Source: Thermodesulfovibrio yellowstonii DSM 11347 (lineage in GTDB: Bacteria > Nitrospirota > Thermodesulfovibrionia > Thermodesulfovibrionales > Thermodesulfovibrionaceae). From it: 64,000 bases of DNA. The position numbers and the translations under genes are program-made. How positions within the stretch are numbered: position 1 is the stretch's first letter; every line of letters starts with the position of its first letter. The stretch covers positions 558,001-622,000 of the forward strand of contig NC_011296.1 of assembly GCF_000020985.1 (NCBI RefSeq), written 5' to 3'. Shown piece by piece: positions 1 through 64,000 of the stretch. The notes under the pieces were generated by a model, which did not search any database, had not been told where the DNA came from, and saw nothing but the letters and a program-made list of their open reading frames with translations.

Positions 1-138
1 GAAAAACATAAATGAGCCTTTGAGAACCCCGATTACAAGTAAGTCCTTGTTTGCATAGTCTGCAGATATTTTGTATGCCAGTTCCTTAACTTTCTTTTGA
101 ATCTGGTCTTCTGAAATAAGCGGTGTTCCAATAAACAT
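1..138 (-). CDS. hpt: Hypoxanthine phosphoribosyltransferase, N-terminal part (partial)
   Basis: The first 46 residues of a purine-salvage phosphoribosyltransferase are present; the gene runs off the window's left edge. The N-terminus starts MFIGTPLISEDQIQKKV and reaches the strand LLVIGVLKGSFMFF, whose G-V-L-K-G-(S/A) signature is the PRPP-contacting loop typical of Hpt enzymes, which convert hypoxanthine or guanine plus PRPP to IMP or GMP. The start at 138 is supported by the family N-terminus. There is no Shine-Dalgarno sequence; a TATAAT box lies 8 bases upstream, so the mRNA may be nearly leaderless. The catalytic acidic pair lies outside the window. Confidence 0.88.
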   Translation of the reverse strand, partial: MFIGTPLISEDQIQKKVKELAYKISADYANKDLLVIGVLKGSFMFF

Positions 139-146
139 AGTTAACA

Positions 147-152
147 ATTATA
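147..152 (-). promoter_or_regulatory. -10 box of hpt, very close to the start codon
   Basis: A perfect TATAAT on the minus strand ends 8 bases before the hpt ATG at 138. No convincing -35 hexamer is visible at 16-18 bp spacing. Transcription would start about 1-2 bases before the ATG, matching the short-leader pattern seen at other genes in this window. Confidence 0.45.
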
Positions 153-334
153 ACAGAATAAAGATTATTTTTGCGAGAGTCTTTAGATTCCTATAAAGGA
201 ATATGGAATATGTTTTAAAATGGTTCCTTTTTGTCTTTCCAACATATACATAGTAACCTGAATAGAAATAATAGTTTCCCATCTGTATGATATTGATTAA
301 ATTCAGGCTCATTCAGGTTAGCTGTACTCAACTG

Positions 335-1465
335 TCATTCATTTATTTTAGTTATAAATTTTTTTATTTCCAGATATCTAGCAATTCCATTTCTTGTTAT
401 CATGCCTGTAATTTTCCCATCTTCTAAAATTACAAGTCTTCCTACATCTTCTCTGAGCATCTTTTCAAGAGCATTTAATGCATTATCTTGAGGAGATATC
501 TCCCATTGAGGTTTGTGCCTACCATAAAATTCAGATACCTCTCTTAGTGGTCTGTCTTCTTCAGGAATACTTTTTATATCCCTTAGTGCCAAAATACCCA
601 GATATTTGCCTTCAGAGATTACGGGAAATCCTGTATAACCATACTTAAGAAAATAATTATTAATCACCTCTTGAATGCTCATTGATGGAGAAACAGTAAC
701 TAAATCTTTTACCATCAAATCCTTTACTTTAACATTATGTAACAGTGCCTCAAGTGTTGATTGTTGATAACTTCCATAGGCTGCGGAATAGAGAAACCAT
801 CCAATTAAAATGAGCCAGAGACCTGTGGGAATCCCCATAAAAAGAGAGAATACACCAAATATCATGAAGAATATTGCTATATTCTGTCCGATTTTTGATG
901 CTTTCTGGGTAGCATATAGGTAATCTTTCTTTTTGCTCCATAAATACGCTCTTAGAACCCTGCCACCATCCATAGGAAACCCCGGTATAAGGTTGAAAAA
1001 ACCAAGGATTAGGTTGAGCTGGTAAACATAGGAAAAAAGAGACTTGAAACCGATATTTGTTGTTTTCAGACTAAACAAAAAGAAAAAAGCCGCTAAAAAA
1101 AAGCTTGTTAGGGGACCGGCAATGGCTATTCTAAACTCAGCCTTCGCACTTGGAGGTTCTCCTTTCATCTGAGCAACTCCACCAAAAATAAAAAGCGTGA
1201 TACTTTCAATTGTAAGCTTATATCTCTTAGCTACAAGTGAATGGGCAAGTTCATGTATTGCTACAGAGAAAAATAGCAAAAACGCAGCCACTACTCCATT
1301 AATCCAGTAAGAAGCTACTGGTAACTGTGGCGCAACTTTCGGAAAATAAAATGTTGAAAGTGACCATGTGATGAGTCCGAAAACAATAAGCCAAGTGTAG
1401 TGTATTCTTATGGGAATTCCGAAAACTTTTCCAATCTGCCATGCTCCCTGAAAAAATCCATTCAT
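335..1465 (-). CDS. Site-2 protease family (M50) membrane metalloprotease with C-terminal CBS pair
   Basis: This 376-residue membrane protein belongs to the SpoIVFB/S2P type of zinc intramembrane proteases. The zinc motif HELAH is near residues 71-75 in a hydrophobic helix, and the second catalytic motif ([16 protein letters not shown]) supplies the third metal ligand Asp. About four to six membrane segments precede a cytoplasmic tail with two CBS repeats from roughly residue 240, which in this family may sense adenine nucleotides. The chosen ATG at 1465 overlaps the stop of the ATPase gene by four bases (ATGA) and follows AAGGAG by nine bases. A further upstream in-frame ATG at 1489 is less well placed. 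It is the last gene of an operon with psiE-like and ATPase genes. The substrate is unknown. Confidence 0.9.
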
Positions 1466-4137
1466 TTTCTCCATCTCCTTCTGAGCCATTTGTCAATTTC
1501 AACAACTATAATAACTGAAAGAGCTACAAGAAGAATATTCTGCCAGTCTTTGATTGAAATCGGTTCTGTTCTGAATATCCACTGAAGTGTTGGAACATAA
1601 ATAAAAGCAAGCTGGGCAATAGTTGCTGCTATTAGGCTTAAAAACAAAAATGGATTACTTAATAAGCTGATTTTAAATATGGATTCATACTCAGAACGGC
1701 TGTTCCATGCCTGAAAAAACTGAAAAAATACCATTGTGGTTACCGCCACTGTTCTTGCTCTCTCAAGGGATGCATCACTTTCTAAGGCATTGATAAAGTT
1801 AAAAACTATTCCTGCCGAGATTAACGCACCCACAATGATTGTTCTTTCAATTAAAAGCCGCGACATTATTCCCTCTTTCGGATCTCTCGGAGGACTTGTT
1901 AGCACACCCTTTTCTCCAGGTTCAAAGGCAAGAGCAATATCCTGAAGAGCATTTGTTACAAGATTTATCCATAAAATCTGTGCAGGAACATAGGGAATGG
2001 GAACACTGAAAAGCATTGCAAGAATAATTGAAAGTATTGAGGCAACTCCTGTAGGAATCAGAAAGAATGTGACTTTTCTAATATTGTCAAAAACAATTCT
2101 TCCCTCTCTTACAGCATGAAAGATACTTGCGAAGTTGTCATCAGTAAGAACCATATCAGAGGCCTCTTTTGCCACATCTGTTCCGCTTTTACCCATTGCA
2201 ATACCTATGTGAGCAGCTTTCAGAGCGGGTGCATCATTTACTCCATCTCCTGTAACTGCAACTATTTCTCCGTGACGTTTAAGTTGCTTAACAATTCTTA
2301 GTTTATGTTCAGGAGAAACCCTTGCATAGATAGATACTTCTTTTACTTTATGGAAAAGCTCCTCATCGCTCATTCTTTCAAGCTCTTTTCCTGTAAGAAC
2401 CTTTGATTTACCATCTGAAATCCCGAGCATCTCACCTATTGCCTTTGCAGTGACTGCATGGTCTCCTGTTATCATCACAACTCTGATTCCTGCGCTTTTA
2501 CATCCCTTAATTGCCTCTATTGCCTCAGGTCTTGGGGGGTCAATCATTCCCTGAAGTCCTGCAAAGATTAAACCAGAGACTGTATCACATTTTTCTATCT
2601 CTTTACATGTTATTTCCTCAATTTCTTCTTTAATTTCTCTATATGCAAAGGCAAGAATTCTGAGCCCCCTCTTTGCAAACTCATTTGCCATGTATAGTAT
2701 TTTTCCTCTGTCTATTTCATTTCCAAAGGAGTCTTTTATGCACATCTCTAAAACCTTTTCAGGTGCACCTTTTACGAATATGTATCTTTTCCCTTTGTGT
2801 CTGTGTAAGGTTGCCATGTATCCTCTTTCAGACTCAAAGGGAATTATTGCAATCTGTCTGTATCTTTCTTTTTCTTCCTCCGGAGACAGCCCTGCCTTCA
2901 TTGCTGAAACAATCAAAGCAGCCTCTGTTGGGTCTCCTTGAATTTTATACTCTCCATTTTCCACATAAACTGATGATTCATTACACAGCAGTCCAATTCT
3001 TAAAACATCTATGAGATGATGTCTTTCTTTTGGGTTTACAGGTAATCCATTATGAAGTATATTCCCCTTGGGTTCATAACCGCTTCCTTCAACTTCATAA
3101 ACATCTTTCCCATCATAAATCACTTTAACTGTCATCTCATTTTTTGTTAATGTTCCGGTTTTATCTGAACCAATAACAGTGGTGCTACCAAGGGTTTCAA
3201 CTGCATGAAGCTTTCTTACAATTGCATTATGCTTTGCCATCCGTGAAACACCAACTGCAAGTGCTACAGTTACGACAACAGGCAAGCCTTCAGGAATTGC
3301 AGCTACTGCAGCAGCAACTGCTGTCATAAACATATCTTTTATGGATTCACCGATAATCAACCCAGCTATAAAAAGAAGTAGACAGGCTGACAGAACAAGG
3401 ATACCTATAGCATTTGCAAACTTGGTTATTTTGTCCTGCAGCGGTGCTTTTACTGTTTCTGCTTCTTTTATATGCTTTGCGATTTTTCCAAAAACAGTAT
3501 TCATTCCTGTTTCAACAACAACTCCTTTTGCTCTTCCGCTTACTACAATAGTTCCCATGAATGCCATATTTTTCTGATCTCCGTGTGTGAGATTTTCTTC
3601 TTTAATGACATGATGATGTTTTTCAACAGGAAGAGATTCTCCGGTAAGAATTGATTCATCAATCTTGAGTTCTACTGTATGAATAAGTCTTATATCAGCA
3701 GGGACACGAATACCTGAATAAAGAAGGACTATATCACCTGGAACAAGCTCCTCACTGGTTATATCTCTTTCAACTCCATCTCTTAAGACCTTGGCTTTTG
3801 GAACAAGCATTCTTTTCAGTGCTCTTACACTTTGTTCAGCTTTGTATTCCTGAAAATAACCAATTATTGCATTTATTATTACAGCTGCAAATATGACACT
3901 GGCATCAATATATTCTTTAAGCAAGATTGTAACTACTCCAGCTATGATAAGAATGTAAATAAGAGGACTTGCAAACTGATGAAGAAAGATTTTAAGTCTG
4001 TTTATTTTTTCCTCTTCGGTGAGTCTATTTGCTCCATACTGTTTAAGCCTTTTTTGAGCTTCCTCAGTGGTAAGACCTTTTTCAGAGGTATTGAGTTTTT
4101 GATAGATTTCTTTTGAACTTATTTGATACCAGTTCAC
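1462..4137 (-). CDS. P2-type cation-transporting ATPase (calcium-pump-like; ion uncertain)
   Basis: This 891-residue P-type ATPase is complete. It has an N-terminal cation-ATPase domain (residues 1-70), the actuator motif TGES (165-168), PEGLP in M4 (282-286), the phosphorylation site DKTGT (Asp325), the [10 protein letters not shown] motif and the hinge [11 protein letters not shown], then four C-terminal membrane helices. Overall organisation is that of bacterial SERCA/PMR1-like pumps. The M6 segment reads [16 protein letters not shown], so the acidic residue of the usual (N/D)xxTD motif is Asn and an Asp sits four residues later. For that reason I do not name calcium as the ion. It lies two bases downstream of the PsiE-like gene and overlaps the protease gene by four bases. 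It probably acts in the inner membrane to export or import a cation. Confidence 0.9.
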
Positions 4138-4139
4138 AA

Positions 4140-4544
4140 TTACTCCCTTTTAATTTTTGACAGATAATATCCAATTGATAGTGCTAATATAATCGCAGCT
4201 ATTCCAAGCATTGTAAGACTGGATATCTCTTTCACATCAAGGATTATCACTTTTCTTGCAATAGCAATCATGGCAACTGCCAGAACAACCTTTACATGAT
4301 CCACTCCCTCTTTAAGGTAGGTTTTAATTATTGATTCAAAAAGCTCTATGCCTATTATTACAAGCATAAAAACACCAAAAATTTCAAGAAGTTCATCAAG
4401 CTCCAGAAGAAAAAAAGGTGGAGAAATTATGTCTTTTGCTATTACATAGATTAGTTCAACAGTAGCAAGCAGAAGAACTAAGGCAAGAAGGAAAATTATG
4501 ACTACAATTAGTGCATGCTTGAATTTTATTAAAAGATCAAACAT
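4140..4544 (-). CDS. PsiE-family (phosphate-starvation-inducible E-like) membrane protein
   Basis: A 134-residue protein with four hydrophobic helices and the PsiE-like pattern of a long first helix, an LLELDELLEIFG stretch, a GIELFESIIKTYL segment and a third helix containing AIARKVIIL. The biochemical role of PsiE proteins is not established; the name reflects regulation in Escherichia coli. ATG at 4544 is preferred over TTG at 4550, which would add two residues; no strong Shine-Dalgarno sequence is seen. The stop lies two bases before the ATPase start, so it is the first gene of a three-gene operon with the ATPase and the site-2 protease. Confidence 0.8.
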   Translation of the reverse strand: MFDLLIKFKHALIVVIIFLLALVLLLATVELIYVIAKDIISPPFFLLELDELLEIFGVFMLVIIGIELFESIIKTYLKEGVDHVKVVLAVAMIAIARKVIILDVKEISSLTMLGIAAIILALSIGYYLSKIKRE

Positions 4545-4626
4545 TATCAATTATTTTAATTTAACTTGACAAGATGTGTCTATGAATTGTAATTTTTTAA
4601 AAAATTTATATGAAAGGAGAATTTGT

Positions 4627-5691
4627 ATGGAACCTTTTATCTTAAAAGAGATATCTAAAAAAGGATTTTTCAGTAAATTGTTAGGGTTAGAAAAAATCGA
4701 AAATGCAGCTACAGAAATTAATAATCTGTTAGCTGAAGCTAAAGATATAAATGAAGTAACAAGAGAAAAGATTGAGGAAACTTGTAAGAAATGGAATGTA
4801 AAATTAGATAGTGCTTCTTTAATAGATAAACTCAAGAATTTAGTAGAAAAATTTTTAATTTATACTATTACCACAAAAGATTTTTCTGAATTTTTAGAAG
4901 ATTGTCACTATGTTTTAAACATTTTTGGATTATCTATTACAGATTTTTATAATACGTCTTTAGAGTTACTTAAAATATTTGGTAAAAAAATTATAGAAGA
5001 TGAAGAATTTACGCAGGATGAAAAAAAGAGACTTGAAGATTTTAGGAGATTCTTTCAAATAAAAGAAAAAGATTTTAAACAAATTTGGGAACAGCTTATC
5101 ACAGAGAAACTTAAGGCTATAGTTCAAGCTGGAATTCAAGATGGACGATGGTCTCCGGATGAAGAACAAAGATTATGGAATTTTGCTAAGGAGTTTCAAG
5201 TTGATCTCACATTGGATTCTCAAACTCAAAAAATGTTGGAGAAATTGTCCTTAGTTTGGAAAATTGAAAATAATCAGATTTCTACCGTCCAAATAAATAT
5301 TAACCTAAAAAAAGATGAAAATTGTTACTATTTCACTAAAGGAGAAATTTTAGAAAGAAAGAAAAAGGTGGTTTCATATGGCTATACAGGAAGAGCAATA
5401 TCATTCAGAATAGCAAAAGGCATATATTTAACAGGCGGGTCTTCTAAGAGAATAAGAGATGAAAAGGAAGTTATAGAAACTATGGATAGTGGTAATATTT
5501 ATGTAACTAATCAAAGAGTAATTTTTATAGGTAATAAGAAAAGTTTATCAACTCCATATAACAAAATTCTGAATATAGATATTTATTCTGATGCTATAAT
5601 TCTCTTTAAGGAACAAGGCAAACCCGTAATTTTCAGTACGCCAGATAGTGAAATTTTAGGATTATTTATAACAAAATTTCTTAGTATTTAA
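4627..5691 (+). CDS. Unrecognised protein with TerB-like helical repeats and a C-terminal PH/GRAM-like domain
   Basis: The function of this 354-residue protein is not recognised. It has no signal peptide or membrane helix. The middle shows two helical repeats with an acidic, EF-hand-like or TerB-like pattern (IEDEEFTQDEKKRLEDF and IQDGRWSPDEEQRLWNF). The C-terminal 130 residues are beta-rich and contain GNIYVTNQRVIFIG followed by a hydrophobic strand series ending in VIFSTPD, the pattern of bacterial PH/GRAM-like domains. ATG at 4627 follows AAGGAGA by a good distance; an in-frame ATG at 4576 lacks such a site. It precedes vapBC by 120 bases and stands divergent from the psiE-like operon. Lysine and isoleucine content is high even for this genome. 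Confidence 0.75.
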   Translation: MEPFILKEISKKGFFSKLLGLEKIENAATEINNLLAEAKDINEVTREKIEETCKKWNVKLDSASLIDKLKNLVEKFLIYTITTKDFSEFLEDCHYVLNIFGLSITDFYNTSLELLKIFGKKIIEDEEFTQDEKKRLEDFRRFFQIKEKDFKQIWEQLITEKLKAIVQAGIQDGRWSPDEEQRLWNFAKEFQVDLTLDSQTQKMLEKLSLVWKIENNQISTVQININLKKDENCYYFTKGEILERKKKVVSYGYTGRAISFRIAKGIYLTGGSSKRIRDEKEVIETMDSGNIYVTNQRVIFIGNKKSLSTPYNKILNIDIYSDAIILFKEQGKPVIFSTPDSEILGLFITKFLSI

Positions 5692-5755
5692 ACACTTTCT
5701 ATCATCATATCTTCTTTCAAGAATTTAAAAAGATCATATGCAAGAAAAATTCATA

Positions 5756-5811
5756 TTGACAACGCATATTTTTATATCATACACTTATAGCATATAAAGG
5801 AGGTGATATAA
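5756..5811 (+). promoter_or_regulatory. Probable vapBC promoter and ribosome site
   Basis: A perfect TTGACA (5756-5761) is followed 16 bp later by a weak -10 (CATACA, 5778-5783). A near-perfect Shine-Dalgarno sequence AAGGAGGTGAT precedes the vapB ATG at 5812. The AT-rich segment 5773-5797 has imperfect inverted TATAT elements, which may be the autoregulatory operator usual for VapBC; this is a weak inference. Confidence 0.5.
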
Positions 5812-6033
5812 ATGCGTGCTACATTAAATATTCCTGATAATCTTATAGATGAGATTTTAAAAATTACTGGAGAAAAGTCAAAAACAAAGGCTTTGATTAA
5901 AGTTATGGAAGAATACATAAAGCAAAAAAAAATCAGCAAATTGATAGAACTAAGTGGAAAAATTGAAGTTGAAGATCTAACTGAAGAACTTGAGATAATG
6001 GAATTACAAGAGGCAGAAGATAATGCAAACTAA
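5812..6033 (+). CDS. vapB: VapB-type antitoxin
   Basis: A 73-residue protein beginning MRATLNIPDNLIDEIL, the ribbon-helix-helix-like N-terminus of the DUF2191/VapB antitoxin group, followed by an amphipathic, acidic C-terminus that would wrap the toxin. The pair KSKTKALIKVMEEYI is the expected second helix. The reading frame overlaps the toxin start by 11 bases, typical of translational coupling of antitoxin and toxin. The complex normally represses its own promoter, which fits the well-formed TTGACA box upstream. Confidence 0.85.
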   Translation: MRATLNIPDNLIDEILKITGEKSKTKALIKVMEEYIKQKKISKLIELSGKIEVEDLTEELEIMELQEAEDNAN

Positions 6034-6409
6034 GGGAGTAATAATTGATACCTCTGTTTTCATTTCATTTTTAAGAGGCGCAGAAGCTGCCCCATTTGTA
6101 ATTAAGCTACTTAAAGAAAATAAGGCTTATATCAACGGAATTATTATCGCAGAATTAATCCAAGGATTAAAAAATTTCAAGGAAGAAAGCAATCTTATAG
6201 AGCTCCTAAAAGCAGTAAATACTCTTGAAATTACAGTAGATATATGGATAAAAGCAGGTAAGTTAAGTCTTGATTTAAAAAGAAAAGGAATTAACATTCC
6301 TCTTACTGATGTTGCAACTGCTGCTTTGGCTTTTGAACATGATATGGAATTATATACTTTTGATAAACACTTTGATTTAATTCCTGGTTTAAAAATTTAT
6401 AAGCCCTAA
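6023..6409 (+). CDS. vapC: VapC-type PIN-domain ribonuclease toxin
   Basis: A 128-residue PIN-domain protein. The expected acidic residues are present: Asp in VIIDTSVFI (residue 9), Glu in IIIAELIQG, Asp in IPLTDVATAALA and Asp in YTFDKHFDLIPGL. VapC toxins are Mg2+-dependent RNases cutting tRNA or rRNA. The full length and intact active site suggest a working toxin. It directly follows and overlaps vapB. An AT-only hairpin (6409-6416 with 6425-6432) follows the stop and may weakly end transcription. Confidence 0.9.
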   Translation: MQTKGVIIDTSVFISFLRGAEAAPFVIKLLKENKAYINGIIIAELIQGLKNFKEESNLIELLKAVNTLEITVDIWIKAGKLSLDLKRKGINIPLTDVATAALAFEHDMELYTFDKHFDLIPGLKIYKP

Positions 6410-6430
6410 AACTTTTAATAAGTAAAAAGT

Positions 6431-7540
6431 TTAATCTATCCTTCTTTCATAAATTCTCAGCGTTTTGTATTTTTTTGCGCCTACAATCTGGGTGAGATTT
6501 ATTGTATCATAGTTATCTTCAAGTATCCATGAAAACTCACACTTTTTAAAACCATGCCTGACAGCCCCTCTAAAAGCTTCTCTTATCATTATAGATTCCA
6601 CACCTTTATGTCTAAAATTACTTTTTACTCCAAATAAAAGAAGCCTTATTGATTGAATTTTTTTTCTATAGTATAAAGCCTTTATGATTGACAGCGGAGT
6701 TAGCCTTCCTTTCAGCCTCCTTAAAACCTCGTTGAAATCAGGAATAGCACCAAAAAAACCCACAGGCTCTGCGTCTTTTTCAGCAACAATAACTAACTCC
6801 GGAATTGCTACAGGCTTAAGTTTTTCAGCCATGTAGTCAATCTCTTCCTTAGTTATGGGAATAAAACCCCAGTTTTCTCTCCATGCCTCATTGTATACTT
6901 CCATAAATGCGTAGAGTTCTTCCTTTAGATTTTTTAATTTTACAGTTCTTGTTTTTATTCCCTGTTTTTCAGCAAATTGGGCAACTCTATCAATTTTTAC
7001 GGGAAGTTTCTCAGGTACATCAACAATAAAACAGAATAAATCTTTCACCTTTTTCATGCCATAAGCTTCTGAAAGTTCATTGTAATAAGGTGGATTATAA
7101 GGAATCATTATCATAGAGGGCGTATCAAATCCCTCATAGAGAAAACCACATTCTTCATTGGTTGAGAGATTCATCGGACCACGCATGATTTTAAGATTAT
7201 TCTTTAGAAGGAATTTTCTTGCCTTATCAAAAAGAGCATTGGCAACTTCTTTGTCATTAATACATTCAAAAAGTCCGAAAAAACCCACACTATCATTATG
7301 AAACTCAAGGTGGGCATAATTAACTGTAGCTGCTACTCTTCCAGCAGGTTTTCCATCTTTATAGGCAATAAAAAATTTTGCCTTTGCTCTCTTAAAAAAA
7401 GGATTTTTATCTGTAAGATGCTCCATCATATCTTTTATCAAAGGTGAAGCATAGAAAGAATCTTTTTTGTAAAGTTTTAGAGGCAGGCTTACAAACTCTT
7501 TAAGATACTTTTTATTTGTAACTTCTTTTATTTCCAGCAT
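6431..7540 (-). CDS. GNAT-family acyltransferase-like protein
   Basis: A 369-residue cytoplasmic protein with a GNAT-like fold. The N-terminal half includes FFIAYKDGKPAGRVAATVN, the central strands typical of N-acyltransferases, and FGLFECINDKEVANALFDKA. The C-terminal half contains RHKGVESIMIREAFRGA, an acetyl-CoA-loop-like segment, and LTQIVGAKKYKTLRIYE at the end. Relatives of this length (YghO-like) occur widely and have no firmly assigned substrate. The start at 7540 gives the family-like N-terminus MLEIKEVTNKKYLKEFV but has no clear ribosome site. A TATAAT-like box lies about 60 bases upstream. It is separated by 90 bases from the flippase gene on the same strand. Confidence 0.75.
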   Translation of the reverse strand: MLEIKEVTNKKYLKEFVSLPLKLYKKDSFYASPLIKDMMEHLTDKNPFFKRAKAKFFIAYKDGKPAGRVAATVNYAHLEFHNDSVGFFGLFECINDKEVANALFDKARKFLLKNNLKIMRGPMNLSTNEECGFLYEGFDTPSMIMIPYNPPYYNELSEAYGMKKVKDLFCFIVDVPEKLPVKIDRVAQFAEKQGIKTRTVKLKNLKEELYAFMEVYNEAWRENWGFIPITKEEIDYMAEKLKPVAIPELVIVAEKDAEPVGFFGAIPDFNEVLRRLKGRLTPLSIIKALYYRKKIQSIRLLLFGVKSNFRHKGVESIMIREAFRGAVRHGFKKCEFSWILEDNYDTINLTQIVGAKKYKTLRIYERRID

Positions 7541-7631
7541 TTTTTTATTCTGTTTTTTAGCAGTTGAAAATTCAAGCTTTTTAAAATTTTATAAAATTAT
7601 ACCATAAGACATTTTATTCTTAAGCTTTGAA

Positions 7632-8810
7632 CTATTTATTATAAACATCTTTTCTAAAAAAACATGCATAAATAGTGAAAAAAATCAGGTTTATTAAGAA
7701 AATGTATTTAAAATAATCATAAACAGAATTGAATGAAATTAGAATAAAACCAGAATAATAAAAAATTAAATGCAAATAAATTAAATAAAAACCTTTTTCC
7801 AAAGCTGTTGCTATGCTTATGAATACTATGTTAAAAAGCAGAGGTAAAATTGCCCAAAAATAGTAAGAAAGAAATTGCACTGCAGGTTCAAATTTATATC
7901 CAAAGAGTAATAGGAAAAGAGGCTTACCAGTAATAAATATAACAAGTTGTGCCAAAATTTCAGCAAGCACAACAATGCCGAACATTTGAAAGATAACATT
8001 TTTAAATTTGCCAGAGTTTTTAAGTTTAACGAACTCTGGAAAGTAGACCCCAAGAATGGTAATAGTAAGCCATACAAGCACCTTACCAACTATTGATACA
8101 GATGCAAATAATCCTGCAGTATGCCAGTCAAATATTCTTCTTATAAAAATATCGTCAGCATAAACAAAAAAACCTGATGGTGAAATATAAAGAGATGTCT
8201 TTATTATGTTTCTAATATTTAAAGAAGCCTTCTGTCCAAAGAAATTTTTATTTTTATAAAAAAGAAAAATTAAAGTGCAGAATAAAGCTATTGTAGAAGC
8301 CAATAACACACCGCCAACTTTTAACCCAATAAAAAGCAATAATACAGCGGCAAAAAAACGAAGTGTAAGTTCAAAAATACTTGAGAAAGCAAAAAGATGG
8401 AATCTATTAGTTGATTGAAGAAAACTTTTTTCAACAGTAACCATAAACATTCCAAACCATGACAAGGCTATTATAAAAAAATAATATAGTTGCGTTACAT
8501 GTAGAAAATTTTTAAGAAATAAAGAACCTAAACAAATAGATATTGCAAACATTGTTCCTATAAAAAAGACAAGTTTTCTCAATGACCTTAAAAGTTCATA
8601 TCTATAAACAAAATTTTCAACCAATATTTTTATACTCACTGCCCCAAGAAGCGATGTAATATTACCTACTGTTAGCATGAAGGAATAAAGGACCATAAAT
8701 TCACCGTATTGAACAGGACCAAGACTTCTGCTTACAACTGCATGAAAGAAATAGCCGAGAATATTTATATAAATAAAAGCAACAGTTACATAGGAAATAT
8801 TTTTAAACAT
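7632..8810 (-). CDS. Wzx-like polysaccharide/oligosaccharide flippase
   Basis: A 392-residue very hydrophobic protein with about twelve predicted membrane segments. The N-terminal motif (YFFHAVVSRSLGPVQYGEF) is characteristic of the polysaccharide biosynthesis/Wzx branch of the MOP superfamily, which moves lipid-linked sugars across the inner membrane. No glycosyltransferase is directly adjacent, so the substrate cannot be named; the glycolipid cluster at 17250-21111 is the nearest candidate partner. The start at 8810 precedes the first helix by only a few residues, as usual. A TTGACA sequence lies 22 bases before the ATG but without a correctly spaced -10. Confidence 0.82.
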   Translation of the reverse strand: MFKNISYVTVAFIYINILGYFFHAVVSRSLGPVQYGEFMVLYSFMLTVGNITSLLGAVSIKILVENFVYRYELLRSLRKLVFFIGTMFAISICLGSLFLKNFLHVTQLYYFFIIALSWFGMFMVTVEKSFLQSTNRFHLFAFSSIFELTLRFFAAVLLLFIGLKVGGVLLASTIALFCTLIFLFYKNKNFFGQKASLNIRNIIKTSLYISPSGFFVYADDIFIRRIFDWHTAGLFASVSIVGKVLVWLTITILGVYFPEFVKLKNSGKFKNVIFQMFGIVVLAEILAQLVIFITGKPLFLLLFGYKFEPAVQFLSYYFWAILPLLFNIVFISIATALEKGFYLIYLHLIFYYSGFILISFNSVYDYFKYIFLINLIFFTIYACFFRKDVYNK

Positions 8811-8942
8811 TTTTTATATTTTTCTATAGCTTGTCAAAAAATTGTAATTTATTGTAAATCAAGGCATTACAAGTTTCAATGTTTTTCATTTATTTTTATT
8901 TGTCATTGTTCGCATTCTTTCTGTAATGTTCAGCCTTTTTTC

Positions 8943-9021
8943 CTGCCATTCCGAACCCTCTTTCTGTCATCCCGCTCCCACTTTTTTTATTCCGACCCCC
9001 TTTATCTGTCATTCTGAACGG
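8943..9021 (+). repeat. Degenerate tandem repeat of about 21 bp
   Basis: Segments resembling CTGTCATTCCGAACCC begin at 8943, 8964, about 8985 and 9006, a spacing of 21 bases. The third copy has lost its first part. The last copy is also the left end of the palindromic element that follows. The sequence is C-rich on this strand, unlike its surroundings. Confidence 0.65.
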
Positions 9022-9102
9022 AGTGAGGAATCTCCTCTGTTTTTTCTCCAGAGGAACAGTCAGAGATTCCTCTCACCATTGAGTTTGCCCGAAATGACAG
9101 AT
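9004..9102. repeat. Palindromic repetitive element (MITE/REP-like)
   Basis: A 99-base element with nested inverted repeats: ends ATCTGTCATT (9004-9013) and AATGACAGAT (9093-9102), a middle pair GAGGAATCTC (9025-9034) and GAGATTCCTC (9063-9072), and an inner pair CCTCTG (9034-9039) and CAGAGG (9049-9054). The arm sequence resembles the TGTCATTCTGA...GAATCTC repeats I recall as scattered in intergenic regions of many bacteria. It could form a long hairpin in RNA from either strand. Confidence 0.75.
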
Positions 9103-9352
9103 AGAAACTGAATAGCTTTTTAATCAATATCCTACATATTTTTTTGGTAATAGTCAACTTTAAATGATTTTTACTATCTTTATTTGTGACTCATATGTAT
9201 TAGATTTTTTTAATTTACTTATAGAAAATTGTTGTAATTGCAACTTCATCTGAGAATTTAAATGTAAATTTTCATGATTTTCAATTGCCTTGATAAATGT
9301 ATATTTTTTATTTTATGATTTTAGATTATGCAAATTACTGAGGGAGGATTCT

Positions 9353-10966
9353 ATGCAAGATATGATGAAAAAGTACTATGAAGAAGTTAAAAATTTTAAA
9401 CTTGATGTTCCAGAAAAGTTTTCTTTTCCTTTGGATGTTTTTGACAGATGGAATGACAAAATAGCACTAATCTGGACAGATGGTAACGAATTGAAGAAGT
9501 TTAGTTTTAGTGATTTAACCCGTCTTTCAAGCAAACTTGCTGGAGGGTTTAAAAAACTTGGTATAAATAAAGGTGATACAGTTTTAATACTGCTTCCAAA
9601 CAAGCCTGAATGGTGGGTAATTGTTCTTGCAGTTATGAGAATCAACGCAGTTGCTATTCCTGGAACAACTCTTCTTACAGCCAAGGATATTGAATACAGA
9701 TTGAAAGCAGCAAACATTAAAGCTGTTATTTCGGATAGTGAGAATGCATCAAAAATAGAAGAAGCTGTTAATAAACACGGGAAAGACGTGATTTTGATAA
9801 ATATAGATAATCAGCAGGGATGGCATAAATATGAGGAACTTCTTAAAAATGAAGCATTTTTAGGTGAGAAGACATTCTCTAATGACCCGGCATTTATATT
9901 TTTTACATCAGGAACAACAGGACTTCCCAAAATGGTTCTTCATACTCAGGTCAGTTACCCTCTTGCTCACATAATTACTGGAAAGTTCTGGTTGGACTTA
10001 AAACCAGGAGAGATTCATTGGAATATTTCAGATACAGGCTGGGCAAAAGCAGCATGGTCAAGCTTTTTTGGACCTTGGAACATGGGGACAACAGTTTTCA
10101 CCTACTATAGAAAAGGAAAATTTTCACCCTCTTTAATTGTGGAAACATTAAAGAAATATGAGATAAACACTATTTGCGGTCCACCTACTGCTTATAGAAT
10201 GATTGTTAAAGAACTTCCTTTGGAAGAACTTAAATTTAAAACAGTAAGACACTTTGTGGCAGCAGGTGAACCTTTAAATCCTGAAATAATTAATCTATGG
10301 AAAGATGCAACAGGAGAATATATTTACAATGGTTATGGACAGACAGAAACAGTAAACACTCTTGCTATGTTCAGATTTATTCCAATGAAACCAGGAGCAA
10401 CAGGATTTCCAACACCTGGATATGAGATAGATATAACAGATGATGAAGGAAATCCGCTTCCTCCAAATACAGAAGGAAATATTGCAATTAAGATAAATCC
10501 TCAAAGACCTGTGGGACTTTTTCAAGAATATATAGGTGATAAATTAGAGATGGCTGCTGCATTTAGGGGTGATTGGTATTTTACAAGGGATCGTGGCTAT
10601 AAAGATGAAGATGGTTATTTCTGGTTTGTTGGAAGAGAAGATGATGTCATAATAAGTGCTGGATACAGGATTGGTCCATTTGAGGTAGAGAGCGCTCTTA
10701 TCAAGCATCCTGCAGTTAAAGAAGCTGCTGTTGTTGCAAGTCCTGATGAGGTAAGAGGAGAAGTAGTTAAAGCATTCGTTGTTCTTACACAGGATTATGA
10801 ACCTTCTGAACCTCTTGTTAAAGATATTCAGGAATTTGTAAAAAAAGAAACAGCACCATATAAGTATCCAAGAAAAATAGAATTTGTTGATGAACTTCCG
10901 AAAACAATAAGTGGTAAAATAAAAAGAAAAGAACTCAAACTTAAAGAGTTTGGGAAATTAAAATAA
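9353..10966 (+). CDS. AMP-forming acyl-CoA synthetase (medium-chain/ACSM-like)
   Basis: A 537-residue adenylate-forming enzyme that would activate a carboxylic acid with ATP and CoA. The phosphate-binding loop FFTSGTTGLPKM, the adenine motif YNGYGQTET, the hinge YFTRDRGYKDEDGYFWFVGR and the C-terminal catalytic lysine in PKTISGKIKRKEL are all present. The region NISDTGWAKAAWSSFFGPW resembles medium-chain acyl-CoA synthetases rather than acetate-specific Acs. ATG at 9353 is chosen because GGGAGG lies just upstream; a start 21 codons earlier has no such site. gpsA begins six bases after the stop, so fatty-acid activation and glycerol-3-phosphate supply appear co-transcribed. Confidence 0.88.
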   Translation: MQDMMKKYYEEVKNFKLDVPEKFSFPLDVFDRWNDKIALIWTDGNELKKFSFSDLTRLSSKLAGGFKKLGINKGDTVLILLPNKPEWWVIVLAVMRINAVAIPGTTLLTAKDIEYRLKAANIKAVISDSENASKIEEAVNKHGKDVILINIDNQQGWHKYEELLKNEAFLGEKTFSNDPAFIFFTSGTTGLPKMVLHTQVSYPLAHIITGKFWLDLKPGEIHWNISDTGWAKAAWSSFFGPWNMGTTVFTYYRKGKFSPSLIVETLKKYEINTICGPPTAYRMIVKELPLEELKFKTVRHFVAAGEPLNPEIINLWKDATGEYIYNGYGQTETVNTLAMFRFIPMKPGATGFPTPGYEIDITDDEGNPLPPNTEGNIAIKINPQRPVGLFQEYIGDKLEMAAAFRGDWYFTRDRGYKDEDGYFWFVGREDDVIISAGYRIGPFEVESALIKHPAVKEAAVVASPDEVRGEVVKAFVVLTQDYEPSEPLVKDIQEFVKKETAPYKYPRKIEFVDELPKTISGKIKRKELKLKEFGKLK

Positions 10967-10971
10967 AAAAT

Positions 10972-11964
10972 ATGTCATATATAGCAGTCATAGGAGCAGG
11001 GAGCTGGGGAACAACCCTTGCTTCCCTTCTTTCAAAAAAAGGATTTGATGTAGTAATCTGGGCAAGAGAAAAAGAGATTGCGGATGCTATAAATTCTAAA
11101 AAAGAAAATCCGATATATTTACCTAATATTAAACTGCCCCATAATTTAATCAGCACCGATGATATATTAGAAGCAATTAAAAAAGCCAGATTTATTGTGA
11201 ATGTTGTTCCGACACAACATATACGCTCTGTTTTTACTTCTTTACAGAATAAGTTAAATGATGAAAATATCGTTGTGAGCGCGTCAAAAGGTATTGAAAA
11301 AGGCACTCTAAAAACACCATCTATGATTCTTGAGGAAATAATAAACAAAAAAGTTTATGTTCTTTCGGGTCCCACTTTTGCTATTGAGGTGGCTCAGGAA
11401 AAACCTACAGCTGTAACAATTTCAGGTTCAGAAAAAAGAGGAAGATTATTGTTACAGGAAATTTTTAGCACTTCTTACTTCAGGGTATATGAACACGATG
11501 ACCCTATTGGCGCCGAGATTGGAGGAGCTATAAAAAATGTTATTGCAATTGCTGCGGGAATTTGTGATGCTCTTGAGCTTGGCAATAATGCAAGAGCTGC
11601 TCTTATTACAAGAGGACTTCACGAAATCATGAGACTTGGCAAAAAGATGGGAGCAAAGGAAATAACCTTTTCAGGATTAAGCGGACTTGGAGACCTTTTT
11701 CTTACATGCACATCAAATCTCTCAAGAAATTATACAGTAGGATACAGACTTGGTAAGGGTGAATCACTGGATGAAATTTCAAAAAGCATGCGCTCAATTG
11801 CAGAAGGTGTTGAAACGAGTCTTTCTGCCATGCAACTTTCAAAAAAACTTGATGTTGAAATGCCTATTACAACTGAAATATATCAGGTTATATATGAAGG
11901 AAAAACACCTCAGCAAGCAGCTTCTGATTTAATGAACAGAACCTTAAAACCAGAGTTTTATTAA
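10972..11964 (+). CDS. gpsA: Glycerol-3-phosphate dehydrogenase [NAD(P)+]
   Basis: A 330-residue GpsA, which reduces dihydroxyacetone phosphate to sn-glycerol-3-phosphate for phospholipid synthesis. The N-terminal dinucleotide motif is VIGAGSWGTTLA. The segments VSASKGIEKGTL, VLSGPTFAIEVAQ and IGGAIKNVIAIAAGICDALELGNNARAAL (read in pieces) are family hallmarks and include the catalytic lysine in GGAIKN. Length is normal. It follows the acyl-CoA synthetase by five bases with no obvious ribosome site. Downstream genes run towards it. Confidence 0.95.
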   Translation: MSYIAVIGAGSWGTTLASLLSKKGFDVVIWAREKEIADAINSKKENPIYLPNIKLPHNLISTDDILEAIKKARFIVNVVPTQHIRSVFTSLQNKLNDENIVVSASKGIEKGTLKTPSMILEEIINKKVYVLSGPTFAIEVAQEKPTAVTISGSEKRGRLLLQEIFSTSYFRVYEHDDPIGAEIGGAIKNVIAIAAGICDALELGNNARAALITRGLHEIMRLGKKMGAKEITFSGLSGLGDLFLTCTSNLSRNYTVGYRLGKGESLDEISKSMRSIAEGVETSLSAMQLSKKLDVEMPITTEIYQVIYEGKTPQQAASDLMNRTLKPEFY

Positions 11965-11992
11965 GAAAAGATTTTTTGAATGACAAAATAAA

Positions 11993-12433
11993 TTAAAATA
12001 AATCAAGCTTCATAATAATAGCGTCTTCTTCAGGTAAAAGATAGTATTTTTTACGTAATCCTGCTTTTTTAAAGCCAATTTTTTCATAAAAACTGATTGC
12101 TTCATTATTTGATACTCTCACTTCAAGAAAACAAGTTTTTACAGAGTCTTTTACTTCATTCAATACATTTTTTATAAGTTCAGTAGCAATCCCTTTTCTT
12201 CTTAATTCAGGCTTTACAGCAATTGATAACAATTCTGCTTCATCTAATATTTTCCTGAGAACAATATAACCAACAATTTCTCCATTAAATTCTGCGACCT
12301 TGAGTATAGAATGAGGATTTAAAAGCTCATTTTTAAATGATTTTAATGACCATGGTATAGAAAAACTCTGGCTTGCAATTTCTAAAACACGTGAAAGGTC
12401 TTGTTCTTTTAAGTTTCTTATTTTTATATTCAT
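11993..12433 (-). CDS. rimI: Ribosomal-protein-alanine N-acetyltransferase
   Basis: A 146-residue GNAT enzyme with the acetyl-CoA loop motif LRRKGIATELI and the RimI-like ending YEKIGFKKAGLRKKYYLL. RimI acetylates the N-terminal alanine of ribosomal protein S18 in enterobacteria. Its place eight bases after tsaB is a widely conserved arrangement (tsaB-rimI), which strengthens the name. It is the last gene of the mnmG-rsmG-tsaB-rimI run. Substrate in this organism is inferred from the family and context. Confidence 0.88.
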   Translation of the reverse strand: MNIKIRNLKEQDLSRVLEIASQSFSIPWSLKSFKNELLNPHSILKVAEFNGEIVGYIVLRKILDEAELLSIAVKPELRRKGIATELIKNVLNEVKDSVKTCFLEVRVSNNEAISFYEKIGFKKAGLRKKYYLLPEEDAIIMKLDLF

Positions 12434-12441
12434 CCAAAATG

Positions 12442-13143
12442 CTAAACTTTATCCTGAGACGAAGTTGAAAGTGTTATTTTTATTTCAGCTTCTGATTTTC
12501 TGAGATACTCAGGTTTTAAGTCTTTTCCATTAGTTGCTTCATTAATTCTTTGTAGCCCTATGTATGCCACAATTCCAGGATGTGGCACTGAATATATTAA
12601 TGGTGGGAATATAGCCTTACTACCAAGTTTTTCAATCAATTTTTCTTTATAAAAATCTGCCCCACTTCCAGCAAATATTGTTTTTTCTTTAATCCAGTCT
12701 ACCAGAGCATTAATTCCTAAAACCGAATCTTCCTTAAGTCTTAGAATTTTATTATTTTCCCATTTGAACAAAGCTGTGAAGACCTCTTTTTTTCTTGCAT
12801 CAAATATCGGACATATCTGATATTTGCAGTAAGGAAATTCCCATGCAATCACTTCCAGTGTTGATACAGGAATTACCTTTTTTTTAGTTACGAAAGAGAG
12901 CCCTTTTGCTGTGCTTATACCAACCCTCAAACCTGTAAAAGACCCTGGTCCTACAGTAATTGCATAATAATCAATTGTTTCAAGAGGAATTTTCATTATT
13001 TCAAGAATATGGGCAATTTCAGGAAGAAGTTTCTCAGAATGGGAAGCCATAAACTGCATTGTAGATTGTGCAAGCAGTATTCCATCTTCCAGCACTGCTA
13101 TACCAGCATATTTTGTTGATGTATCAATCCCTAAGATTCGCAT
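12442..13143 (-). CDS. tsaB: tRNA threonylcarbamoyladenosine biosynthesis protein TsaB
   Basis: A 233-residue TsaB (YeaZ) of the ASKHA fold, starting MRILGIDTSTKYAGIAV and containing VGPGSFTGLRVGISTAKGL, both diagnostic. TsaB dimerises with TsaD and, with TsaE and TsaC, makes t6A37 in ANN-decoding tRNAs. Its own nucleotide site is normally inactive and it acts as a scaffold. The start overlaps the end of rsmG by 13 bases, indicating translational coupling. Confidence 0.93.
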   Translation of the reverse strand: MRILGIDTSTKYAGIAVLEDGILLAQSTMQFMASHSEKLLPEIAHILEIMKIPLETIDYYAITVGPGSFTGLRVGISTAKGLSFVTKKKVIPVSTLEVIAWEFPYCKYQICPIFDARKKEVFTALFKWENNKILRLKEDSVLGINALVDWIKEKTIFAGSGADFYKEKLIEKLGSKAIFPPLIYSVPHPGIVAYIGLQRINEATNGKDLKPEYLRKSEAEIKITLSTSSQDKV

Positions 13144-13802
13144 TTTTCAATTTTGATTATATATCTTTTACCTCCTATTTGCGAAGAGTTAATATCTGGA
13201 AGTTCAAACTCTCTTATTTCTATGTTATATCTCTCAGGTAAATTTTGAATTTCCTCATCAATTTTTAATGATTTACTTATTAGAAAATATCCTTCCTTTT
13301 TGAGTAAATGGTTACAATGTTTAATAAAATCCTTTATACTCCACAATGCTCTGGATATTACAATATCAAACTTATTATGAATCTCTTCTGCTTTTGCCTT
13401 GATAATTTCAATATTTTCAAGTTCAAGTTTTCTTTTTATATTTTTTAAAAAAGCGTTTTTTTTCCAGGAAGGTTCAATCAATGTTATTTTTGCACGAGGT
13501 CTTACAATAGCTATTGGAATTCCTGGGAAACCCGCACCTGTGCCGATGTCTGCAATGCTTAGAGGATTTTCAGAGATGAAACATAAATATAAAAGCGAAT
13601 CAATGAAATGCTTCACGATTATCTCTTTTTCATCTTCTATGGATGTGAGATTGTAGGCTTTGTTCCATTTTTTGAGTTCTGATAGATAAAAGAGGAATTT
13701 ATCTGCCAGGACTTCAATCTGTTTATCATCATCTGGCAATTTTAACGAGTTTATAAGAATACTGCTAAAACATTTTTTGAAAAAGTCTTTCAACTCTTTC
13801 AC
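13131..13802 (-). CDS. rsmG: 16S rRNA (guanine-527-N7)-methyltransferase RsmG
   Basis: A 223-residue SAM-dependent methyltransferase (GidB). The SAM loop ADIGTGAGFPGIPIAI and the upstream YNLTSIEDEKEI...HFIDSL signature are both present. RsmG methylates N7 of G527 in 16S rRNA; loss confers low-level streptomycin resistance in other bacteria. It starts four bases after mnmG ends, matching the common gidA-gidB pairing. Confidence 0.95.
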   Translation of the reverse strand: MKELKDFFKKCFSSILINSLKLPDDDKQIEVLADKFLFYLSELKKWNKAYNLTSIEDEKEIIVKHFIDSLLYLCFISENPLSIADIGTGAGFPGIPIAIVRPRAKITLIEPSWKKNAFLKNIKRKLELENIEIIKAKAEEIHNKFDIVISRALWSIKDFIKHCNHLLKKEGYFLISKSLKIDEEIQNLPERYNIEIREFELPDINSSQIGGKRYIIKIEKCES

Positions 13803-13806
13803 ATTA

Positions 13807-15681
13807 TTACTTCTTAACAGTTGTTTTTTTCTGGACAGCCACCATAAGAATGGATATGGCTGCAGGAGTTACTCCGGGAATTCTCATTGCCTGACCGATT
13901 GTTCTTGGTGCTACTTCTGTGAGTTTTTGTATTACCTCCCTTGAAAGTCCAGGGATATTAAAATCAAAATTTTCAGGAATAAGTTTTTCTTCAAATTGTT
14001 TCATTCTTTCAACAAGCTCCATCTGTTTTGCAATATATCCCTCGTATTTAATATGAATCTCAACAAGCTCTTCAAGCTCTTTTGTTAAAGTCACCTCAGA
14101 AGGTGCGAATTTTTTTATAAAATCATAGTTAAGCTCAGGTCTTTTAAGAAGCTTATCAAGAAACGTGGCTTCTTCAACTGGAGTTGTTTGAGCTTCTATG
14201 AGTGCTTTATTAAGTTCTTCTGAAGGTTTAATTGTGGTAGTTTTGAGCCTTTTGATTTCTCTTTGGAGCAATTCCTTTTTCTTGTTGAATTCTTCATAGG
14301 TTTCTTCATCAACAAGGCCAATTTTATATCCATAATCTCTTAGTCTTAAATCAGCATTGTCATGTCTAAGTAGCAGTCTGAATTCAGCCCTTGAAGTAAA
14401 CATCCTGTAAGGCTCTTGTGTTCCTTTTGTTACGAGGTCATCAATTAATACTCCAATATATGCTTCATCTCTGCCCAGAATAAGAGGTGGTTGTTTTTTT
14501 ATCTTAAGTGCTGCATTAATCCCAGCCATCAATCCCTGTGCAGCAGCTTCTTCATATCCACTTGTTCCATTAATTTGACCTGCAAGATATAATCCTTCAA
14601 TTCCTTTCACTTCAAGAGTATGCCTTATCTGTGTAGGGTATACAAAATCATACTCAATTGCATATCCCGGCCTCATTATTTCAGCATCTTCAAGCCCAGG
14701 GATTGTTCTTACAAAAGCAACCTGTACATCATAGGGCAAAGATGTGGGAATTCCGTTTGCGTAATATTCTTTTCTACTCAATCCTTCAGGTTCAAGAAAT
14801 ATCTGATGTCTTGATTTATCTCTGAATTTTACAACTTTGTCTTCAATTGAAGGACAGTAACGGGGACCTATTCCCTTTATCTTTCCGCTATACAGGGGGG
14901 AACGGTCAAGATTATTAAGAATTATCTCATGGGTTTTTTCATTTGTATATGTTATATAGCACGGTACCTGAGGATTATTAATTTTCTTGGTGGAATAGGA
15001 AAATGGTATAGGAGGGTCATCACCGCCTTGTTCTTCTGTTTTTGAAAAATCTATTGTTTTTGCATCAATTCTTGGAGGGGTGCCTGTTTTAAGTCTTCCC
15101 ATCTTTAATCCGAGTTTTTTGATTGATTCTGAAAGCTTTTTTGATGGAAATTCTCCTGCTCTGCCTGCTTCAAAAGAATCAAGACCTATGTGGATAAGTC
15201 CATTTAAAAATGTTCCAGGTGTAATTATAACAGCTTTTGCACCGTAAAAAACACCAAGAGAAGTTATAATTCCTTTAACTTTACCATTTTCAACCACTAT
15301 CTCCTCAACCATTGCTTGTTTTATAGCAAGATTTTCCGTTGATTCAAGAATTTTACGCATATAAATATTGTAAAGGATTCTGTCAGCCTGAGCACGTAAA
15401 GACCAAACAGCAGGACCTTTTGAACGATTAAGCATTCTGAATTGTATACCTGCCATATCAGTTACCTTTGCCATAATACCACCCAGAGCATCAATTTCCC
15501 TTACAAGATGTCCTTTAGCAAGACCTCCGATTGCAGGGTTACAACTAAGTTGTGCTATTGTTTCAAGATATATTGTAAAAAGGGCTGTTTGTAGTCCCAT
15601 CTTTGCTGTAGCTAAAGCAGCTTCACATCCTGCATGTCCAGCTCCAACAACAATTATGTCAAAATCTTTTTCTTTATACAT
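13807..15681 (-). CDS. mnmG: tRNA uridine-5-carboxymethylaminomethyl modification enzyme MnmG
   Basis: A 624-residue FAD enzyme (GidA) that, with MnmE, modifies wobble U34 of certain tRNAs. The FAD motif is VVGAGHAGCEAALATAKMG; SCNPAIGGLAKGHLVREID and LNRSKGPAVWSLRAQADR are family signatures, and the C-terminal helical domain with RMKQFEEKLIPENFD is complete. The AAAGGG site upstream of ATG 15681 is well placed. A -10 box shared with the divergent HDOD gene lies at 15711-15716. It heads a four-gene operon with rsmG, tsaB and rimI. Confidence 0.96.
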   Translation of the reverse strand: MYKEKDFDIIVVGAGHAGCEAALATAKMGLQTALFTIYLETIAQLSCNPAIGGLAKGHLVREIDALGGIMAKVTDMAGIQFRMLNRSKGPAVWSLRAQADRILYNIYMRKILESTENLAIKQAMVEEIVVENGKVKGIITSLGVFYGAKAVIITPGTFLNGLIHIGLDSFEAGRAGEFPSKKLSESIKKLGLKMGRLKTGTPPRIDAKTIDFSKTEEQGGDDPPIPFSYSTKKINNPQVPCYITYTNEKTHEIILNNLDRSPLYSGKIKGIGPRYCPSIEDKVVKFRDKSRHQIFLEPEGLSRKEYYANGIPTSLPYDVQVAFVRTIPGLEDAEIMRPGYAIEYDFVYPTQIRHTLEVKGIEGLYLAGQINGTSGYEEAAAQGLMAGINAALKIKKQPPLILGRDEAYIGVLIDDLVTKGTQEPYRMFTSRAEFRLLLRHDNADLRLRDYGYKIGLVDEETYEEFNKKKELLQREIKRLKTTTIKPSEELNKALIEAQTTPVEEATFLDKLLKRPELNYDFIKKFAPSEVTLTKELEELVEIHIKYEGYIAKQMELVERMKQFEEKLIPENFDFNIPGLSREVIQKLTEVAPRTIGQAMRIPGVTPAAISILMVAVQKKTTVKK

Positions 15682-15707
15682 TTTTTCCCTTTAATTTTGT
15701 TTCCCTT

Positions 15708-15721
15708 TTTATTATAATAAA
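15708..15721. promoter_or_regulatory. Symmetric bidirectional -10 element between mnmG and the HDOD gene
   Basis: A perfect 14-bp palindrome, TTTATTATAATAAA, carries overlapping TATAAT hexamers on both strands (15713-15718 plus, 15711-15716 minus). The minus box suits mnmG with a leader of about 23 bases; the plus box ends 7 bases before the ATG at 15726. No strong -35 is seen on either side. Confidence 0.5.
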
Positions 15722-15725
15722 TGTG

Positions 15726-17288
15726 ATGAGTTTTCCTGTATTCAGACATACAATTTCTAAATTAAGAGAAGTTTTAGTAGAGGATTCAGATAAAATCTCT
15801 TTCTTGATAAAGTATGACCCTATAATTGCCTATCTTATTTTTCAGGAAGTTAATAAACCCTGTAGCAAAACAGAAATAACAAACTTCTCTCAAATGGTTA
15901 ACTATATTGGAACAAAAAAAATTGAACAGATAATTATTGAAAGAGATCTTTTCCTTGAAGTTGAAGATTTACATATATGGGTATATGGCATTTTAAGTGC
16001 TGAAATTTGTTCTCTTATTGCAGAGAAATTTTCTCATATTCATAGAGATGAAGCATTTTTTGTAGGCTTGCTACCATGCCTTGGTTTACTTTTTATGATG
16101 AATGATTTTCCTAAATACAGAAATATAATTCATTTTCTCGTTAAACTTCCTCTTGAAGACAGAGTCTTTCTTGAAGAATCAGTTTTTGGCACAAATCATA
16201 TTGATACTCTTAAAAGAAATATAATCTGTCCTCCTTTTAAGGAAGTTGTGAATATTCTAAACAGGATGTTTCCAAAAGATGGGCAAAAGGAGATAAAAAC
16301 ATCTGTTCCACAAAGGGGATCTACTTTGCAGAGTTTTTATGATATGGCATTGCTTTCAGACCTTGCTTCTTATGGTGCACAGGCTTTGATGTTTCCATCT
16401 GTTGTTGATAATCGCGAACTTTTTCTTGAACTTGCAAAAAGATACTTCAGAGTAAAAGAGTCTGATTCATTAGAAATTCTTCAAAATGCAATGGATAGAT
16501 TTATCTCAATTGCTCAGGAGTTTAATATCCTTGAAGAAATTCAGCTTTCAACTGAGAAAGTTTATCAACTAAGAAAGTTCAGATTTGAAACAAAAAATCC
16601 TGTTTTTGCAAATATGCTTAAAAATTTATTTGAAGAAAATGCAAAAGATAGAAACATTTTTATTTATGGTGAAAGAGCAGTTGGCAAAAGACTTCTTGCT
16701 GCAGCACTTTATACTGCAGATGATAATCCTCGTAGAGAAAAACCTTTTGTAATGATTTTTTGTGATATAGAAGAGGAAACTCTTGAAGAAGAGTTTTTTG
16801 GAATAAAAGAAGGATATTTTGGCAAAAAAGGTAAAAAAGGAGTTTTAAAACATGCAGAAGGAGGAACTCTTGTAATAAAAGAGTTTGATGCAATGCCTGG
16901 AGATTTTCAAGATAAATTTCAAAAAGCAATTCAGAACGGAAAATTTTATAGAGTAGGGGATATAACTCCAGTTGAATTTCCTGATATAAAATTTATTCTT
17001 GTAGGCAAAGAAGATATAAGAATTAAGGTTGCAAAAGGAGAATTTTCAGGTAATTTACTTAAACTGCTTAATCCTGTTTTTTTCAGAATACTTCCATTAA
17101 GAGAAAGAAGAGAAGATGTTTTTTATATTGCAAATGAGATAGTGAAAAAATATAATCTGAATATTGAAGATAGACTTGCACAACCAGAAATTATAGAAAA
17201 GCTTAAAACTGACCCATTCCCGAATAATCTTAGAGATTTAAAAAGATTTTTATTCCTTCTTTATATTCAAAAAATTCTTAAACCTTAA
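15726..17288 (+). CDS. HDOD-like protein fused to a degenerate sigma-54-activator-type AAA+ domain
   Basis: This is a 520-residue soluble protein. Residues 1-200 look like an HDOD/HD-related helical domain (FPVFRHTISKLREVL at the start). Residues 290-515 align by motif with the central AAA+ domain of NtrC-type activators: EFFGIKEGYFGKKG, AEGGTLVIKEFDAMP, then LLKLLNPVFFRILPLRERREDV. Key positions are altered. Walker A reads GERAVGKR with Arg instead of Ser/Thr, the Walker B acid pair is KE instead of DE, and the sigma-54-contacting GAFTGA loop is GYFGKK. No DNA-binding helix-turn-helix is apparent. ATP hydrolysis and sigma-54 activation are therefore doubtful. GTG at 15723 is an alternative start. 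Its 3' end overlaps the convergent gene by 39 bases. Confidence 0.75.
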   Translation: MSFPVFRHTISKLREVLVEDSDKISFLIKYDPIIAYLIFQEVNKPCSKTEITNFSQMVNYIGTKKIEQIIIERDLFLEVEDLHIWVYGILSAEICSLIAEKFSHIHRDEAFFVGLLPCLGLLFMMNDFPKYRNIIHFLVKLPLEDRVFLEESVFGTNHIDTLKRNIICPPFKEVVNILNRMFPKDGQKEIKTSVPQRGSTLQSFYDMALLSDLASYGAQALMFPSVVDNRELFLELAKRYFRVKESDSLEILQNAMDRFISIAQEFNILEEIQLSTEKVYQLRKFRFETKNPVFANMLKNLFEENAKDRNIFIYGERAVGKRLLAAALYTADDNPRREKPFVMIFCDIEEETLEEEFFGIKEGYFGKKGKKGVLKHAEGGTLVIKEFDAMPGDFQDKFQKAIQNGKFYRVGDITPVEFPDIKFILVGKEDIRIKVAKGEFSGNLLKLLNPVFFRILPLRERREDVFYIANEIVKKYNLNIEDRLAQPEIIEKLKTDPFPNNLRDLKRFLFLLYIQKILKP

Positions 17289-18140
17289 ATACTCAATTCC
17301 ACCAATAAGAGAAGCAAAAACCTGAGAAATAAACCATAAAAAAGACACTGCTACAACATTAGCATATCCTAAGGAATTACCAAAAAATAAGATAAAGCAC
17401 CATTCTCTTACTCCAACTCCTGATACTGATATTGGAAGCATTGAAATTAGTATTATAATTGGCATAAAAATAGCTAATTCAAAAAAAGATATTGATTGGT
17501 GAAGCCCAATAAAAATTATATAAACCGAAATAATTACAATAAATTGAACAAAAATAGACAAGATAAATGCCTTAATAATCTGTTTTTTGTTAAAACTTAA
17601 AATATAATCTTTCAACCCTTTAAAAAATTTAGTTTTTCCAAGCAATAAAAAGAAAATACTTCCTCCAATAAATCCTACAAAACTTACAGGAACAGTCCAT
17701 ATAAGCATTTGTTGTGGAAGCTTTGTATAAAATACACAAAAAAATATAAAGCCTATGAATAATAAAGCAGAAAGTCCTATATATCTTTCCATAAATACTG
17801 ATGCCAATGCTTGTTTGGTCCCTGTTTTTTCTTTAATCATAAAAATTTTTACTATATCTCCTCCTATGATTCCAGGTAAAACATTATTAAAAAATGCGCC
17901 TATTAGATAAAGAGAAAAAAGTTTTGAAATACTCAATTCTTGATAAGGAAGAAAAATTTTCCATCTCAATGTAGATATGTATGAAGAAATAATGTATAGA
18001 AAAGAGGCAAAGAAAAAAGCAAAAGGATTTATTAAAACAAAAGAGCTTAAAACATTAGAAAAATCAATTTTTTTAAGAAGATATAAGACTAATAAAACAG
18101 TTACTGTAAAGCGAATGCAAAATTTTATATATTGCTTCAA
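17250..18140 (-). CDS. YbhN/AglD-like flippase-related membrane protein (UPF0104, LPG-synthase TM type)
   Basis: A 296-residue integral membrane protein with about eight helices. The motifs FNNVLPGIIGGDIVKIFMI and MLPISVSGVGVREWCFI are typical of the lysylphosphatidylglycerol-synthase transmembrane family (UPF0104), here without the catalytic aminoacyl domain. Such stand-alone proteins often accompany lipid-linked sugar transferases. It overlaps the end of the GT2 gene by four bases and is the last gene of the cluster with the GT2 and the PAP2-GT39 fusion. Its 3' end runs 39 bases into the convergent HDOD/AAA+ gene. Confidence 0.82.
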   Translation of the reverse strand: MKQYIKFCIRFTVTVLLVLYLLKKIDFSNVLSSFVLINPFAFFFASFLYIISSYISTLRWKIFLPYQELSISKLFSLYLIGAFFNNVLPGIIGGDIVKIFMIKEKTGTKQALASVFMERYIGLSALLFIGFIFFCVFYTKLPQQMLIWTVPVSFVGFIGGSIFFLLLGKTKFFKGLKDYILSFNKKQIIKAFILSIFVQFIVIISVYIIFIGLHQSISFFELAIFMPIIILISMLPISVSGVGVREWCFILFFGNSLGYANVVAVSFLWFISQVFASLIGGIEYLRFKNFLNIKKE

Positions 18141-19081
18141 TCTCCAGGTCCTAAAATTTTCTTCAGAATATATATGGGCTTTTTCTGGGTTTCATGGTAA
18201 ACTCTTACAATCATCTCTCCAAGAAGTCCCATACCAATAAAGTTTAAGCCTATCAGGACAGAGAAAAATCCTCCAAGAAGCAAAGGTCTTCCACCTATGG
18301 ATATTCCCTTGAATAATTTAAGAAAAACAAGATATCCTACAATTATAACTCCTAAAATCATAAATAAAACACCAATCGGTCCAAAAAACTGTATTGGCTT
18401 TGTTGAGAAACTATGTAAAAATTTTACAGTAACAAGGTCAAGAAGAACTTTAATTGTCCTTCCTATTCCGTATTTTGACTTTCCTTTATATCTTGGATGG
18501 TGAGTTACTTCTATCTCTTTTATCTTTACTCCATACCAGCTTGCAAGGGCAGGAATAAATCTGTGCATCTCACCATAAAGTTTTAAATTTTTAACAACCT
18601 CTCTTTTATATGCTTTTAGAGAACATCCATAGTCATGAATTCTTACACCTGTGACTTTTCCGATAAGCCAATTCGCCACTATTGATGGGAGTCTACGAGA
18701 TAAGAATGGATCTTTTCTTTTTTTTCTCCAGCCACTAACAATGTCTGCGTCTTTTATAGCTTCCATAAGCTTTGGAATATCAGCAGGGTCATTCTGAAGG
18801 TCTCCATCCATTGTAATTACAACATCCCCTCTGGCAAAATCAAAACCTGCTGCAAAGGCTGCTGTTTGTCCAAAATTCCTTCTGAAACTAAGCACGACTA
18901 CATGGGGATCCTTTTTTTGAATTTCCTCAAGAAGTCTAAGAGTATTATCTCTGCTTCCATCATCAACATAGATTATTTCATATGAAATCAATAGTTGGCT
19001 TAATGTCTCTGATAATTTCTTATGAAGTTCCTCAATATTTTCTTCTTCATTGTAAAGTGGTATTACAATAGACAAATCCAT
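18137..19081 (-). CDS. Family 2 glycosyltransferase, polyprenyl-phosphate sugar transferase type
   Basis: A 314-residue GT2 enzyme. The N-terminal catalytic domain has SIVIPLYNEEENIEEL, IIYVDDGSRDNTLRLL and the DxD-like ITMDGDLQNDP. Two hydrophobic helices near the C-terminus (from about residue 230) anchor it in the membrane. This layout matches ArnC, GtrB and DPM1-like enzymes, which put a sugar on undecaprenyl phosphate. ATG 19081 follows GAGGGAG at good spacing; a TTG 15 bases further upstream is unlikely. Neighbours are a GT39-type transferase that would use the lipid-linked sugar and a flippase-like protein, giving a coherent glycan-modification cassette. A TATAAT (19132-19137 on the minus strand) could be an internal promoter. 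Confidence 0.87.
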   Translation of the reverse strand: MDLSIVIPLYNEEENIEELHKKLSETLSQLLISYEIIYVDDGSRDNTLRLLEEIQKKDPHVVVLSFRRNFGQTAAFAAGFDFARGDVVITMDGDLQNDPADIPKLMEAIKDADIVSGWRKKRKDPFLSRRLPSIVANWLIGKVTGVRIHDYGCSLKAYKREVVKNLKLYGEMHRFIPALASWYGVKIKEIEVTHHPRYKGKSKYGIGRTIKVLLDLVTVKFLHSFSTKPIQFFGPIGVLFMILGVIIVGYLVFLKLFKGISIGGRPLLLGGFFSVLIGLNFIGMGLLGEMIVRVYHETQKKPIYILKKILGPGD

Positions 19082-19092
19082 TTTTTTCTCCC

Positions 19093-21111
19093 TCAATAAT
19101 TCTCTGGTTTTTTTAAATTCATACCTTTGAAATTATAACACTTAAAAATTGTGTAATCTCTAATTTTAACACCTTTTTTAAAAACTGTGAAATTCTCGGA
19201 TGTACATCCATCAAAAGCAGAAGAGACTTCGGGTTCAGGTTCATTTTTTGTGCCATAAACAACATAGATTCCGTGAACAACTGATAAGTCATTGAGTTCA
19301 TTATTTATTGACTGCCACAGGTCATATTGATTCATTCTTCTTCCGAGATTTATACAGTAAACAACTGGTTTGCCTTTTGTATAAAAAGCAAGTTCACTTG
19401 AAATCTGATACCTATCTGAAAAAATCACCACTTTTCCTTTTTTTTCAAATTCCTTTTTTATTTCAGAGACTTTTTCCCCAAGTTCCTTCCATCCTTTAAG
19501 TCTTGCTGAAGGGTCAAATTTTTCTGGTAGATTTAGATATGGCAAAGCATAGTTAATAAATGAAAAAATAAAGGCTATCAGGATTGCTGATATTATAAGT
19601 TTTTTATAAACCCTCTGAATTAAAGCATGAGCAAGAATAATCAAAAAAGGAATGTAGGCTGGCATTGCCCAGTTTGCCTGAACTTTACCCTGTATGCTTT
19701 TTATTAGAAAAAAGGCAAAAACAGGCATTGAAAGGGAAATTAGAAGCCATCTATGATTAGGCTGAAGGTTTAAGGATGAAGGCTTAAGGAGAAGATAGAC
19801 TCCTAAGATAAAAACCAAAGGAGTAACTACTAAAAGTTGACTGCCAATAAATTCAGCAAAATATTTCAATGAAACCTTCAACCCCTCATATATGTGCGCC
19901 TGTCCTGCAGTATGCTTCAGTGTTACCCAGTCATGCTGAAAGTTCCAGATGATAACAGGAGAAAAAACAATAAAAGAAATAACTATACACAAATAAAGCA
20001 TGGGATTTTTAAAATGACTTATTCTGTTTTCATCTTTTTTTAATAAATAAACAAATATACACAAATAGAAAAAAGCCATTGTATACTTGGTAAGAAGCCC
20101 AAAACCTATGAATACTCCAAGAAGTAACCAGTAGTTTTTTCTCCCTTCAAGAGCAATCAAAAAAAGATAAATTGAAACAATCCAGAATAAAATAAAGGGG
20201 CTGTCAATGGTAAAGATGATACCAAATGTTGAAAATAAAGGAATTAATTGGAATAAAATTCCGCTAATATATCCGGTTTTTTCATCAAAAAGTTTTTTCC
20301 CGATTTTATAAACAAAAAAGCTGCTTAAAAATGAGCACACCGGTGCTAAAATTCTAACTCCGAATGGATTATCGCCAAAAATCCATGTAGAAAAAGCAAT
20401 TAAATAAGCAATCATCGGACCTTTTGAGTAATAACTTAAATCAAGCCTTCTACTCCATTCCCAGTAATGGGCTTCATCTGGAGATATATCAACAGGTCCG
20501 TGAAGAATAAAATAAATCCTAAAAAGACTTATAATGAATAGGCTAAAGTAGAAAACTCTTTTTAATGAATTAACCCATATGATTGCATGAAAAACAAGAA
20601 ATCCAAATAAAATTCCTAATATTATACTACCCAGAACATCTGTAAGCCAGTGAACACCTAAATAAAGCCTTGATATACATATAAAGAAAGCAATTAAGAG
20701 GATATAAAAATAGAAAATTTTTCTCAATTTTGTGTTAACAGAATTATTTTTCAAAAATAATATCAAAATTGTGGAAAAAGTCAGAGCATTTGTTGCATGA
20801 TTTGATGGGAAGCTGTAAGAATGTGTACATCCAACAATTCCTCTAAAATATTCTGTCCAGCATGGACGAACTCTCTGAATAAGATTTTTAATCTCCAAAG
20901 AAAGCCAGTCTGAAAGAAATATTCCTAATATGATTGCCAAAATAAAATATGCTATGTATCTGTAATTTTTTGTTTTAAGATATTTGAATATCATGTAAAG
21001 AAACACTGGCAACCAAAGTATCCAGCCTCTCTGGGTAAAAAAGACCATTAAAATATCTAAAAAATTGTTTGATAGAGTTTTATGAAAGAATAAAAATATT
21101 TCTTTTTCCAT
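19093..21111 (-). CDS. PAP2 phosphatase fused to an ArnT-like GT39 glycosyltransferase
   Basis: This 672-residue membrane protein joins two enzymes. Residues 1-185 form a PAP2 lipid phosphatase with the three phosphatase motifs KNLIQRVRPC, SFPSNHATN and SRLYLGVHWLTDVLG. The rest is a GT39/ArnT-type transferase, marked by DISPDEAHYWEWSRRLDLSYY and SKGPMIAYLI, with about ten helices and a soluble C-terminal domain. A PAP2 phosphatase could recycle the polyprenyl phosphate released when the transferase uses its lipid-linked donor. ATG 21111 starts directly before the first PAP2 helix; the longer open frame upstream would cross the promoter palindrome and is rejected. It heads the operon with the GT2 and YbhN-like genes. 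Confidence 0.85.
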   Translation of the reverse strand: MEKEIFLFFHKTLSNNFLDILMVFFTQRGWILWLPVFLYMIFKYLKTKNYRYIAYFILAIILGIFLSDWLSLEIKNLIQRVRPCWTEYFRGIVGCTHSYSFPSNHATNALTFSTILILFLKNNSVNTKLRKIFYFYILLIAFFICISRLYLGVHWLTDVLGSIILGILFGFLVFHAIIWVNSLKRVFYFSLFIISLFRIYFILHGPVDISPDEAHYWEWSRRLDLSYYSKGPMIAYLIAFSTWIFGDNPFGVRILAPVCSFLSSFFVYKIGKKLFDEKTGYISGILFQLIPLFSTFGIIFTIDSPFILFWIVSIYLFLIALEGRKNYWLLLGVFIGFGLLTKYTMAFFYLCIFVYLLKKDENRISHFKNPMLYLCIVISFIVFSPVIIWNFQHDWVTLKHTAGQAHIYEGLKVSLKYFAEFIGSQLLVVTPLVFILGVYLLLKPSSLNLQPNHRWLLISLSMPVFAFFLIKSIQGKVQANWAMPAYIPFLIILAHALIQRVYKKLIISAILIAFIFSFINYALPYLNLPEKFDPSARLKGWKELGEKVSEIKKEFEKKGKVVIFSDRYQISSELAFYTKGKPVVYCINLGRRMNQYDLWQSINNELNDLSVVHGIYVVYGTKNEPEPEVSSAFDGCTSENFTVFKKGVKIRDYTIFKCYNFKGMNLKKPENY

Positions 21112-21119
21112 GTCCAGTT

Positions 21120-21145
21120 TGAAATTATAACATGTTATAATTTCA
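21120..21145. promoter_or_regulatory. 26-bp perfect palindrome with divergent -10 boxes
   Basis: The 26 bases are a perfect inverted repeat centred between 21132 and 21133, core TTATAACATGTTATAA. It contains TATAAT on the plus strand (21136-21141, six bases before ATG 21148) and on the minus strand (21124-21129, 12 bases before ATG 21111). It can serve as a bidirectional promoter for the ferredoxin/AOR and PAP2-GT39 operons, as an operator for a dimeric repressor, or both. No -35 hexamers are obvious. Confidence 0.6.
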
Positions 21146-21147
21146 TT

Positions 21148-21543
21148 ATGCCTGTTTTCGTGAAGGATAATGAAAAATGTGTTGGATGCCTTATCTGTAT
21201 GTTTGCCTGCGGAAGGGCACATCAGGCTGCTGGACTTGAAAGTTCTTGTATAAAGGTGCGTTCTCAGGGTGGAATCTCAAGAGGTTTTTCAGTATTTGTA
21301 TGCCGAGGTTGTGATGACCCTCCATGTGCTCGTGCTTGTCCAGAAGATGCATTGATTGTAAGAAAAACAGGAGGAGTTTTGCTTAAAGAAGAAAGATGCA
21401 CAGGATGTGGTTACTGTGTCAAAGCCTGTATTCTTGATGCAATAGGATGGAATAATGGGAAAAATAAGCCTGTTATATGTATTCAATGTGGAGAGTGTGC
21501 TAAAAGCTGCCATTATAAAGTTCTGGAGTTTGTAAGAAAATGA
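21148..21543 (+). CDS. Polyferredoxin subunit of an aldehyde oxidoreductase (four [4Fe-4S] sites)
   Basis: A 131-residue iron-sulfur protein with four cysteine clusters: CVGCLICMFACGRAHQ, CRGCDDPPCARACPEDA, CTGCGYCVKACILDAIGW and CIQCGECAKSCHYK. This arrangement matches the small electron-transfer subunit that accompanies certain tungsten aldehyde oxidoreductases (AorA of the AorABC type). It overlaps the AOR start by four bases (ATGA). The ATG has no Shine-Dalgarno sequence and lies six bases after a TATAAT, so the transcript is probably leaderless. No flavin subunit (AorC) is adjacent. Confidence 0.85.
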   Translation: MPVFVKDNEKCVGCLICMFACGRAHQAAGLESSCIKVRSQGGISRGFSVFVCRGCDDPPCARACPEDALIVRKTGGVLLKEERCTGCGYCVKACILDAIGWNNGKNKPVICIQCGECAKSCHYKVLEFVRK

Positions 21544-23300
21544 TTAAAGAAGATCCTTTAAATAGAGTTCTATACATTGACCTTACAAAGAAAAAGTTCT
21601 GGATTGAGGAAAGACCTGAACTTTTTACAAAATATATTGGTGGAACAGGTGTTGCAATAAGGCTTTTGCATGAAAACTGTCCCAATGATATAGACCCATT
21701 TTCTCCTGATAATCCTATAATCTTTGCTGTGGGACCATTAAATGGACTTTTTCCGATAGCATCAAAAACAGTTGCCATGTTTAAGTCTCCTCATACAGGA
21801 AATCTTGGTGAATCTCATGCAGGAGGCAGAAGTGCAATTGCTATAAGAATGGCAGGATATGGAGCAATAGTTATAAAAGGAAAAAGTGAACGCCCATGCT
21901 ATATTGCTATCCATTCAGACAAAGTATATTTTAGAGATGCTACAACTTTATGGGGGGTAAAAGAAGGATTATCAGTTGGGAGTCTTATAAGAAGGCAAGA
22001 GCCAGGTGCAGGTCTCAGAACAATAATGAGAATAGGTCCAGCAGGTGAAAAACTGATAAGTTATTCCTGCGTTACACTTGAAACTTACAGACATTTTGGG
22101 AGACTGGGATTGGGCGCTGTATTCGGGAGTAAAAATTTGAAAGCTGTTGTTATATCAGGCAAAAGAGACATAAATGTAACAAACTTTAAAGAATACAAAC
22201 AACTCTATGAAGAGTTATTATTGCAACTTGCTGAATCGGAAAAAATGAAAAAATATCATGAACTTGGTACGCCTGCTAATATTCTTCCGCTTAGTTTTTC
22301 AAAAGGGATTCCTATAAAAAATCTTTTAACAAATGAAATTGAAAAAATTGAAAACATATCAGGTGAGTCTTTTGCAGAAAAACATCTCGGTAGGCGAGTT
22401 GCTTGCTCTCACTGCCCTGTTGCTTGTATTCATTTAGCTACTTTACGAAAACCCTATGAAGATGAACCATACTTTTATAGAACGGTTTATCTTTCATATG
22501 ATTACGAATTAATTTATGCTCTTGGCTCAATGCTTGGAATAACTTCTTCTGAAGATGTATTAAAACTTATTGAAGCTGTAGAAGATATGGGACTTGACGC
22601 TATATCAACAGGTGTTATTTTAGCCTGGATTACAGAAGCTTTTGAAAAAGGTATCATAAATGAAACTATGACTGATGGAATTGTTCCTGAATGGGGAAAC
22701 ACAGAATGCTATGTAGAACTCATAAGAAAAATTGTCTACAGCAATAATGAACTTTTCAACGATTTGAGAAGAGGCATTGACTATACATCATCCAAATATG
22801 GTGGAAAAGATTTCGCTCTTACCTATGGTAAAAATGAGATGCCAGGATATCACACTGGTTATGGTGCTCATATTGGTTATCTCTTTGGGGCAAGGCATAG
22901 TCATCTTGACAGCGCTGGATATGCAATTGACAGAGAAGCAATGACAACTCAAAAAACTGTAGAGGAGTTAGTGGAAAGAATTATTAAAGAAGAACAATGG
23001 AGGCAGATACTGTCAAGTCTTGTTATATGTTTTTTTGCAAGAGAAATATATACTTCCGATGTGATTCATAAGTGTTTAAAACTATCGGGATTTGGCTTTA
23101 GTGAAGAGGAGCTTTCAGAAATTGGAAGAGAAATTTATGCTGATAAATATAGATTTAAAATTAAATGCGGCTTTGATATTGATAACCTGAGTTTACCCAA
23201 AAGAGTATTTGAAATTCCAACAAGCTTGGGATTTATTGACAAAGACTTTACAGACAAGGCAATTGTTTTATTAAAAGAAAAAATTAAAAGTTTGTTATAA
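21540..23300 (+). CDS. Tungsten-type aldehyde ferredoxin oxidoreductase, catalytic subunit
   Basis: A 586-residue AOR-family enzyme that would oxidise an aldehyde to a carboxylic acid (or the reverse) using a tungstopterin. The N-terminal pterin-binding half (YIGGTGVAIRLL, AGGRSAIAIRMAGYGAI, RLGLGAVFGSKNLKAV) is intact. The [4Fe-4S] ligands are Cys289, Cys292 and Cys296 (CSHCPVAC) and Cys497 (LVICFFAR), with spacing close to that of archaeal AOR. It is coupled to the polyferredoxin upstream by an ATGA overlap. Substrate range cannot be deduced; the enzyme may also be molybdenum-dependent. Confidence 0.9.
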   Translation: MIKEDPLNRVLYIDLTKKKFWIEERPELFTKYIGGTGVAIRLLHENCPNDIDPFSPDNPIIFAVGPLNGLFPIASKTVAMFKSPHTGNLGESHAGGRSAIAIRMAGYGAIVIKGKSERPCYIAIHSDKVYFRDATTLWGVKEGLSVGSLIRRQEPGAGLRTIMRIGPAGEKLISYSCVTLETYRHFGRLGLGAVFGSKNLKAVVISGKRDINVTNFKEYKQLYEELLLQLAESEKMKKYHELGTPANILPLSFSKGIPIKNLLTNEIEKIENISGESFAEKHLGRRVACSHCPVACIHLATLRKPYEDEPYFYRTVYLSYDYELIYALGSMLGITSSEDVLKLIEAVEDMGLDAISTGVILAWITEAFEKGIINETMTDGIVPEWGNTECYVELIRKIVYSNNELFNDLRRGIDYTSSKYGGKDFALTYGKNEMPGYHTGYGAHIGYLFGARHSHLDSAGYAIDREAMTTQKTVEELVERIIKEEQWRQILSSLVICFFAREIYTSDVIHKCLKLSGFGFSEEELSEIGREIYADKYRFKIKCGFDIDNLSLPKRVFEIPTSLGFIDKDFTDKAIVLLKEKIKSLL

Positions 23301-23306
23301 TTCTTC

Positions 23307-24617
23307 ATGGCAAATAGAGAGTTACTAAATAAACATTTATTATCTTTGATAAAATATTTTATTTGCCTGTTAATCTCTTTTCTTTCTACATCCGTTTATG
23401 CAAAAGAGATAATTGTTCTTACAGTAAATGGGGTTATAAATCCACCTCATGCAGAATACACAATAAAGGGAATACAAAAAGCCCATGAACAAAATGCAGA
23501 GGCAGTTATAATCCAGCTTGATACACCAGGAGGACTTGATACATCAATGAGAAGCATAATTAAAGAGATGCTTAACTCTCAAATCCCGATTGTTGTGTAT
23601 GTTTCACCTAAAGGTGCTCGTGCTGCAAGTGCAGGTGCTTTTATAACACTTGCTGCTCATATAGCTGCAATGGCTCCAGGTACGAATATAGGTGCAGCTC
23701 ATCCTGTTGCTATGGGTGGAGAAAAAATGGATAAAACAATGGCAGAAAAAATAACAAATGACGCAGTTGCATATATTAAATCAATTGCAAAACAAAGAGG
23801 AAGAAACATTGAATGGGCTGAGCAAGCAGTAAGGAAAAGTATATCATCCACTGAAACAGAGGCATTGAAACTTAAAGTAATAGATTTAATTGCTGATGAT
23901 TTAAATAGTCTTATGAAAGACATAAACGGCATGAAAGTAAAAACAGCACGGGGTGAAGTTACTTTAAATACAAAGACTGCAAAAATAAATAAAATTGAAA
24001 TGAACTTTAGAGAAAAACTCCTTAACTTTATAAGTGACCCTAATATTGCTTATATTCTTTTGATGATCGGGATATATGGGATTATATTTGAACTGAGCAA
24101 TCCGGGAGCAATACTCCCAGGTGTAATTGGTGCGATTTCTTTAATCCTTGCTTTTTACAGTTTACAAACTCTTCCAATAAACTACGCAGCAGCAGGACTT
24201 ATTCTTCTTGGAGTAATTTTATTTATTCTTGAGCTCAAATTTACATCTCATGGACTGCTAACACTTGGAGGAGTAATATGTTTTATACTCGGTTCAATAA
24301 TGCTTTTTGATACAGCAAATCCTTTATTCAAGCTTTCTCTTTCAGTTATTATTCCTGTAACCCTTGTTACAGCCTTATTTTTTGGAGTTTTGTTAAGGCT
24401 TGCTTATAAAGCACATAAAAGAAAACCTGTTACAGGAGTTGAAGAACTCATCGGCTTAAAAGGCATAGCAAAAACTGATATTGACAGACACAGGGGAATG
24501 GTTATGGTGCATGGAGAACTCTGGCAAGCTGTATCAGATGAAGAAATAAAAAAAGATGAGGAAATTATAGTAGAAGAAGTAAAAGGGCTAACTCTCAAAG
24601 TAAGGAGAGCTAATTGA
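23307..24617 (+). CDS. NfeD-family membrane-bound ClpP-class serine protease
   Basis: A 436-residue protein with an N-terminal signal/anchor helix (about 12-31), a ClpP-like protease domain, four membrane helices (about 230-380) and a C-terminal NfeD OB-fold domain. The catalytic Ser is Ser108 in ARAASAGAFI, and Lys148 (AEKITNDAVAYIK) is the candidate general base. Such proteins often cleave membrane proteins such as stomatins, but no stomatin gene is adjacent. The start lies six bases after the AOR stop; TATAAT overlaps that stop, five bases before the ATG. It ends with a four-base overlap onto the SDR gene. Confidence 0.88.
   Translation: MANRELLNKHLLSLIKYFICLLISFLSTSVYAKEIIVLTVNGVINPPHAEYTIKGIQKAHEQNAEAVIIQLDTPGGLDTSMRSIIKEMLNSQIPIVVYVSPKGARAASAGAFITLAAHIAAMAPGTNIGAAHPVAMGGEKMDKTMAEKITNDAVAYIKSIAKQRGRNIEWAEQAVRKSISSTETEALKLKVIDLIADDLNSLMKDINGMKVKTARGEVTLNTKTAKINKIEMNFREKLLNFISDPNIAYILLMIGIYGIIFELSNPGAILPGVIGAISLILAFYSLQTLPINYAAAGLILLGVILFILELKFTSHGLLTLGGVICFILGSIMLFDTANPLFKLSLSVIIPVTLVTALFFGVLLRLAYKAHKRKPVTGVEELIGLKGIAKTDIDRHRGMVMVHGELWQAVSDEEIKKDEEIIVEEVKGLTLKVRRAN
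24602..24616 (+). promoter_or_regulatory. Ribosome site deciding a TTG start
   Basis: AAGGAG (24602-24607) lies six bases before TTG at 24614, and the TTG overlaps the TGA stop of the preceding gene as TTGA. The translated N-terminus from this TTG begins directly with the Rossmann strand and GATGFIGSH, so TTG is the likely initiator. Confidence 0.75.
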
Positions 24618-25576
24618 AAGTTCTGATTACTGGTGCAACGGGTTTTATAGGAAGTCATCTGACAGAGGCTCTTTTGAATGAAAATTTTGACGTTTATTGT
24701 ATTGTAAGGAATCCTTTGAAGCTTCGTTTCCTTCAGGGATTGAATGTAAAGATAATTCAGGGAGATTGTTCTCAGAAAGAAACCATTGAAAAAATTAGGT
24801 GGGATTTTGATTACATTTTTAATTTATCAGGAATTACAAAAGCAACCCATCCTGAAGAATTTTTCCAATCAAACTATCTTGGTACAAAAAATCTTGTAGA
24901 AGTAGTAGCTGAGAGGAATCCTTCTCTTAAAAGATTTGTTCATGTAAGCAGTCTTGCAGCTGTAGGACCATGCAGAGATGGAAAACCTGTTGATGAAAAA
25001 ACAGAACCTGCACCTATATCAGAATATGGAAAAAGCAAATTAATGGGAGAAAAAGCAGTGGAATTTTTCAAAGATAAACTTCCAATTACAATAATAAGAC
25101 CACCTGCTGTTTATGGACCAAGAGATAGTGATTTTCTTACATTTTTTAAAATGATTAAGGTGGGGGTGGTTTTATATCTTACAGAAGCCATCTATTCAAT
25201 GATTTATGTGAATGACCTTGTCAATGGCATTATTACTGCTTCAAAGAGTGAAAAAGCAGTTGGTGAAACTTTTTTTATTGCTGAATCTCAGCCATATGAC
25301 ACTCATCAGATAGTTGAGGCTATCTCTGATGCAGTAGGTAAAAGACCTGTCAAAATTAAAATTCCTAAGGGAATCGGAATGTTTTTCATAAGAGTATTTC
25401 AAAAATTTGATAAAAAAAGTATAATAAATAGCGATAAACTCAAAGAGCTTGTTCAGCCCTGCTGGGTTTGTGATACACAAAAAGCTGAGCAATTGCTCGG
25501 TTTTAAAACAAAAACTAAGTTAAAGGAAGGGATGGAATGGACCGCAAAATGGTACAGAATGAATCAATGGATATGA
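24614..25576 (+). CDS. NAD(P)-dependent epimerase/dehydratase (extended SDR), possible ketosphinganine/ceramide reductase
   Basis: A 320-residue extended SDR protein. The Rossmann motif is [13 protein letters not shown] and the catalytic Tyr/Lys pair is in [12 protein letters not shown], with HVSSLAAVG supplying the Ser. The C-terminal substrate domain is typical of sugar epimerases, 3-beta-HSD-like and dihydroflavonol-reductase-like members. It overlaps the following alpha-oxoamine synthase by 40 bases. In Caulobacter sphingolipid loci an extended SDR (CerR) sits beside serine palmitoyltransferase; that precedent makes a keto-reductase acting on the synthase product the best guess here. A generic sugar-nucleotide role is not excluded. 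Confidence 0.8.
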
Positions 25577-26757
25577 AAAAAGATGTATTTGAAAAATGTT
25601 TTAAATTTACAATAGCATATGAACTTCAAAAAATAGGAGTTTATCCATACTTCAGGGTAATTGAGTCTGCCCAAGGTCCTGAAGTAATAATGAATGGTAA
25701 AAAGATGATTATGATAGGCTCAAACAACTATCTTGGGCTTACCAATCATCCAAAGGTTAAAGAGGCTGCAATCAATGCTATTAAAAAATATGGAACAGGA
25801 TGCGCAGGTTCCAGGTTTTTAAATGGAACGCTTGATATTCATGTGGAACTTGAGGAAAAATTGGCAAGATTCATGAGAAAAGAAGCTGCTTTAATATTTA
25901 CAACAGGATTTCAGGTAAATCTTGGAGTAATTTCATCATTAATTGGAAAGGATGATATTGTAATCATTGATAAGATGGACCATGCAAGTATTGTTGATGG
26001 ATGTCGTCTTTCCTTTGGTGAAGTTAAAAGATATAAGCACAATGACATTGATGATTTGGAAAGAATTCTTAGAGAATCTGAAGGGAAGCCCAGGCTTGTA
26101 GTAGTTGATGGAGTATTTAGTATGGAAGGAGATATAGTTAAACTTCCAGAAGTTGTAGCTTTATGCAAAAAATATGGTACAAGGCTTATGGTTGATGATG
26201 CTCATGGAATAGGAGTGCTTGGAGTAACAGGTCGTGGAACTGCTGAACATTTCGGACTTGAAAATGAAGTTGATATGATAATGGGAACATACAGCAAATC
26301 TCTTGCATCAATTGGAGGGTTTATTGCAGGACAAAAGGATGTTATAAACTATATCAAACACTTTGGAAGGTCTTTTATTTTCAGTGCAAGCCCGCCACCT
26401 GCATCAGTAGCTGCGGTTTCTGCAGCTATAGACATAATTGAAAGTGAGCCAGAACGCAGGGAACAACTGTGGAAAAATACAAATAAGATGCTTAAAGGAT
26501 TTAAAGAACTTGGATTTGATATCGGAGTAGCAGAAACACCAATAATTCCAGTAATTGTTGGAGAAGACGAACTGGCATTTAAATTTGTTATGATGCTTCA
26601 AGAAGAAGGAGTATTTGCCAATGTGGCTGTATCTCCAGCTGTTCCTCCTGGAAAAGCTCTCATAAGAACAAGTTATATGGCAACTCATACAGATGAGCAT
26701 CTTGATAGAGTCCTTGAAGCGTTCAAAAAAGTTGGTAAAGCATTAGGAGTAATTTAA
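25537..26757 (+). CDS. Alpha-oxoamine synthase (serine palmitoyltransferase / KBL / BioF-like)
   Basis: A 406-residue PLP enzyme condensing an acyl thioester with an amino acid. The PLP lysine is Lys254 in [13 protein letters not shown]; Asp220 and His223 ([10 protein letters not shown]) contact the cofactor, and His149 (MDHASIVDG) stacks on it. The N-terminal [18 protein letters not shown] and [12 protein letters not shown] resemble bacterial serine palmitoyltransferases at least as much as BioF or 2-amino-3-ketobutyrate ligase. No biotin genes or threonine dehydrogenase are adjacent. ATG 25537 follows AAGGAAGG at six bases and overlaps the SDR gene. Substrate is undetermined. Confidence 0.85.
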
Positions 26758-26871
26758 GTTTTTATTTTTCTCAAGAAGTTAAAACAAACTGTAAGATCAA
26801 GATTGATATATTGCTTTTTGGAATTATTGATTAACCCTGTTTACAAAAATTCAGCAGGGGCATAATCTGAA

Positions 26872-27363
26872 CTATCTTGCATAAACAGCTTCTATACGGG
26901 AATGAGTACTTTCAGGTCCTTCTGCTTCTGAGATTATGGTATAAATAAAACCTTTATATCCTGCGCCAAACTTTGAATATGCTACTCCTGTTATTTCATA
27001 TCCTGGAGGAGTTTTATATGCATTGAGGCATACAGTTATATTATTTCTAAAAAGCGTATTACTTCCGTAAAGCTTGAACTTAAGTTCAATAGGACTTGAT
27101 GTGCATTCTCCAACGCTATATTCGTTAAATGAACCAGATTGAATCATTATTACAGCATGATGAATCCCACCAACTGCTGCATCACGAACTGAAGCGTATG
27201 TTTTTATTGTCTGTGAAGTTCCTAAAAGTTTTGTAAGGGCAAAATAAAGTCCTGCAAGTGCTAACAATGCAAAAAGTGCAATCAATATAGCAGAAAAAAG
27301 AGAGATTCCTCTATTGTTTATTGATAGTTTCTTAATTGAATATCCTGCTCTATTACCTTCCAT
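26872..27363 (-). CDS. PilX-like pilus assembly protein
   Basis: A 163-residue protein with a basic N-terminus (about 18 residues), the segment NNRGISLFSAIL and one long hydrophobic helix (about 21-45), then a periplasmic domain with two cysteines. It is the last gene of a minor-pilin operon and occupies the place PilX holds beside PilV, PilW and PilY1 in other bacteria. PilX proteins prime pilus assembly. Sequence similarity alone is weak; the name rests on topology, position and the N-terminal pattern. The start overlaps the PilW-like gene by 46 bases. Confidence 0.65.
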   Translation of the reverse strand: MEGNRAGYSIKKLSINNRGISLFSAILIALFALLALAGLYFALTKLLGTSQTIKTYASVRDAAVGGIHHAVIMIQSGSFNEYSVGECTSSPIELKFKLYGSNTLFRNNITVCLNAYKTPPGYEITGVAYSKFGAGYKGFIYTIISEAEGPESTHSRIEAVYAR

Positions 27364-28241
27364 CTATACCACCTCCCTATATTATTCCACCACGTGCTAT
27401 CTATGGTTGGACCTCCTCCACAGTCTGTACTGAACTGCGGCTTGGTTGTTACAGTATCCTGCTTTCCACCAACCTGAAGAATAAGGCAGATACGGAATAG
27501 TTTAAGGTTATGACTTTGAATATCTGAAGAAGAAACTGAATCCTGATAAATAATTGAACCACCACTTTGTATACCTGCTCTAACTTTGAAACTATTTGGT
27601 AAAACACATGAAATAATTGGTTGATTTGCCTGATAACCTGCATATCCTGATGTCCCAATTGTTTTGATAAGATTATATGTTCCCTGTGCACATTCCTTCG
27701 GTAAGTTTGTCTGTGTAAGGCTATAACTAACCATAAAAGATTGAGGATATTTATAATCATCATTTGTTGTAGCATAAAAACCTAAGCCACTCATGCCTGT
27801 TAAGTCATTGCATAGATAGTCAAGAGTTGAAGGGCATAAATTTTTTTTAGTTATAGAGTCAAGAATAATGTACCAGGCACTGGGAAATTCGCAGTCCTGT
27901 CCCATAAAGTTTTTACTTTTTATTGTTAAGCTACCATTGTCTAAAACCGCCCAGCATCCTGACCATATTTCTTCTCTTGAGGCTAATGAAGGAAACTTTA
28001 AAATTCCTGATGTTATTGTTGTTGAAGTCAAATTATCAACGTCCACTCCAAATCCTGCAGATTCAACATCCTTTAAAAGCTGATTAATAAGAACTCCTAC
28101 ATCAGCTTCCTGTTTTGCAACGATATGCTTAGTTACATTTTCCTTTGCTATGAATCTATATGCAGAAAGAATGCCTGCTGCTAAAATACCCATGATTGCA
28201 ATTACAATTAGTATTTCAACAATTGAATAACCTCTTTTCAT
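27318..28241 (-). CDS. PilW-like type IV minor prepilin
   Basis: A 307-residue prepilin. The short leader MKRG precedes YSIVEILIVIAIMGILAAG, which has the Glu5 and hydrophobic helix of class III/IVa pilins; cleavage by PilD would fall after Gly4. The long cysteine-containing C-terminal domain resembles PilW. It overlaps the PilV-like gene by four bases and the PilX-like gene by 46. Role: initiating pilus assembly and presenting PilY1 at the tip, by analogy. Confidence 0.8.
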   Translation of the reverse strand: MKRGYSIVEILIVIAIMGILAAGILSAYRFIAKENVTKHIVAKQEADVGVLINQLLKDVESAGFGVDVDNLTSTTITSGILKFPSLASREEIWSGCWAVLDNGSLTIKSKNFMGQDCEFPSAWYIILDSITKKNLCPSTLDYLCNDLTGMSGLGFYATTNDDYKYPQSFMVSYSLTQTNLPKECAQGTYNLIKTIGTSGYAGYQANQPIISCVLPNSFKVRAGIQSGGSIIYQDSVSSSDIQSHNLKLFRICLILQVGGKQDTVTTKPQFSTDCGGGPTIDSTWWNNIGRWYRWKVIEQDIQLRNYQ

Positions 28242-28858
28242 CTTTTTTCCTTAATTACTACGGAAGTCATCTGCTTAAGAGTATTTGTAAATGGCTCAAA
28301 ATACCACACCATAACTGAAGCTGCTTTACCTGTTTCTCTGCCATAATCATCAATTATTCTTGCAATATTCACAGCTAAGTATATTTTTTTGCCTGAAAAT
28401 CCTTCATATGTGCATACAGGAAGAGTGCTTGGACAGTTACTACCACTACAGCTACATTGTGCATTTACATTATTAGATGAAGGATACAGTCTTAATTTTG
28501 AAGAAAGTCCGTCAATTGGGTTCGTTCCTGTAGGTGAACCTATATTGTAAAAATCTGTCTCACTTTCAAAAAAACTGCAAGATGTTGAATTACAGATTAC
28601 ATTATTCCATGAAGAATTATTTGCATAAAGTATTGATTGAATTCCGCTTCCATCACTTACATAAGGAAGACTTTCAATATAAGCTGTAAACTGTTTCGCT
28701 ATTTCCGTTGCTTTGTCTTTCATTTTTGCTCTTATTGAAAATTTGTTATATTCAAGAATTCCTTTTAAAAGACCAAGCATTACAATAAGTACAATGAGCA
28801 TTGCAATAAGAAGTTCAATAAGAGTGAAACCTTTATTATTTAATTTGAGTTCTTCCAT
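28238..28858 (-). CDS. PilV-like type IV minor prepilin
   Basis: A 206-residue prepilin with leader MEELKLNNKG followed by FTLIELLIAMLIVLIVML, a textbook prepilin peptidase site with Glu at mature position 5. The C-terminal domain has several cysteines, including CSCSGSNC, which may form disulfides. It overlaps the FimT-like gene by 23 bases and the PilW-like gene by four. The position between fimT-like and pilW-like genes matches pilV in other minor-pilin operons. Confidence 0.82.
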   Translation of the reverse strand: MEELKLNNKGFTLIELLIAMLIVLIVMLGLLKGILEYNKFSIRAKMKDKATEIAKQFTAYIESLPYVSDGSGIQSILYANNSSWNNVICNSTSCSFFESETDFYNIGSPTGTNPIDGLSSKLRLYPSSNNVNAQCSCSGSNCPSTLPVCTYEGFSGKKIYLAVNIARIIDDYGRETGKAASVMVWYFEPFTNTLKQMTSVVIKEKR

Positions 28859-29291
28859 ATTTGCTTATTTCTATTATTTTTTGATTATTATTAATGTTTT
28901 TTAAGGTGATGCTACTTACTCCCAGCGCGCATGTTATAGTTCTTGGATATCCTTTTCTATCAAAAACCAATGTCTGAGAAACAGTGGCAGTTATTCCAGA
29001 AATAAAACTCTGAGATTTAACAGTCTCAGCATTATTAAAGTTACAGTTTCCGTCTGAATCTTTAAATATTGTATAACTACCTATATTGACTACTATTCCA
29101 TAGGGTTCTTTAGAAATTGATTGAGATTTTATCCAGCTTATTTCATCTGTGAGCATATTTGCCTGTCTCATGAGTTCTCTGTCTGCTTTATATTTTGTAT
29201 ACTGGGAAACACCAACATACATGAGAATTGACAGAATTGCTATGATTATTAAAAGCTCAAGAATGCTGAAACCTGCTATTTTTCTATCCAT
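28836..29291 (-). CDS. FimT/GspH-like minor prepilin
   Basis: A 151-residue prepilin: leader MDRKIAG, then FSILELLIIIAILSILMYV with Glu at mature position 5, and a GspH/FimT-like beta domain containing TVSQTLVFDRKGYPR. FimT-type pilins participate in pilus priming and, in some species, DNA uptake. It overlaps the PilY1-like gene by 16 bases. Confidence 0.82.
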   Translation of the reverse strand: MDRKIAGFSILELLIIIAILSILMYVGVSQYTKYKADRELMRQANMLTDEISWIKSQSISKEPYGIVVNIGSYTIFKDSDGNCNFNNAETVKSQSFISGITATVSQTLVFDRKGYPRTITCALGVSSITLKNINNNQKIIEISKYGRTQIK

Positions 29292-32200
29292 GAAATAAAC
29301 CTGCTTTCATATCCTGTAGCTACCTGTTGTTCCACTCTAAGCACAATCCCAGCTGATACCTGAATAAACTTTGTATACTCCCTTGAGCTTATTCCAGTTG
29401 TTATCTGAAATGGATTTCCCAAGGGAGGCACACCTCTGCCAAGAGAAATCTTCGGATATACAGTTACAGTTCCTTGAGTTCCACTTGTTGCCAGACTTGA
29501 AAGCACAACAGGTCTTGGATAGGCGGTACCTGATTTATAATATAAGGCAAGAAGATTTGAATTTCCTTCATAGGCGCATATATTTGAAGGAGGAGCAAAG
29601 CTTAAAGCATCTAATACTCCGCCAAATATGGCAGGCTGGCTTATTATTGCTTCTCCTGTAAGCTCATAATACCATCCGCGGGTTACTTCTTGAATTGAAC
29701 TTATAGGTGTTGTATCATACACAACATCCACAAGCCCGCAGGAACTACCTGAACAGGAGCATAGTTTTTTAATCTCTGTAACTGTTGCCTGAACGGTGAC
29801 TGAAGTTGTATCTGTAAGGTTAGTTTTTGAATAAGTATTTGAACAGGAGCCATCCCAGCATGGGTCTTTGTATCCTATAAGATAGTTTTTATAGGCAATG
29901 GTTTTGTCTGCCTGAGCAAGATATCTTCCTGTTCCAAAGAAAACCCAGAGATTGCCATATTCATCCTTTGTAAATGTGGAAGCAGCAAAGACAGGAGGAG
30001 CTTCATTATATGTTGAAGTTTTGAATGTTTCAAGATCTATTGCCTTTGAGACAGTTGCCGAGGCAAGTCCATTTTTAACAACAATTCTGTAAAACATGCC
30101 CCAGGTTTTCCCGCTTTTTAATCCATACAGCCCGAAATAAATCGCATCATCAGAATAATCAAAATCAACATCAACAGGCATTATATCTCCAGTTGCAGCA
30201 TAGATATTGCTTGATAGAGAAAGTGTAAAATCTTTTGCTAATGTTCCATCTCTAATGTTTAAAAAATATATTTTTGTGGAAGAAGAAAAGCTTGTTCCAT
30301 CAGGGCTGCTCGGTCCTGTTCCTGTAACCACATACCAGCTACTGCCAATTTTTGTGACAGCAGGAAAAGAAAGCGTAAGAGTTTGATCATCAAGGGATTT
30401 TTCCCATAAGAGAGAAGGATTTAAAGGGTCTGTAATATCAAGAACAAAGACACTTGATGAATAACTACTTAAGGCTTTTCCCCCAAATCCCATGGCTCCT
30501 ACAAGAAGAGTTTTCCATGTCCCATCCACCTTTGCATCAACAACAAGGGTTCTGTAATCAACAGTTGGAACATGACAGTAGTCGGATTTTCCGTACCATA
30601 TAAGATAGGGTATAGCATTCTTTGGAATGAATGCCCATTCTTCCCTTCCAATTTTATCAGTTCCTGTATCAGTAGGTGAATTTTGTAGTTTTGAAGGTTT
30701 TTCAAGATTTGCCTGATTTACAATTGTTCCTACTCTGAATGCATGAAGCATTCCATCGTTTGCGCCTACAAAAGTTAATGATGGACGATTTTTATAACTA
30801 TCCTGTCTTATAAATTCTGCATATGTACTATCTCCGTATTTTATGTGATAGATATTAACAGGCTGATCAGAGACAACTGATGGAGTAGAATGGATTATAT
30901 CCCCAAGCTTCCATGTTTTTGTTTGATTTATCCCACAGAATGATTGTATATTCAGTTCTCTTGGTCTCTGAACATAGGAAAGGGTTTTACATGTGGCGTC
31001 ACCTGACAAATCCTCGCCTCTTAGATATCTTATTATACAGCCTGCTTTTGTTGAATCCACTGTTGAGTCAATGCTCTGCCATACTGTAGCAAGTGTAGAT
31101 GCCTCTGTGGTGGTGAAATCTGTCAGGACTCCGTTTTTATTGTATTTTATGTTTCTTGAGGAAGTATCTATGTTTGCAAGCCAGCAACCGCTGTCAAAAA
31201 CTGCTTTAAGCTCAGATATTTCTTTTACCTCTTGAAGCTGACATGTATCAGTTCCACCCTGTAGCACCGCTGTTTTTGTCTGGTCATCAACTATAACAAA
31301 CTGGAATATTTTATCAATGGTATTCAAAATATTGAGAATAAATTTTTCAACTGTATCCTCTCTAAGGTTTTGACTAAGATCAATCCAGAAACTTCGTAAA
31401 AATCCAAGCCATCCAAGTTCTGTACCATCTTCCCTCTGATACTTGGGATAAAAATATGGCTGAATAACAAGGCTTGATATTCCAGTTCTTGAAGCAAGAG
31501 TTGCAACAGTAGAACCTGAGGATGCGCGGCGGAGAATATCAAATATGGCGGTTTTCACTGCTTCCTTTATTTCAGTTGCATCAGAGGCTGAATAAAAAGT
31601 ATCGGGTTTTCCATCTCCATCTTTATCCCAGTCAGAAGAAGATGTTGGAAGAGTTGCACAGGAACTGCCTTTCCCGCAGTTAGTTGTTGAACAGCAGTCA
31701 TCAACATAACTACAGCTTGTTTGGGGATAACTACTTAAAGCATCGGGCCATGTTTTTGTTCTGTCAAAGGCTCCATACATGGCAACCTGTTTTAAAGATT
31801 TTTCTCCAGTGCCTCCAAGCCAGAGACCTATTCCGTAAACTGCTTCCACATAGGAAGAAATTCCTGTTGGTGCATTAGTAAAACCTTTTTTATGAAGCCA
31901 ATAAGCAGGGACAACAGGATCTGCTGAATTTGCTTCATATCCTGTGTCTATCTTACATGTTGAGGTAACGGGATATCCACCGTAATTCCACTGCCCGTCA
32001 GTAAGAAGTATTACAAAGTTTTTTGCACAGGGAACAAGCTTAAGTTCACTTCCCTGACAGACTCCGTTGTTATCTTCATCAACACATTGATACATGGGAT
32101 TACGCCATTGGTCTCCACTACCACTTTGGGGAGTAAACCCTCCATATTTCGGGCTATTCTGGGCAAAATAGTTATAGGCATCCCATAAAGCAGGAGCAGT

Positions 32201-33016
32201 GGGAGTTGCACCTGATGGTGACTCATAGTTTATGGCAGCAATTAAATTTTTGTAGGGATTAACTCCATCAAAACTGGCACTTGAAGTAAAATCACCAACA
32301 TGTACTTTGTTGCTTCTGACTCCTGTTCCGCTGTAAAACATTACCCCAAGTCTTGGCTGTAAAGTCAAACTTCTGAACTGAAAGGTGAGGCTATCATATA
32401 TTCTTGTCCAGGGAACTTTTACCTTTATTCCTGATTCTGATTCAAGAAAACAGCCACTGCTGTCACAGCTGAGATTGGCAGCTGGTTGTCCGTAGAGCTC
32501 TGGGTCACATTTTTTTGGATCATTTGAGGTGCAAGAGCTAAGTTTTCCTCCTGTTATTGCCCATCTTACAAGGTCAACTCTTGTCATATATATGAAATTG
32601 AGACATGCACCTTTATATTTCTTGGATGTATCAATATCGTATGCTCTTTTGGGGCATGTTGTTTCAGTTCCTGTTGTTTCTACCCATACATATCCATTAC
32701 CCACATTTGGAATAGATATAAATTGTCTTTCATATAGTTTATCAGGATTAAAGTATCCTTCCTCTGTTCCTTTATATGTCCATCCACAGCCTGTGCTTGT
32801 GCCACAGCAGTCCTCTCTGTCAGTTTTAGGATTATAGGCACACCATGACATTGAACCACTGACATCTATTACAAATAGAACATTTGGAGAAGCAATCTGT
32901 CCAATTGAGGGAGGAACATAGCAGTAATCTGCCATATCAATTGATTCTACTGTAGGATGATCCTTGATCAAAAGAGAAATGAAAAATAGAAAAATAAAGA
33001 AAAACAATTTTCTCAT
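29276..33016 (-). CDS. pilY1: PilY1/PilC-like pilus tip adhesin with von Willebrand A domain
   Basis: A 1246-residue secreted protein. A signal-type hydrophobic stretch covers residues 4-17. The von Willebrand A domain begins near 45 with the metal site VIDVSGSMSW, and holds many cysteines in its first 150 residues. A second Ca-type loop, DWDKDGDGKPDTF, is in the middle. The C-terminal half is the PilC beta-propeller (WKLGDIIHSTPSVV, FVGANDGMLHAF, AFIPKNAIPYL) and carries the Ca-binding segment VDVDFDYSDDAIYFG expected of PilY1. PilY1 caps the pilus and regulates extension, adhesion and mechanosensing. It is preceded by a tiny secreted protein gene and followed by four prepilin genes. Confidence 0.92.
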   Translation of the reverse strand: MRKLFFFIFLFFISLLIKDHPTVESIDMADYCYVPPSIGQIASPNVLFVIDVSGSMSWCAYNPKTDREDCCGTSTGCGWTYKGTEEGYFNPDKLYERQFISIPNVGNGYVWVETTGTETTCPKRAYDIDTSKKYKGACLNFIYMTRVDLVRWAITGGKLSSCTSNDPKKCDPELYGQPAANLSCDSSGCFLESESGIKVKVPWTRIYDSLTFQFRSLTLQPRLGVMFYSGTGVRSNKVHVGDFTSSASFDGVNPYKNLIAAINYESPSGATPTAPALWDAYNYFAQNSPKYGGFTPQSGSGDQWRNPMYQCVDEDNNGVCQGSELKLVPCAKNFVILLTDGQWNYGGYPVTSTCKIDTGYEANSADPVVPAYWLHKKGFTNAPTGISSYVEAVYGIGLWLGGTGEKSLKQVAMYGAFDRTKTWPDALSSYPQTSCSYVDDCCSTTNCGKGSSCATLPTSSSDWDKDGDGKPDTFYSASDATEIKEAVKTAIFDILRRASSGSTVATLASRTGISSLVIQPYFYPKYQREDGTELGWLGFLRSFWIDLSQNLREDTVEKFILNILNTIDKIFQFVIVDDQTKTAVLQGGTDTCQLQEVKEISELKAVFDSGCWLANIDTSSRNIKYNKNGVLTDFTTTEASTLATVWQSIDSTVDSTKAGCIIRYLRGEDLSGDATCKTLSYVQRPRELNIQSFCGINQTKTWKLGDIIHSTPSVVSDQPVNIYHIKYGDSTYAEFIRQDSYKNRPSLTFVGANDGMLHAFRVGTIVNQANLEKPSKLQNSPTDTGTDKIGREEWAFIPKNAIPYLIWYGKSDYCHVPTVDYRTLVVDAKVDGTWKTLLVGAMGFGGKALSSYSSSVFVLDITDPLNPSLLWEKSLDDQTLTLSFPAVTKIGSSWYVVTGTGPSSPDGTSFSSSTKIYFLNIRDGTLAKDFTLSLSSNIYAATGDIMPVDVDFDYSDDAIYFGLYGLKSGKTWGMFYRIVVKNGLASATVSKAIDLETFKTSTYNEAPPVFAASTFTKDEYGNLWVFFGTGRYLAQADKTIAYKNYLIGYKDPCWDGSCSNTYSKTNLTDTTSVTVQATVTEIKKLCSCSGSSCGLVDVVYDTTPISSIQEVTRGWYYELTGEAIISQPAIFGGVLDALSFAPPSNICAYEGNSNLLALYYKSGTAYPRPVVLSSLATSGTQGTVTVYPKISLGRGVPPLGNPFQITTGISSREYTKFIQVSAGIVLRVEQQVATGYESRFISWIEK

Positions 33017-33023
33017 GATAACC

Positions 33024-33314
33024 TCAATTCAAAAGAGGTGTTCGTATTTTATGTATTTTAAATTTATCACAATGATTTGAATCAATTCCGAAACTGATGA
33101 CTTTGTTGATGAGTAAATCCTTTGAAAGACCCTTTTCAGCCCAGAACTCTCTAACACCTTTACATGAACTGCTTAGAACATCTATCTTTATTTTGCCAGT
33201 ATCTGGTTCATAATTAATTACTTTCCCTGTAAGATAAAGTTCATCAACAGCAATTGACAGGGCAGGGGATAATATAAAAAGAAAAACCAATAAAAAAGCT
33301 ACACGGACTCTCAT
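33024..33314 (-). CDS. Small exported protein heading the pilus operon
   Basis: The family of this 96-residue protein is not recognised. A cleavable signal peptide is clear (MRVRVAFLLVFLFILSPALS, likely cut near residue 22), leaving about 74 residues with two cysteines (in SSSCKG and SNHCDK), which may form a disulfide. ATG 33314 follows AAGGAGG closely. Seven bases separate it from the PilY1-like gene, so it is the first gene of the minor-pilin operon and probably works with the tip complex or its folding. A TATACT box about 30 bases upstream may be its promoter. Confidence 0.7.
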   Translation of the reverse strand: MRVRVAFLLVFLFILSPALSIAVDELYLTGKVINYEPDTGKIKIDVLSSSCKGVREFWAEKGLSKDLLINKVISFGIDSNHCDKFKIHKIRTPLLN

Positions 33315-33388
33315 TTTAAGCCTCCTTTTTTAGCTGAGTATAGTTTAGCAAAAAAACATCAAAAAATTGTGAAAGTTGTGTGAGAGAT

Positions 33389-33814
33389 TTATTTGATGAA
33401 TTTTTCTCTGATTGTTTCTATAAACTGATAGAAACTTTCTAAATTTTCCTTTACATTCTTAAGAAGCAGAGAGTCATCAATTTGCCAGTATCTGTGAATC
33501 AAGATATTTCTGAAATCAAAAAAAGGCTTAAGAGAGACATATATAGATTCATCAATTATATTTTTTTCTCTGGCTTTTTTGATTGTATCAATATAGCCTT
33601 TTACAGGGATACCGTAATTTTTTGCAAGTATGTGCTGGATTGTTAGAGAGATTGATTCAGCAATCTCAACAAGACTAAACTTTAAAGCTTTAAGAATCCT
33701 TTTATTATTTAAAATTTCTTCAGGAGAGAAATCTTCAAGTATTGATTTTATATCGTCTGTATTCTCTTTGATTTCATAAATATATTGAGAAATTCTCTTT
33801 ACATCAATATTCAT
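33389..33814 (-). CDS. hepT: HepT-like HEPN toxin (DUF86)
   Basis: A 141-residue all-helical HEPN-domain protein. The RX4HXY ribonuclease motif is present as RNILIHRY near residue 111. HepT toxins are neutralised by the MntA nucleotidyltransferase, which adds AMP units to the motif tyrosine. The gene starts three bases after the mntA-like stop. All features needed for activity are visible. It lies between the pilus operon and a non-coding gap. Confidence 0.85.
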   Translation of the reverse strand: MNIDVKRISQYIYEIKENTDDIKSILEDFSPEEILNNKRILKALKFSLVEIAESISLTIQHILAKNYGIPVKGYIDTIKKAREKNIIDESIYVSLKPFFDFRNILIHRYWQIDDSLLLKNVKENLESFYQFIETIREKFIK

Positions 33815-33817
33815 TAT

Positions 33818-34231
33818 TTACCTATAAAACTCATTGAGGACTATTTGATTTATACGATAATTGAGTGATACTTTTTCAATAAGATTTGTTCTTAATTCCG
33901 GGTTTTTGTCCACAATTAGAACACCTCTATCAAGAACTTCAATTAGAAAGTCATAGGGAGCATTGTTAATTACTCTTAAATCAATATAATCTGGAGCTAT
34001 GTCTATCCCTGCATTTATTAATTCATTAGAAATTTTAATTTTCATGTCTGCCTGAAAGTTGAATACTGATTCTATTTCTGAGCAATAAATTGCTATATCA
34101 ATATCATTGAAAAAGGTTTGCTCAATAAAAGAACCATAAAGATAGGCAAAAACTACCTTTTCTTCATTGTGAAGAAGAGTTTTGAGCAAGTGAATTATTT
34201 GATTTTTCTGATTTTTTGAAATCTCCGGCAT
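33818..34231 (-). CDS. mntA: MntA-like minimal nucleotidyltransferase antitoxin
   Basis: A 137-residue nucleotidyltransferase-fold protein. The nucleotide site is YGSFIEQTFFNDIDIAIY, giving GS-X8-DID, the shorter spacing found in one MNT subgroup. The third acid is probably Asp in DYIDLRVI. It would AMPylate the tyrosine of the HepT motif. A TATAAT on the minus strand (34237-34242) ends five bases before the ATG and no Shine-Dalgarno sequence is seen, implying a leaderless transcript. Confidence 0.82.
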   Translation of the reverse strand: MPEISKNQKNQIIHLLKTLLHNEEKVVFAYLYGSFIEQTFFNDIDIAIYCSEIESVFNFQADMKIKISNELINAGIDIAPDYIDLRVINNAPYDFLIEVLDRGVLIVDKNPELRTNLIEKVSLNYRINQIVLNEFYR

Positions 34232-34243
34232 ATATAATTATAT
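34232..34243. promoter_or_regulatory. Palindromic -10 region upstream of mntA
   Basis: The 12-bp palindrome ATATAATTATAT contains TATAAT on both strands. The minus-strand box lies five bases before the mntA ATG. It may also act as the operator for autoregulation of the toxin-antitoxin pair. Confidence 0.4.
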
Positions 34244-34369
34244 CACACAGAGTAAATTTAATTTATCAAAATCGAGGCTATTAAATTGAAGAGAATCATC
34301 CCAATGGATCTTCTCCTTTAAAAAATGAGAAAATTCCTCGCAGGATAGGATTGAAAGAGAGGGGATGAT

Positions 34370-34453
34370 ATGGGAGCCTTAATTGTTGATATTAATGCCG
34401 ATTTAGAAATAATAAGAAGTAGAAACCATCAAGAGAAAACTTATCAGGCTTAA
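34370..34453 (+). pseudogene. Possible gene remnant or 27-codon small ORF
   Basis: A short frame starts at ATG 34370, after GAGAGGGG, and would encode MGALIVDINADLEIIR plus 11 residues before TAA. A shifted frame just after it could continue with a plausible peptide (ALKDGVICIF). It may be the stub of a decayed gene, possibly a mobile-element protein, or a chance frame. The 265-base gap between mntA and the kinase gene holds nothing else I can identify. Confidence 0.25.
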
Positions 34454-34496
34454 AATGCCCCTTTACAAGCTTTGAAAGATGGTGTAATCTGTATCT

Positions 34497-35390
34497 TTAT
34501 AGAAACTTTAAAATAGTTAGGAAATGCTCTCCCTTAGCTCTATATTTAATAGAGAATTTATGTATCCTGCATAGATATTCAACTATTTGTAATCCTATTC
34601 CTGAACCTTTAAGAATCTCTGAGAAATCATTTCTTATGGCAATTACGTCACTGCAAATTTTTATGTGCACTTTGCTTCGGGAGTATCTGAAGGCATTGTC
34701 AAGAAGAAGGAAAATTATTGTTTCAAATGCTTCAGGATTTATATCAAGAAAAAGTTGTCTTGAAGTAAAGATTACTTTTTTATCAGTCACAAACTTTGAA
34801 ACCGTTTTGTTTACTACCTCATTCAAATTAACTGTCTGTCTGCTTTTTGATATTTTGGGTAGCTTCTTTATTGCCTCCATGGATTTCTTTATTTCATCAT
34901 CAATAAGATTGCAACTATTTTCAATTCTTTCAAGAACTCTCAGTTCAGGTTTAAGTTTTAATATTTCTATATTTGTTTTCATTACAGAGAGAAAATTTCC
35001 AATTTTATGAGATAAAACAAAAAAGAGAAATTTTAAGAATTCTTCATGCTCTATTTCTTTTTTGTTTATTAAAACTAAAACTTTATAGAAAAGAAAGCTT
35101 AAAATCAAAATAAATAAAGCTTCCCAAATAAGCACTGTTTTGGAGTATCTCGCAAATCTCTCTTCATAGTATGTTTTATCAATAATTATTTCATCTCCGT
35201 ATCTTTTCAAATAAGGCGGGAGAGGGTGGTTTTTACCGTGTTTTAAAATATCCTGATAGATAGAGGTAAATTCATTTTCAAATTTAATATATTCTTCCTT
35301 AAAAAAGTAGATTGTTATGAAGTTTATCGTAGAAAAGATAATCACTGCTGAAAACAGAAATAGAATAAATATTTTTGTTTGAAATCTCAA
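34497..35390 (-). CDS. Membrane sensor histidine kinase
   Basis: A 297-residue kinase with two membrane helices (about 6-28 and 86-108) bounding a small extracytoplasmic loop. The phosphoacceptor His lies in FVLSHKIGNFLSVMKTN, an atypical H-box with Lys-Ile in place of Glu-Leu. The ATPase domain is short: N-box LLDNAFRYS, then GSGIGLQIVEYL, with no clear DxGxG box. It is coupled to the OmpR-type regulator by a four-base overlap. The ligand is unknown, and the nearby groESL and toxin-antitoxin genes give no hint. Confidence 0.85.
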   Translation of the reverse strand: MRFQTKIFILFLFSAVIIFSTINFITIYFFKEEYIKFENEFTSIYQDILKHGKNHPLPPYLKRYGDEIIIDKTYYEERFARYSKTVLIWEALFILILSFLFYKVLVLINKKEIEHEEFLKFLFFVLSHKIGNFLSVMKTNIEILKLKPELRVLERIENSCNLIDDEIKKSMEAIKKLPKISKSRQTVNLNEVVNKTVSKFVTDKKVIFTSRQLFLDINPEAFETIIFLLLDNAFRYSRSKVHIKICSDVIAIRNDFSEILKGSGIGLQIVEYLCRIHKFSIKYRAKGEHFLTILKFL

Positions 35391-36031
35391 CTTAATTTAT
35401 ATCCTCTTCCTTTATAGTTCTGAATAGTTCCTTCTGGAAGCACTTTTCTTAACTCTTTTATATATGCTCTTATAACTTCTTCGCCTACTGCTTTCCCACC
35501 CCATACATAGTTTAAAATTGTTTCTTTATCAATTATCTCTCCTTTTCTTTTTACAAACAATGTTAATAAGTCCCATGCGGTTTTTGAAAGTTTTATTTCT
35601 TTACTTCCCTTTAAAATAATTTTTGTATCAATATTAATACTGATATCACCTATGTTTATCATACTGTCTATATGCTTCCTTTTGCTTAGTGCTAATAGCC
35701 TCAAAACAAGCTCTTTTGGTTCAAAAGGTTTGGTAAGATAGTCATCAGCACCTCTTAAAAAGCATGTTTCTTTATCTTCAACTCTTTTTTTTGCTGTTAA
35801 TATAAGAATTGGTGTTTTTATTCCTTTTTCTCGTATAAATGTTATTAAATCTTCACCGCGACTGTAATTTAATATTAAATCAATCACAATTACATCAAAT
35901 TCATAGACATTTAGCACATTGGGAAGTTTTCGTTCATCCCATAGCCAAAGAGTTTCAAAGTTTTCAAGCTTTAGATATTCTTCAAGGCTTTCGCCAAGTA
36001 CTCTGTCATCTTCCACTAAAAGAATTTTCAT
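35387..36031 (-). CDS. OmpR/PhoB-family response regulator
   Basis: A 214-residue regulator: receiver domain (MKILLVEDDRVLGE; phosphoacceptor Asp in DVIVIDLILNY; Lys in LTKPFEPKELVLRL) and a C-terminal winged helix ending VRAYIKELRKVLPEG...GRGYKLS. ATG 36031 gives the standard receiver N-terminus; a longer frame upstream is not supported. A TAATAT box lies seven bases before it. It overlaps the kinase gene by four bases (ATGA) and would transcribe from its own promoter beyond the groEL terminator. Confidence 0.92.
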   Translation of the reverse strand: MKILLVEDDRVLGESLEEYLKLENFETLWLWDERKLPNVLNVYEFDVIVIDLILNYSRGEDLITFIREKGIKTPILILTAKKRVEDKETCFLRGADDYLTKPFEPKELVLRLLALSKRKHIDSMINIGDISINIDTKIILKGSKEIKLSKTAWDLLTLFVKRKGEIIDKETILNYVWGGKAVGEEVIRAYIKELRKVLPEGTIQNYKGRGYKLS

Positions 36032-36068
36032 CAATTGAATATTACAATAAAATGTGCGGTTTTTCAAG

Positions 36069-36100
36069 AAAAAAAGGAGCAGACAATTGATGTCTGCTCC
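36069..36100 (-). terminator. Rho-independent terminator of groESL
   Basis: A perfect 9-bp stem, GGAGCAGAC (36076-36084) with GTCTGCTCC (36092-36100), and a 7-base loop, is followed on the minus strand by seven T (36075-36069). It lies about 20 bases after the groEL stop and insulates the response-regulator operon. Confidence 0.93.
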
Positions 36101-36120
36101 TCTGTAAATTGGCGAGAAAA

Positions 36121-38026
<1,906 letters not shown>

Positions 38027-38062
38027 ATCCTCCCTCCTTTTTTATTTTTGTTTTTTTGATTA

Positions 38063-38089
38063 TTAGCAACTATCTTAACTGAGTGCTAA
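38063..38089 (-). promoter_or_regulatory. CIRCE operator (HrcA site) for groESL
   Basis: On the plus strand the arms are TTAGCAACT (38063-38071) and GAGTGCTAA (38081-38089), separated by nine bases. The right arm is a perfect match to the CIRCE consensus (TTAGCACTC-N9-GAGTGCTAA); the left arm deviates at its last three positions. It overlaps the end of the -10 box and the start site, fitting repression by HrcA. Confidence 0.92.
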
Positions 38090-38117
38090 TATAACCTGAA
38101 ATTAAATTTCCAATCAA
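38088..38117 (-). promoter_or_regulatory. Promoter of groESL
   Basis: On the minus strand, TTGATT (38112-38117) and TATATT (38088-38093) are separated by 18 bp. Both hexamers match the housekeeping consensus well. The -10 box touches the CIRCE operator. Confidence 0.75.
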
Positions 38118-38321
38118 GAACAAATAAAAGAGTTTATTGTTAATTTTTGCTTATTTTTGTCAAATATTTTAATTTTTTATCAATTTTTGCTTTTTAGCAT
38201 ATTATTTTATAAATTTTTTAAACATTTATCTAAAGCCTTATTTGATGAAAAAATGCCGCAATTAAGCAAATGAAATAAAAATAATATCGGCAGTTTTATA
38301 TTTTTCAGAGTTTCAGAAAAC
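38118..38321. other. Intergenic region between groES and the MltD-like gene
   Basis: The 333-base gap between the divergent starts at 38026 and 38360 contains the groESL promoter and CIRCE on the left and the MltD-like promoter on the right. The middle is very AT-rich with long T runs and shows no gene or clear hairpin. Confidence 0.6.
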
Positions 38322-38351
38322 TTGAAAATTTAGTTTGCTTTAAGGTATAAA
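38322..38351 (+). promoter_or_regulatory. Promoter of the MltD-like gene (near-leaderless)
   Basis: TTGAAA (38322-38327) and TATAAA (38346-38351) are separated by 18 bp. The -10 box ends eight bases before the ATG at 38360, and there is no Shine-Dalgarno sequence, so transcription would begin within one or two bases of the start codon. Confidence 0.75.
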
Positions 38352-38359
38352 AAATAGTT

Positions 38360-39571
38360 ATGAAAAACGTGGTTGTTTTATTTCTTTTCTTTACTTTGAT
38401 TTTTTGCCTTCCTTGTTATTCTGAAGAGACCTCTCCTGTTATCAAGCAAGATGAGAAAAAAGAAGTAATATTTTTAGGCAACGAAGATTTTAAGCTTTTA
38501 CCAGATACAAAGGAAAGCTTTATTGAAAGAGTAGAAAAAAATATTGTTTTATTCTCTGAAAAACTGAAAGAAAAATTTTCTCTTTGGCTTAGCCGTTCTA
38601 CAAAGTATATTGAAAAAATGAAAGAAATACTTGTGGAAAAGGGCTTACCAGAGGATCTTGTTTATTTGCCTTTAATAGAAAGTGGATTTAATGTGAATGC
38701 TCGCTCAAGAGCAAAAGCTGTTGGTCCATGGCAGTTTATTGAAAGCACTGCAAAAAGGTATGGTTTAATAGTTGATTGGTGGAGGGATGAAAGAAAAGAT
38801 CCCATTAAATCAACTGTTGCTGCGGCAAACTATCTTAAAGATCTTTACAAAATGTTTGGAGACTGGTCACTGGCTTTGGCAGCTTATAATGCTGGCGAAG
38901 GAAGAATTTATAAAGCCATGAACAGGGTTGCTGAGAATGATTACTGGATGCTTCTTAATACAAAGTATCTACCAAGAGAAACAAAAAATTATGTGCCAAA
39001 ATATATTGCAGCTATAACAATTGCCAAGCAGCCAGAGAGTTTTGGATTTAATAACATAAAAGAACATGAAACAATTAATTATGAAGAGGTTGTTATTCCT
39101 TCTCCTACTGATATTGATATAATTGCCAAGTGTGCACAGGTTGATGTAAGTATAATCAAAGAATTGAATCCAGAACTTAAAAGATGGTCTACTCCTATGA
39201 ATGTTAAAGAGTACATTATTAGAATTCCTGAAGGTAAAAAAGAAGATTTTTTATCAAACTTTGAAAAGATACCACCTGAAAAAAGATTCAGCCATGATAC
39301 ATATGTAACAAAAAAAGGTGATACAGTTTATAAAATTGCTAAAAAAACAGGATTTTCACCAACTGTTCTTTATGAGATGAATGGTAATGAAGTATTTAAG
39401 AACTTAAAACCAGAGACAAAAATAATGATTCCTCCTCATGATAAATTTACACCTACAAATGAAGATAAATTTCATGAAAATAAAAAACCAAAAAAGAAAG
39501 TTACATTGAAAAAGAAGAAAAATTCATCTGTTAGCAAAACTAAAAAGGCAAAAAATAATAAAAAAGCTTAA
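38360..39571 (+). CDS. MltD-like lytic transglycosylase with LysM domain
   Basis: A 403-residue exported murein hydrolase. It has a signal peptide (about 1-22, [17 protein letters not shown]), then an SLT domain with catalytic Glu in [20 protein letters not shown] and [14 protein letters not shown], and one LysM-like repeat near residue 315 ([19 protein letters not shown]). The last 40 residues are lysine-rich and low-complexity, perhaps binding anionic polymers. The enzyme would cleave glycan strands to 1,6-anhydromuropeptides. Its stop overlaps the end of the convergent TPR gene by four bases. Confidence 0.88.
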
Positions 39572-40170
39572 TTACTTAATTTTTGTAGTTCTGCTTTTGC
39601 AGATTCAACCATTGTAGAAGAAGGAAATTTATTTATAATCTCTTCATAATATTTTTTTGCTTCATCTTTATTATCCGATATTTTTGCCATTTCAAATAGT
39701 GCAACATCTTTCATTACAGTTGATTTACCATCTATAATTTCTTTTAAAGTTTTAGTTGCGCGCTCTTTATCATTGTCTTTAAGATAAATCATTGCCATTT
39801 TAAATTTTGCAAGATTTGAGAAATTTTCATCATTCATACTTGCTACTTTGCTTAAATATTCAATAGCTTTCTTGTTATCTCCTGCAAAAGAGTATGCATA
39901 ACCTGCATTTATAAGATAAGTAATATTTTTCTTTTTCTCATAGGCTTTAATAAATAAATCACCTGCCTGCGAAAATTTTTGCTGAAGCAATGCTTTGTAT
40001 GCTTCGTATTGAAGCTCTTTTGCATCAGTTTCTTGTTTAAGGTTATAAACATAAAAACCTGTTATCAGGAAAACTATACCGAGAAATACAAAAATTCCGA
40101 TTACTAATTTCTTTTTTTGTGCAAAAAGTTTTTCTTTAAGTGTTTGTACATCTTCTGGTTTTTGTTTCAC
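39568..40170 (-). CDS. Membrane-anchored TPR protein
   Basis: A 200-residue protein with one N-terminal helix (about 22-44, [19 protein letters not shown]) and four or five TPR-like repeats in the outer part. This layout resembles YfgM/ancillary periplasmic TPR proteins that hold complexes together. The GTG start overlaps the PHP gene stop (GTGA) and follows AAGGAGG. It is the last gene of the long redox/sensory operon. No partner is identified. Confidence 0.72.
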
Positions 40171-40817
40171 TTAATCTTCCTCCTTATAATTTCTTCCATA
40201 TTCTGGAATACCTTATAAATTTCTTTTTCTATTAATCCGGCACCTTTCAGTATTTTTATAGCAAACTCCTTTGAAATAAAATCTCCTGGTGAATGACAAT
40301 CAGTATTAATAACAAGTTTTGCTCCATACTTTAGGGCTGCATGAGCAACATGTCCATTGCTAAGACTATGCCCTCTTCTTGAAGTAATTTCAAGATATAT
40401 ATTTCGGGCTGATGCCTCTATTGCCTCTTCCTCAGTTATCAAGCCTGGATGAGCAAGTATATCAATATCTGACTGTAAAGCCTTTATGTTTGTTCCTTCT
40501 TTAACAGGCTCAACCAGTGTTTCACCATGAACAATAACGATTTTTGCCCCGAGTCTGCGAGATTCTTTTGCTAAATCAGGAATTGTATCTGGTGGGACAT
40601 GAGTAATCTCTATCCCAGGAAGTAAAACCATATTAGTAAAAGGTTGGATTCTCTCCATCACTTTAACAATTCTGGGAATAATTAGGTCAATATTTGAGTG
40701 ATCTGCATGATCAGTTATTGCAAGAGCTTTATAGCCAATTGCTTCGGCTCTTCTGATTATTTCTGCAGGAATTAATTCTCCATCGCTAAAAACACTGTGA
40801 ATGTGCAAGTCAATCAT
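40167..40817 (-). CDS. PHP-domain phosphoesterase
   Basis: A 216-residue PHP metal hydrolase. The expected metal ligands are present: DLHIHSVFSDGE, ITDHADHSN, LPGIEITHV, IVHGETLVEPV, DILAHPG and INTDCHSPGD. Relatives include histidinol phosphatase and 5'-3' nucleoside-bisphosphate phosphatases. No histidine biosynthesis genes are nearby, so the substrate is open. It overlaps both neighbours by four bases in a tightly packed operon. Confidence 0.85.
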   Translation of the reverse strand: MIDLHIHSVFSDGELIPAEIIRRAEAIGYKALAITDHADHSNIDLIIPRIVKVMERIQPFTNMVLLPGIEITHVPPDTIPDLAKESRRLGAKIVIVHGETLVEPVKEGTNIKALQSDIDILAHPGLITEEEAIEASARNIYLEITSRRGHSLSNGHVAHAALKYGAKLVINTDCHSPGDFISKEFAIKILKGAGLIEKEIYKVFQNMEEIIRRKIK

Positions 40818-41374
40818 TTTATAAACTCCAGAATTTTTTTAAACTCTGTTGTCCCAGCTTTTTTAAGAATCTGAAATGCCAATGTTTCAGTACAGGATAT
40901 GACTGCACCAGCTTGTTTCATAAGCTCAAGCCCAATTTGCCAATCTTGTTTTCTGCGGCTACAGACAGCGTCATAGGGCACAAAAACATGATAATCTCTT
41001 GCGAGAAGGTCAACCGCTGTCTGAAAGACACATACATGGGTTTCCATACCTGTAAGAATAATTTTCTGCCTTCCAATGTCTTTAATTTTGTTTGCAAACT
41101 TTTCTTCTCCAACTGAGCTAAAGCTAATTTTTTCAATAGCTTCTTCATTTATCAATGTTTTGATTCTATCTAAGGTTTTGCCCAATCCTTTTGGATACTG
41201 CTCAGTAAAAACTATTGGAATGTGATAGAGTTTACAAAGCTCAATAAGTGTTGTAATATTTTTCAAAGTTTTCTCAACAATTTCCTCTTTCATGGCTTTA
41301 GCAAGTTTTTCTTGAACATCAATTATTATAAGCAGAGAATTTTCAGGTTTTATAAAAAATTTTTCAAGTTTCAT
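40814..41374 (-). CDS. Isochorismatase-family cysteine hydrolase
   Basis: A 186-residue hydrolase with the catalytic triad expected for the family: Asp in LLIIIDVQEKL, Lys in KISFSSVGEEKF and Cys in TGMETHVCVFQTAVDLL. The group includes nicotinamidases, YcaC-like and other amidases; substrate cannot be named. The start lies directly after the receiver-only regulator stop, with AGAGGTGCAC upstream as a possible ribosome site. It overlaps the PHP gene by four bases. Confidence 0.82.
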   Translation of the reverse strand: MKLEKFFIKPENSLLIIIDVQEKLAKAMKEEIVEKTLKNITTLIELCKLYHIPIVFTEQYPKGLGKTLDRIKTLINEEAIEKISFSSVGEEKFANKIKDIGRQKIILTGMETHVCVFQTAVDLLARDYHVFVPYDAVCSRRKQDWQIGLELMKQAGAVISCTETLAFQILKKAGTTEFKKILEFIK

Positions 41375-41749
41375 TCAGTGCACCTCTGTAAGTTCTTTTA
41401 AAAGTTTTATTATATCATCTATTTTAAATGGTTTTGTAATATACCATTTTACTCCTAATTCTTTAGCAGTTTGTTTATCTATTTCCTGCCCTTTTGCTGT
41501 AAGCATAACAACTTTCATGTCCCAAGAGGGAGGCTCTTTCTGCAAAATTCTACATATTTCAAATCCGCTCATCTTTGGCATCATTATGTCCAATAAGACT
41601 ATATCGGGTTTTTCTTTTTTTATTAACTCAAGCCCTTCAACTCCATCACAGGCTTCAATTGTTTCTATATCCATATCTTCTAACTCATCAATTATTTGTA
41701 AAATCAACTCTCTGATAAGAGATTCATCATCAACTATTAATATTTTCAT
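41375..41749 (-). CDS. Receiver-only (CheY-like) response regulator
   Basis: A 124-residue single receiver domain: acidic pocket in [12 protein letters not shown], phosphoacceptor Asp in [14 protein letters not shown], Thr in VVMLTAKG and Lys in [10 protein letters not shown]. It has no output domain, so it must signal by protein contact or act as a phosphate relay. AAGGAGG precedes ATG 41749. It overlaps the kinase gene by 20 bases and is its obvious partner. Confidence 0.92.
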
Positions 41750-43592
41750 TAAACTCCTCCTTTCTTTTTAAAGGGATTGTAAAATAAAAGGTGCTTCCTT
41801 TTCCTAATTCACTTTCAACCCAAATTTTTCCTCCATGAGCTTCCACAATCTGTTTTGAGATTGCAAGTCCCAGTCCTGTGCCTTTTGGCTTGCCTCTTAT
41901 TAAATCTCCTACCTGTTTAAATTTCTCAAAAATCCTTTCTTTTTCTTCTTCTGGAATACCTATTCCGCTATCTTCCACGCTCACAACAATCTCATCTGCA
42001 TTGAGTGCGGTTTTGCATTTTACATATCCTTTTTCTGTAAACTTTAAAGCATTTGAAAGAAGATTAATAACTACCTGAATGAGCCTTTCTCTATCAGCAT
42101 TGATAAATGGAAGAGAGGGCTGAATTTCTATATAACAGGGGATTCCTTTTTGCTCAAAAAGAGATGAAAGCGCTTTATACGCATCTGTGATTACTCCCTG
42201 TATTGAAATTTCTTTGAAATTCCATATAGCTTTGCCTGATTCAAGTTTGGAGATATCAAGAACATCGTTTATTAATGAAGTTATTCTCTCTCCTTCAGAA
42301 AGAATTATTTTAAAATTTTTATTTATCTTGTTTACAGCTTTGGATAACCTGAAGTTATTCATATCAAGATGTGGAAGAATATTTTCTGTAAATTTTTTAT
42401 TTATTATTTCAATAAATCCGAGTATTGAAGTAAGCGGAGTTCTTAGTTCATGGCTTACAACAGTAATAAATTCCGTTTTAAGCCTGTCAACTTCTTTTTC
42501 CTGAGTAATATCTCTTATTAAAATTACAGAGCCAAGAATTCCCTTAGCTTCGGATTCTTCAGAAAAATATTCTTTTTTAATACTTTTTGCAACAGCCTTT
42601 CCAACTCTTTCATTAACGAGATTTATTTCATTAGAAACAATCTCCTCAGTATTAAGTGATTTTTTTACCAGCTTATCAAGCTCCTTTCCAAGAATCTTTA
42701 CATTTTTCCCTATCATCTCAAACTCTGCTTTGCCAAACATTTCTGAGGCAGCAGGATTAATATGGTTTATCACACCATCTTTATCAACAACAATAAGTCC
42801 ATCTGCCATGTTATCAATTATTGTAGTTAAGTAAGCAAGCGTATCCTGAAGTTCTACTACAGCATCTTTAAGTGCAAATTCATATCTGTCAAATACTTCA
42901 TTTATATTGTTTGCCATTGATTGCATTGTATTTGAAAGAAGACCGATTTCATCTTTTGATTTGATATCTACTTTAGCATCAAAATCATGAGCAAGGAGTT
43001 TTTTAGCATACTCAGTGAGCTGGTTAAGGGGTTGTGATATTCTATTTACCATAAAATAAGCAAGAAGAACACTGAAAATAAAAATTAAAGAAAGAAGGGT
43101 GAGCTGTTTACCAAGCACAGCCCACATTTTCTGATTAATGTTGTTTTTATTCATGCCTACATGAACATATCCAACAGCTCCTTCTGTAATTGGAGAGACT
43201 ATATCTGAAAAATCTCCAATACCTTCTATGCTTACATCTCTTATCCCGGTTTTATGTATTTGTGAGATTCTTTTAATTTCTTCTGGAATTGTTGGAATAA
43301 ATGTATGCGAAATTATCTCACCTGTTGAGTCCACAACAAAAACATAGGAAACTCCTTCAATTTCAAGAAATTGGTCTATCATCGCCTGAACAGTTGCTGA
43401 ATCAAGATTGAGTATTGTTTCTGCAGAAGATGAGGCAATACTACTTGCAATAGCAGTTCCTTTTGATTTGTATTCTTCAGATAGATTATTATAAAGATGC
43501 CAGCCAGAAAAAACACTTATTGTTATAAATATAATAGCAAAGAGAAATATTATCCCCAAGAGAGTTTTCTGAAATAACTTTGACATTCTCAT
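41730..43592 (-). CDS. Membrane sensor histidine kinase with periplasmic domain, HAMP and PAS
   Basis: A 620-residue kinase. There are two membrane helices (about 10-32 and 160-182 of the frame), a roughly 125-residue periplasmic domain between them, then HAMP ([17 protein letters not shown]), PAS ([19 protein letters not shown]), HisKA ([15 protein letters not shown]) and a complete HATPase ([32 protein letters not shown]). ATG 43592 overlaps the binding-protein stop by four bases; GTG 43601 and ATG 43586 are alternatives. The preceding periplasmic binding protein likely presents a ligand to the sensor domain, as TorT does to TorS. Confidence 0.92.
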
Positions 43593-44848
43593 TTTTTCCA
43601 CTCGCTCCAGTCCTTGATTGGAACAAATTTATTATTTTTATAAGTTGTATAATAAACTTTATCCAGTGCCTGATGCTTTATTGAAGAAAAACTAATTTTT
43701 TCATCAATTCCAATATCCAGATTTTTTATGTTTTCTACTACCTTTTTAATGTTTTCTCTTTTTGGTTCTTTACCGAGTCTTTTTAGAACTTCAACAATAA
43801 CTTTTGCATTGAGAAAGCCTTCAAAGCTTACGAAGCTATATTTGAGAGGTTTATAGTCTTTTTCCATAATTTCTGGAGGTATCATTGGATTATAGTTATC
43901 CATAAGAGTTCTATATTGTCTTACTGCTGATAGGCTCATGTCTTCATAACTGGGTACAACCTGAGAGTTTATTAAATTGTAAGTGTATTTTTTGCCTGTT
44001 TTTTTCTCTTCTTCAAGAAGAAGATTTATCATAAACTCGCTTCCAGTAAAAGATACATTCGCAATAGGAACATCCCATCCTGCATCTCTTGCGTCTCTAA
44101 TAAATCCTGCGCAGGCAGCATAAGCACCTACAGATATGACAGCATCTGCTCCTGCATTTTTCAGAATCTCAACTTGTTTCCTAAAGCTTTCTGAATATTT
44201 TGCACCTCTTTTGTATGTTGCTTCTGCAACTATTTTAGAGCCATACTCTGCGAGCGTTTTTCTTACACCATCCCATCCACTTCTTCCGTAAGCATCTGCT
44301 TGATAAAAAATTCCTATTTTTTTTCTGCCAATTTTTATGAAATTTTCAACAAGCCCACCTGTTTCCTGTTCATAGGATGCTCTTAAATTAAATACATATT
44401 CATTATAAGGAGGTTTTCTATGAGGAAGAGCACCTGTAAAAGGAAAAAATAAATAAATATTTCTGTTACTGTAACTTTTAAGTATTGGTAGTATTCTGGT
44501 TACAGTTGGAGTTCCCACATAGTTAAAAAGCGTAAACACTTTATCTTCTTCAACGAGTTTTATAGTGTTTTTTATAGTGGGACTTGGGTTATAGCCATCA
44601 TCATAGGCTTTAATAACAATCTTTTTTCCGTAAATACCGCCATTTTTGTTAATATGTTCAAAATATGCCATTGCTCCTCTGTAAAGCTCTATTCCAAGTC
44701 CTCTTGAAGGTCCTTTAAATGCTGCAGACATGCCAAGAACTATGGAATCATTTTGTTGTTCAGCAAATAGTAATTGTACGCTGGTGAACAAGGAAGGGAT
44801 TAGTAGAAGACAGATAACCAAAAAAACTTTCAAAACTGAACCTGACAT
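43589..44848 (-). CDS. Periplasmic branched-chain-amino-acid-type (Leu-binding) solute-binding protein
   Basis: A 419-residue protein with a signal peptide (about 6-30) and the type I periplasmic-binding fold: [23 protein letters not shown] at the start, read in two parts, and [19 protein letters not shown] in the hinge region. This group binds amino acids, amides, urea and other small ligands. No ABC permease or ATPase gene is adjacent; instead a sensor kinase follows with a four-base overlap. A role as co-receptor is more likely than transport. TGGAG lies upstream of ATG 44848, inside the tusA 3' end. Confidence 0.88.
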
Positions 44849-45054
44849 CTTTTTACTCCATTGCCTTCATCCCTAATCCATAAAAGAGTTTTATTATTTC
44901 TTCTGCACCAGTTTTTTACATCATTTTCAAAAGTTGGGCAATCTGCGATAACTTCAAGAATATCGCCTTTTTTCATTTTTAATGCTTTGATTGTCATCTG
45001 AATTGTTGGCTGCGGGCATTTTAATCCTCTGGCATCAAGCAACAGTACTTCCAT
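44830..45054 (-). CDS. TusA-family sulfur-carrier protein
   Basis: A 74-residue TusA-like protein. The hallmark CPxP motif is in LLDARGLKCPQPTIQM; the conserved Cys at about residue 13 would carry persulfide sulfur. TusA proteins deliver sulfur for tRNA thiolation, molybdenum cofactor or dissimilatory sulfur metabolism, depending on genomic context. AAGGAGG precedes ATG 45054. It overlaps the HdrA-like gene by 20 bases and the binding-protein gene by 19, so all three are translated together. Confidence 0.92.
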   Translation of the reverse strand: MEVLLLDARGLKCPQPTIQMTIKALKMKKGDILEVIADCPTFENDVKNWCRRNNKTLLWIRDEGNGVKRCQVQF

Positions 45055-46864
45055 TATCTACCTCCTTGGTTGCATTCAATATTCCATATATTTCAGATAA
45101 AATTTCTTCATCAGAGTAACCATTAAGTCCAATTGCATTTGAAGGGCAGGAAGCTACACATGTTCCACATCCTTCACATAGAATTTCCATCATTTTTACT
45201 TCTCCCATTTCAATTTCAATTGCTTTATATGGGCATTGGAATATACATATACCACAACGGCTGCATTTATTATAGTCTATTTTAGCTATAAATGGCTGTT
45301 TGATTATTTTTTCTTCTTTAAACAAACAGAGAAGATTCCCAACCTGCGCCATTGCATCATTTATTGTTTCGTTTATTGTCAGTGGCTCTTTAATAGAACC
45401 AGTTAAAAATAATCCTGAAATTTCTTCAATTTTTCTATCTGAAATAATTGCAGGACATAAAACAACAATATCACAGGAAATTTTATCATTTTTAAAATAC
45501 ACATTTAATAAATCTTCTTTGGTAATTTTTAATTCTTTTAAATCGTTATATCTTAGAATTTTTGTCAAAGGGTCTTTTAATGCCTGTGAATAAAGTCTGT
45601 ATGCATTTTTACCTGGAAGAACTATTTCTTTAACAAAATGAACTATTTCTGTCTCAGGAAGCCTCTGCCTTAGAACCCTATTAAACTTGAAAGCATATTG
45701 ACAGCATATTTTGCTACAGTAGGGATAATAATTTTCATCAAGACTTCCAACACAGTGAACAATAGCAATTTTTTCAGGTATTTCCCCTGAACTGGTGATT
45801 ATTTCTCCTGATGTTGGTCCTTCAATGTTTAGTATCTCTTCAAACTCCAATGAATCATAAACATCTTTAAACCTTCCATAACCAAACTCTGGTAGAACTT
45901 TGCAATCCATAAGCTCAAGCCCTGTTGCCCATAGCACAGCACCAACTTTTAAACTTTCTTTTTTTTCTGATTCATCAAAGTTTATTGCTTCCGGCACTGG
46001 ACACTCTTTTATACATAAATCACAGTCTTGTCCTTGAAGATAAAGACATTTTTCAGAATTTATCCTTGCAACCACAGGAAGTTTCATTGGTTCTACTTTA
46101 ATGGCTTTTACAGGGCAAATCTGTTCACATTCAGAACAGCCAATACATTTTTTAGGATTAACGTACATTGGCTTCGATAAAATCTTAGCAAAAATAGCTC
46201 CATAAAAGCCCTTTAATTCTTCTACTTTTGAATTAAGCCTTAGTTCTATATTACTGTTTAAAACTTCTTCAATCATTGGATGAATCATGCATGGACCACA
46301 TGTAAGGTCTGGGAAAAGTTTTTCATATTTAACAATTTTGCCTCCCAAAGAGCATTCTTGTTCAATGAGATAAACCTTTTTGCCAGCTTTGGAAAGACTA
46401 TTTGCTGCGACAATTCCTGCAATGCCGCCTCCCACTATCATGATATCATTGCAGATAGGTATTTTTATTTCAAAAAGAGGCTTTTGTTTTTTTAGCCTTT
46501 CTAATGCTCCACTGAAAAGTATAAATGCTTTTTTAAGAGCCTTATCTCTGTCTTTAATAACCCATGCAACCTGTTCTCTAATGTTAACTATATTTATCAT
46601 ATATGGATTGATTCCCGCTTTTTCCCCGAGCTTCTGAAATACAGATTCTTTATTTTTGGGAGAGCAAGCAAGAATAATCAGACCTTCAGGTTTTTTAAGG
46701 CTTAAAAAATTTATAATTTTTTGATGTGTTTTTTCAGCGCAGGCTAATTCAAATTTTTCAATCCATGCTACTTTGTTACGTATGAGATTCTGTAATTTTT
46801 CAAAATCAATTTTTTCAGTTATTTGACCAGCACAGCTACAAAAAATAGCCCCGATTTGCAACAA
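45035..46864 (-). CDS. HdrA-like FAD and iron-sulfur oxidoreductase
   Basis: A 609-residue protein resembling the flavin subunit of heterodisulfide reductase. In order: an N-terminal domain with FCSCAGQI, the FAD motif IVGGGIAGIVAANSLSKAG, CGPCMIHP, a ferredoxin pair CIGCSECEQICPVKAI and CDLCIKECPVPEA, the CSKICCQYAFKF segment, and a C-terminal ferredoxin domain with CSRCGICIFQCP and CEGCGTCVASCP. HdrA proteins can bifurcate electrons. No HdrB or HdrC is adjacent. The start is a TTG (46864 or 46861) after a GGGG site. It lies 45 bases after the small ferredoxin gene and overlaps tusA. Confidence 0.88.
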   Translation of the reverse strand: MLQIGAIFCSCAGQITEKIDFEKLQNLIRNKVAWIEKFELACAEKTHQKIINFLSLKKPEGLIILACSPKNKESVFQKLGEKAGINPYMINIVNIREQVAWVIKDRDKALKKAFILFSGALERLKKQKPLFEIKIPICNDIMIVGGGIAGIVAANSLSKAGKKVYLIEQECSLGGKIVKYEKLFPDLTCGPCMIHPMIEEVLNSNIELRLNSKVEELKGFYGAIFAKILSKPMYVNPKKCIGCSECEQICPVKAIKVEPMKLPVVARINSEKCLYLQGQDCDLCIKECPVPEAINFDESEKKESLKVGAVLWATGLELMDCKVLPEFGYGRFKDVYDSLEFEEILNIEGPTSGEIITSSGEIPEKIAIVHCVGSLDENYYPYCSKICCQYAFKFNRVLRQRLPETEIVHFVKEIVLPGKNAYRLYSQALKDPLTKILRYNDLKELKITKEDLLNVYFKNDKISCDIVVLCPAIISDRKIEEISGLFLTGSIKEPLTINETINDAMAQVGNLLCLFKEEKIIKQPFIAKIDYNKCSRCGICIFQCPYKAIEIEMGEVKMMEILCEGCGTCVASCPSNAIGLNGYSDEEILSEIYGILNATKEVDNGSTVA

Positions 46865-46909
46865 AAACCCCTATTTAATAAATTTAAGGATATTTTACCA
46901 CAAATACGG

Positions 46910-47137
46910 TTAATCCTCTACGAAGACTTCTATAGCTATTTCAGGGCAAACAACTGCACACATTGCGCATCCTATACAATTAGCAGGATTAGAAAATTTA
47001 GCAGGGAAATATCCTGAAGAATTAAAATCAGAAGAAATTTCAATACAGCCTTTTGGACATGTCAAACCACAGTAATTACAGCCTTTACATCTTTCCGAAT
47101 CAATTACAATTAAGCCTTTTTTTACCTTTGTTTGCAT
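46910..47137 (-). CDS. Small two-[4Fe-4S] ferredoxin (oxoacid-oxidoreductase delta-like)
   Basis: A 75-residue ferredoxin with CKGCNYCGLTCPKGCI and CIGCAMCAVVCPEIAI, giving two [4Fe-4S] clusters. The arrangement matches delta subunits of 2-oxoacid:ferredoxin oxidoreductases, but alpha, beta and gamma subunits are absent here. It begins the long operon with the HdrA-like protein and probably exchanges electrons with it. The ATG has a -10 box seven bases upstream and no Shine-Dalgarno sequence. Confidence 0.88.
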   Translation of the reverse strand: MQTKVKKGLIVIDSERCKGCNYCGLTCPKGCIEISSDFNSSGYFPAKFSNPANCIGCAMCAVVCPEIAIEVFVED

Positions 47138-47144
47138 GAATCCA

Positions 47145-47174
47145 ATTTTAAATATTTTTTAAATTTAAAGTCAA
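47145..47174 (-). promoter_or_regulatory. Promoter of the ferredoxin-HdrA-TusA-sensor operon
   Basis: On the minus strand TTGACT (47169-47174) and TAAAAT (47145-47150) are spaced by 18 bp. The start codon at 47137 is seven bases after the -10 box, so the transcript should be leaderless or nearly so. It is back to back with the aspS promoter. Confidence 0.7.
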
Positions 47175-47197
47175 ATTTTTATCACTTGGTTTTGTTT

Positions 47198-47206
47198 TGC
47201 TATAAT
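47198..47206 (+). promoter_or_regulatory. Extended -10 promoter of aspS
   Basis: TGCTATAAT combines a perfect -10 hexamer (47201-47206) with the TGn extension, and no good -35 is present, as usual for extended -10 promoters. The leader to ATG 47240 is about 27 bases and contains AGGAGG at the right distance. Confidence 0.65.
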
Positions 47207-47239
47207 AAAAATTTATGAAAATCTATAGCAGGAGGAAAA

Positions 47240-49024
47240 ATGTTTCGCGATAAATATTGTGCTGAGGTTAAAGAAGAAGAAATCGGTAAGGAAATAAGTC
47301 TTTGCGGCTGGGTTTTTCGTAGAAGAGATCACGGAGGATTGATTTTTATTGATTTGCGTGATAGAACCGGAATTATTCAGGTTGTATTTAGCCCTGAAAT
47401 TTCAATTGAAATGCATCAAAAAGCTCATGGTTTAAGAAGTGAATATGTCATAGCTGTAAAGGGTATCTTAAAAAAGAGACCTGAAGGCACTGAAAATCCA
47501 GAACTTATTACAGGCAATGTAGAATTATGGGCAAAAGAGCTTGAAATATTGAGTTTTTCAAAGCCTTTACCCTTTCAGCTTGATGAAATGGCTGAGGTTA
47601 GTGAGCTTTTAAGATTAAAATATCGTTACCTTGACCTTCGCAGGGCAGAGATGCAGAAAAATTTTCTTCTTAGGCATCGCATAACAATGGCGGTAAGGAA
47701 TTTTCTTGACAGTAAGGGATTTGTTGAGGTAGAGACTCCTATGCTTACAAAATCTACACCTGAAGGAGCAAGAGATTTTCTTGTGCCGAGTAGACTTAAT
47801 CCCGGAACATTTTATGCTCTTCCTCAGTCTCCGCAACTTTTTAAACAGATTCTTATGATGTCAGGATTTGATAGATACTTTCAGATTGTTCGTTGTTTCA
47901 GGGATGAAGATCTAAGGGCAGACCGTCAACCAGAGTTTACTCAGATTGATTTTGAGATGTCTTTTGTAAAACCTGAAGACATTATTGAGATTGTTGAAGA
48001 GATGCTTTTTAAATGTTTTAAAGAAGTTTTGGAAGTTGATATTGAAATTCCATTCAAGAGGCTTACTTATGAAGAGGCTATCAATAAATATGGTTCAGAT
48101 AAACCTGACTTAAGATTCGCACTTGAAATTCAGGATGTAAGCGAGCTTGTAAAGAACTCTCAATTTAAGGTTTTTCTTGATACTATAGAAAAAGGTGGAG
48201 TTGTGAAAGCAATTTGCGGAAAAGGTTTAGCCTCTCTTTCAAGAAGTGAGATAGATAAACTTACAGCATTAGCCCAATCATTTGGTGCTAAGGGACTTGC
48301 ATGGATAAAAGTTAAAAATGGCTTTGAATCTCCAATTGTAAAATTCTTTTCTGAAAGTCTTCTAAGGGAAATTGCTGAGAAAGTAGGTGTAGAAGATGGA
48401 GATATGATACTTTTTGTTGCTGATAAAAAATCCTTAGCTAATGAAGTTTTAGGAAGACTAAGACTTGAAATTGCTGAAAGAGCTCAGATTAAAAAAGAAG
48501 GATTTTATTTCGCATGGGTTCTGGATTTTCCTTTATTTGAATGGGATGAAGAAGAAAAAAGATTTGTAAGCATGCATCATCCATTTACATCTCCTAAGGA
48601 TGAGGATATTGATAAACTTTTAAAGATACCTCAAGAAGCTTTTTATGACCCGCAAAGTTCTGTGAAGGATATAAAGGCAAAGGCTTATGATATTGTTCTT
48701 AATGGTTATGAGCTTGGCGGTGGAAGTATTAGAATTCATAAAGCAGATATTCAGGAGCATATATTCAGAATACTTGCTATTTCAGAGGAAGAGATTAAGA
48801 GAAGGTTTGGATTTTTTGTGGAAGCTTTACGATATGGAGCACCCCCTCATGGTGGAATTGCTCTCGGTCTTGACAGGCTTGTTATGGTTATGACAGGAGC
48901 AAATTCTTTAAGAGATGTTATAGCTTTTCCCAAAACGCAAAAAGCTTTCTGCCCGCTTAGTGAAGCACCTTCAGAGGTTAATTTGAAACAATTAAGAGAG
49001 TTACACATAAAGCTTGATATTTAG
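47240..49024 (+). CDS. aspS: Aspartyl-tRNA synthetase
   Basis: A 594-residue bacterial-type AspRS. The anticodon-binding OB fold (GWVFRRRDHGGLIFIDLRDR), class II motif 2 (FRDEDLRADRQPEFTQID) and motif 3 (GIALGLDRLVMVM) are visible, with the bacterial GAD insertion between them. It charges tRNA-Asp, or tRNA-Asn as well if the organism uses the transamidation route; the sequence alone does not decide. AGGAGG precedes ATG 47240. Downstream genes follow within 13 bases. Confidence 0.97.
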   Translation: MFRDKYCAEVKEEEIGKEISLCGWVFRRRDHGGLIFIDLRDRTGIIQVVFSPEISIEMHQKAHGLRSEYVIAVKGILKKRPEGTENPELITGNVELWAKELEILSFSKPLPFQLDEMAEVSELLRLKYRYLDLRRAEMQKNFLLRHRITMAVRNFLDSKGFVEVETPMLTKSTPEGARDFLVPSRLNPGTFYALPQSPQLFKQILMMSGFDRYFQIVRCFRDEDLRADRQPEFTQIDFEMSFVKPEDIIEIVEEMLFKCFKEVLEVDIEIPFKRLTYEEAINKYGSDKPDLRFALEIQDVSELVKNSQFKVFLDTIEKGGVVKAICGKGLASLSRSEIDKLTALAQSFGAKGLAWIKVKNGFESPIVKFFSESLLREIAEKVGVEDGDMILFVADKKSLANEVLGRLRLEIAERAQIKKEGFYFAWVLDFPLFEWDEEEKRFVSMHHPFTSPKDEDIDKLLKIPQEAFYDPQSSVKDIKAKAYDIVLNGYELGGGSIRIHKADIQEHIFRILAISEEEIKRRFGFFVEALRYGAPPHGGIALGLDRLVMVMTGANSLRDVIAFPKTQKAFCPLSEAPSEVNLKQLRELHIKLDI

Positions 49025-49037
49025 GGTATAATTAGCT

Positions 49038-49328
49038 ATGATAAAAATTTCAATTGATAAAGCAAAACCTGGTATGAAGATTGCAAGAGATATAGTGAAT
49101 GAAGCAGGTATGGTGGTGATTACTGCTGGTAAAGAATTAACAGATGCTCTTATAGAAAAACTTTCAATAATGAATATAGATTTTGTGTATGTGGAAGGAC
49201 AAAAAGAGATGCCTCCCAAAGAAGAAGTTTTTGAGGAAATTGAGAAAAGATTTAAGAAAGCAACAGATTCATATACACTTTTGATAAAAAAAGCTTTGAA
49301 GACTCATATTGAGGAACTTTATAAATGA
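49038..49328 (+). CDS. Small DUF3391-like protein paired with an HDOD protein
   Basis: A 96-residue protein whose N-terminus (ISIDKAKPGMKIARDIVN, AGKELTDALIEKLSIMNID) resembles the short domain that precedes HD-GYP phosphodiesterases, followed by a helical tail. Here it stands alone. It overlaps the HDOD gene by four bases. TATAAT lies five bases before the ATG, right after the aspS stop, and there is no Shine-Dalgarno sequence at normal spacing. Confidence 0.65.
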   Translation: MIKISIDKAKPGMKIARDIVNEAGMVVITAGKELTDALIEKLSIMNIDFVYVEGQKEMPPKEEVFEEIEKRFKKATDSYTLLIKKALKTHIEELYK

Positions 49329-50161
49329 ATGCTCAGGAAGTAATCGCAAGAATTGAAAAAATAGAAGCTCTTCCTACAATCCCTCCGATTTTAAGAAAGA
49401 TTTTATCAGTTATAGAAGACCCTAAAGTATCTTTACAAAAAATAACAGAGTTTGTTTCATCTGATCCTACTTTGACAGCAAGAATTCTTAAAATGGTTAA
49501 TTCTCCTGTTTATGGATTCCCTGGAAGAATATCTTCTGTAAGTCATGCAATGGTAATTCTTGGATTGAATGCTGTAAAAGGACTTCTTTTAGGAGTATCA
49601 GTTTTTGAAATAATGCAAAAAAACATGATAGGGCTTTGGGAACATTCTCTTTCTACAGCCATATTTGCAAGAATTATTGCAATAAGAAAAGAACTGCAAT
49701 CTCCAGAGGAAATATCAATAGGAGGACTTTTGCACGATATTGGCAAAGTTATACTTATGATGTCTTTTAAAGATGAATATTTAAAACTAATTGAGTCTGT
49801 TCAAGAGAAAGATGATTTTTTATATGAGATTGAAAAACAATATTTTGGACTAACACATGCAGAAGTTGGAGGAATTATAGCAAAAAAATGGCATTTTCCT
49901 TTAAAATTGATAGAACCAATAATGTATCATCATAAGCCTAAACTATCTGAAAAGTTTCAAGTAGAGACTGCTATTGTTCATTTATCAAATATACTTGCAA
50001 TGGCAAGAGGAGTAGGGTATTCAGGAGAAATTTTTGTTCCTTCAGTTCATCCTTTTGTTTGGGAAATATTAAATCTTAAAGAAGAGGAAATTTTAGACAT
50101 ATTTAGAGAAGCAGAGGAACCTATCACCACTTCAGGAGAAATATTTCTTTCTGATGAATAA
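49325..50161 (+). CDS. HDOD-domain signalling protein
   Basis: A 278-residue HDOD protein: PTIPPILRKILSVIEDPKVS and SVSHAMVILGLNAVKGLLLG are the diagnostic segments. HD-type metal residues survive (GGLLHDIGKVI, THAEVGGIIAKKW, YHHKP), which is less usual for HDOD proteins and could permit phosphohydrolase activity. HDOD proteins usually act in motility, development or second-messenger signalling. It overlaps the small protein upstream and the GGDEF gene downstream. Confidence 0.85.
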   Translation: MNAQEVIARIEKIEALPTIPPILRKILSVIEDPKVSLQKITEFVSSDPTLTARILKMVNSPVYGFPGRISSVSHAMVILGLNAVKGLLLGVSVFEIMQKNMIGLWEHSLSTAIFARIIAIRKELQSPEEISIGGLLHDIGKVILMMSFKDEYLKLIESVQEKDDFLYEIEKQYFGLTHAEVGGIIAKKWHFPLKLIEPIMYHHKPKLSEKFQVETAIVHLSNILAMARGVGYSGEIFVPSVHPFVWEILNLKEEEILDIFREAEEPITTSGEIFLSDE

Positions 50162-51083
50162 AAAAGCTATTGTTATTGTAAAAGATTGTGAAATAAAGAA
50201 ACTTATTAAGAAAAAATTTTTTTCCTCTCCATATGAAACATATTATTTTGAAGATATTAAAGACGCTCTTCAGATTATATATGATGAGATTCCTGACCTG
50301 GCAATTGTAGAAGCTATAAATAATTCAAAAATTGAAATTTCAATCATAAATGAACTAAAAAGTGACCCTATTTTTGTATCAATGAATGTAATCGCAATAG
50401 TCTCCCCTGATTTTTATACTGACGATTGGCAGAATTTTCTTGTAGATGATTATATAAGAGTTAATAACTTATCACAGGATTTGCTCATGAGAATCAATCT
50501 ATGCTTTGAAAGAGTAGAAAGAGTAATAGCAACAAGTCCGTTGACAAAGCTTCCTGGTAATCTTGTTATTCAGAAGGAGATTCAGAGAAGACTTAGCAGA
50601 GGAGATGTTTTTGCTTTGGCGTATGCGGATTTAGACAATTTCAAACCTTTCAATGACAAATACGGATTTTCAAGAGGTGATGAGGTAATAAAGATGCTTG
50701 GAAGGCTTATCCTCAATATTGTAAGGAATGAACAGCCAACAGGAAGTTTTGTAGGGCATATAGGAGGTGATGATTTTGTATACATTATGTCTCCTGAAAT
50801 AATTGAAAAAACAACCCAAAAAATAATAAATATATTTGACAATCTCATTAAGAATTTTTATGATGAAGAAGACATTAGAAAAGGTTACATAGAATCAATA
50901 AATAGAGAAGGCAAAATTCAATTTTATCCGATTATGACAGTTTCTGTTGGAATAACCTCCAATCGTCACAGAATTTTTAATCATTTTAGTGAGATGGCTG
51001 AAGTTGCCTCTGTAATGAAATCTGTTGCAAAAAAACAAAAAGATAAAAGATACGCAATTGACCGAAGAAGAGACATTATTTAG
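50154..51083 (+). CDS. GGDEF-domain protein with receiver-like N-terminus
   Basis: A 309-residue protein. Residues 1-115 resemble a receiver fold (IVIVKDCEIKKLIKKKF) but lack a clear phosphoacceptor Asp in the usual place. The C-terminal domain has TKLPGN, YADLDNFKPFNDKYGF and the active loop GHIGGDDFVYI, that is GGDDF instead of GG(D/E)EF. Diguanylate cyclase activity is possible but uncertain. It overlaps the HDOD gene by eight bases, suggesting a joint cyclic-di-GMP or related signalling unit. Its end overlaps convergent zapA by four bases. Confidence 0.82.
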   Translation: MNKKAIVIVKDCEIKKLIKKKFFSSPYETYYFEDIKDALQIIYDEIPDLAIVEAINNSKIEISIINELKSDPIFVSMNVIAIVSPDFYTDDWQNFLVDDYIRVNNLSQDLLMRINLCFERVERVIATSPLTKLPGNLVIQKEIQRRLSRGDVFALAYADLDNFKPFNDKYGFSRGDEVIKMLGRLILNIVRNEQPTGSFVGHIGGDDFVYIMSPEIIEKTTQKIINIFDNLIKNFYDEEDIRKGYIESINREGKIQFYPIMTVSVGITSNRHRIFNHFSEMAEVASVMKSVAKKQKDKRYAIDRRRDII

Positions 51084-51355
51084 TCAAGGAGTAGTAGTAA
51101 TTCATTGGTTTTTTCTTCAAGTTTTTTAAGCTGATGTTTTGTATCTTCACAGTCTTTTTTCATTTCATAAAGTTCATCAGCTATATAAAAACAAGCAAGG
51201 ATGGCTGCCCTTAAAGGAGGCATTGCAGAGTTTTGTTCATAAACCTTTCTCAATTTTTCATCAACATAGGCAGCCAACCTCTGGATATACTCTGGTGATT
51301 TTTCTCCTTTTATTGTATATTTTTGACCCAATATGTAAACTTCAGTTTTATACAT
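51080..51355 (-). CDS. zapA: Cell division protein ZapA
   Basis: A 91-residue ZapA-like protein: VYILGQKYTIKGEKSPEYIQRLAAYVDEKL followed by a coiled coil (read in pieces) is the family pattern. ZapA cross-links FtsZ filaments. It is encoded just after a ZapB-like coiled-coil gene with an eight-base overlap. In many bacteria zapA precedes the 6S RNA gene, but no such RNA lies in the short space here, where the convergent gene begins. Confidence 0.85.
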   Translation of the reverse strand: MYKTEVYILGQKYTIKGEKSPEYIQRLAAYVDEKLRKVYEQNSAMPPLRAAILACFYIADELYEMKKDCEDTKHQLKKLEEKTNELLLLLD

Positions 51356-51554
51356 TTGCTTCTAAATCAAGCTCTTTAAGAAGTTCTTCTATCTGTTTTT
51401 TAATTGCTTCTCTTTCAATCAATAAGTTTTCAATTTCTTGATTTTTTGTTTTTAAAACTTCTTCTAATGTGTTAACTTTTTTTTGCAATTCTTCTTTTTC
51501 CTGTTTCAGAATTTTAATTCTTTCCACAGCAGATACAATCTTTTCCTCAATCAT
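51348..51554 (-). CDS. Small coiled-coil protein, ZapB-like
   Basis: A 68-residue protein that is almost entirely a heptad coiled coil (ILKQEKEELQKKVNTLEEVL). Size, structure and position directly before zapA suggest a ZapB-type division protein; sequence identity cannot be judged for such simple sequence. It overlaps the transglycosylase gene by four bases. Confidence 0.65.
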   Translation of the reverse strand: MIEEKIVSAVERIKILKQEKEELQKKVNTLEEVLKTKNQEIENLLIEREAIKKQIEELLKELDLEANV

Positions 51555-53461
51555 GGGTTTCCTCCTTTAGTTTTTATTATGTTTGAAATAGTTTCCTGTG
51601 TCAAAGCTTTGTTAATGCGAAGATATTCAAAATATGAAGTAAGAACTCTTTGCACATATCCTTTTGTTTCAGCATAGGGAATATCTTCTAAGAACTCATC
51701 AATATCATTATAGGAATTATTTTTAAGCCATGAAGATACTGCTTTTTCTCCAGCATTATATGCTGCAATAGCCATTACAGTGTTGCCAAATTCTTCAATT
51801 AGCTTTTTTAAATAAGAACTGCCGATAAATATGTTTTTTTCAGGTTCAAATATTTCAGAATCGTTTTTAAGTGTAATACCTATTTTTTTACCTTCTTTTT
51901 TCGCTGTCTCTGGCATCAGTTGCATTAACCCCAATGCTCCAGCAGGTGAACGGGCAAGAAAGTCAAATCTTGACTCTTCTCTCATAACAGCGAGGATAAG
52001 ATAAGGATTAATATTGATTTTTTTTGAGGCATTTAAAACTGTGTCTTTGTATACCTGCGGATATAGAAGTTCAGAAAAGTTAAATTTACCAGGAATTTTT
52101 GATATAAGCCTTACTGAAGTAGGATAATCTCCTATTTCATAAAGAATTTTGCTCAGCAAAGGAATGTTTTCAATGTTTCTATTGTCTTTTAATAAGGCTT
52201 TTATTTCTCTTATAGCCTCCTCTGTAAATCCTGCTTTGATAAGTATGTCAACTCTTTTCGGGATTGCTATTTGATAATTGATAGGCATAGATTCAGGAAT
52301 ATTTGAAATTTTTCCTTTTATATAAAGTAGATATGAATAAATATCTCCCTGTTGAAATGAAACAGAGTATTGTTTTACAGGAATAACTCCTTTTAATTCT
52401 TTAACCTTTTCAAGCCAGTAAAGATATTTAAGTTTACCAAAAGAAGAGTATAATTCTTGAAAAATCTTTTCTGCTTCATTATAGTCTTCTTTGAGATAGT
52501 AATTCCATGCTAAAAACCATAATCCTTCTTCTTTTGCAGATGGGTATTTGTTAACAACCATTTTGAGCATTTTTATAGCTTTCTCAGGTTCTCCATTTCT
52601 TCTTTTAATGTTTGCATAGTTTATAAGAATCTCTGAAATTTTCTGATCGCCTAAATTAATATAATTTGGCAGTTCTTTTTCAAAAGTTTCATAATTTTTT
52701 GCTCTTAGAAGAGCTCTTGCTCTCCAGTAATATTCACCAGACTTTTTGAAAATATCAGCAGCTTCAGAATATCTTTTTTGCATAAAAAGAGAATATCCAA
52801 GTAATGAAAAAACATCTAATTTTTGAGAAATATTTGATTTTGAAAGAACTTCCATCAAGTATTTTTCTGCTTTTTTGAATTGATAAGCATTATTTAAAGC
52901 TTTAGCCTTTTTTATCAAATCATTTATTGTTATATCTTTTTCAGAGAGTTCTTTTTCTGCTTGGTCTGCAAGGGATGAAGCGGTTATGAAAATATCTTTA
53001 AATATTTTTTTTGCTTCGGTAAACTTTTCGTGTTCTTTAAGATAAACTCCATAATCAAATTTTATTTTTATTTCTTCAGGATATTCCTTGACAAAAGATT
53101 GATAAAGCTGTTCAAGTTCTGGTAAATCAAGGAGTTTTGCCAGTTCAATTTCTTCCTTTCTTGCATCCTTAATAAGAGGTGATTTTGGATAGTTTCTCTT
53201 TAATTCATTTATATCTTTTAAAGCTTCTTCATATCTATTCATCTTTTTATAGGCATTTGCTCTCCACAATAAAATATAATCACCAATTTCTTTGAATTCC
53301 TGTAAAGATTTTGTAAGGTATTCTTCTGCTTTTTGAAAATTACCTGAATTTAAAGAATTTTTTCCTTTAATGAGAGAGTCTAAGGAGGAAAGTTGAGATA
53401 AACTATCAGAAGGAAGAAAAATGAATATTAAAAAAACAGTTAATAAACCTAATAGTTTCAT
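51551..53461 (-). CDS. Soluble-lytic-transglycosylase-like protein with TPR superhelix
   Basis: A 636-residue exported protein. A signal peptide covers about residues 1-22. Residues 25-450 are TPR-like helical repeats, as in Slt70. The C-terminal SLT domain has catalytic Glu in AVMREESRFDFLARSPAGA, then LGLMQLMPETAKKEGK and AIAAYNAGEKAVSSWL. It cleaves peptidoglycan glycan strands in the periplasm. It lies seven bases after aroC and four bases overlap the ZapB-like gene, linking wall turnover with division genes. Confidence 0.92.
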   Translation of the reverse strand: MKLLGLLTVFLIFIFLPSDSLSQLSSLDSLIKGKNSLNSGNFQKAEEYLTKSLQEFKEIGDYILLWRANAYKKMNRYEEALKDINELKRNYPKSPLIKDARKEEIELAKLLDLPELEQLYQSFVKEYPEEIKIKFDYGVYLKEHEKFTEAKKIFKDIFITASSLADQAEKELSEKDITINDLIKKAKALNNAYQFKKAEKYLMEVLSKSNISQKLDVFSLLGYSLFMQKRYSEAADIFKKSGEYYWRARALLRAKNYETFEKELPNYINLGDQKISEILINYANIKRRNGEPEKAIKMLKMVVNKYPSAKEEGLWFLAWNYYLKEDYNEAEKIFQELYSSFGKLKYLYWLEKVKELKGVIPVKQYSVSFQQGDIYSYLLYIKGKISNIPESMPINYQIAIPKRVDILIKAGFTEEAIREIKALLKDNRNIENIPLLSKILYEIGDYPTSVRLISKIPGKFNFSELLYPQVYKDTVLNASKKININPYLILAVMREESRFDFLARSPAGALGLMQLMPETAKKEGKKIGITLKNDSEIFEPEKNIFIGSSYLKKLIEEFGNTVMAIAAYNAGEKAVSSWLKNNSYNDIDEFLEDIPYAETKGYVQRVLTSYFEYLRINKALTQETISNIIKTKGGNP

Positions 53462-53467
53462 CTCCCT

Positions 53468-54679
53468 TTAATCCTTAATAGTTGGGTGTTTGAGCCATTT
53501 GTTTTTCATTATCTGTTTATAGTAGGAAGAAAAATTTGCTCTGATTTCTTCCAGACTGTCACCTCCAAATTTTTCTATAAATGCCTCTGCAATATGCCAT
53601 GCTAAAACAGCTTCTCCTATAATACTGGCAGCGGGTACAGCACATACGTCACTTCGTTCATAGGAGGCTAAGGAGCTTTCCTTTGTAAAGATATCAACAG
53701 AATTAAGAGGTTTTCGCAGTGTTGGGATAGGTTTCATAGTAGCTTTTACAATCACAGGCATTCCATTTGATATTCCTCCTTCAATTCCACCCATATGATT
53801 GGTTTTTCTGTAAAATTGTTTGTTTTTATTATAAAAAATCTCATCCATAACCTCTGAACCATACTTTTTACCAAGCAAAACTCCATCACCAATTTCAACT
53901 GCTTTTATTGCTTGAATGCTCATCATTCCCATAGCTATTTTTGAATCAAGTTTTCTATCCCAGTGAACATGGCTTCCAAGCCCTACAGGAACACCTATAG
54001 CAAAAACAGTGAAACAACCACCAACTGTATCTCCATTTTTTATTGCCTGTTCAATGACTTTTATAAACTCAGCTTCTGCATCTTTCCATGGACATCTCAC
54101 AGAAGAAGTTTCTGCTAAAACTGAAAGTTCTAAAAGCTCCTTTTCACTTAAATATGCTGTTTCAATCTCTTTTTCACCAGAACCAATTCTTGTTACAAAA
54201 CTTCCTATTTTTATATCAAAATTTGTTAAAAACTGTTTTGCCACTGCTCCAATTGCAACTCTCATTGCAGTCTCACGAGCAGAGGAACGTTCAAGAACAT
54301 TTCGGATATCAGAGTGTTGATATTTAAGTAAGCCTGCTAAATCAGCATGTCCTGGTCTTGGTCTTGTTACAGGAGGATGTGTACCTTCAAAGATTTTATC
54401 AGAGTTCATTGCTTTTTCCCAGTTTTCCCAATCACGATTTTTAATAAAGAGCGTAATTGGTGAACCAAGAGTTTTACCCCATCTTATACCTGAAACTATT
54501 TCAACTTCATCAGACTCTATTTTCATTCTTCCGCCTCTGCCATAACCCTGTTGTCTTCGCTTGAGTTCCTTATTAATTTCTTCTTTTGAAATTGGTATAC
54601 CAGCAGGTATTCCTTCAATTATACCAGTAAGTCCTTTACCATGCGATTCTCCAGCTGTAAGAAATCTGAGCATAGGCAT
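53468..54679 (-). CDS. aroC: Chorismate synthase
   Basis: A 403-residue AroC, which converts EPSP to chorismate using reduced FMN. Diagnostic segments are MLRFLTAGESHGKGLTGIIEG (read in parts), RRQQGYGRGGRMKIE and RPRPGHADLAGLLKY. The longer length, relative to about 360 in Escherichia coli, is common in low-GC bacteria. It follows the flavin reductase gene by 50 bases; a reductase that supplies reduced flavin would be a sensible neighbour. Confidence 0.96.
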   Translation of the reverse strand: MPMLRFLTAGESHGKGLTGIIEGIPAGIPISKEEINKELKRRQQGYGRGGRMKIESDEVEIVSGIRWGKTLGSPITLFIKNRDWENWEKAMNSDKIFEGTHPPVTRPRPGHADLAGLLKYQHSDIRNVLERSSARETAMRVAIGAVAKQFLTNFDIKIGSFVTRIGSGEKEIETAYLSEKELLELSVLAETSSVRCPWKDAEAEFIKVIEQAIKNGDTVGGCFTVFAIGVPVGLGSHVHWDRKLDSKIAMGMMSIQAIKAVEIGDGVLLGKKYGSEVMDEIFYNKNKQFYRKTNHMGGIEGGISNGMPVIVKATMKPIPTLRKPLNSVDIFTKESSLASYERSDVCAVPAASIIGEAVLAWHIAEAFIEKFGGDSLEEIRANFSSYYKQIMKNKWLKHPTIKD

Positions 54680-54729
54680 ATTTTAAAAAATCTTAGCTTA
54701 TTTTTTCATCTTTAAAAATGCTTTGCATT

Positions 54730-55266
54730 TTATTCATGCGAAGACGAGGAACTAAAATAAACAATTTTTCTACCACCAAGATGCATAGGAATGTTATCAG
54801 CAATCCAGATGCCTTTCTTAAAATATCTTTCATCAGCCTTTGATTCAACAACATCAGATAGAAAAGCATAACATTCACCAGCATCAATTGTTTTGGTAAC
54901 TTTACATTCAATAAAACCAGCACATCCTTCTATGAGAGGTGCGGAGACCTTAGATGCTTTAAACGTTTTTAGCTTTGCTTCTTTAAATTTATCAACACTT
55001 CTACCAGATTTACTTCCACATATCCATATAGCTTTAACCATATCCTTAGTAGGAATATTGATTGCGAACTCTTCTGTCTGAAGGATTAACTCTGTAGTAT
55101 AATGTTCTTTTGAAACACATACAATAACCTTTGGTGGTTCTTCAGATGCTGGAGTTGCCCATGCACAAGACATAACATTGTGTTTTCCGTCTTTACCTGC
55201 AGATGTAAGTAAAAAAACAATCTTTGGATGCAAAAGCCGATAAAAGTTTTCTTTTAAGGTTATCAT
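54730..55266 (-). CDS. Flavin reductase family protein
   Basis: A 178-residue flavin-binding protein of the flavoredoxin/flavin-reductase type: PKIVFLLTSAGKDGKHNVMSCAWATPAS is the typical FMN site, followed by ELILQTEEFAINIPTKDMV. Members reduce FMN with NAD(P)H or act as flavoredoxins in anaerobes. Its position before aroC, which requires reduced FMN, may be functional, though that is inference. AGGAGGTTAAA precedes ATG 55266. Confidence 0.85.
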   Translation of the reverse strand: MITLKENFYRLLHPKIVFLLTSAGKDGKHNVMSCAWATPASEEPPKVIVCVSKEHYTTELILQTEEFAINIPTKDMVKAIWICGSKSGRSVDKFKEAKLKTFKASKVSAPLIEGCAGFIECKVTKTIDAGECYAFLSDVVESKADERYFKKGIWIADNIPMHLGGRKIVYFSSSSSHE

Positions 55267-55345
55267 TTTAACCTCCTTATTGGATTTTATTTATATTTTA
55301 CTGCAATTTTTTACTTTTATACTTATTTTAAGTTAAAATTAATTT

Positions 55346-57157
55346 ATGAACGGACAGGCAAAAGGTTCATTAAAAACATTTCTAATCTGGTTAATTATAG
55401 GTATTTCAATAATTGCGCTTTTTAACATTATAAATGTTCCTCAGAAAACAGAAAAAGAAATAATATTTTCAGAATTTCTTCTTAAGGTGCAGAATTCTGA
55501 AGTAGATGAAGTTTTAATCAAGGACAATACAATAACAGGCAAATTGAAAGACGGCTCGCAATTTAAAACTTACTATATAAATTATCCAGAGCTTATAAAG
55601 GAGCTTTCTTCTCATGGTGTAAAAATTTCAGTTAAACCTCCTGATCAGACACCATGGTATATTAATTTTCTCATATCATGGGGACCTGTGATTTTTCTTG
55701 TATTCTTATGGATTTTATTTATGAAGCAGATGCAAGCAGGAAGTAGCCGTGCAATGTCATTTGGTAAAGCAAGAGCAAAAATGATTTCAAATAAATCAGT
55801 TAAAGTAACTTTTTCAGATGTTGCAGGTATTGAAGAAGTAAAAGAAGAAGTAAAAGAAATTGTTGATTTTCTTACGAATCCTCAAAAATATATAAAGCTC
55901 GGAGCAAAAATTCCTAAGGGCATTTTACTTGTTGGTTCGCCTGGTACAGGTAAGACTCTTCTTGCAAAAGCAATTGCCGGTGAGGCAGGTGTTCCTTTCT
56001 TTTCCATATCTGGGTCAGATTTTGTTGAGATGTTTGTTGGAGTTGGTGCAAGCAGAGTCAGAGACCTTTTTGATCAGGCAAAGAAAAACTCACCATGCAT
56101 TGTTTTCATTGATGAGATAGATGCAGTTGGGAGACAACGTGGAGCAGGTCTTGGTGGAGGACATGATGAAAGAGAGCAGACTCTCAATCAGCTTCTTGTT
56201 GAGATGGATGGATTTGAAAGTAATGAAGGAATAATTGTACTTGCAGCTACAAATAGACCTGATGTCTTAGACCCTGCACTTTTAAGACCTGGAAGGTTTG
56301 ATCGTCAGATTGTTGTTCCTCTTCCTGATGTAAAAGGAAGACTTGAAATACTCAAAGTTCATACAAAGAAGATTCTTCTTAACAGTGATGTTGATCTTGA
56401 AAAGATTGCAAGAGGAACTCCGGGATTTTCAGGAGCAGACCTTGCAAATTTAGTAAATGAAGCTGCGCTAATCGCTGCCAGAAGAAATAGCGATACTGTG
56501 CATATGAATGATTTTGAAGCTGCAAAGGATAAGGTTTTGATGGGCGTTGAAAGAAAAAGTATGGTTTTGAGCGAAGAAGAAAGGAGAATTACAGCATATC
56601 ATGAGGCAGGACATGCTCTTGTTGCAAAACTTACACCCGCAACTGACCCAATTCATAAAGTTAGCATAATTCCAAGAGGAAGGGCTCTCGGAGTAACCCA
56701 GCAGCTTCCACTTGATGATCGCTACACTTACTCAAGAGAATATCTCTATGGTACACTCAAAGTTCTTCTTGGAGGAAGAGTTGCAGAAGAAATAGCACTT
56801 GGAACGATGACAACAGGTGCTGGAAATGATCTTGAAAGAGCTACAGAACTTGCTCGCAAGATGGTTACTGAGTGGGGAATGAGCGAAAGGATGGGACCGC
56901 TGACATTTGGTAAAAGAGAAGAGCATGTATTTCTTGGAAGAGAAATTGCAAAACACAGAGACTATTCTGATAAAACCGCTGAAGAGATAGATGAGGAAAC
57001 AAAGAGAATTGTAACTGAGGCTTATAGTCAGACCAGAGAATTACTTGAACAGAATAGAACAATTCTTGATGCAATCGCCAGAGCTTTACTTGAAAGAGAA
57101 ACTCTTGAAGGTCCTGAAATAGAGGAGCTCATTTCAGAGAGCAAAAAGGCTGCATGA
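55346..57157 (+). CDS. ftsH: ATP-dependent zinc metalloprotease FtsH
   Basis: A 603-residue FtsH: two N-terminal membrane helices (about 11-30 and 109-128), the AAA domain with Walker A GSPGTGKT (Ser in place of the usual second residue Pro), [16 protein letters not shown], the arginine-finger region [11 protein letters not shown], and the zinc site [10 protein letters not shown]. It degrades membrane and cytosolic regulatory proteins. TAAAAT lies six bases before ATG 55346 with TTTACT 18 bp further up and no Shine-Dalgarno sequence. folP overlaps its stop by four bases. Confidence 0.97.
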
Positions 57158-57990
57158 AGCTCAAGTTTCATAATTTTGAGTTCAATTTTCTCAAAAAAAC
57201 CTACATAATGGGAATTATCAATGTAACCCCTGATTCTTTTTTTGATGGTGGAAAATATTTCAATTTTCAGAAAGCAGTTGATCACGCATTTCGTTTAATT
57301 GATGAAGGTGCTGATATACTTGATATTGGTGGAGAATCAACACGTCCTGGAGCAGAACCAGTAAGTATTGATGAAGAACTTAGAAGAGTTATACCGGTGA
57401 TTGAAGCAATTTCAAAGAGAATTTCCATTCCTATTTCCATTGATACATACAAAGCTCGTGTTGCAGAAGAAGCAATTAAGGCAGGTGCAACTATTATAAA
57501 TGATATAAGTGGATTGAGATTTGACCCTCAGATGTCAACAATAGCAAGTAAATACAAAGTTCCTGTTATTGTCATGCATATAAAAGGAACACCCAAAGAT
57601 ATGCAGAAAAATCCTTACTATGAGGCTCTTATCCCTGAAATTATTGAATATTTGAGGGACTCTGTGGTTATTGCCAAACAGGCAGGAGTTGATGAGAATA
57701 TGATAATTATTGACCCAGGTATTGGATTTGGTAAGTTACCTGAACACAATCTTACAATAATAAAAAATCTCAGAGAATTTTCTAATCTGGGGAAGCCATT
57801 ACTTATTGGAGTCTCAAGAAAGAGTTTTATTGGTAAAGTTTTAAATGAAAGTTTACCTGAGAAAAGACTTGAAGGTACTGCTTCAGCTGTTGCTATATCA
57901 GTTATTAATGGAGCAAATATTGTAAGAGTCCATGATGTGGGATTTATGGCTAAAGTTGTAAAAATGGCTGATGCTATTAAATTCAGCTAA
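57154..57990 (+). CDS. folP: Dihydropteroate synthase
   Basis: A 278-residue FolP that joins 6-hydroxymethyl-dihydropterin pyrophosphate with p-aminobenzoate. Motifs: GIINVTPDSFFDGG, DIGGESTRPGAEPV, DPGIGFGK and GVSRKSFIG. ATG 57154 overlaps the ftsH stop (ATGA), the common ftsH-folP arrangement. Its stop is one base from the convergent argS stop, leaving no room for a terminator. Confidence 0.96.
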   Translation: MKLKFHNFEFNFLKKTYIMGIINVTPDSFFDGGKYFNFQKAVDHAFRLIDEGADILDIGGESTRPGAEPVSIDEELRRVIPVIEAISKRISIPISIDTYKARVAEEAIKAGATIINDISGLRFDPQMSTIASKYKVPVIVMHIKGTPKDMQKNPYYEALIPEIIEYLRDSVVIAKQAGVDENMIIIDPGIGFGKLPEHNLTIIKNLREFSNLGKPLLIGVSRKSFIGKVLNESLPEKRLEGTASAVAISVINGANIVRVHDVGFMAKVVKMADAIKFS

Positions 57991-57991
57991 A

Positions 57992-59608
57992 TTACATCTT
58001 TTCAGGAGCTTTAACTCCAAGCATTCTGAGTCCATGTTTTAAAACAAACATTATAGCCTTGCACAGACTGAGTCTTGTTTCTGTTAATTCATCATTTTCA
58101 GAGATAACTCTGTATTTGTGGTAATAACTGTGAAACAATGCCGCAAGTTCCTGTAAATAAAATGTTATTCTATGTGGTTCTCTCATTTGAACGCTCAGTT
58201 CAAAAATCATTGGATAAATGAGCGCCTTTTTAATAATTCTTAATTCATCTTCGTTAAAAAGTTCTCCAGAAAATCTTTCTGGTTCACTCTGAGCTTTTAC
58301 AAAAATACTATTAATTCTTGCATGAGCATACTGAACATAATAAACAGGATTTTCATGAGACTGTTTTTTTGCAATCTCTATATCAAACTCAAGATGGCTA
58401 TCATGTCTACGGGTTAGAAATATAAATTTTGTAGTATCAGCACCTATTTCATCAATAAGCTCTCTTAGAGTAACAAATGTTCCTGCTCTTTTTGACATTT
58501 GAACAGGCTTTCCTTCTCTGAGTAGATTTACCATCTGCACAAGAAGTATTTTAATTTGAGAATCAGACATGCCCAATGCCTGTACAGCAGCCTTTACTCT
58601 CTGAATATACCCGTGATGGTCAGCTCCCCAGATGTTTATAAGTTCATCAAATCCTCTTTCAATTTTGTTTTTATGATAGGCAATATCAGAGGCAAAATAT
58701 GTATATGTTCCATCACTTTTTACAATAACTCTGTCTTTGTCATCTCCAAAAGCTGTTGAATGAAACCACAATGCTCCATCTTTTTCATAAATAAATCCAA
58801 GTTCTTTAAGCTTAAGAATCGCTCTCTGAACCTCACCTGTATGATAAAGTTTTCTTTCACTTATCCAGTTATCAAAATTTACTCCGAAATCATCAAGGTC
58901 TTTCTTTATTTCATTGAGCATTTTTTTATAAGAAAAATCAATTAAAAAATCAGCGATTTCATCAAATTCCTTATTTTGTAAACTATTGCCATACAAATCA
59001 TATAGTTCCTTTGCAATTTCATTTATATACTCTCCTTTATAACATTCCTCTGGCATTTCAAGGTTTTTCCCAAAAAGATTTTGAAGAGCAATATAGACAC
59101 TCAATCCAAGAATCTCAACCTGTTTACCAGCATCATTTATGTAATACTCAGTGAAAACATTATATCCAGCTTCCTTTAAAATGTTTGCTAATGCTGCTCC
59201 CAATGCAGCTCCTCTACCATGCCCAAGATGAAGTGGACCTGTAGGATTTGCACTGACAAACTCAATCTGAATTTTTTTACCATTCCCTATATTCTGGGTA
59301 AAAAACAACTCTCCCAGTTTAAGAAGATTTTCAAGCTCAGAAAAAACAAAATCATTTTTGAACTTAAAATTTATAAATCCAGGTCCTGCTAATTCCACAC
59401 TTTCAAATGAGCTTTTATTTATTGATTGAATTATATCCTGAGCAATCGTTCTTGGGGGTTTTTTTAATTTTTTTGCAATTTCCATTGCTATTGGTGTGCT
59501 TAGGTCACCAAAGGCTTCATTTTTAGGAATTTCTATTTCAGGCTCAACTTCTGGTAAGCCAAGTATTTTAATTGTTTCAATGATTCTATTTTTCAAAAAT
59601 TTATGCAT
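57992..59608 (-). CDS. argS: Arginyl-tRNA synthetase
   Basis: A class I synthetase of 538 residues: HIGH-type motif in NPTGPLHLGHGRGAALG and KMSK-type motif in PVQMSKRAGTF, followed by the DALR anticodon-binding domain ending GLRMLGVKAPEKM. ATG 59608 overlaps purL by eight bases; an in-frame ATG at 59632 would add eight residues and overlap further. Neither has a clear ribosome site, so translation is probably coupled to purL. Confidence 0.95.
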   Translation of the reverse strand: MHKFLKNRIIETIKILGLPEVEPEIEIPKNEAFGDLSTPIAMEIAKKLKKPPRTIAQDIIQSINKSSFESVELAGPGFINFKFKNDFVFSELENLLKLGELFFTQNIGNGKKIQIEFVSANPTGPLHLGHGRGAALGAALANILKEAGYNVFTEYYINDAGKQVEILGLSVYIALQNLFGKNLEMPEECYKGEYINEIAKELYDLYGNSLQNKEFDEIADFLIDFSYKKMLNEIKKDLDDFGVNFDNWISERKLYHTGEVQRAILKLKELGFIYEKDGALWFHSTAFGDDKDRVIVKSDGTYTYFASDIAYHKNKIERGFDELINIWGADHHGYIQRVKAAVQALGMSDSQIKILLVQMVNLLREGKPVQMSKRAGTFVTLRELIDEIGADTTKFIFLTRRHDSHLEFDIEIAKKQSHENPVYYVQYAHARINSIFVKAQSEPERFSGELFNEDELRIIKKALIYPMIFELSVQMREPHRITFYLQELAALFHSYYHKYRVISENDELTETRLSLCKAIMFVLKHGLRMLGVKAPEKM

Positions 59609-62600
59609 GGCTATCACACCACAATCTTGCATTCTGAAAAAGTTTAAGCCATGGAGATGCTTTCAGTTTTTTCCAGTCTTGAGGTAGCCATGGCAATTGC
59701 CACAGTAAAAATGTTCTTTCTGGATGAGGCATCATAGCAAGATGTCTGCCATCTTCACTGCATAAAGCAGTTATACCATAAGGTGAGTTATTTGGATTAA
59801 ATGGGTAGGTTTCTGTAATATTTCCACTATCGTCAACATAACGCACAGGTGCAAGATTTTTCTCAAGAACTTTACTGAGAATATTTTTATCAGGGAAATA
59901 TGCTCTTCCTTCTCCATGAGCTATCCATACTCCAATTTGAGAGTCTTCCATCTCTTTAAGCATAATTGATGGAGAAGGTAAAATCTTTACAGTTACCCAT
60001 CTGGATTCAAATCTTCCAGATTTATTCCATATAAATCTGGGCTGTTTTAGTTCTTCAATCCCATACCACGGAACCCATCCAAGAAGTGCCATAAGCTGGC
60101 ATCCGTTACAGACACCGAGACTGAAAGTATCATTACGCATATAAAAATTTTCAAATTCCTTTTTTAGATGAGAAAACTTTATACAGCCAGCCCATCCCTT
60201 TGCAGAGTCAAGAACATCTGCGAAACTAAAGCCACCAACAAATGCGATTCCCTTAAATTTCTTGAGAGAAATTTTTTTATCTATCAAATCCTGCATACAT
60301 ACATCCCATGGTTCAAATCCAGCCATGTAAAAGGCAGCTGCCATTTCTCTATCACCATTGCTTCCTTCCTCACGAATGATTGCAATGAGCGGTTTTGTTT
60401 TCTTTTTAAGAATTATTTCAGGAGTACGTTCAGGGGTAAAGCTAAGTTTGTAATGAGGAGCAATTCTTCCATATATTGATTTTTTTTCTTCCTCCACGCA
60501 CTCAGGATTTGCCTGAAGCATATCAAGACGATAACTGGTTTCTTCCCAGATGTCTCTAAGGGATGTCATGGGTTCATCAAAAATGATTTTATTAGAATGT
60601 TCAATAATAATTTTATTTTCTTTTAAAGTATCGGCAATTCTGTAAAAAGATATCTCATTTTGTATAAGAAACTTCTCTACTTTATCAAGCTTTTTAATAT
60701 CTACTTCAATTGCAAGCCCTGGTTCTTCATTAAATAGTTCTGCCATAATATTAGATAATTTAGGCTCTTTTATTTTTATATGAAGTCCGCAAGAACCTGA
60801 GAAAGCCATTTCAAGAAGAGTTGTAATCAATCCTCCATCTGAACGGTCATGCCCTGAGAGTATTAATTTTTTATCAATTAATGTTTGGATTGCTCTGAAA
60901 CTTCTCTTTAGAAGTTCAGGATTTTCCATATCAGGCGTTTCATCACCAAGCTGTCCCATACATTGAGCCAATGCTGTGCCACCAAGTCTTTTCTTTCCAT
61001 TAGAAAGGTCAATGAAAAGAATCACACTTTTATCTGGAGATTTTATATCAGGTGTAATAATCTTCTGTATATCAGGACATGGCGCATAAGCAGAAATTAC
61101 AAGACTTCCTGGAGATTTTACAACTTCAACTCCATCTGGTGTTTTAACTTTTGCAGCCATTGAGAGAGAATCTTTACCTCCATCAATTGCTATACCCAGC
61201 TTTATCATAAACTCTGCCATAGCCTGTGCAGCTTTATAGAGTCTAACGCCTTCTCCTGGAAGTTTTGCAGCCCACATCCAGTTAGCAGAGCATTTAATAT
61301 CTTGAATATCTGTAATCTTTGCCCATACTATGTTTGTTAAAGCTTCTGTGACAGAAAGCCTTGCCATAGCCTCAGGATTTATAAGTCCTTTTATTGGTTG
61401 TTCTCCTATGGCATGGGCAATTCCTGTTTTATTAAAATAGCTCTGAGCAACAACGCACACGTCTGAAACTGTAAGTTGCACAGGTCCGGCACACTGCTGT
61501 CTAACAATAAGTCCTGTAACTGAACGGTCTACTTTATTTGTTAGAAATCTTTTTGAACCTACAGAAAGAAGCCTCAAAACCCTATTTAATGCATCTTTCA
61601 GTGTTAAAGTTTCAGGAATTTTTAACGGTTTAAGTTTTTTTTCAATTGTTTGAAGTTTGAATTCTTTTTTTGGAATTTCTCCTAAAACATCCTTAAGATC
61701 AAAATTGACAGCTATTTGATTATTTTTACTGTCATAAACAATAAGTTTCCCATCTCCTGTTACTTCTCCAATAATTGACCATGGAAGCCTTTCCCTTTTA
61801 CATAGAATACCAAAAAGTTTTACATTTTCTTTTTCTATTAAAATAGCATCATTTTCCTGATATTCTGCTCCCCATATTTCAAGAACAGAAAGAGTTTCGT
61901 CTCCAAGTATTACTTTTCTTATATCAATTTTTGCTCCTTCTGGATAGACAAGCTCTTTAACTACATTACAGTTTCCACCAGCGCCCTGGTCATGAATGCT
62001 TACTATAGGATTTTTTTTGCCAAGTTCAACACAGGCTCTAACAACTCTGTTAAGTTTATTTTCCATCTCAGCGTCTCCGCGCTGCACAGCATTAAAATCA
62101 AGCTCTTCACTAAGTTCTCCTGAAACCACAGAAGATGCAGCTCCGCCTCCCATCCCTATTCTGTAAGCAGGACCGCCAATTTTTACAACATACATTCCCT
62201 TTTTAGGTGAATCTTTCTCAGTATGAATTGCATTTATCTGACCTATGCCACCAGTAAACATTATGGGTTTTATCCACTCAACTCTTTCTCCGTCAGGAAG
62301 CCTCATACCAAATGAACGGGTAAATCCTGCTATTACAGGTTCACCAAATTTATTTCCATAATCAGAAGCACCATTGCTGGCTTCAATCTCAATCTGTAGA
62401 GGTGTTGCAAGATTAGAAGGATATTTAAAGGACTTATCTTCCCATGAAAGCTCATAGTTTGGGATATAAAGATTTCCAACACAATAAGCTGCTGTTCCTG
62501 CAATTGGGATAGCACCTTTACCAGTTGCATGAACATCACGGATTCTTCCTCCTGTCCCTGTCTCAGCTCCAGGGAAAGGAGCTACACCTGTTGGAAAATT

Positions 62601-63512
62601 ATGAGTTTCAGCTGTGAAAATAAGATGATGTAGTTCCCTTTTTATTGCGAATCTACAAGACTTTCCAGGTATTTCAGGTTTTAAATATCCTATTTTTGCT
62701 CCATATATAGCGCTTGAATTATCTTTAAAGGCTATAACAGAATTTTTCGGATTTCTTTTCAAAGGTTCTTTTACTATATCAAAGAGCGTTTTTTCTGCCG
62801 GTTTCCCATCAATAAAAAGAGTTCCTCTGAAAAACCAGTGTCTTGAATGTTCACTGTTTGATTGAGCAAGATCAAAACATTCAACATCTGTTGGATTTCT
62901 CTTTAATCTGTCCTTGAAAAGCTTTAGATAAAACTCAATATCCCACTCATCCCATCCAAGACCAAGTTCATGATTTATTTTTTCAAGTGCTTTTTTCCCT
63001 TCTTCCAAAACAGGCACAATTCTTAAAGGTTTTGGAGATATGCCATGAGAAAAGTCATTAAGGGGCTCTGGATACGGACACTCAACCATTCTGTCATGAA
63101 TCATGTCAAGAAAAAGTTTCATAGGGAAATTTTTAATTACAGGTATCAATTTATATCTTCTTGAGCGTTCTATTCTTTGAATTTTATTGATTCCGATGCT
63201 ATGGCATACAGATACAGCACAGGTAGACCAGGCAGTAGAAAAATTAAGACGAGGTCCTACTTCAAATATCATTCCATTATCTGAAGATAGAAAGCTTTTA
63301 TCTGAAAAGTTTTCTGGTTCAAAGGTTTCAGCTAAAAGCCATTTTAAAATAGTTAATTCATACTCTGATAGTTTTTTATCTGTCAGGATGTAGTAGCAAA
63401 ATTCTGTTTCAACTTGTTTAATTTCATCTGAAATTTCAGAATTTATACGTTTGAGCAGTTGTTGTGTTTTATATTCTGAAAGAGCACCTTTTCTATAAAA
63501 TTTCAGAATCAT
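59601..63512 (-). CDS. purL: Phosphoribosylformylglycinamidine synthase, long single-chain form
   Basis: A 1303-residue PurL of the enterobacterial type that fuses the PurS-like, synthase and glutaminase parts. AETHNFPTGVAPFPGAETGTGG, GDETLSVLEIWGAEYQEND and GKDSLSMAAK belong to the synthase; FSLGVCNGCQLMALLGWVP has the glutaminase Cys and MPHPERTFL the His. It carries out the fourth step of purine synthesis using glutamine and ATP. Many low-GC bacteria use separate PurS, PurQ and PurL proteins instead. It overlaps its neighbours on both sides. Confidence 0.97.
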   Translation of the reverse strand: MILKFYRKGALSEYKTQQLLKRINSEISDEIKQVETEFCYYILTDKKLSEYELTILKWLLAETFEPENFSDKSFLSSDNGMIFEVGPRLNFSTAWSTCAVSVCHSIGINKIQRIERSRRYKLIPVIKNFPMKLFLDMIHDRMVECPYPEPLNDFSHGISPKPLRIVPVLEEGKKALEKINHELGLGWDEWDIEFYLKLFKDRLKRNPTDVECFDLAQSNSEHSRHWFFRGTLFIDGKPAEKTLFDIVKEPLKRNPKNSVIAFKDNSSAIYGAKIGYLKPEIPGKSCRFAIKRELHHLIFTAETHNFPTGVAPFPGAETGTGGRIRDVHATGKGAIPIAGTAAYCVGNLYIPNYELSWEDKSFKYPSNLATPLQIEIEASNGASDYGNKFGEPVIAGFTRSFGMRLPDGERVEWIKPIMFTGGIGQINAIHTEKDSPKKGMYVVKIGGPAYRIGMGGGAASSVVSGELSEELDFNAVQRGDAEMENKLNRVVRACVELGKKNPIVSIHDQGAGGNCNVVKELVYPEGAKIDIRKVILGDETLSVLEIWGAEYQENDAILIEKENVKLFGILCKRERLPWSIIGEVTGDGKLIVYDSKNNQIAVNFDLKDVLGEIPKKEFKLQTIEKKLKPLKIPETLTLKDALNRVLRLLSVGSKRFLTNKVDRSVTGLIVRQQCAGPVQLTVSDVCVVAQSYFNKTGIAHAIGEQPIKGLINPEAMARLSVTEALTNIVWAKITDIQDIKCSANWMWAAKLPGEGVRLYKAAQAMAEFMIKLGIAIDGGKDSLSMAAKVKTPDGVEVVKSPGSLVISAYAPCPDIQKIITPDIKSPDKSVILFIDLSNGKKRLGGTALAQCMGQLGDETPDMENPELLKRSFRAIQTLIDKKLILSGHDRSDGGLITTLLEMAFSGSCGLHIKIKEPKLSNIMAELFNEEPGLAIEVDIKKLDKVEKFLIQNEISFYRIADTLKENKIIIEHSNKIIFDEPMTSLRDIWEETSYRLDMLQANPECVEEEKKSIYGRIAPHYKLSFTPERTPEIILKKKTKPLIAIIREEGSNGDREMAAAFYMAGFEPWDVCMQDLIDKKISLKKFKGIAFVGGFSFADVLDSAKGWAGCIKFSHLKKEFENFYMRNDTFSLGVCNGCQLMALLGWVPWYGIEELKQPRFIWNKSGRFESRWVTVKILPSPSIMLKEMEDSQIGVWIAHGEGRAYFPDKNILSKVLEKNLAPVRYVDDSGNITETYPFNPNNSPYGITALCSEDGRHLAMMPHPERTFLLWQLPWLPQDWKKLKASPWLKLFQNARLWCDSHA

Positions 63513-63907
63513 TCAGTTTTTTCCTTTATAATTAATTTACTTTCAGCTTCTGCTATTAATGTTCCATTTAAATTTTTTATCCAGGCTTTTGCTTCAATTA
63601 GTTTTGATTTTATATGCTCTGCATGAGCCTCTACCACTATTTTTTCCTGAGGCGCTACAGGATTTTTAAATCTTATTTTTAGCTCTGCTGTAACAGTATG
63701 ATATCCAAGTGAATTTCCTGCATAAACACAGGCTTCATCAAGAAGCGAGGCAATAATTCCACCATGAATTATTCCACTCCAGCCTTGATATTCTTTCGTA
63801 AGAATTAATTCTGCAAAGGATTTACCTTCTCCGTGATTAAATTTTACTTTTAGTCCAACAGGATTTTGTTTTCCACAGACAAAACAATAATCTTCAGTTT
63901 TCATCAT
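63509..63907 (-). CDS. PaaI-type hotdog-fold thioesterase
   Basis: A 132-residue hotdog protein: YCFVCGKQNPVGLKVKF at the start and GIIHGGIIASLLDEACVYAG carrying the HGG...DE catalytic pattern of PaaI-like acyl-CoA thioesterases. The Cys-x-x-Cys near the N-terminus is common in this subgroup. ATG 63907 (or the next codon) overlaps the rho stop; its end overlaps purL by four bases. The substrate is not predicted. Confidence 0.85.
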   Translation of the reverse strand: MMKTEDYCFVCGKQNPVGLKVKFNHGEGKSFAELILTKEYQGWSGIIHGGIIASLLDEACVYAGNSLGYHTVTAELKIRFKNPVAPQEKIVVEAHAEHIKSKLIEAKAWIKNLNGTLIAEAESKLIIKEKTE

Positions 63908-64000
63908 TTATTCATCATCTCAAGAAACTCTTTATTGGATTTTGTTCCTTTAAGTTTACTCAATAAAAATTCCATTGCCTCAATTGGACTGAGTGTACTC
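63904..64000 (-). CDS. rho: Transcription termination factor Rho, C-terminal end (partial)
   Basis: The last 31 codons of a gene entering from the right edge read STLSPIEAMEFLLSKLKGTK followed by SNKEFLEMMNK and a stop. The pattern AMEFLL.KL..TK.N.EFLE.M is the characteristic C-terminus of Rho, the RNA-dependent helicase that ends transcription. The stop TGA (63904-63906) overlaps the ATG of the thioesterase gene, so rho, the thioesterase, purL and argS form one operon. Confidence 0.85.
   Translation of the reverse strand, partial: STLSPIEAMEFLLSKLKGTKSNKEFLEMMNK

Follow-up and report, generated by a model that had tools for sequence, protein, structure and literature searches.

The window analysed here is a 64,000-nt stretch of the genome of Thermodesulfovibrio yellowstonii DSM 11347, and the gene under study encodes a protein that joins an HDOD domain to an altered AAA+ module of the sigma-54-activator type (Table 1). 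In the ORF translation, the gene begins with the ATG at 15726 and its stop codon ends at 17288; a GTG one codon 5′ of this ATG is the mechanical start of the ORF. Upstream lies a divergent ORF, which we take from its sequence to be mnmG (gidA), and downstream lies a convergent gene. The convergent 3′ overlap (17250–17288) is 39 nt in the window, and 39–60 nt in the 10 loci in which both ORFs were called.

Table 1. Features at the locus, with coordinates in the window and residue numbers of the encoded protein
Feature	Coordinates	Strand	Residues	Basis or remark
mnmG (gidA) homologue	13807..15681	-		Divergent neighbour in 37/40 orthologue loci
Palindrome TATTATAATA	15710..15719	.		Between divergent mnmG and the gene; possible shared -10 element
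HDOD + pseudo-AAA+ (sigma-54-activator type) CDS	15726..17288	+	520 aa	ORF and Pfam; 40 full-length orthologues
HDOD domain	15777..16199	+	18-158	Pfam PF08668, 36.1 bits, cut-off 22.9
AAA+ (Sigma54_activat)	16596..17075	+	291-450	Pfam PF00158, 87 bits, cut-off 20.2; predicted fold
Altered Walker A GERAVGKR	16668..16691	+	315-322	Alignment of 39 orthologues
Switch-Asn position, Phe here	16758..16760	+	345	Alignment of 39 orthologues
Loop 1 FGIKEGYFGK, site of GAFTGA in activators	16797..16826	+	358-367	Alignment
Altered Walker B TLVIKE	16866..16883	+	381-386	Alignment of 39 orthologues
Sensor-I position	17007..17009	+	428	Our assignment
Arginine-finger positions	17046..17066	+	441 and 447	Alignment
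AAA+ lid (AAA_lid_14)	17100..17252	+	459-509	PF25601, 23.3 bits, below cut-off of 27; modelled
LPG_synthase_TM membrane protein	17250..18140	-		Convergent; 3′ end overlaps the gene by 39 nt

A preliminary description of this DNA had proposed an HDOD domain followed by a sigma-54-activator AAA+ module, and Pfam bears this out, with both matches above their cut-offs. The HDOD domain scores higher in one orthologue (60.7 bits in L158), and the HDOD model finds no match in the divergent orthologue L151. Position 117, where our reading of the alignment places the HD pair of HD domains, is never His in the 39 orthologues (P 32, S 5, T 2), and the HDOD half of the family thus appears to contain no catalytic His-Asp pair. 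The protein ends 11 residues past the lid match. Pfam gives no match to a helix-turn-helix (HTH) or other DNA-binding domain in the 520 residues, nor any match after the lid, and no NCBIfam model reaches its cut-off. A second HDOD protein is encoded elsewhere in the window (49325–50161, + strand; 278 aa, 210 bits), and the HD and HDIG models match it as well. The host genome, one contig of 2,003,803 bases, encodes sigma-54 and has 12 further, weaker AAA+ matches, which are 27–35% identical to the present protein over the AAA+ part. Seven of the 12 entered the activator set described below; by the pattern that selected them, their activator motifs are ordinary.

The AAA+ part of 39 orthologues was aligned with that of 72 activators, and the orthologue counts were repeated on a family-only alignment. 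The 40th orthologue (L052) was read outside the 39-row counts. The activators derive from 83 ORFs in 87 loci picked by a loop-1 pattern, 72 of which were retained by a Walker A pattern. This choice partly predetermines what they show at Walker A and GAFTGA, but not at Walker B, the switch Asn, sensor I or the arginine fingers. We assigned the motif names to the alignment columns ourselves. On this basis, the P-loop residues Gly315, Gly320 and Lys321 are retained: the Walker A lysine is K in 38 orthologues and R in one, and K in all 72 activators. The residue that follows it is Arg322 in the window and Arg in 39 of 39 orthologues, so that the motif ends in GKR in 38 copies and GRR in one; in the activators this residue is E 70 times, S once and T once. 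The GKR ending noted in the preliminary description is therefore real, but the residue normally found there is acidic. An acidic residue rather than Ser/Thr follows the Walker A lysine of sigma-54 activators according to an excerpt of PMC7175178, and the change from E to R would thus invert the charge.

The Walker B motif is altered at its core. As had been described, KE stands in place of DE: position 385 is K in 38 orthologues and T in one, as against D in all 72 activators. The Glu position next to it is E in every activator and varies within the family (D 17, E 13, N 6, Q 2, K 1). The GAFTGA motif is lost, also as described, although the segment that aligns with it is EGYFGK (362–367), one residue before the GYFGKK originally named. 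Its family form is [EG]-G-[FY]-x-G-x, in which the Thr is absent from 39/39 orthologues (activators T 66, S 6) and the second Gly is kept in 35. A candidate role for loop 1 as a basic nucleic-acid site was dropped, the mean charge being 2.8 compared with 2.2 in activators.

The list of three lost motifs proved correct but short, since the switch Asn and both arginine fingers are gone as well. The switch position is F 18, H 16, Y 4 and N 1 in orthologues and N in 69 of 72 activators. The first finger is S in 35, N in two and L in two, and the second is L 14, V 12, A 6 and others, with no R in 39 orthologues; both are R in all 72 activators, and we take them to be R162 and R168 in PspF numbering. 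At sensor I, the orthologues have R 19, K 17 and Q 3 and the activators H 36, N 31 and K 5, and the sensor-II position 503 in the lid, R throughout the activators, is R 21, K 9 and others 9. Some losses are milder than they appear. G-[FY]-x-G persists in most copies, and 30/39 have Asp or Glu at the second Walker B position; likewise, the sensor-II Arg is present in 21/39, and the Lys found at sensor I in 17/39 also occurs in 5/72 activators. Because the same replacements recur in 38 or 39 of the 39 orthologues, the motif changes are not due to chance. In a midpoint-rooted tree, all 39 orthologues form one clade (support 1.0, stem 0.57), which makes one ancestral loss the simplest account.

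Homology searches yielded 40 full-length orthologues in two families: 16 of 16 Thermodesulfovibrio genomes have one, as do 24 of 31 genomes listed for a second family (f3). Each genome of the genus, the present one included, has one orthologue; the other 15 show 63–84% identity and no internal stop. In a phylum sample, 22 of 198 genomes were positive at E ≤ 1e-33, from two families of the order, with f3 copies at 32–40% identity; in a larger sample, the 32 positives among 395 genomes all belong to f1 or f3 and represent 11 of 170 genera. A profile of the N-terminal half finds some match in 80 of 176 genomes of the order at E ≤ 1e-6, and it sets the 40 apart at 1.5e-72 or better, the next match being at 2.8e-14. 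Twelve loci read from these weaker matches (L161–L172) are other HDOD proteins, in whose printed ORFs no AAA+ part was seen by eye. In the one scan that reached beyond the phylum, the only full-length orthologue among the best 80 loci listed is that of Thermodesulfovibrio sp. N1 (L066; 80% identity over residues 1–519), and the other 79 match in the C-terminal part only, none starting before residue 208; these 80 omit known f3 members, so the scan does not establish absence outside the phylum. The gene is missing from 7 of the 31 listed f3 genomes, three of which are small (1.2–1.7 Mb). Two of the seven (G213, G217) have no mnmG match either and may reflect assembly gaps. In G155 and G215, and in G204 from another family, ORFs recognised by eye as part of the LPG-synthase/glycosyltransferase block are found upstream of mnmG, with no copy of the gene between. 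rpoN was found in 34 of 37 genomes; of the three that lack it, two have the gene and one does not, so sigma-54 does not track the gene. In the open-licence literature searched, we did not recognise the family.

Both halves of the protein are under purifying selection. In 12 hand-picked pairs, NG86 dN/dS is 0.03–0.15 for residues 1–285 and 0.03–0.18 for residues 286–520, with some dS values near or above 1 and hence unreliable. Mean pairwise identity is 0.485 in the AAA+ part, 0.553 in the lid and 0.428 in the HDOD domain. The AlphaFold2 alignment contained the window protein, L066, one other HDOD protein of the window and 34 activator domains. From it, the AAA+ fold is confidently predicted to be kept: pLDDT is 87–98 per ten residues, except for 75 and 77 at the ends of the AAA+ part. 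In the N-terminal half, for which two orthologues were in the alignment, it is mostly below 50. Structural comparison by VIA-align, spanning mainly residues 283–520, places FleQ and FlrC at the top (Z 25.5–25.0), in effect a tie, since NtrC4, NtrX and others follow within 1 Z; the rank-1 match has Z 25.5 and an rmsd of 1.9 over 229 aligned residues, and VpsR also appears (Z 21.8 and 20.3). One caveat is that activators dominate the model alignment, so that retention of the fold is tested weakly and catalytic geometry not at all.

The 44 nt between mnmG and the gene (15682–15725) contain a perfect palindrome, TATTATAATA, and the sequence TATTATA. This element is present in the 30 nt before the ATG in 37 of 37 mnmG-adjacent loci and in none of three relocated copies, compared with 1.1% of random 30-mers of window composition and 0.5% of window 30-mers; as the orthologues are related, the 37 do not represent 37 independent events. 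The gap from TATTAT to the ATG is exactly 7 nt in 17 of 21 f3 loci and 8 or 9 nt in the other four. In 16 loci of the genus it is 8–13 nt, and the window has an overlapping TATAAT with 7 nt between it and the ATG. With a 7-nt gap, transcription would begin on the ATG or close to it, giving a leaderless message. These observations suggest leaderless transcription from a promoter at TATTATA, which mnmG may use too; an excerpt of PMC12825309 describes a palindromic element in bidirectional promoters that use one -10 for both directions. The opposite strand of mnmG may contribute as well. Three consecutive mnmG codons, AAA GAG CAA, show zero synonymous variation in 19 f3 loci, in which all other degenerate codons among the 72 printed mnmG positions vary. 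(Of the 21 mnmG-adjacent f3 loci, 20 were entered, L052 being left out, and 19 were kept; the one dropped is probably L032, whose upstream string implies KAQD, not KEQD.) Read on the opposite strand, these codons give TTGCTCTTT, and counts by eye in two loci, L158 and L160, put 17 bp between TTGCTC and TATTAT, which is -35 spacing. It is thus possible that f3 genomes carry a -35 element inside mnmG codons; an alternative is that the invariant codons affect the start of mnmG translation. A consensus promoter scan did not list the element at 15710, which counts against a strong promoter.

How might such a protein act? The ATPase site has lost its Mg2+ ligands, its catalytic pair and the arginines that act in trans, which makes ATP hydrolysis very unlikely. 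Loss of the GAFTGA Thr makes contact with sigma-54 unlikely, and specific DNA binding is unlikely because an HTH was not found. The protein is thus expected to be unable to open sigma-54 promoters. We consider it reasonably probable, from the sequence comparisons, that the family is a vertically inherited pseudo-ATPase regulator in which an HDOD domain is joined to an inactive AAA+ module and which acts by binding. The HDOD half would receive a signal or dock a partner. Excerpts of PMC6543031 describe two HDOD proteins of relevance, SadB, a c-di-GMP-binding regulator of flagella synthesis, and GsmR, which affects flagellar gene transcription; their properties make second-messenger input possible for the HDOD half. 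The AAA+ scaffold would keep its fold and phosphate-binding loop while lacking the residues for Mg2+, hydrolysis, trans-activation and sigma-54 contact, and this half, perhaps holding nucleotide without Mg2+, would bind another regulator. The most plausible such regulator is one of the cell's real AAA+ activators, a choice for which we count the further AAA+ activators and sigma-54 encoded in the genome. One relocated copy, in G167, is followed by the genes for a histidine kinase and an intact NtrC-type activator, and it is the only hint towards a real-activator partner. It is one of three relocated copies: that of G207 (L192) precedes a REC/SpoIIE/HATPase protein, fliL, fliM, flhA and other flagellar-looking genes, and that of G206 precedes an EngA-type GTPase. 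With three contexts for three copies, the target is not settled by them. In a more speculative version, which we regard as unlikely, the protein carries a built-in cation. Arg322 and Lys385 align with the two acidic Mg2+-site residues of activators; with them, the retained P-loop might bind a nucleotide or some other phosphate ligand in a Mg2+-free manner, the ligand serving as a signal, and the protein might then join rings of real sigma-54 activators as a dead subunit and silence them under HDOD control.

Several other readings deserve consideration. The missing motifs might simply mark a gene decaying towards loss, and the gene-less f3 genomes, the small ones among them and those with the LPG-synthase/glycosyltransferase genes still beside mnmG, would fit such a course. 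The preliminary description had held that homologues with intact Walker motifs in close relatives would point to decay; there are none among the 39 orthologues counted, nor in the 40th, read by eye. All 40 copies are full length, dN/dS is low in all 12 pairs, identical replacements are fixed in two families, and two of the absences may be assembly gaps. We therefore regard decay as extremely improbable in general, and within the genus the low dN/dS and the intact orthologues rule it out. Conversely, the earlier suggestion of a repurposed, probably non-hydrolysing protein is well supported, given the replaced catalytic positions and the purifying selection on the gene; that it may bind a real activator or a second messenger was a further part of that suggestion. 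The protein might instead regulate sigma-70 promoters independently of ATP hydrolysis, in the manner of the GAFTGA-less NtrC of Rhodobacter and Caulobacter. Such proteins are described in excerpts of PMC10274813, and VpsR is among the structural matches reported above, but the known examples bind promoter DNA and the present protein ends after the lid. Moreover, no regulator of this kind is known to combine all the losses seen here; we judge this reading quite unlikely.

The genomic setting raises two further possibilities. The protein could work together with mnmG and rsmG, the adjoining genes for tRNA/rRNA modification, and may have a promoter in common with them. Its divergence from mnmG in most loci and the conserved -10-like element agree with this, as does an rsmG match, which sits next to mnmG in 11 of 12 such loci examined. 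However, three g30 genomes place the gene elsewhere, near the flagellar, two-component and EngA-type GTPase genes noted above, and a gene neighbourhood may last without a functional link, so a role of this kind seems rather unlikely. It is also conceivable, if doubtful, that the family regulates flagella or motility, like the HDOD proteins GsmR and SadB or like FleQ. The G207 copy, on the same strand as the flagellar-looking genes it precedes, and the control of flagella synthesis by c-di-GMP-binding SadB (PMC6543031, in excerpt) speak for it; this is, however, one context of 40. Moreover, FlhA was found in 36 of 40 gene-bearing genomes, compared with 5 of 7 f3 genomes that lack the gene, a co-occurrence that gives no support for a flagellar link. 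Three of the four genomes with the gene and no FlhA are 56–68% complete, but the fourth, G211, is rated 100% complete and also lacks FlhA.

What we describe, then, appears to be a lineage-specific, inactive-looking ATPase site maintained by selection. Sigma-54 activators that lack GAFTGA are already known. A family found throughout a lineage that keeps the fold, has other residues at the catalytic positions, shows no DNA-binding domain in the Pfam search and has an HDOD domain as partner would be a natural separation of AAA+ scaffold from AAA+ motor. If it binds real activators, it would represent a new way of restraining sigma-54 transcription; should its ligand be a nucleotide bound without Mg2+, the protein would count as an AAA+ sensor of a new type.

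Among known systems, the sigma-54 activators (PF00158; FleQ, FlrC, NtrC1, PspF) share the AAA+ fold with its lid, with Z about 25 to FleQ and FlrC. The present family differs from them in the Arg that follows the Walker A lysine, in the Walker B Lys and in the absence of the switch Asn, the arginine fingers and GAFTGA; a Fis-type HTH is usual, though not universal, in activators, whereas none was found here. The sigma-70 regulators of the GAFTGA-less NtrC/VspR type, as excerpts of PMC10274813 present them, likewise lack the sigma-54 contact motif, but they act on promoters, whereas in the present family the ATPase site is replaced too and a DNA-binding domain was not found. SadB, HdpA and GsmR (PMC6543031, in excerpt) have an HDOD domain, as here. 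In the present family, by contrast, this domain, whose Pfam score in the window is modest, is fused to a pseudo-AAA+ module. Closer in lineage are the long HDOD proteins of the same order (L161–L172), several of them about 520 aa in length, which share the HDOD domain and have a different C-terminal half, GAF-like by eye in several.
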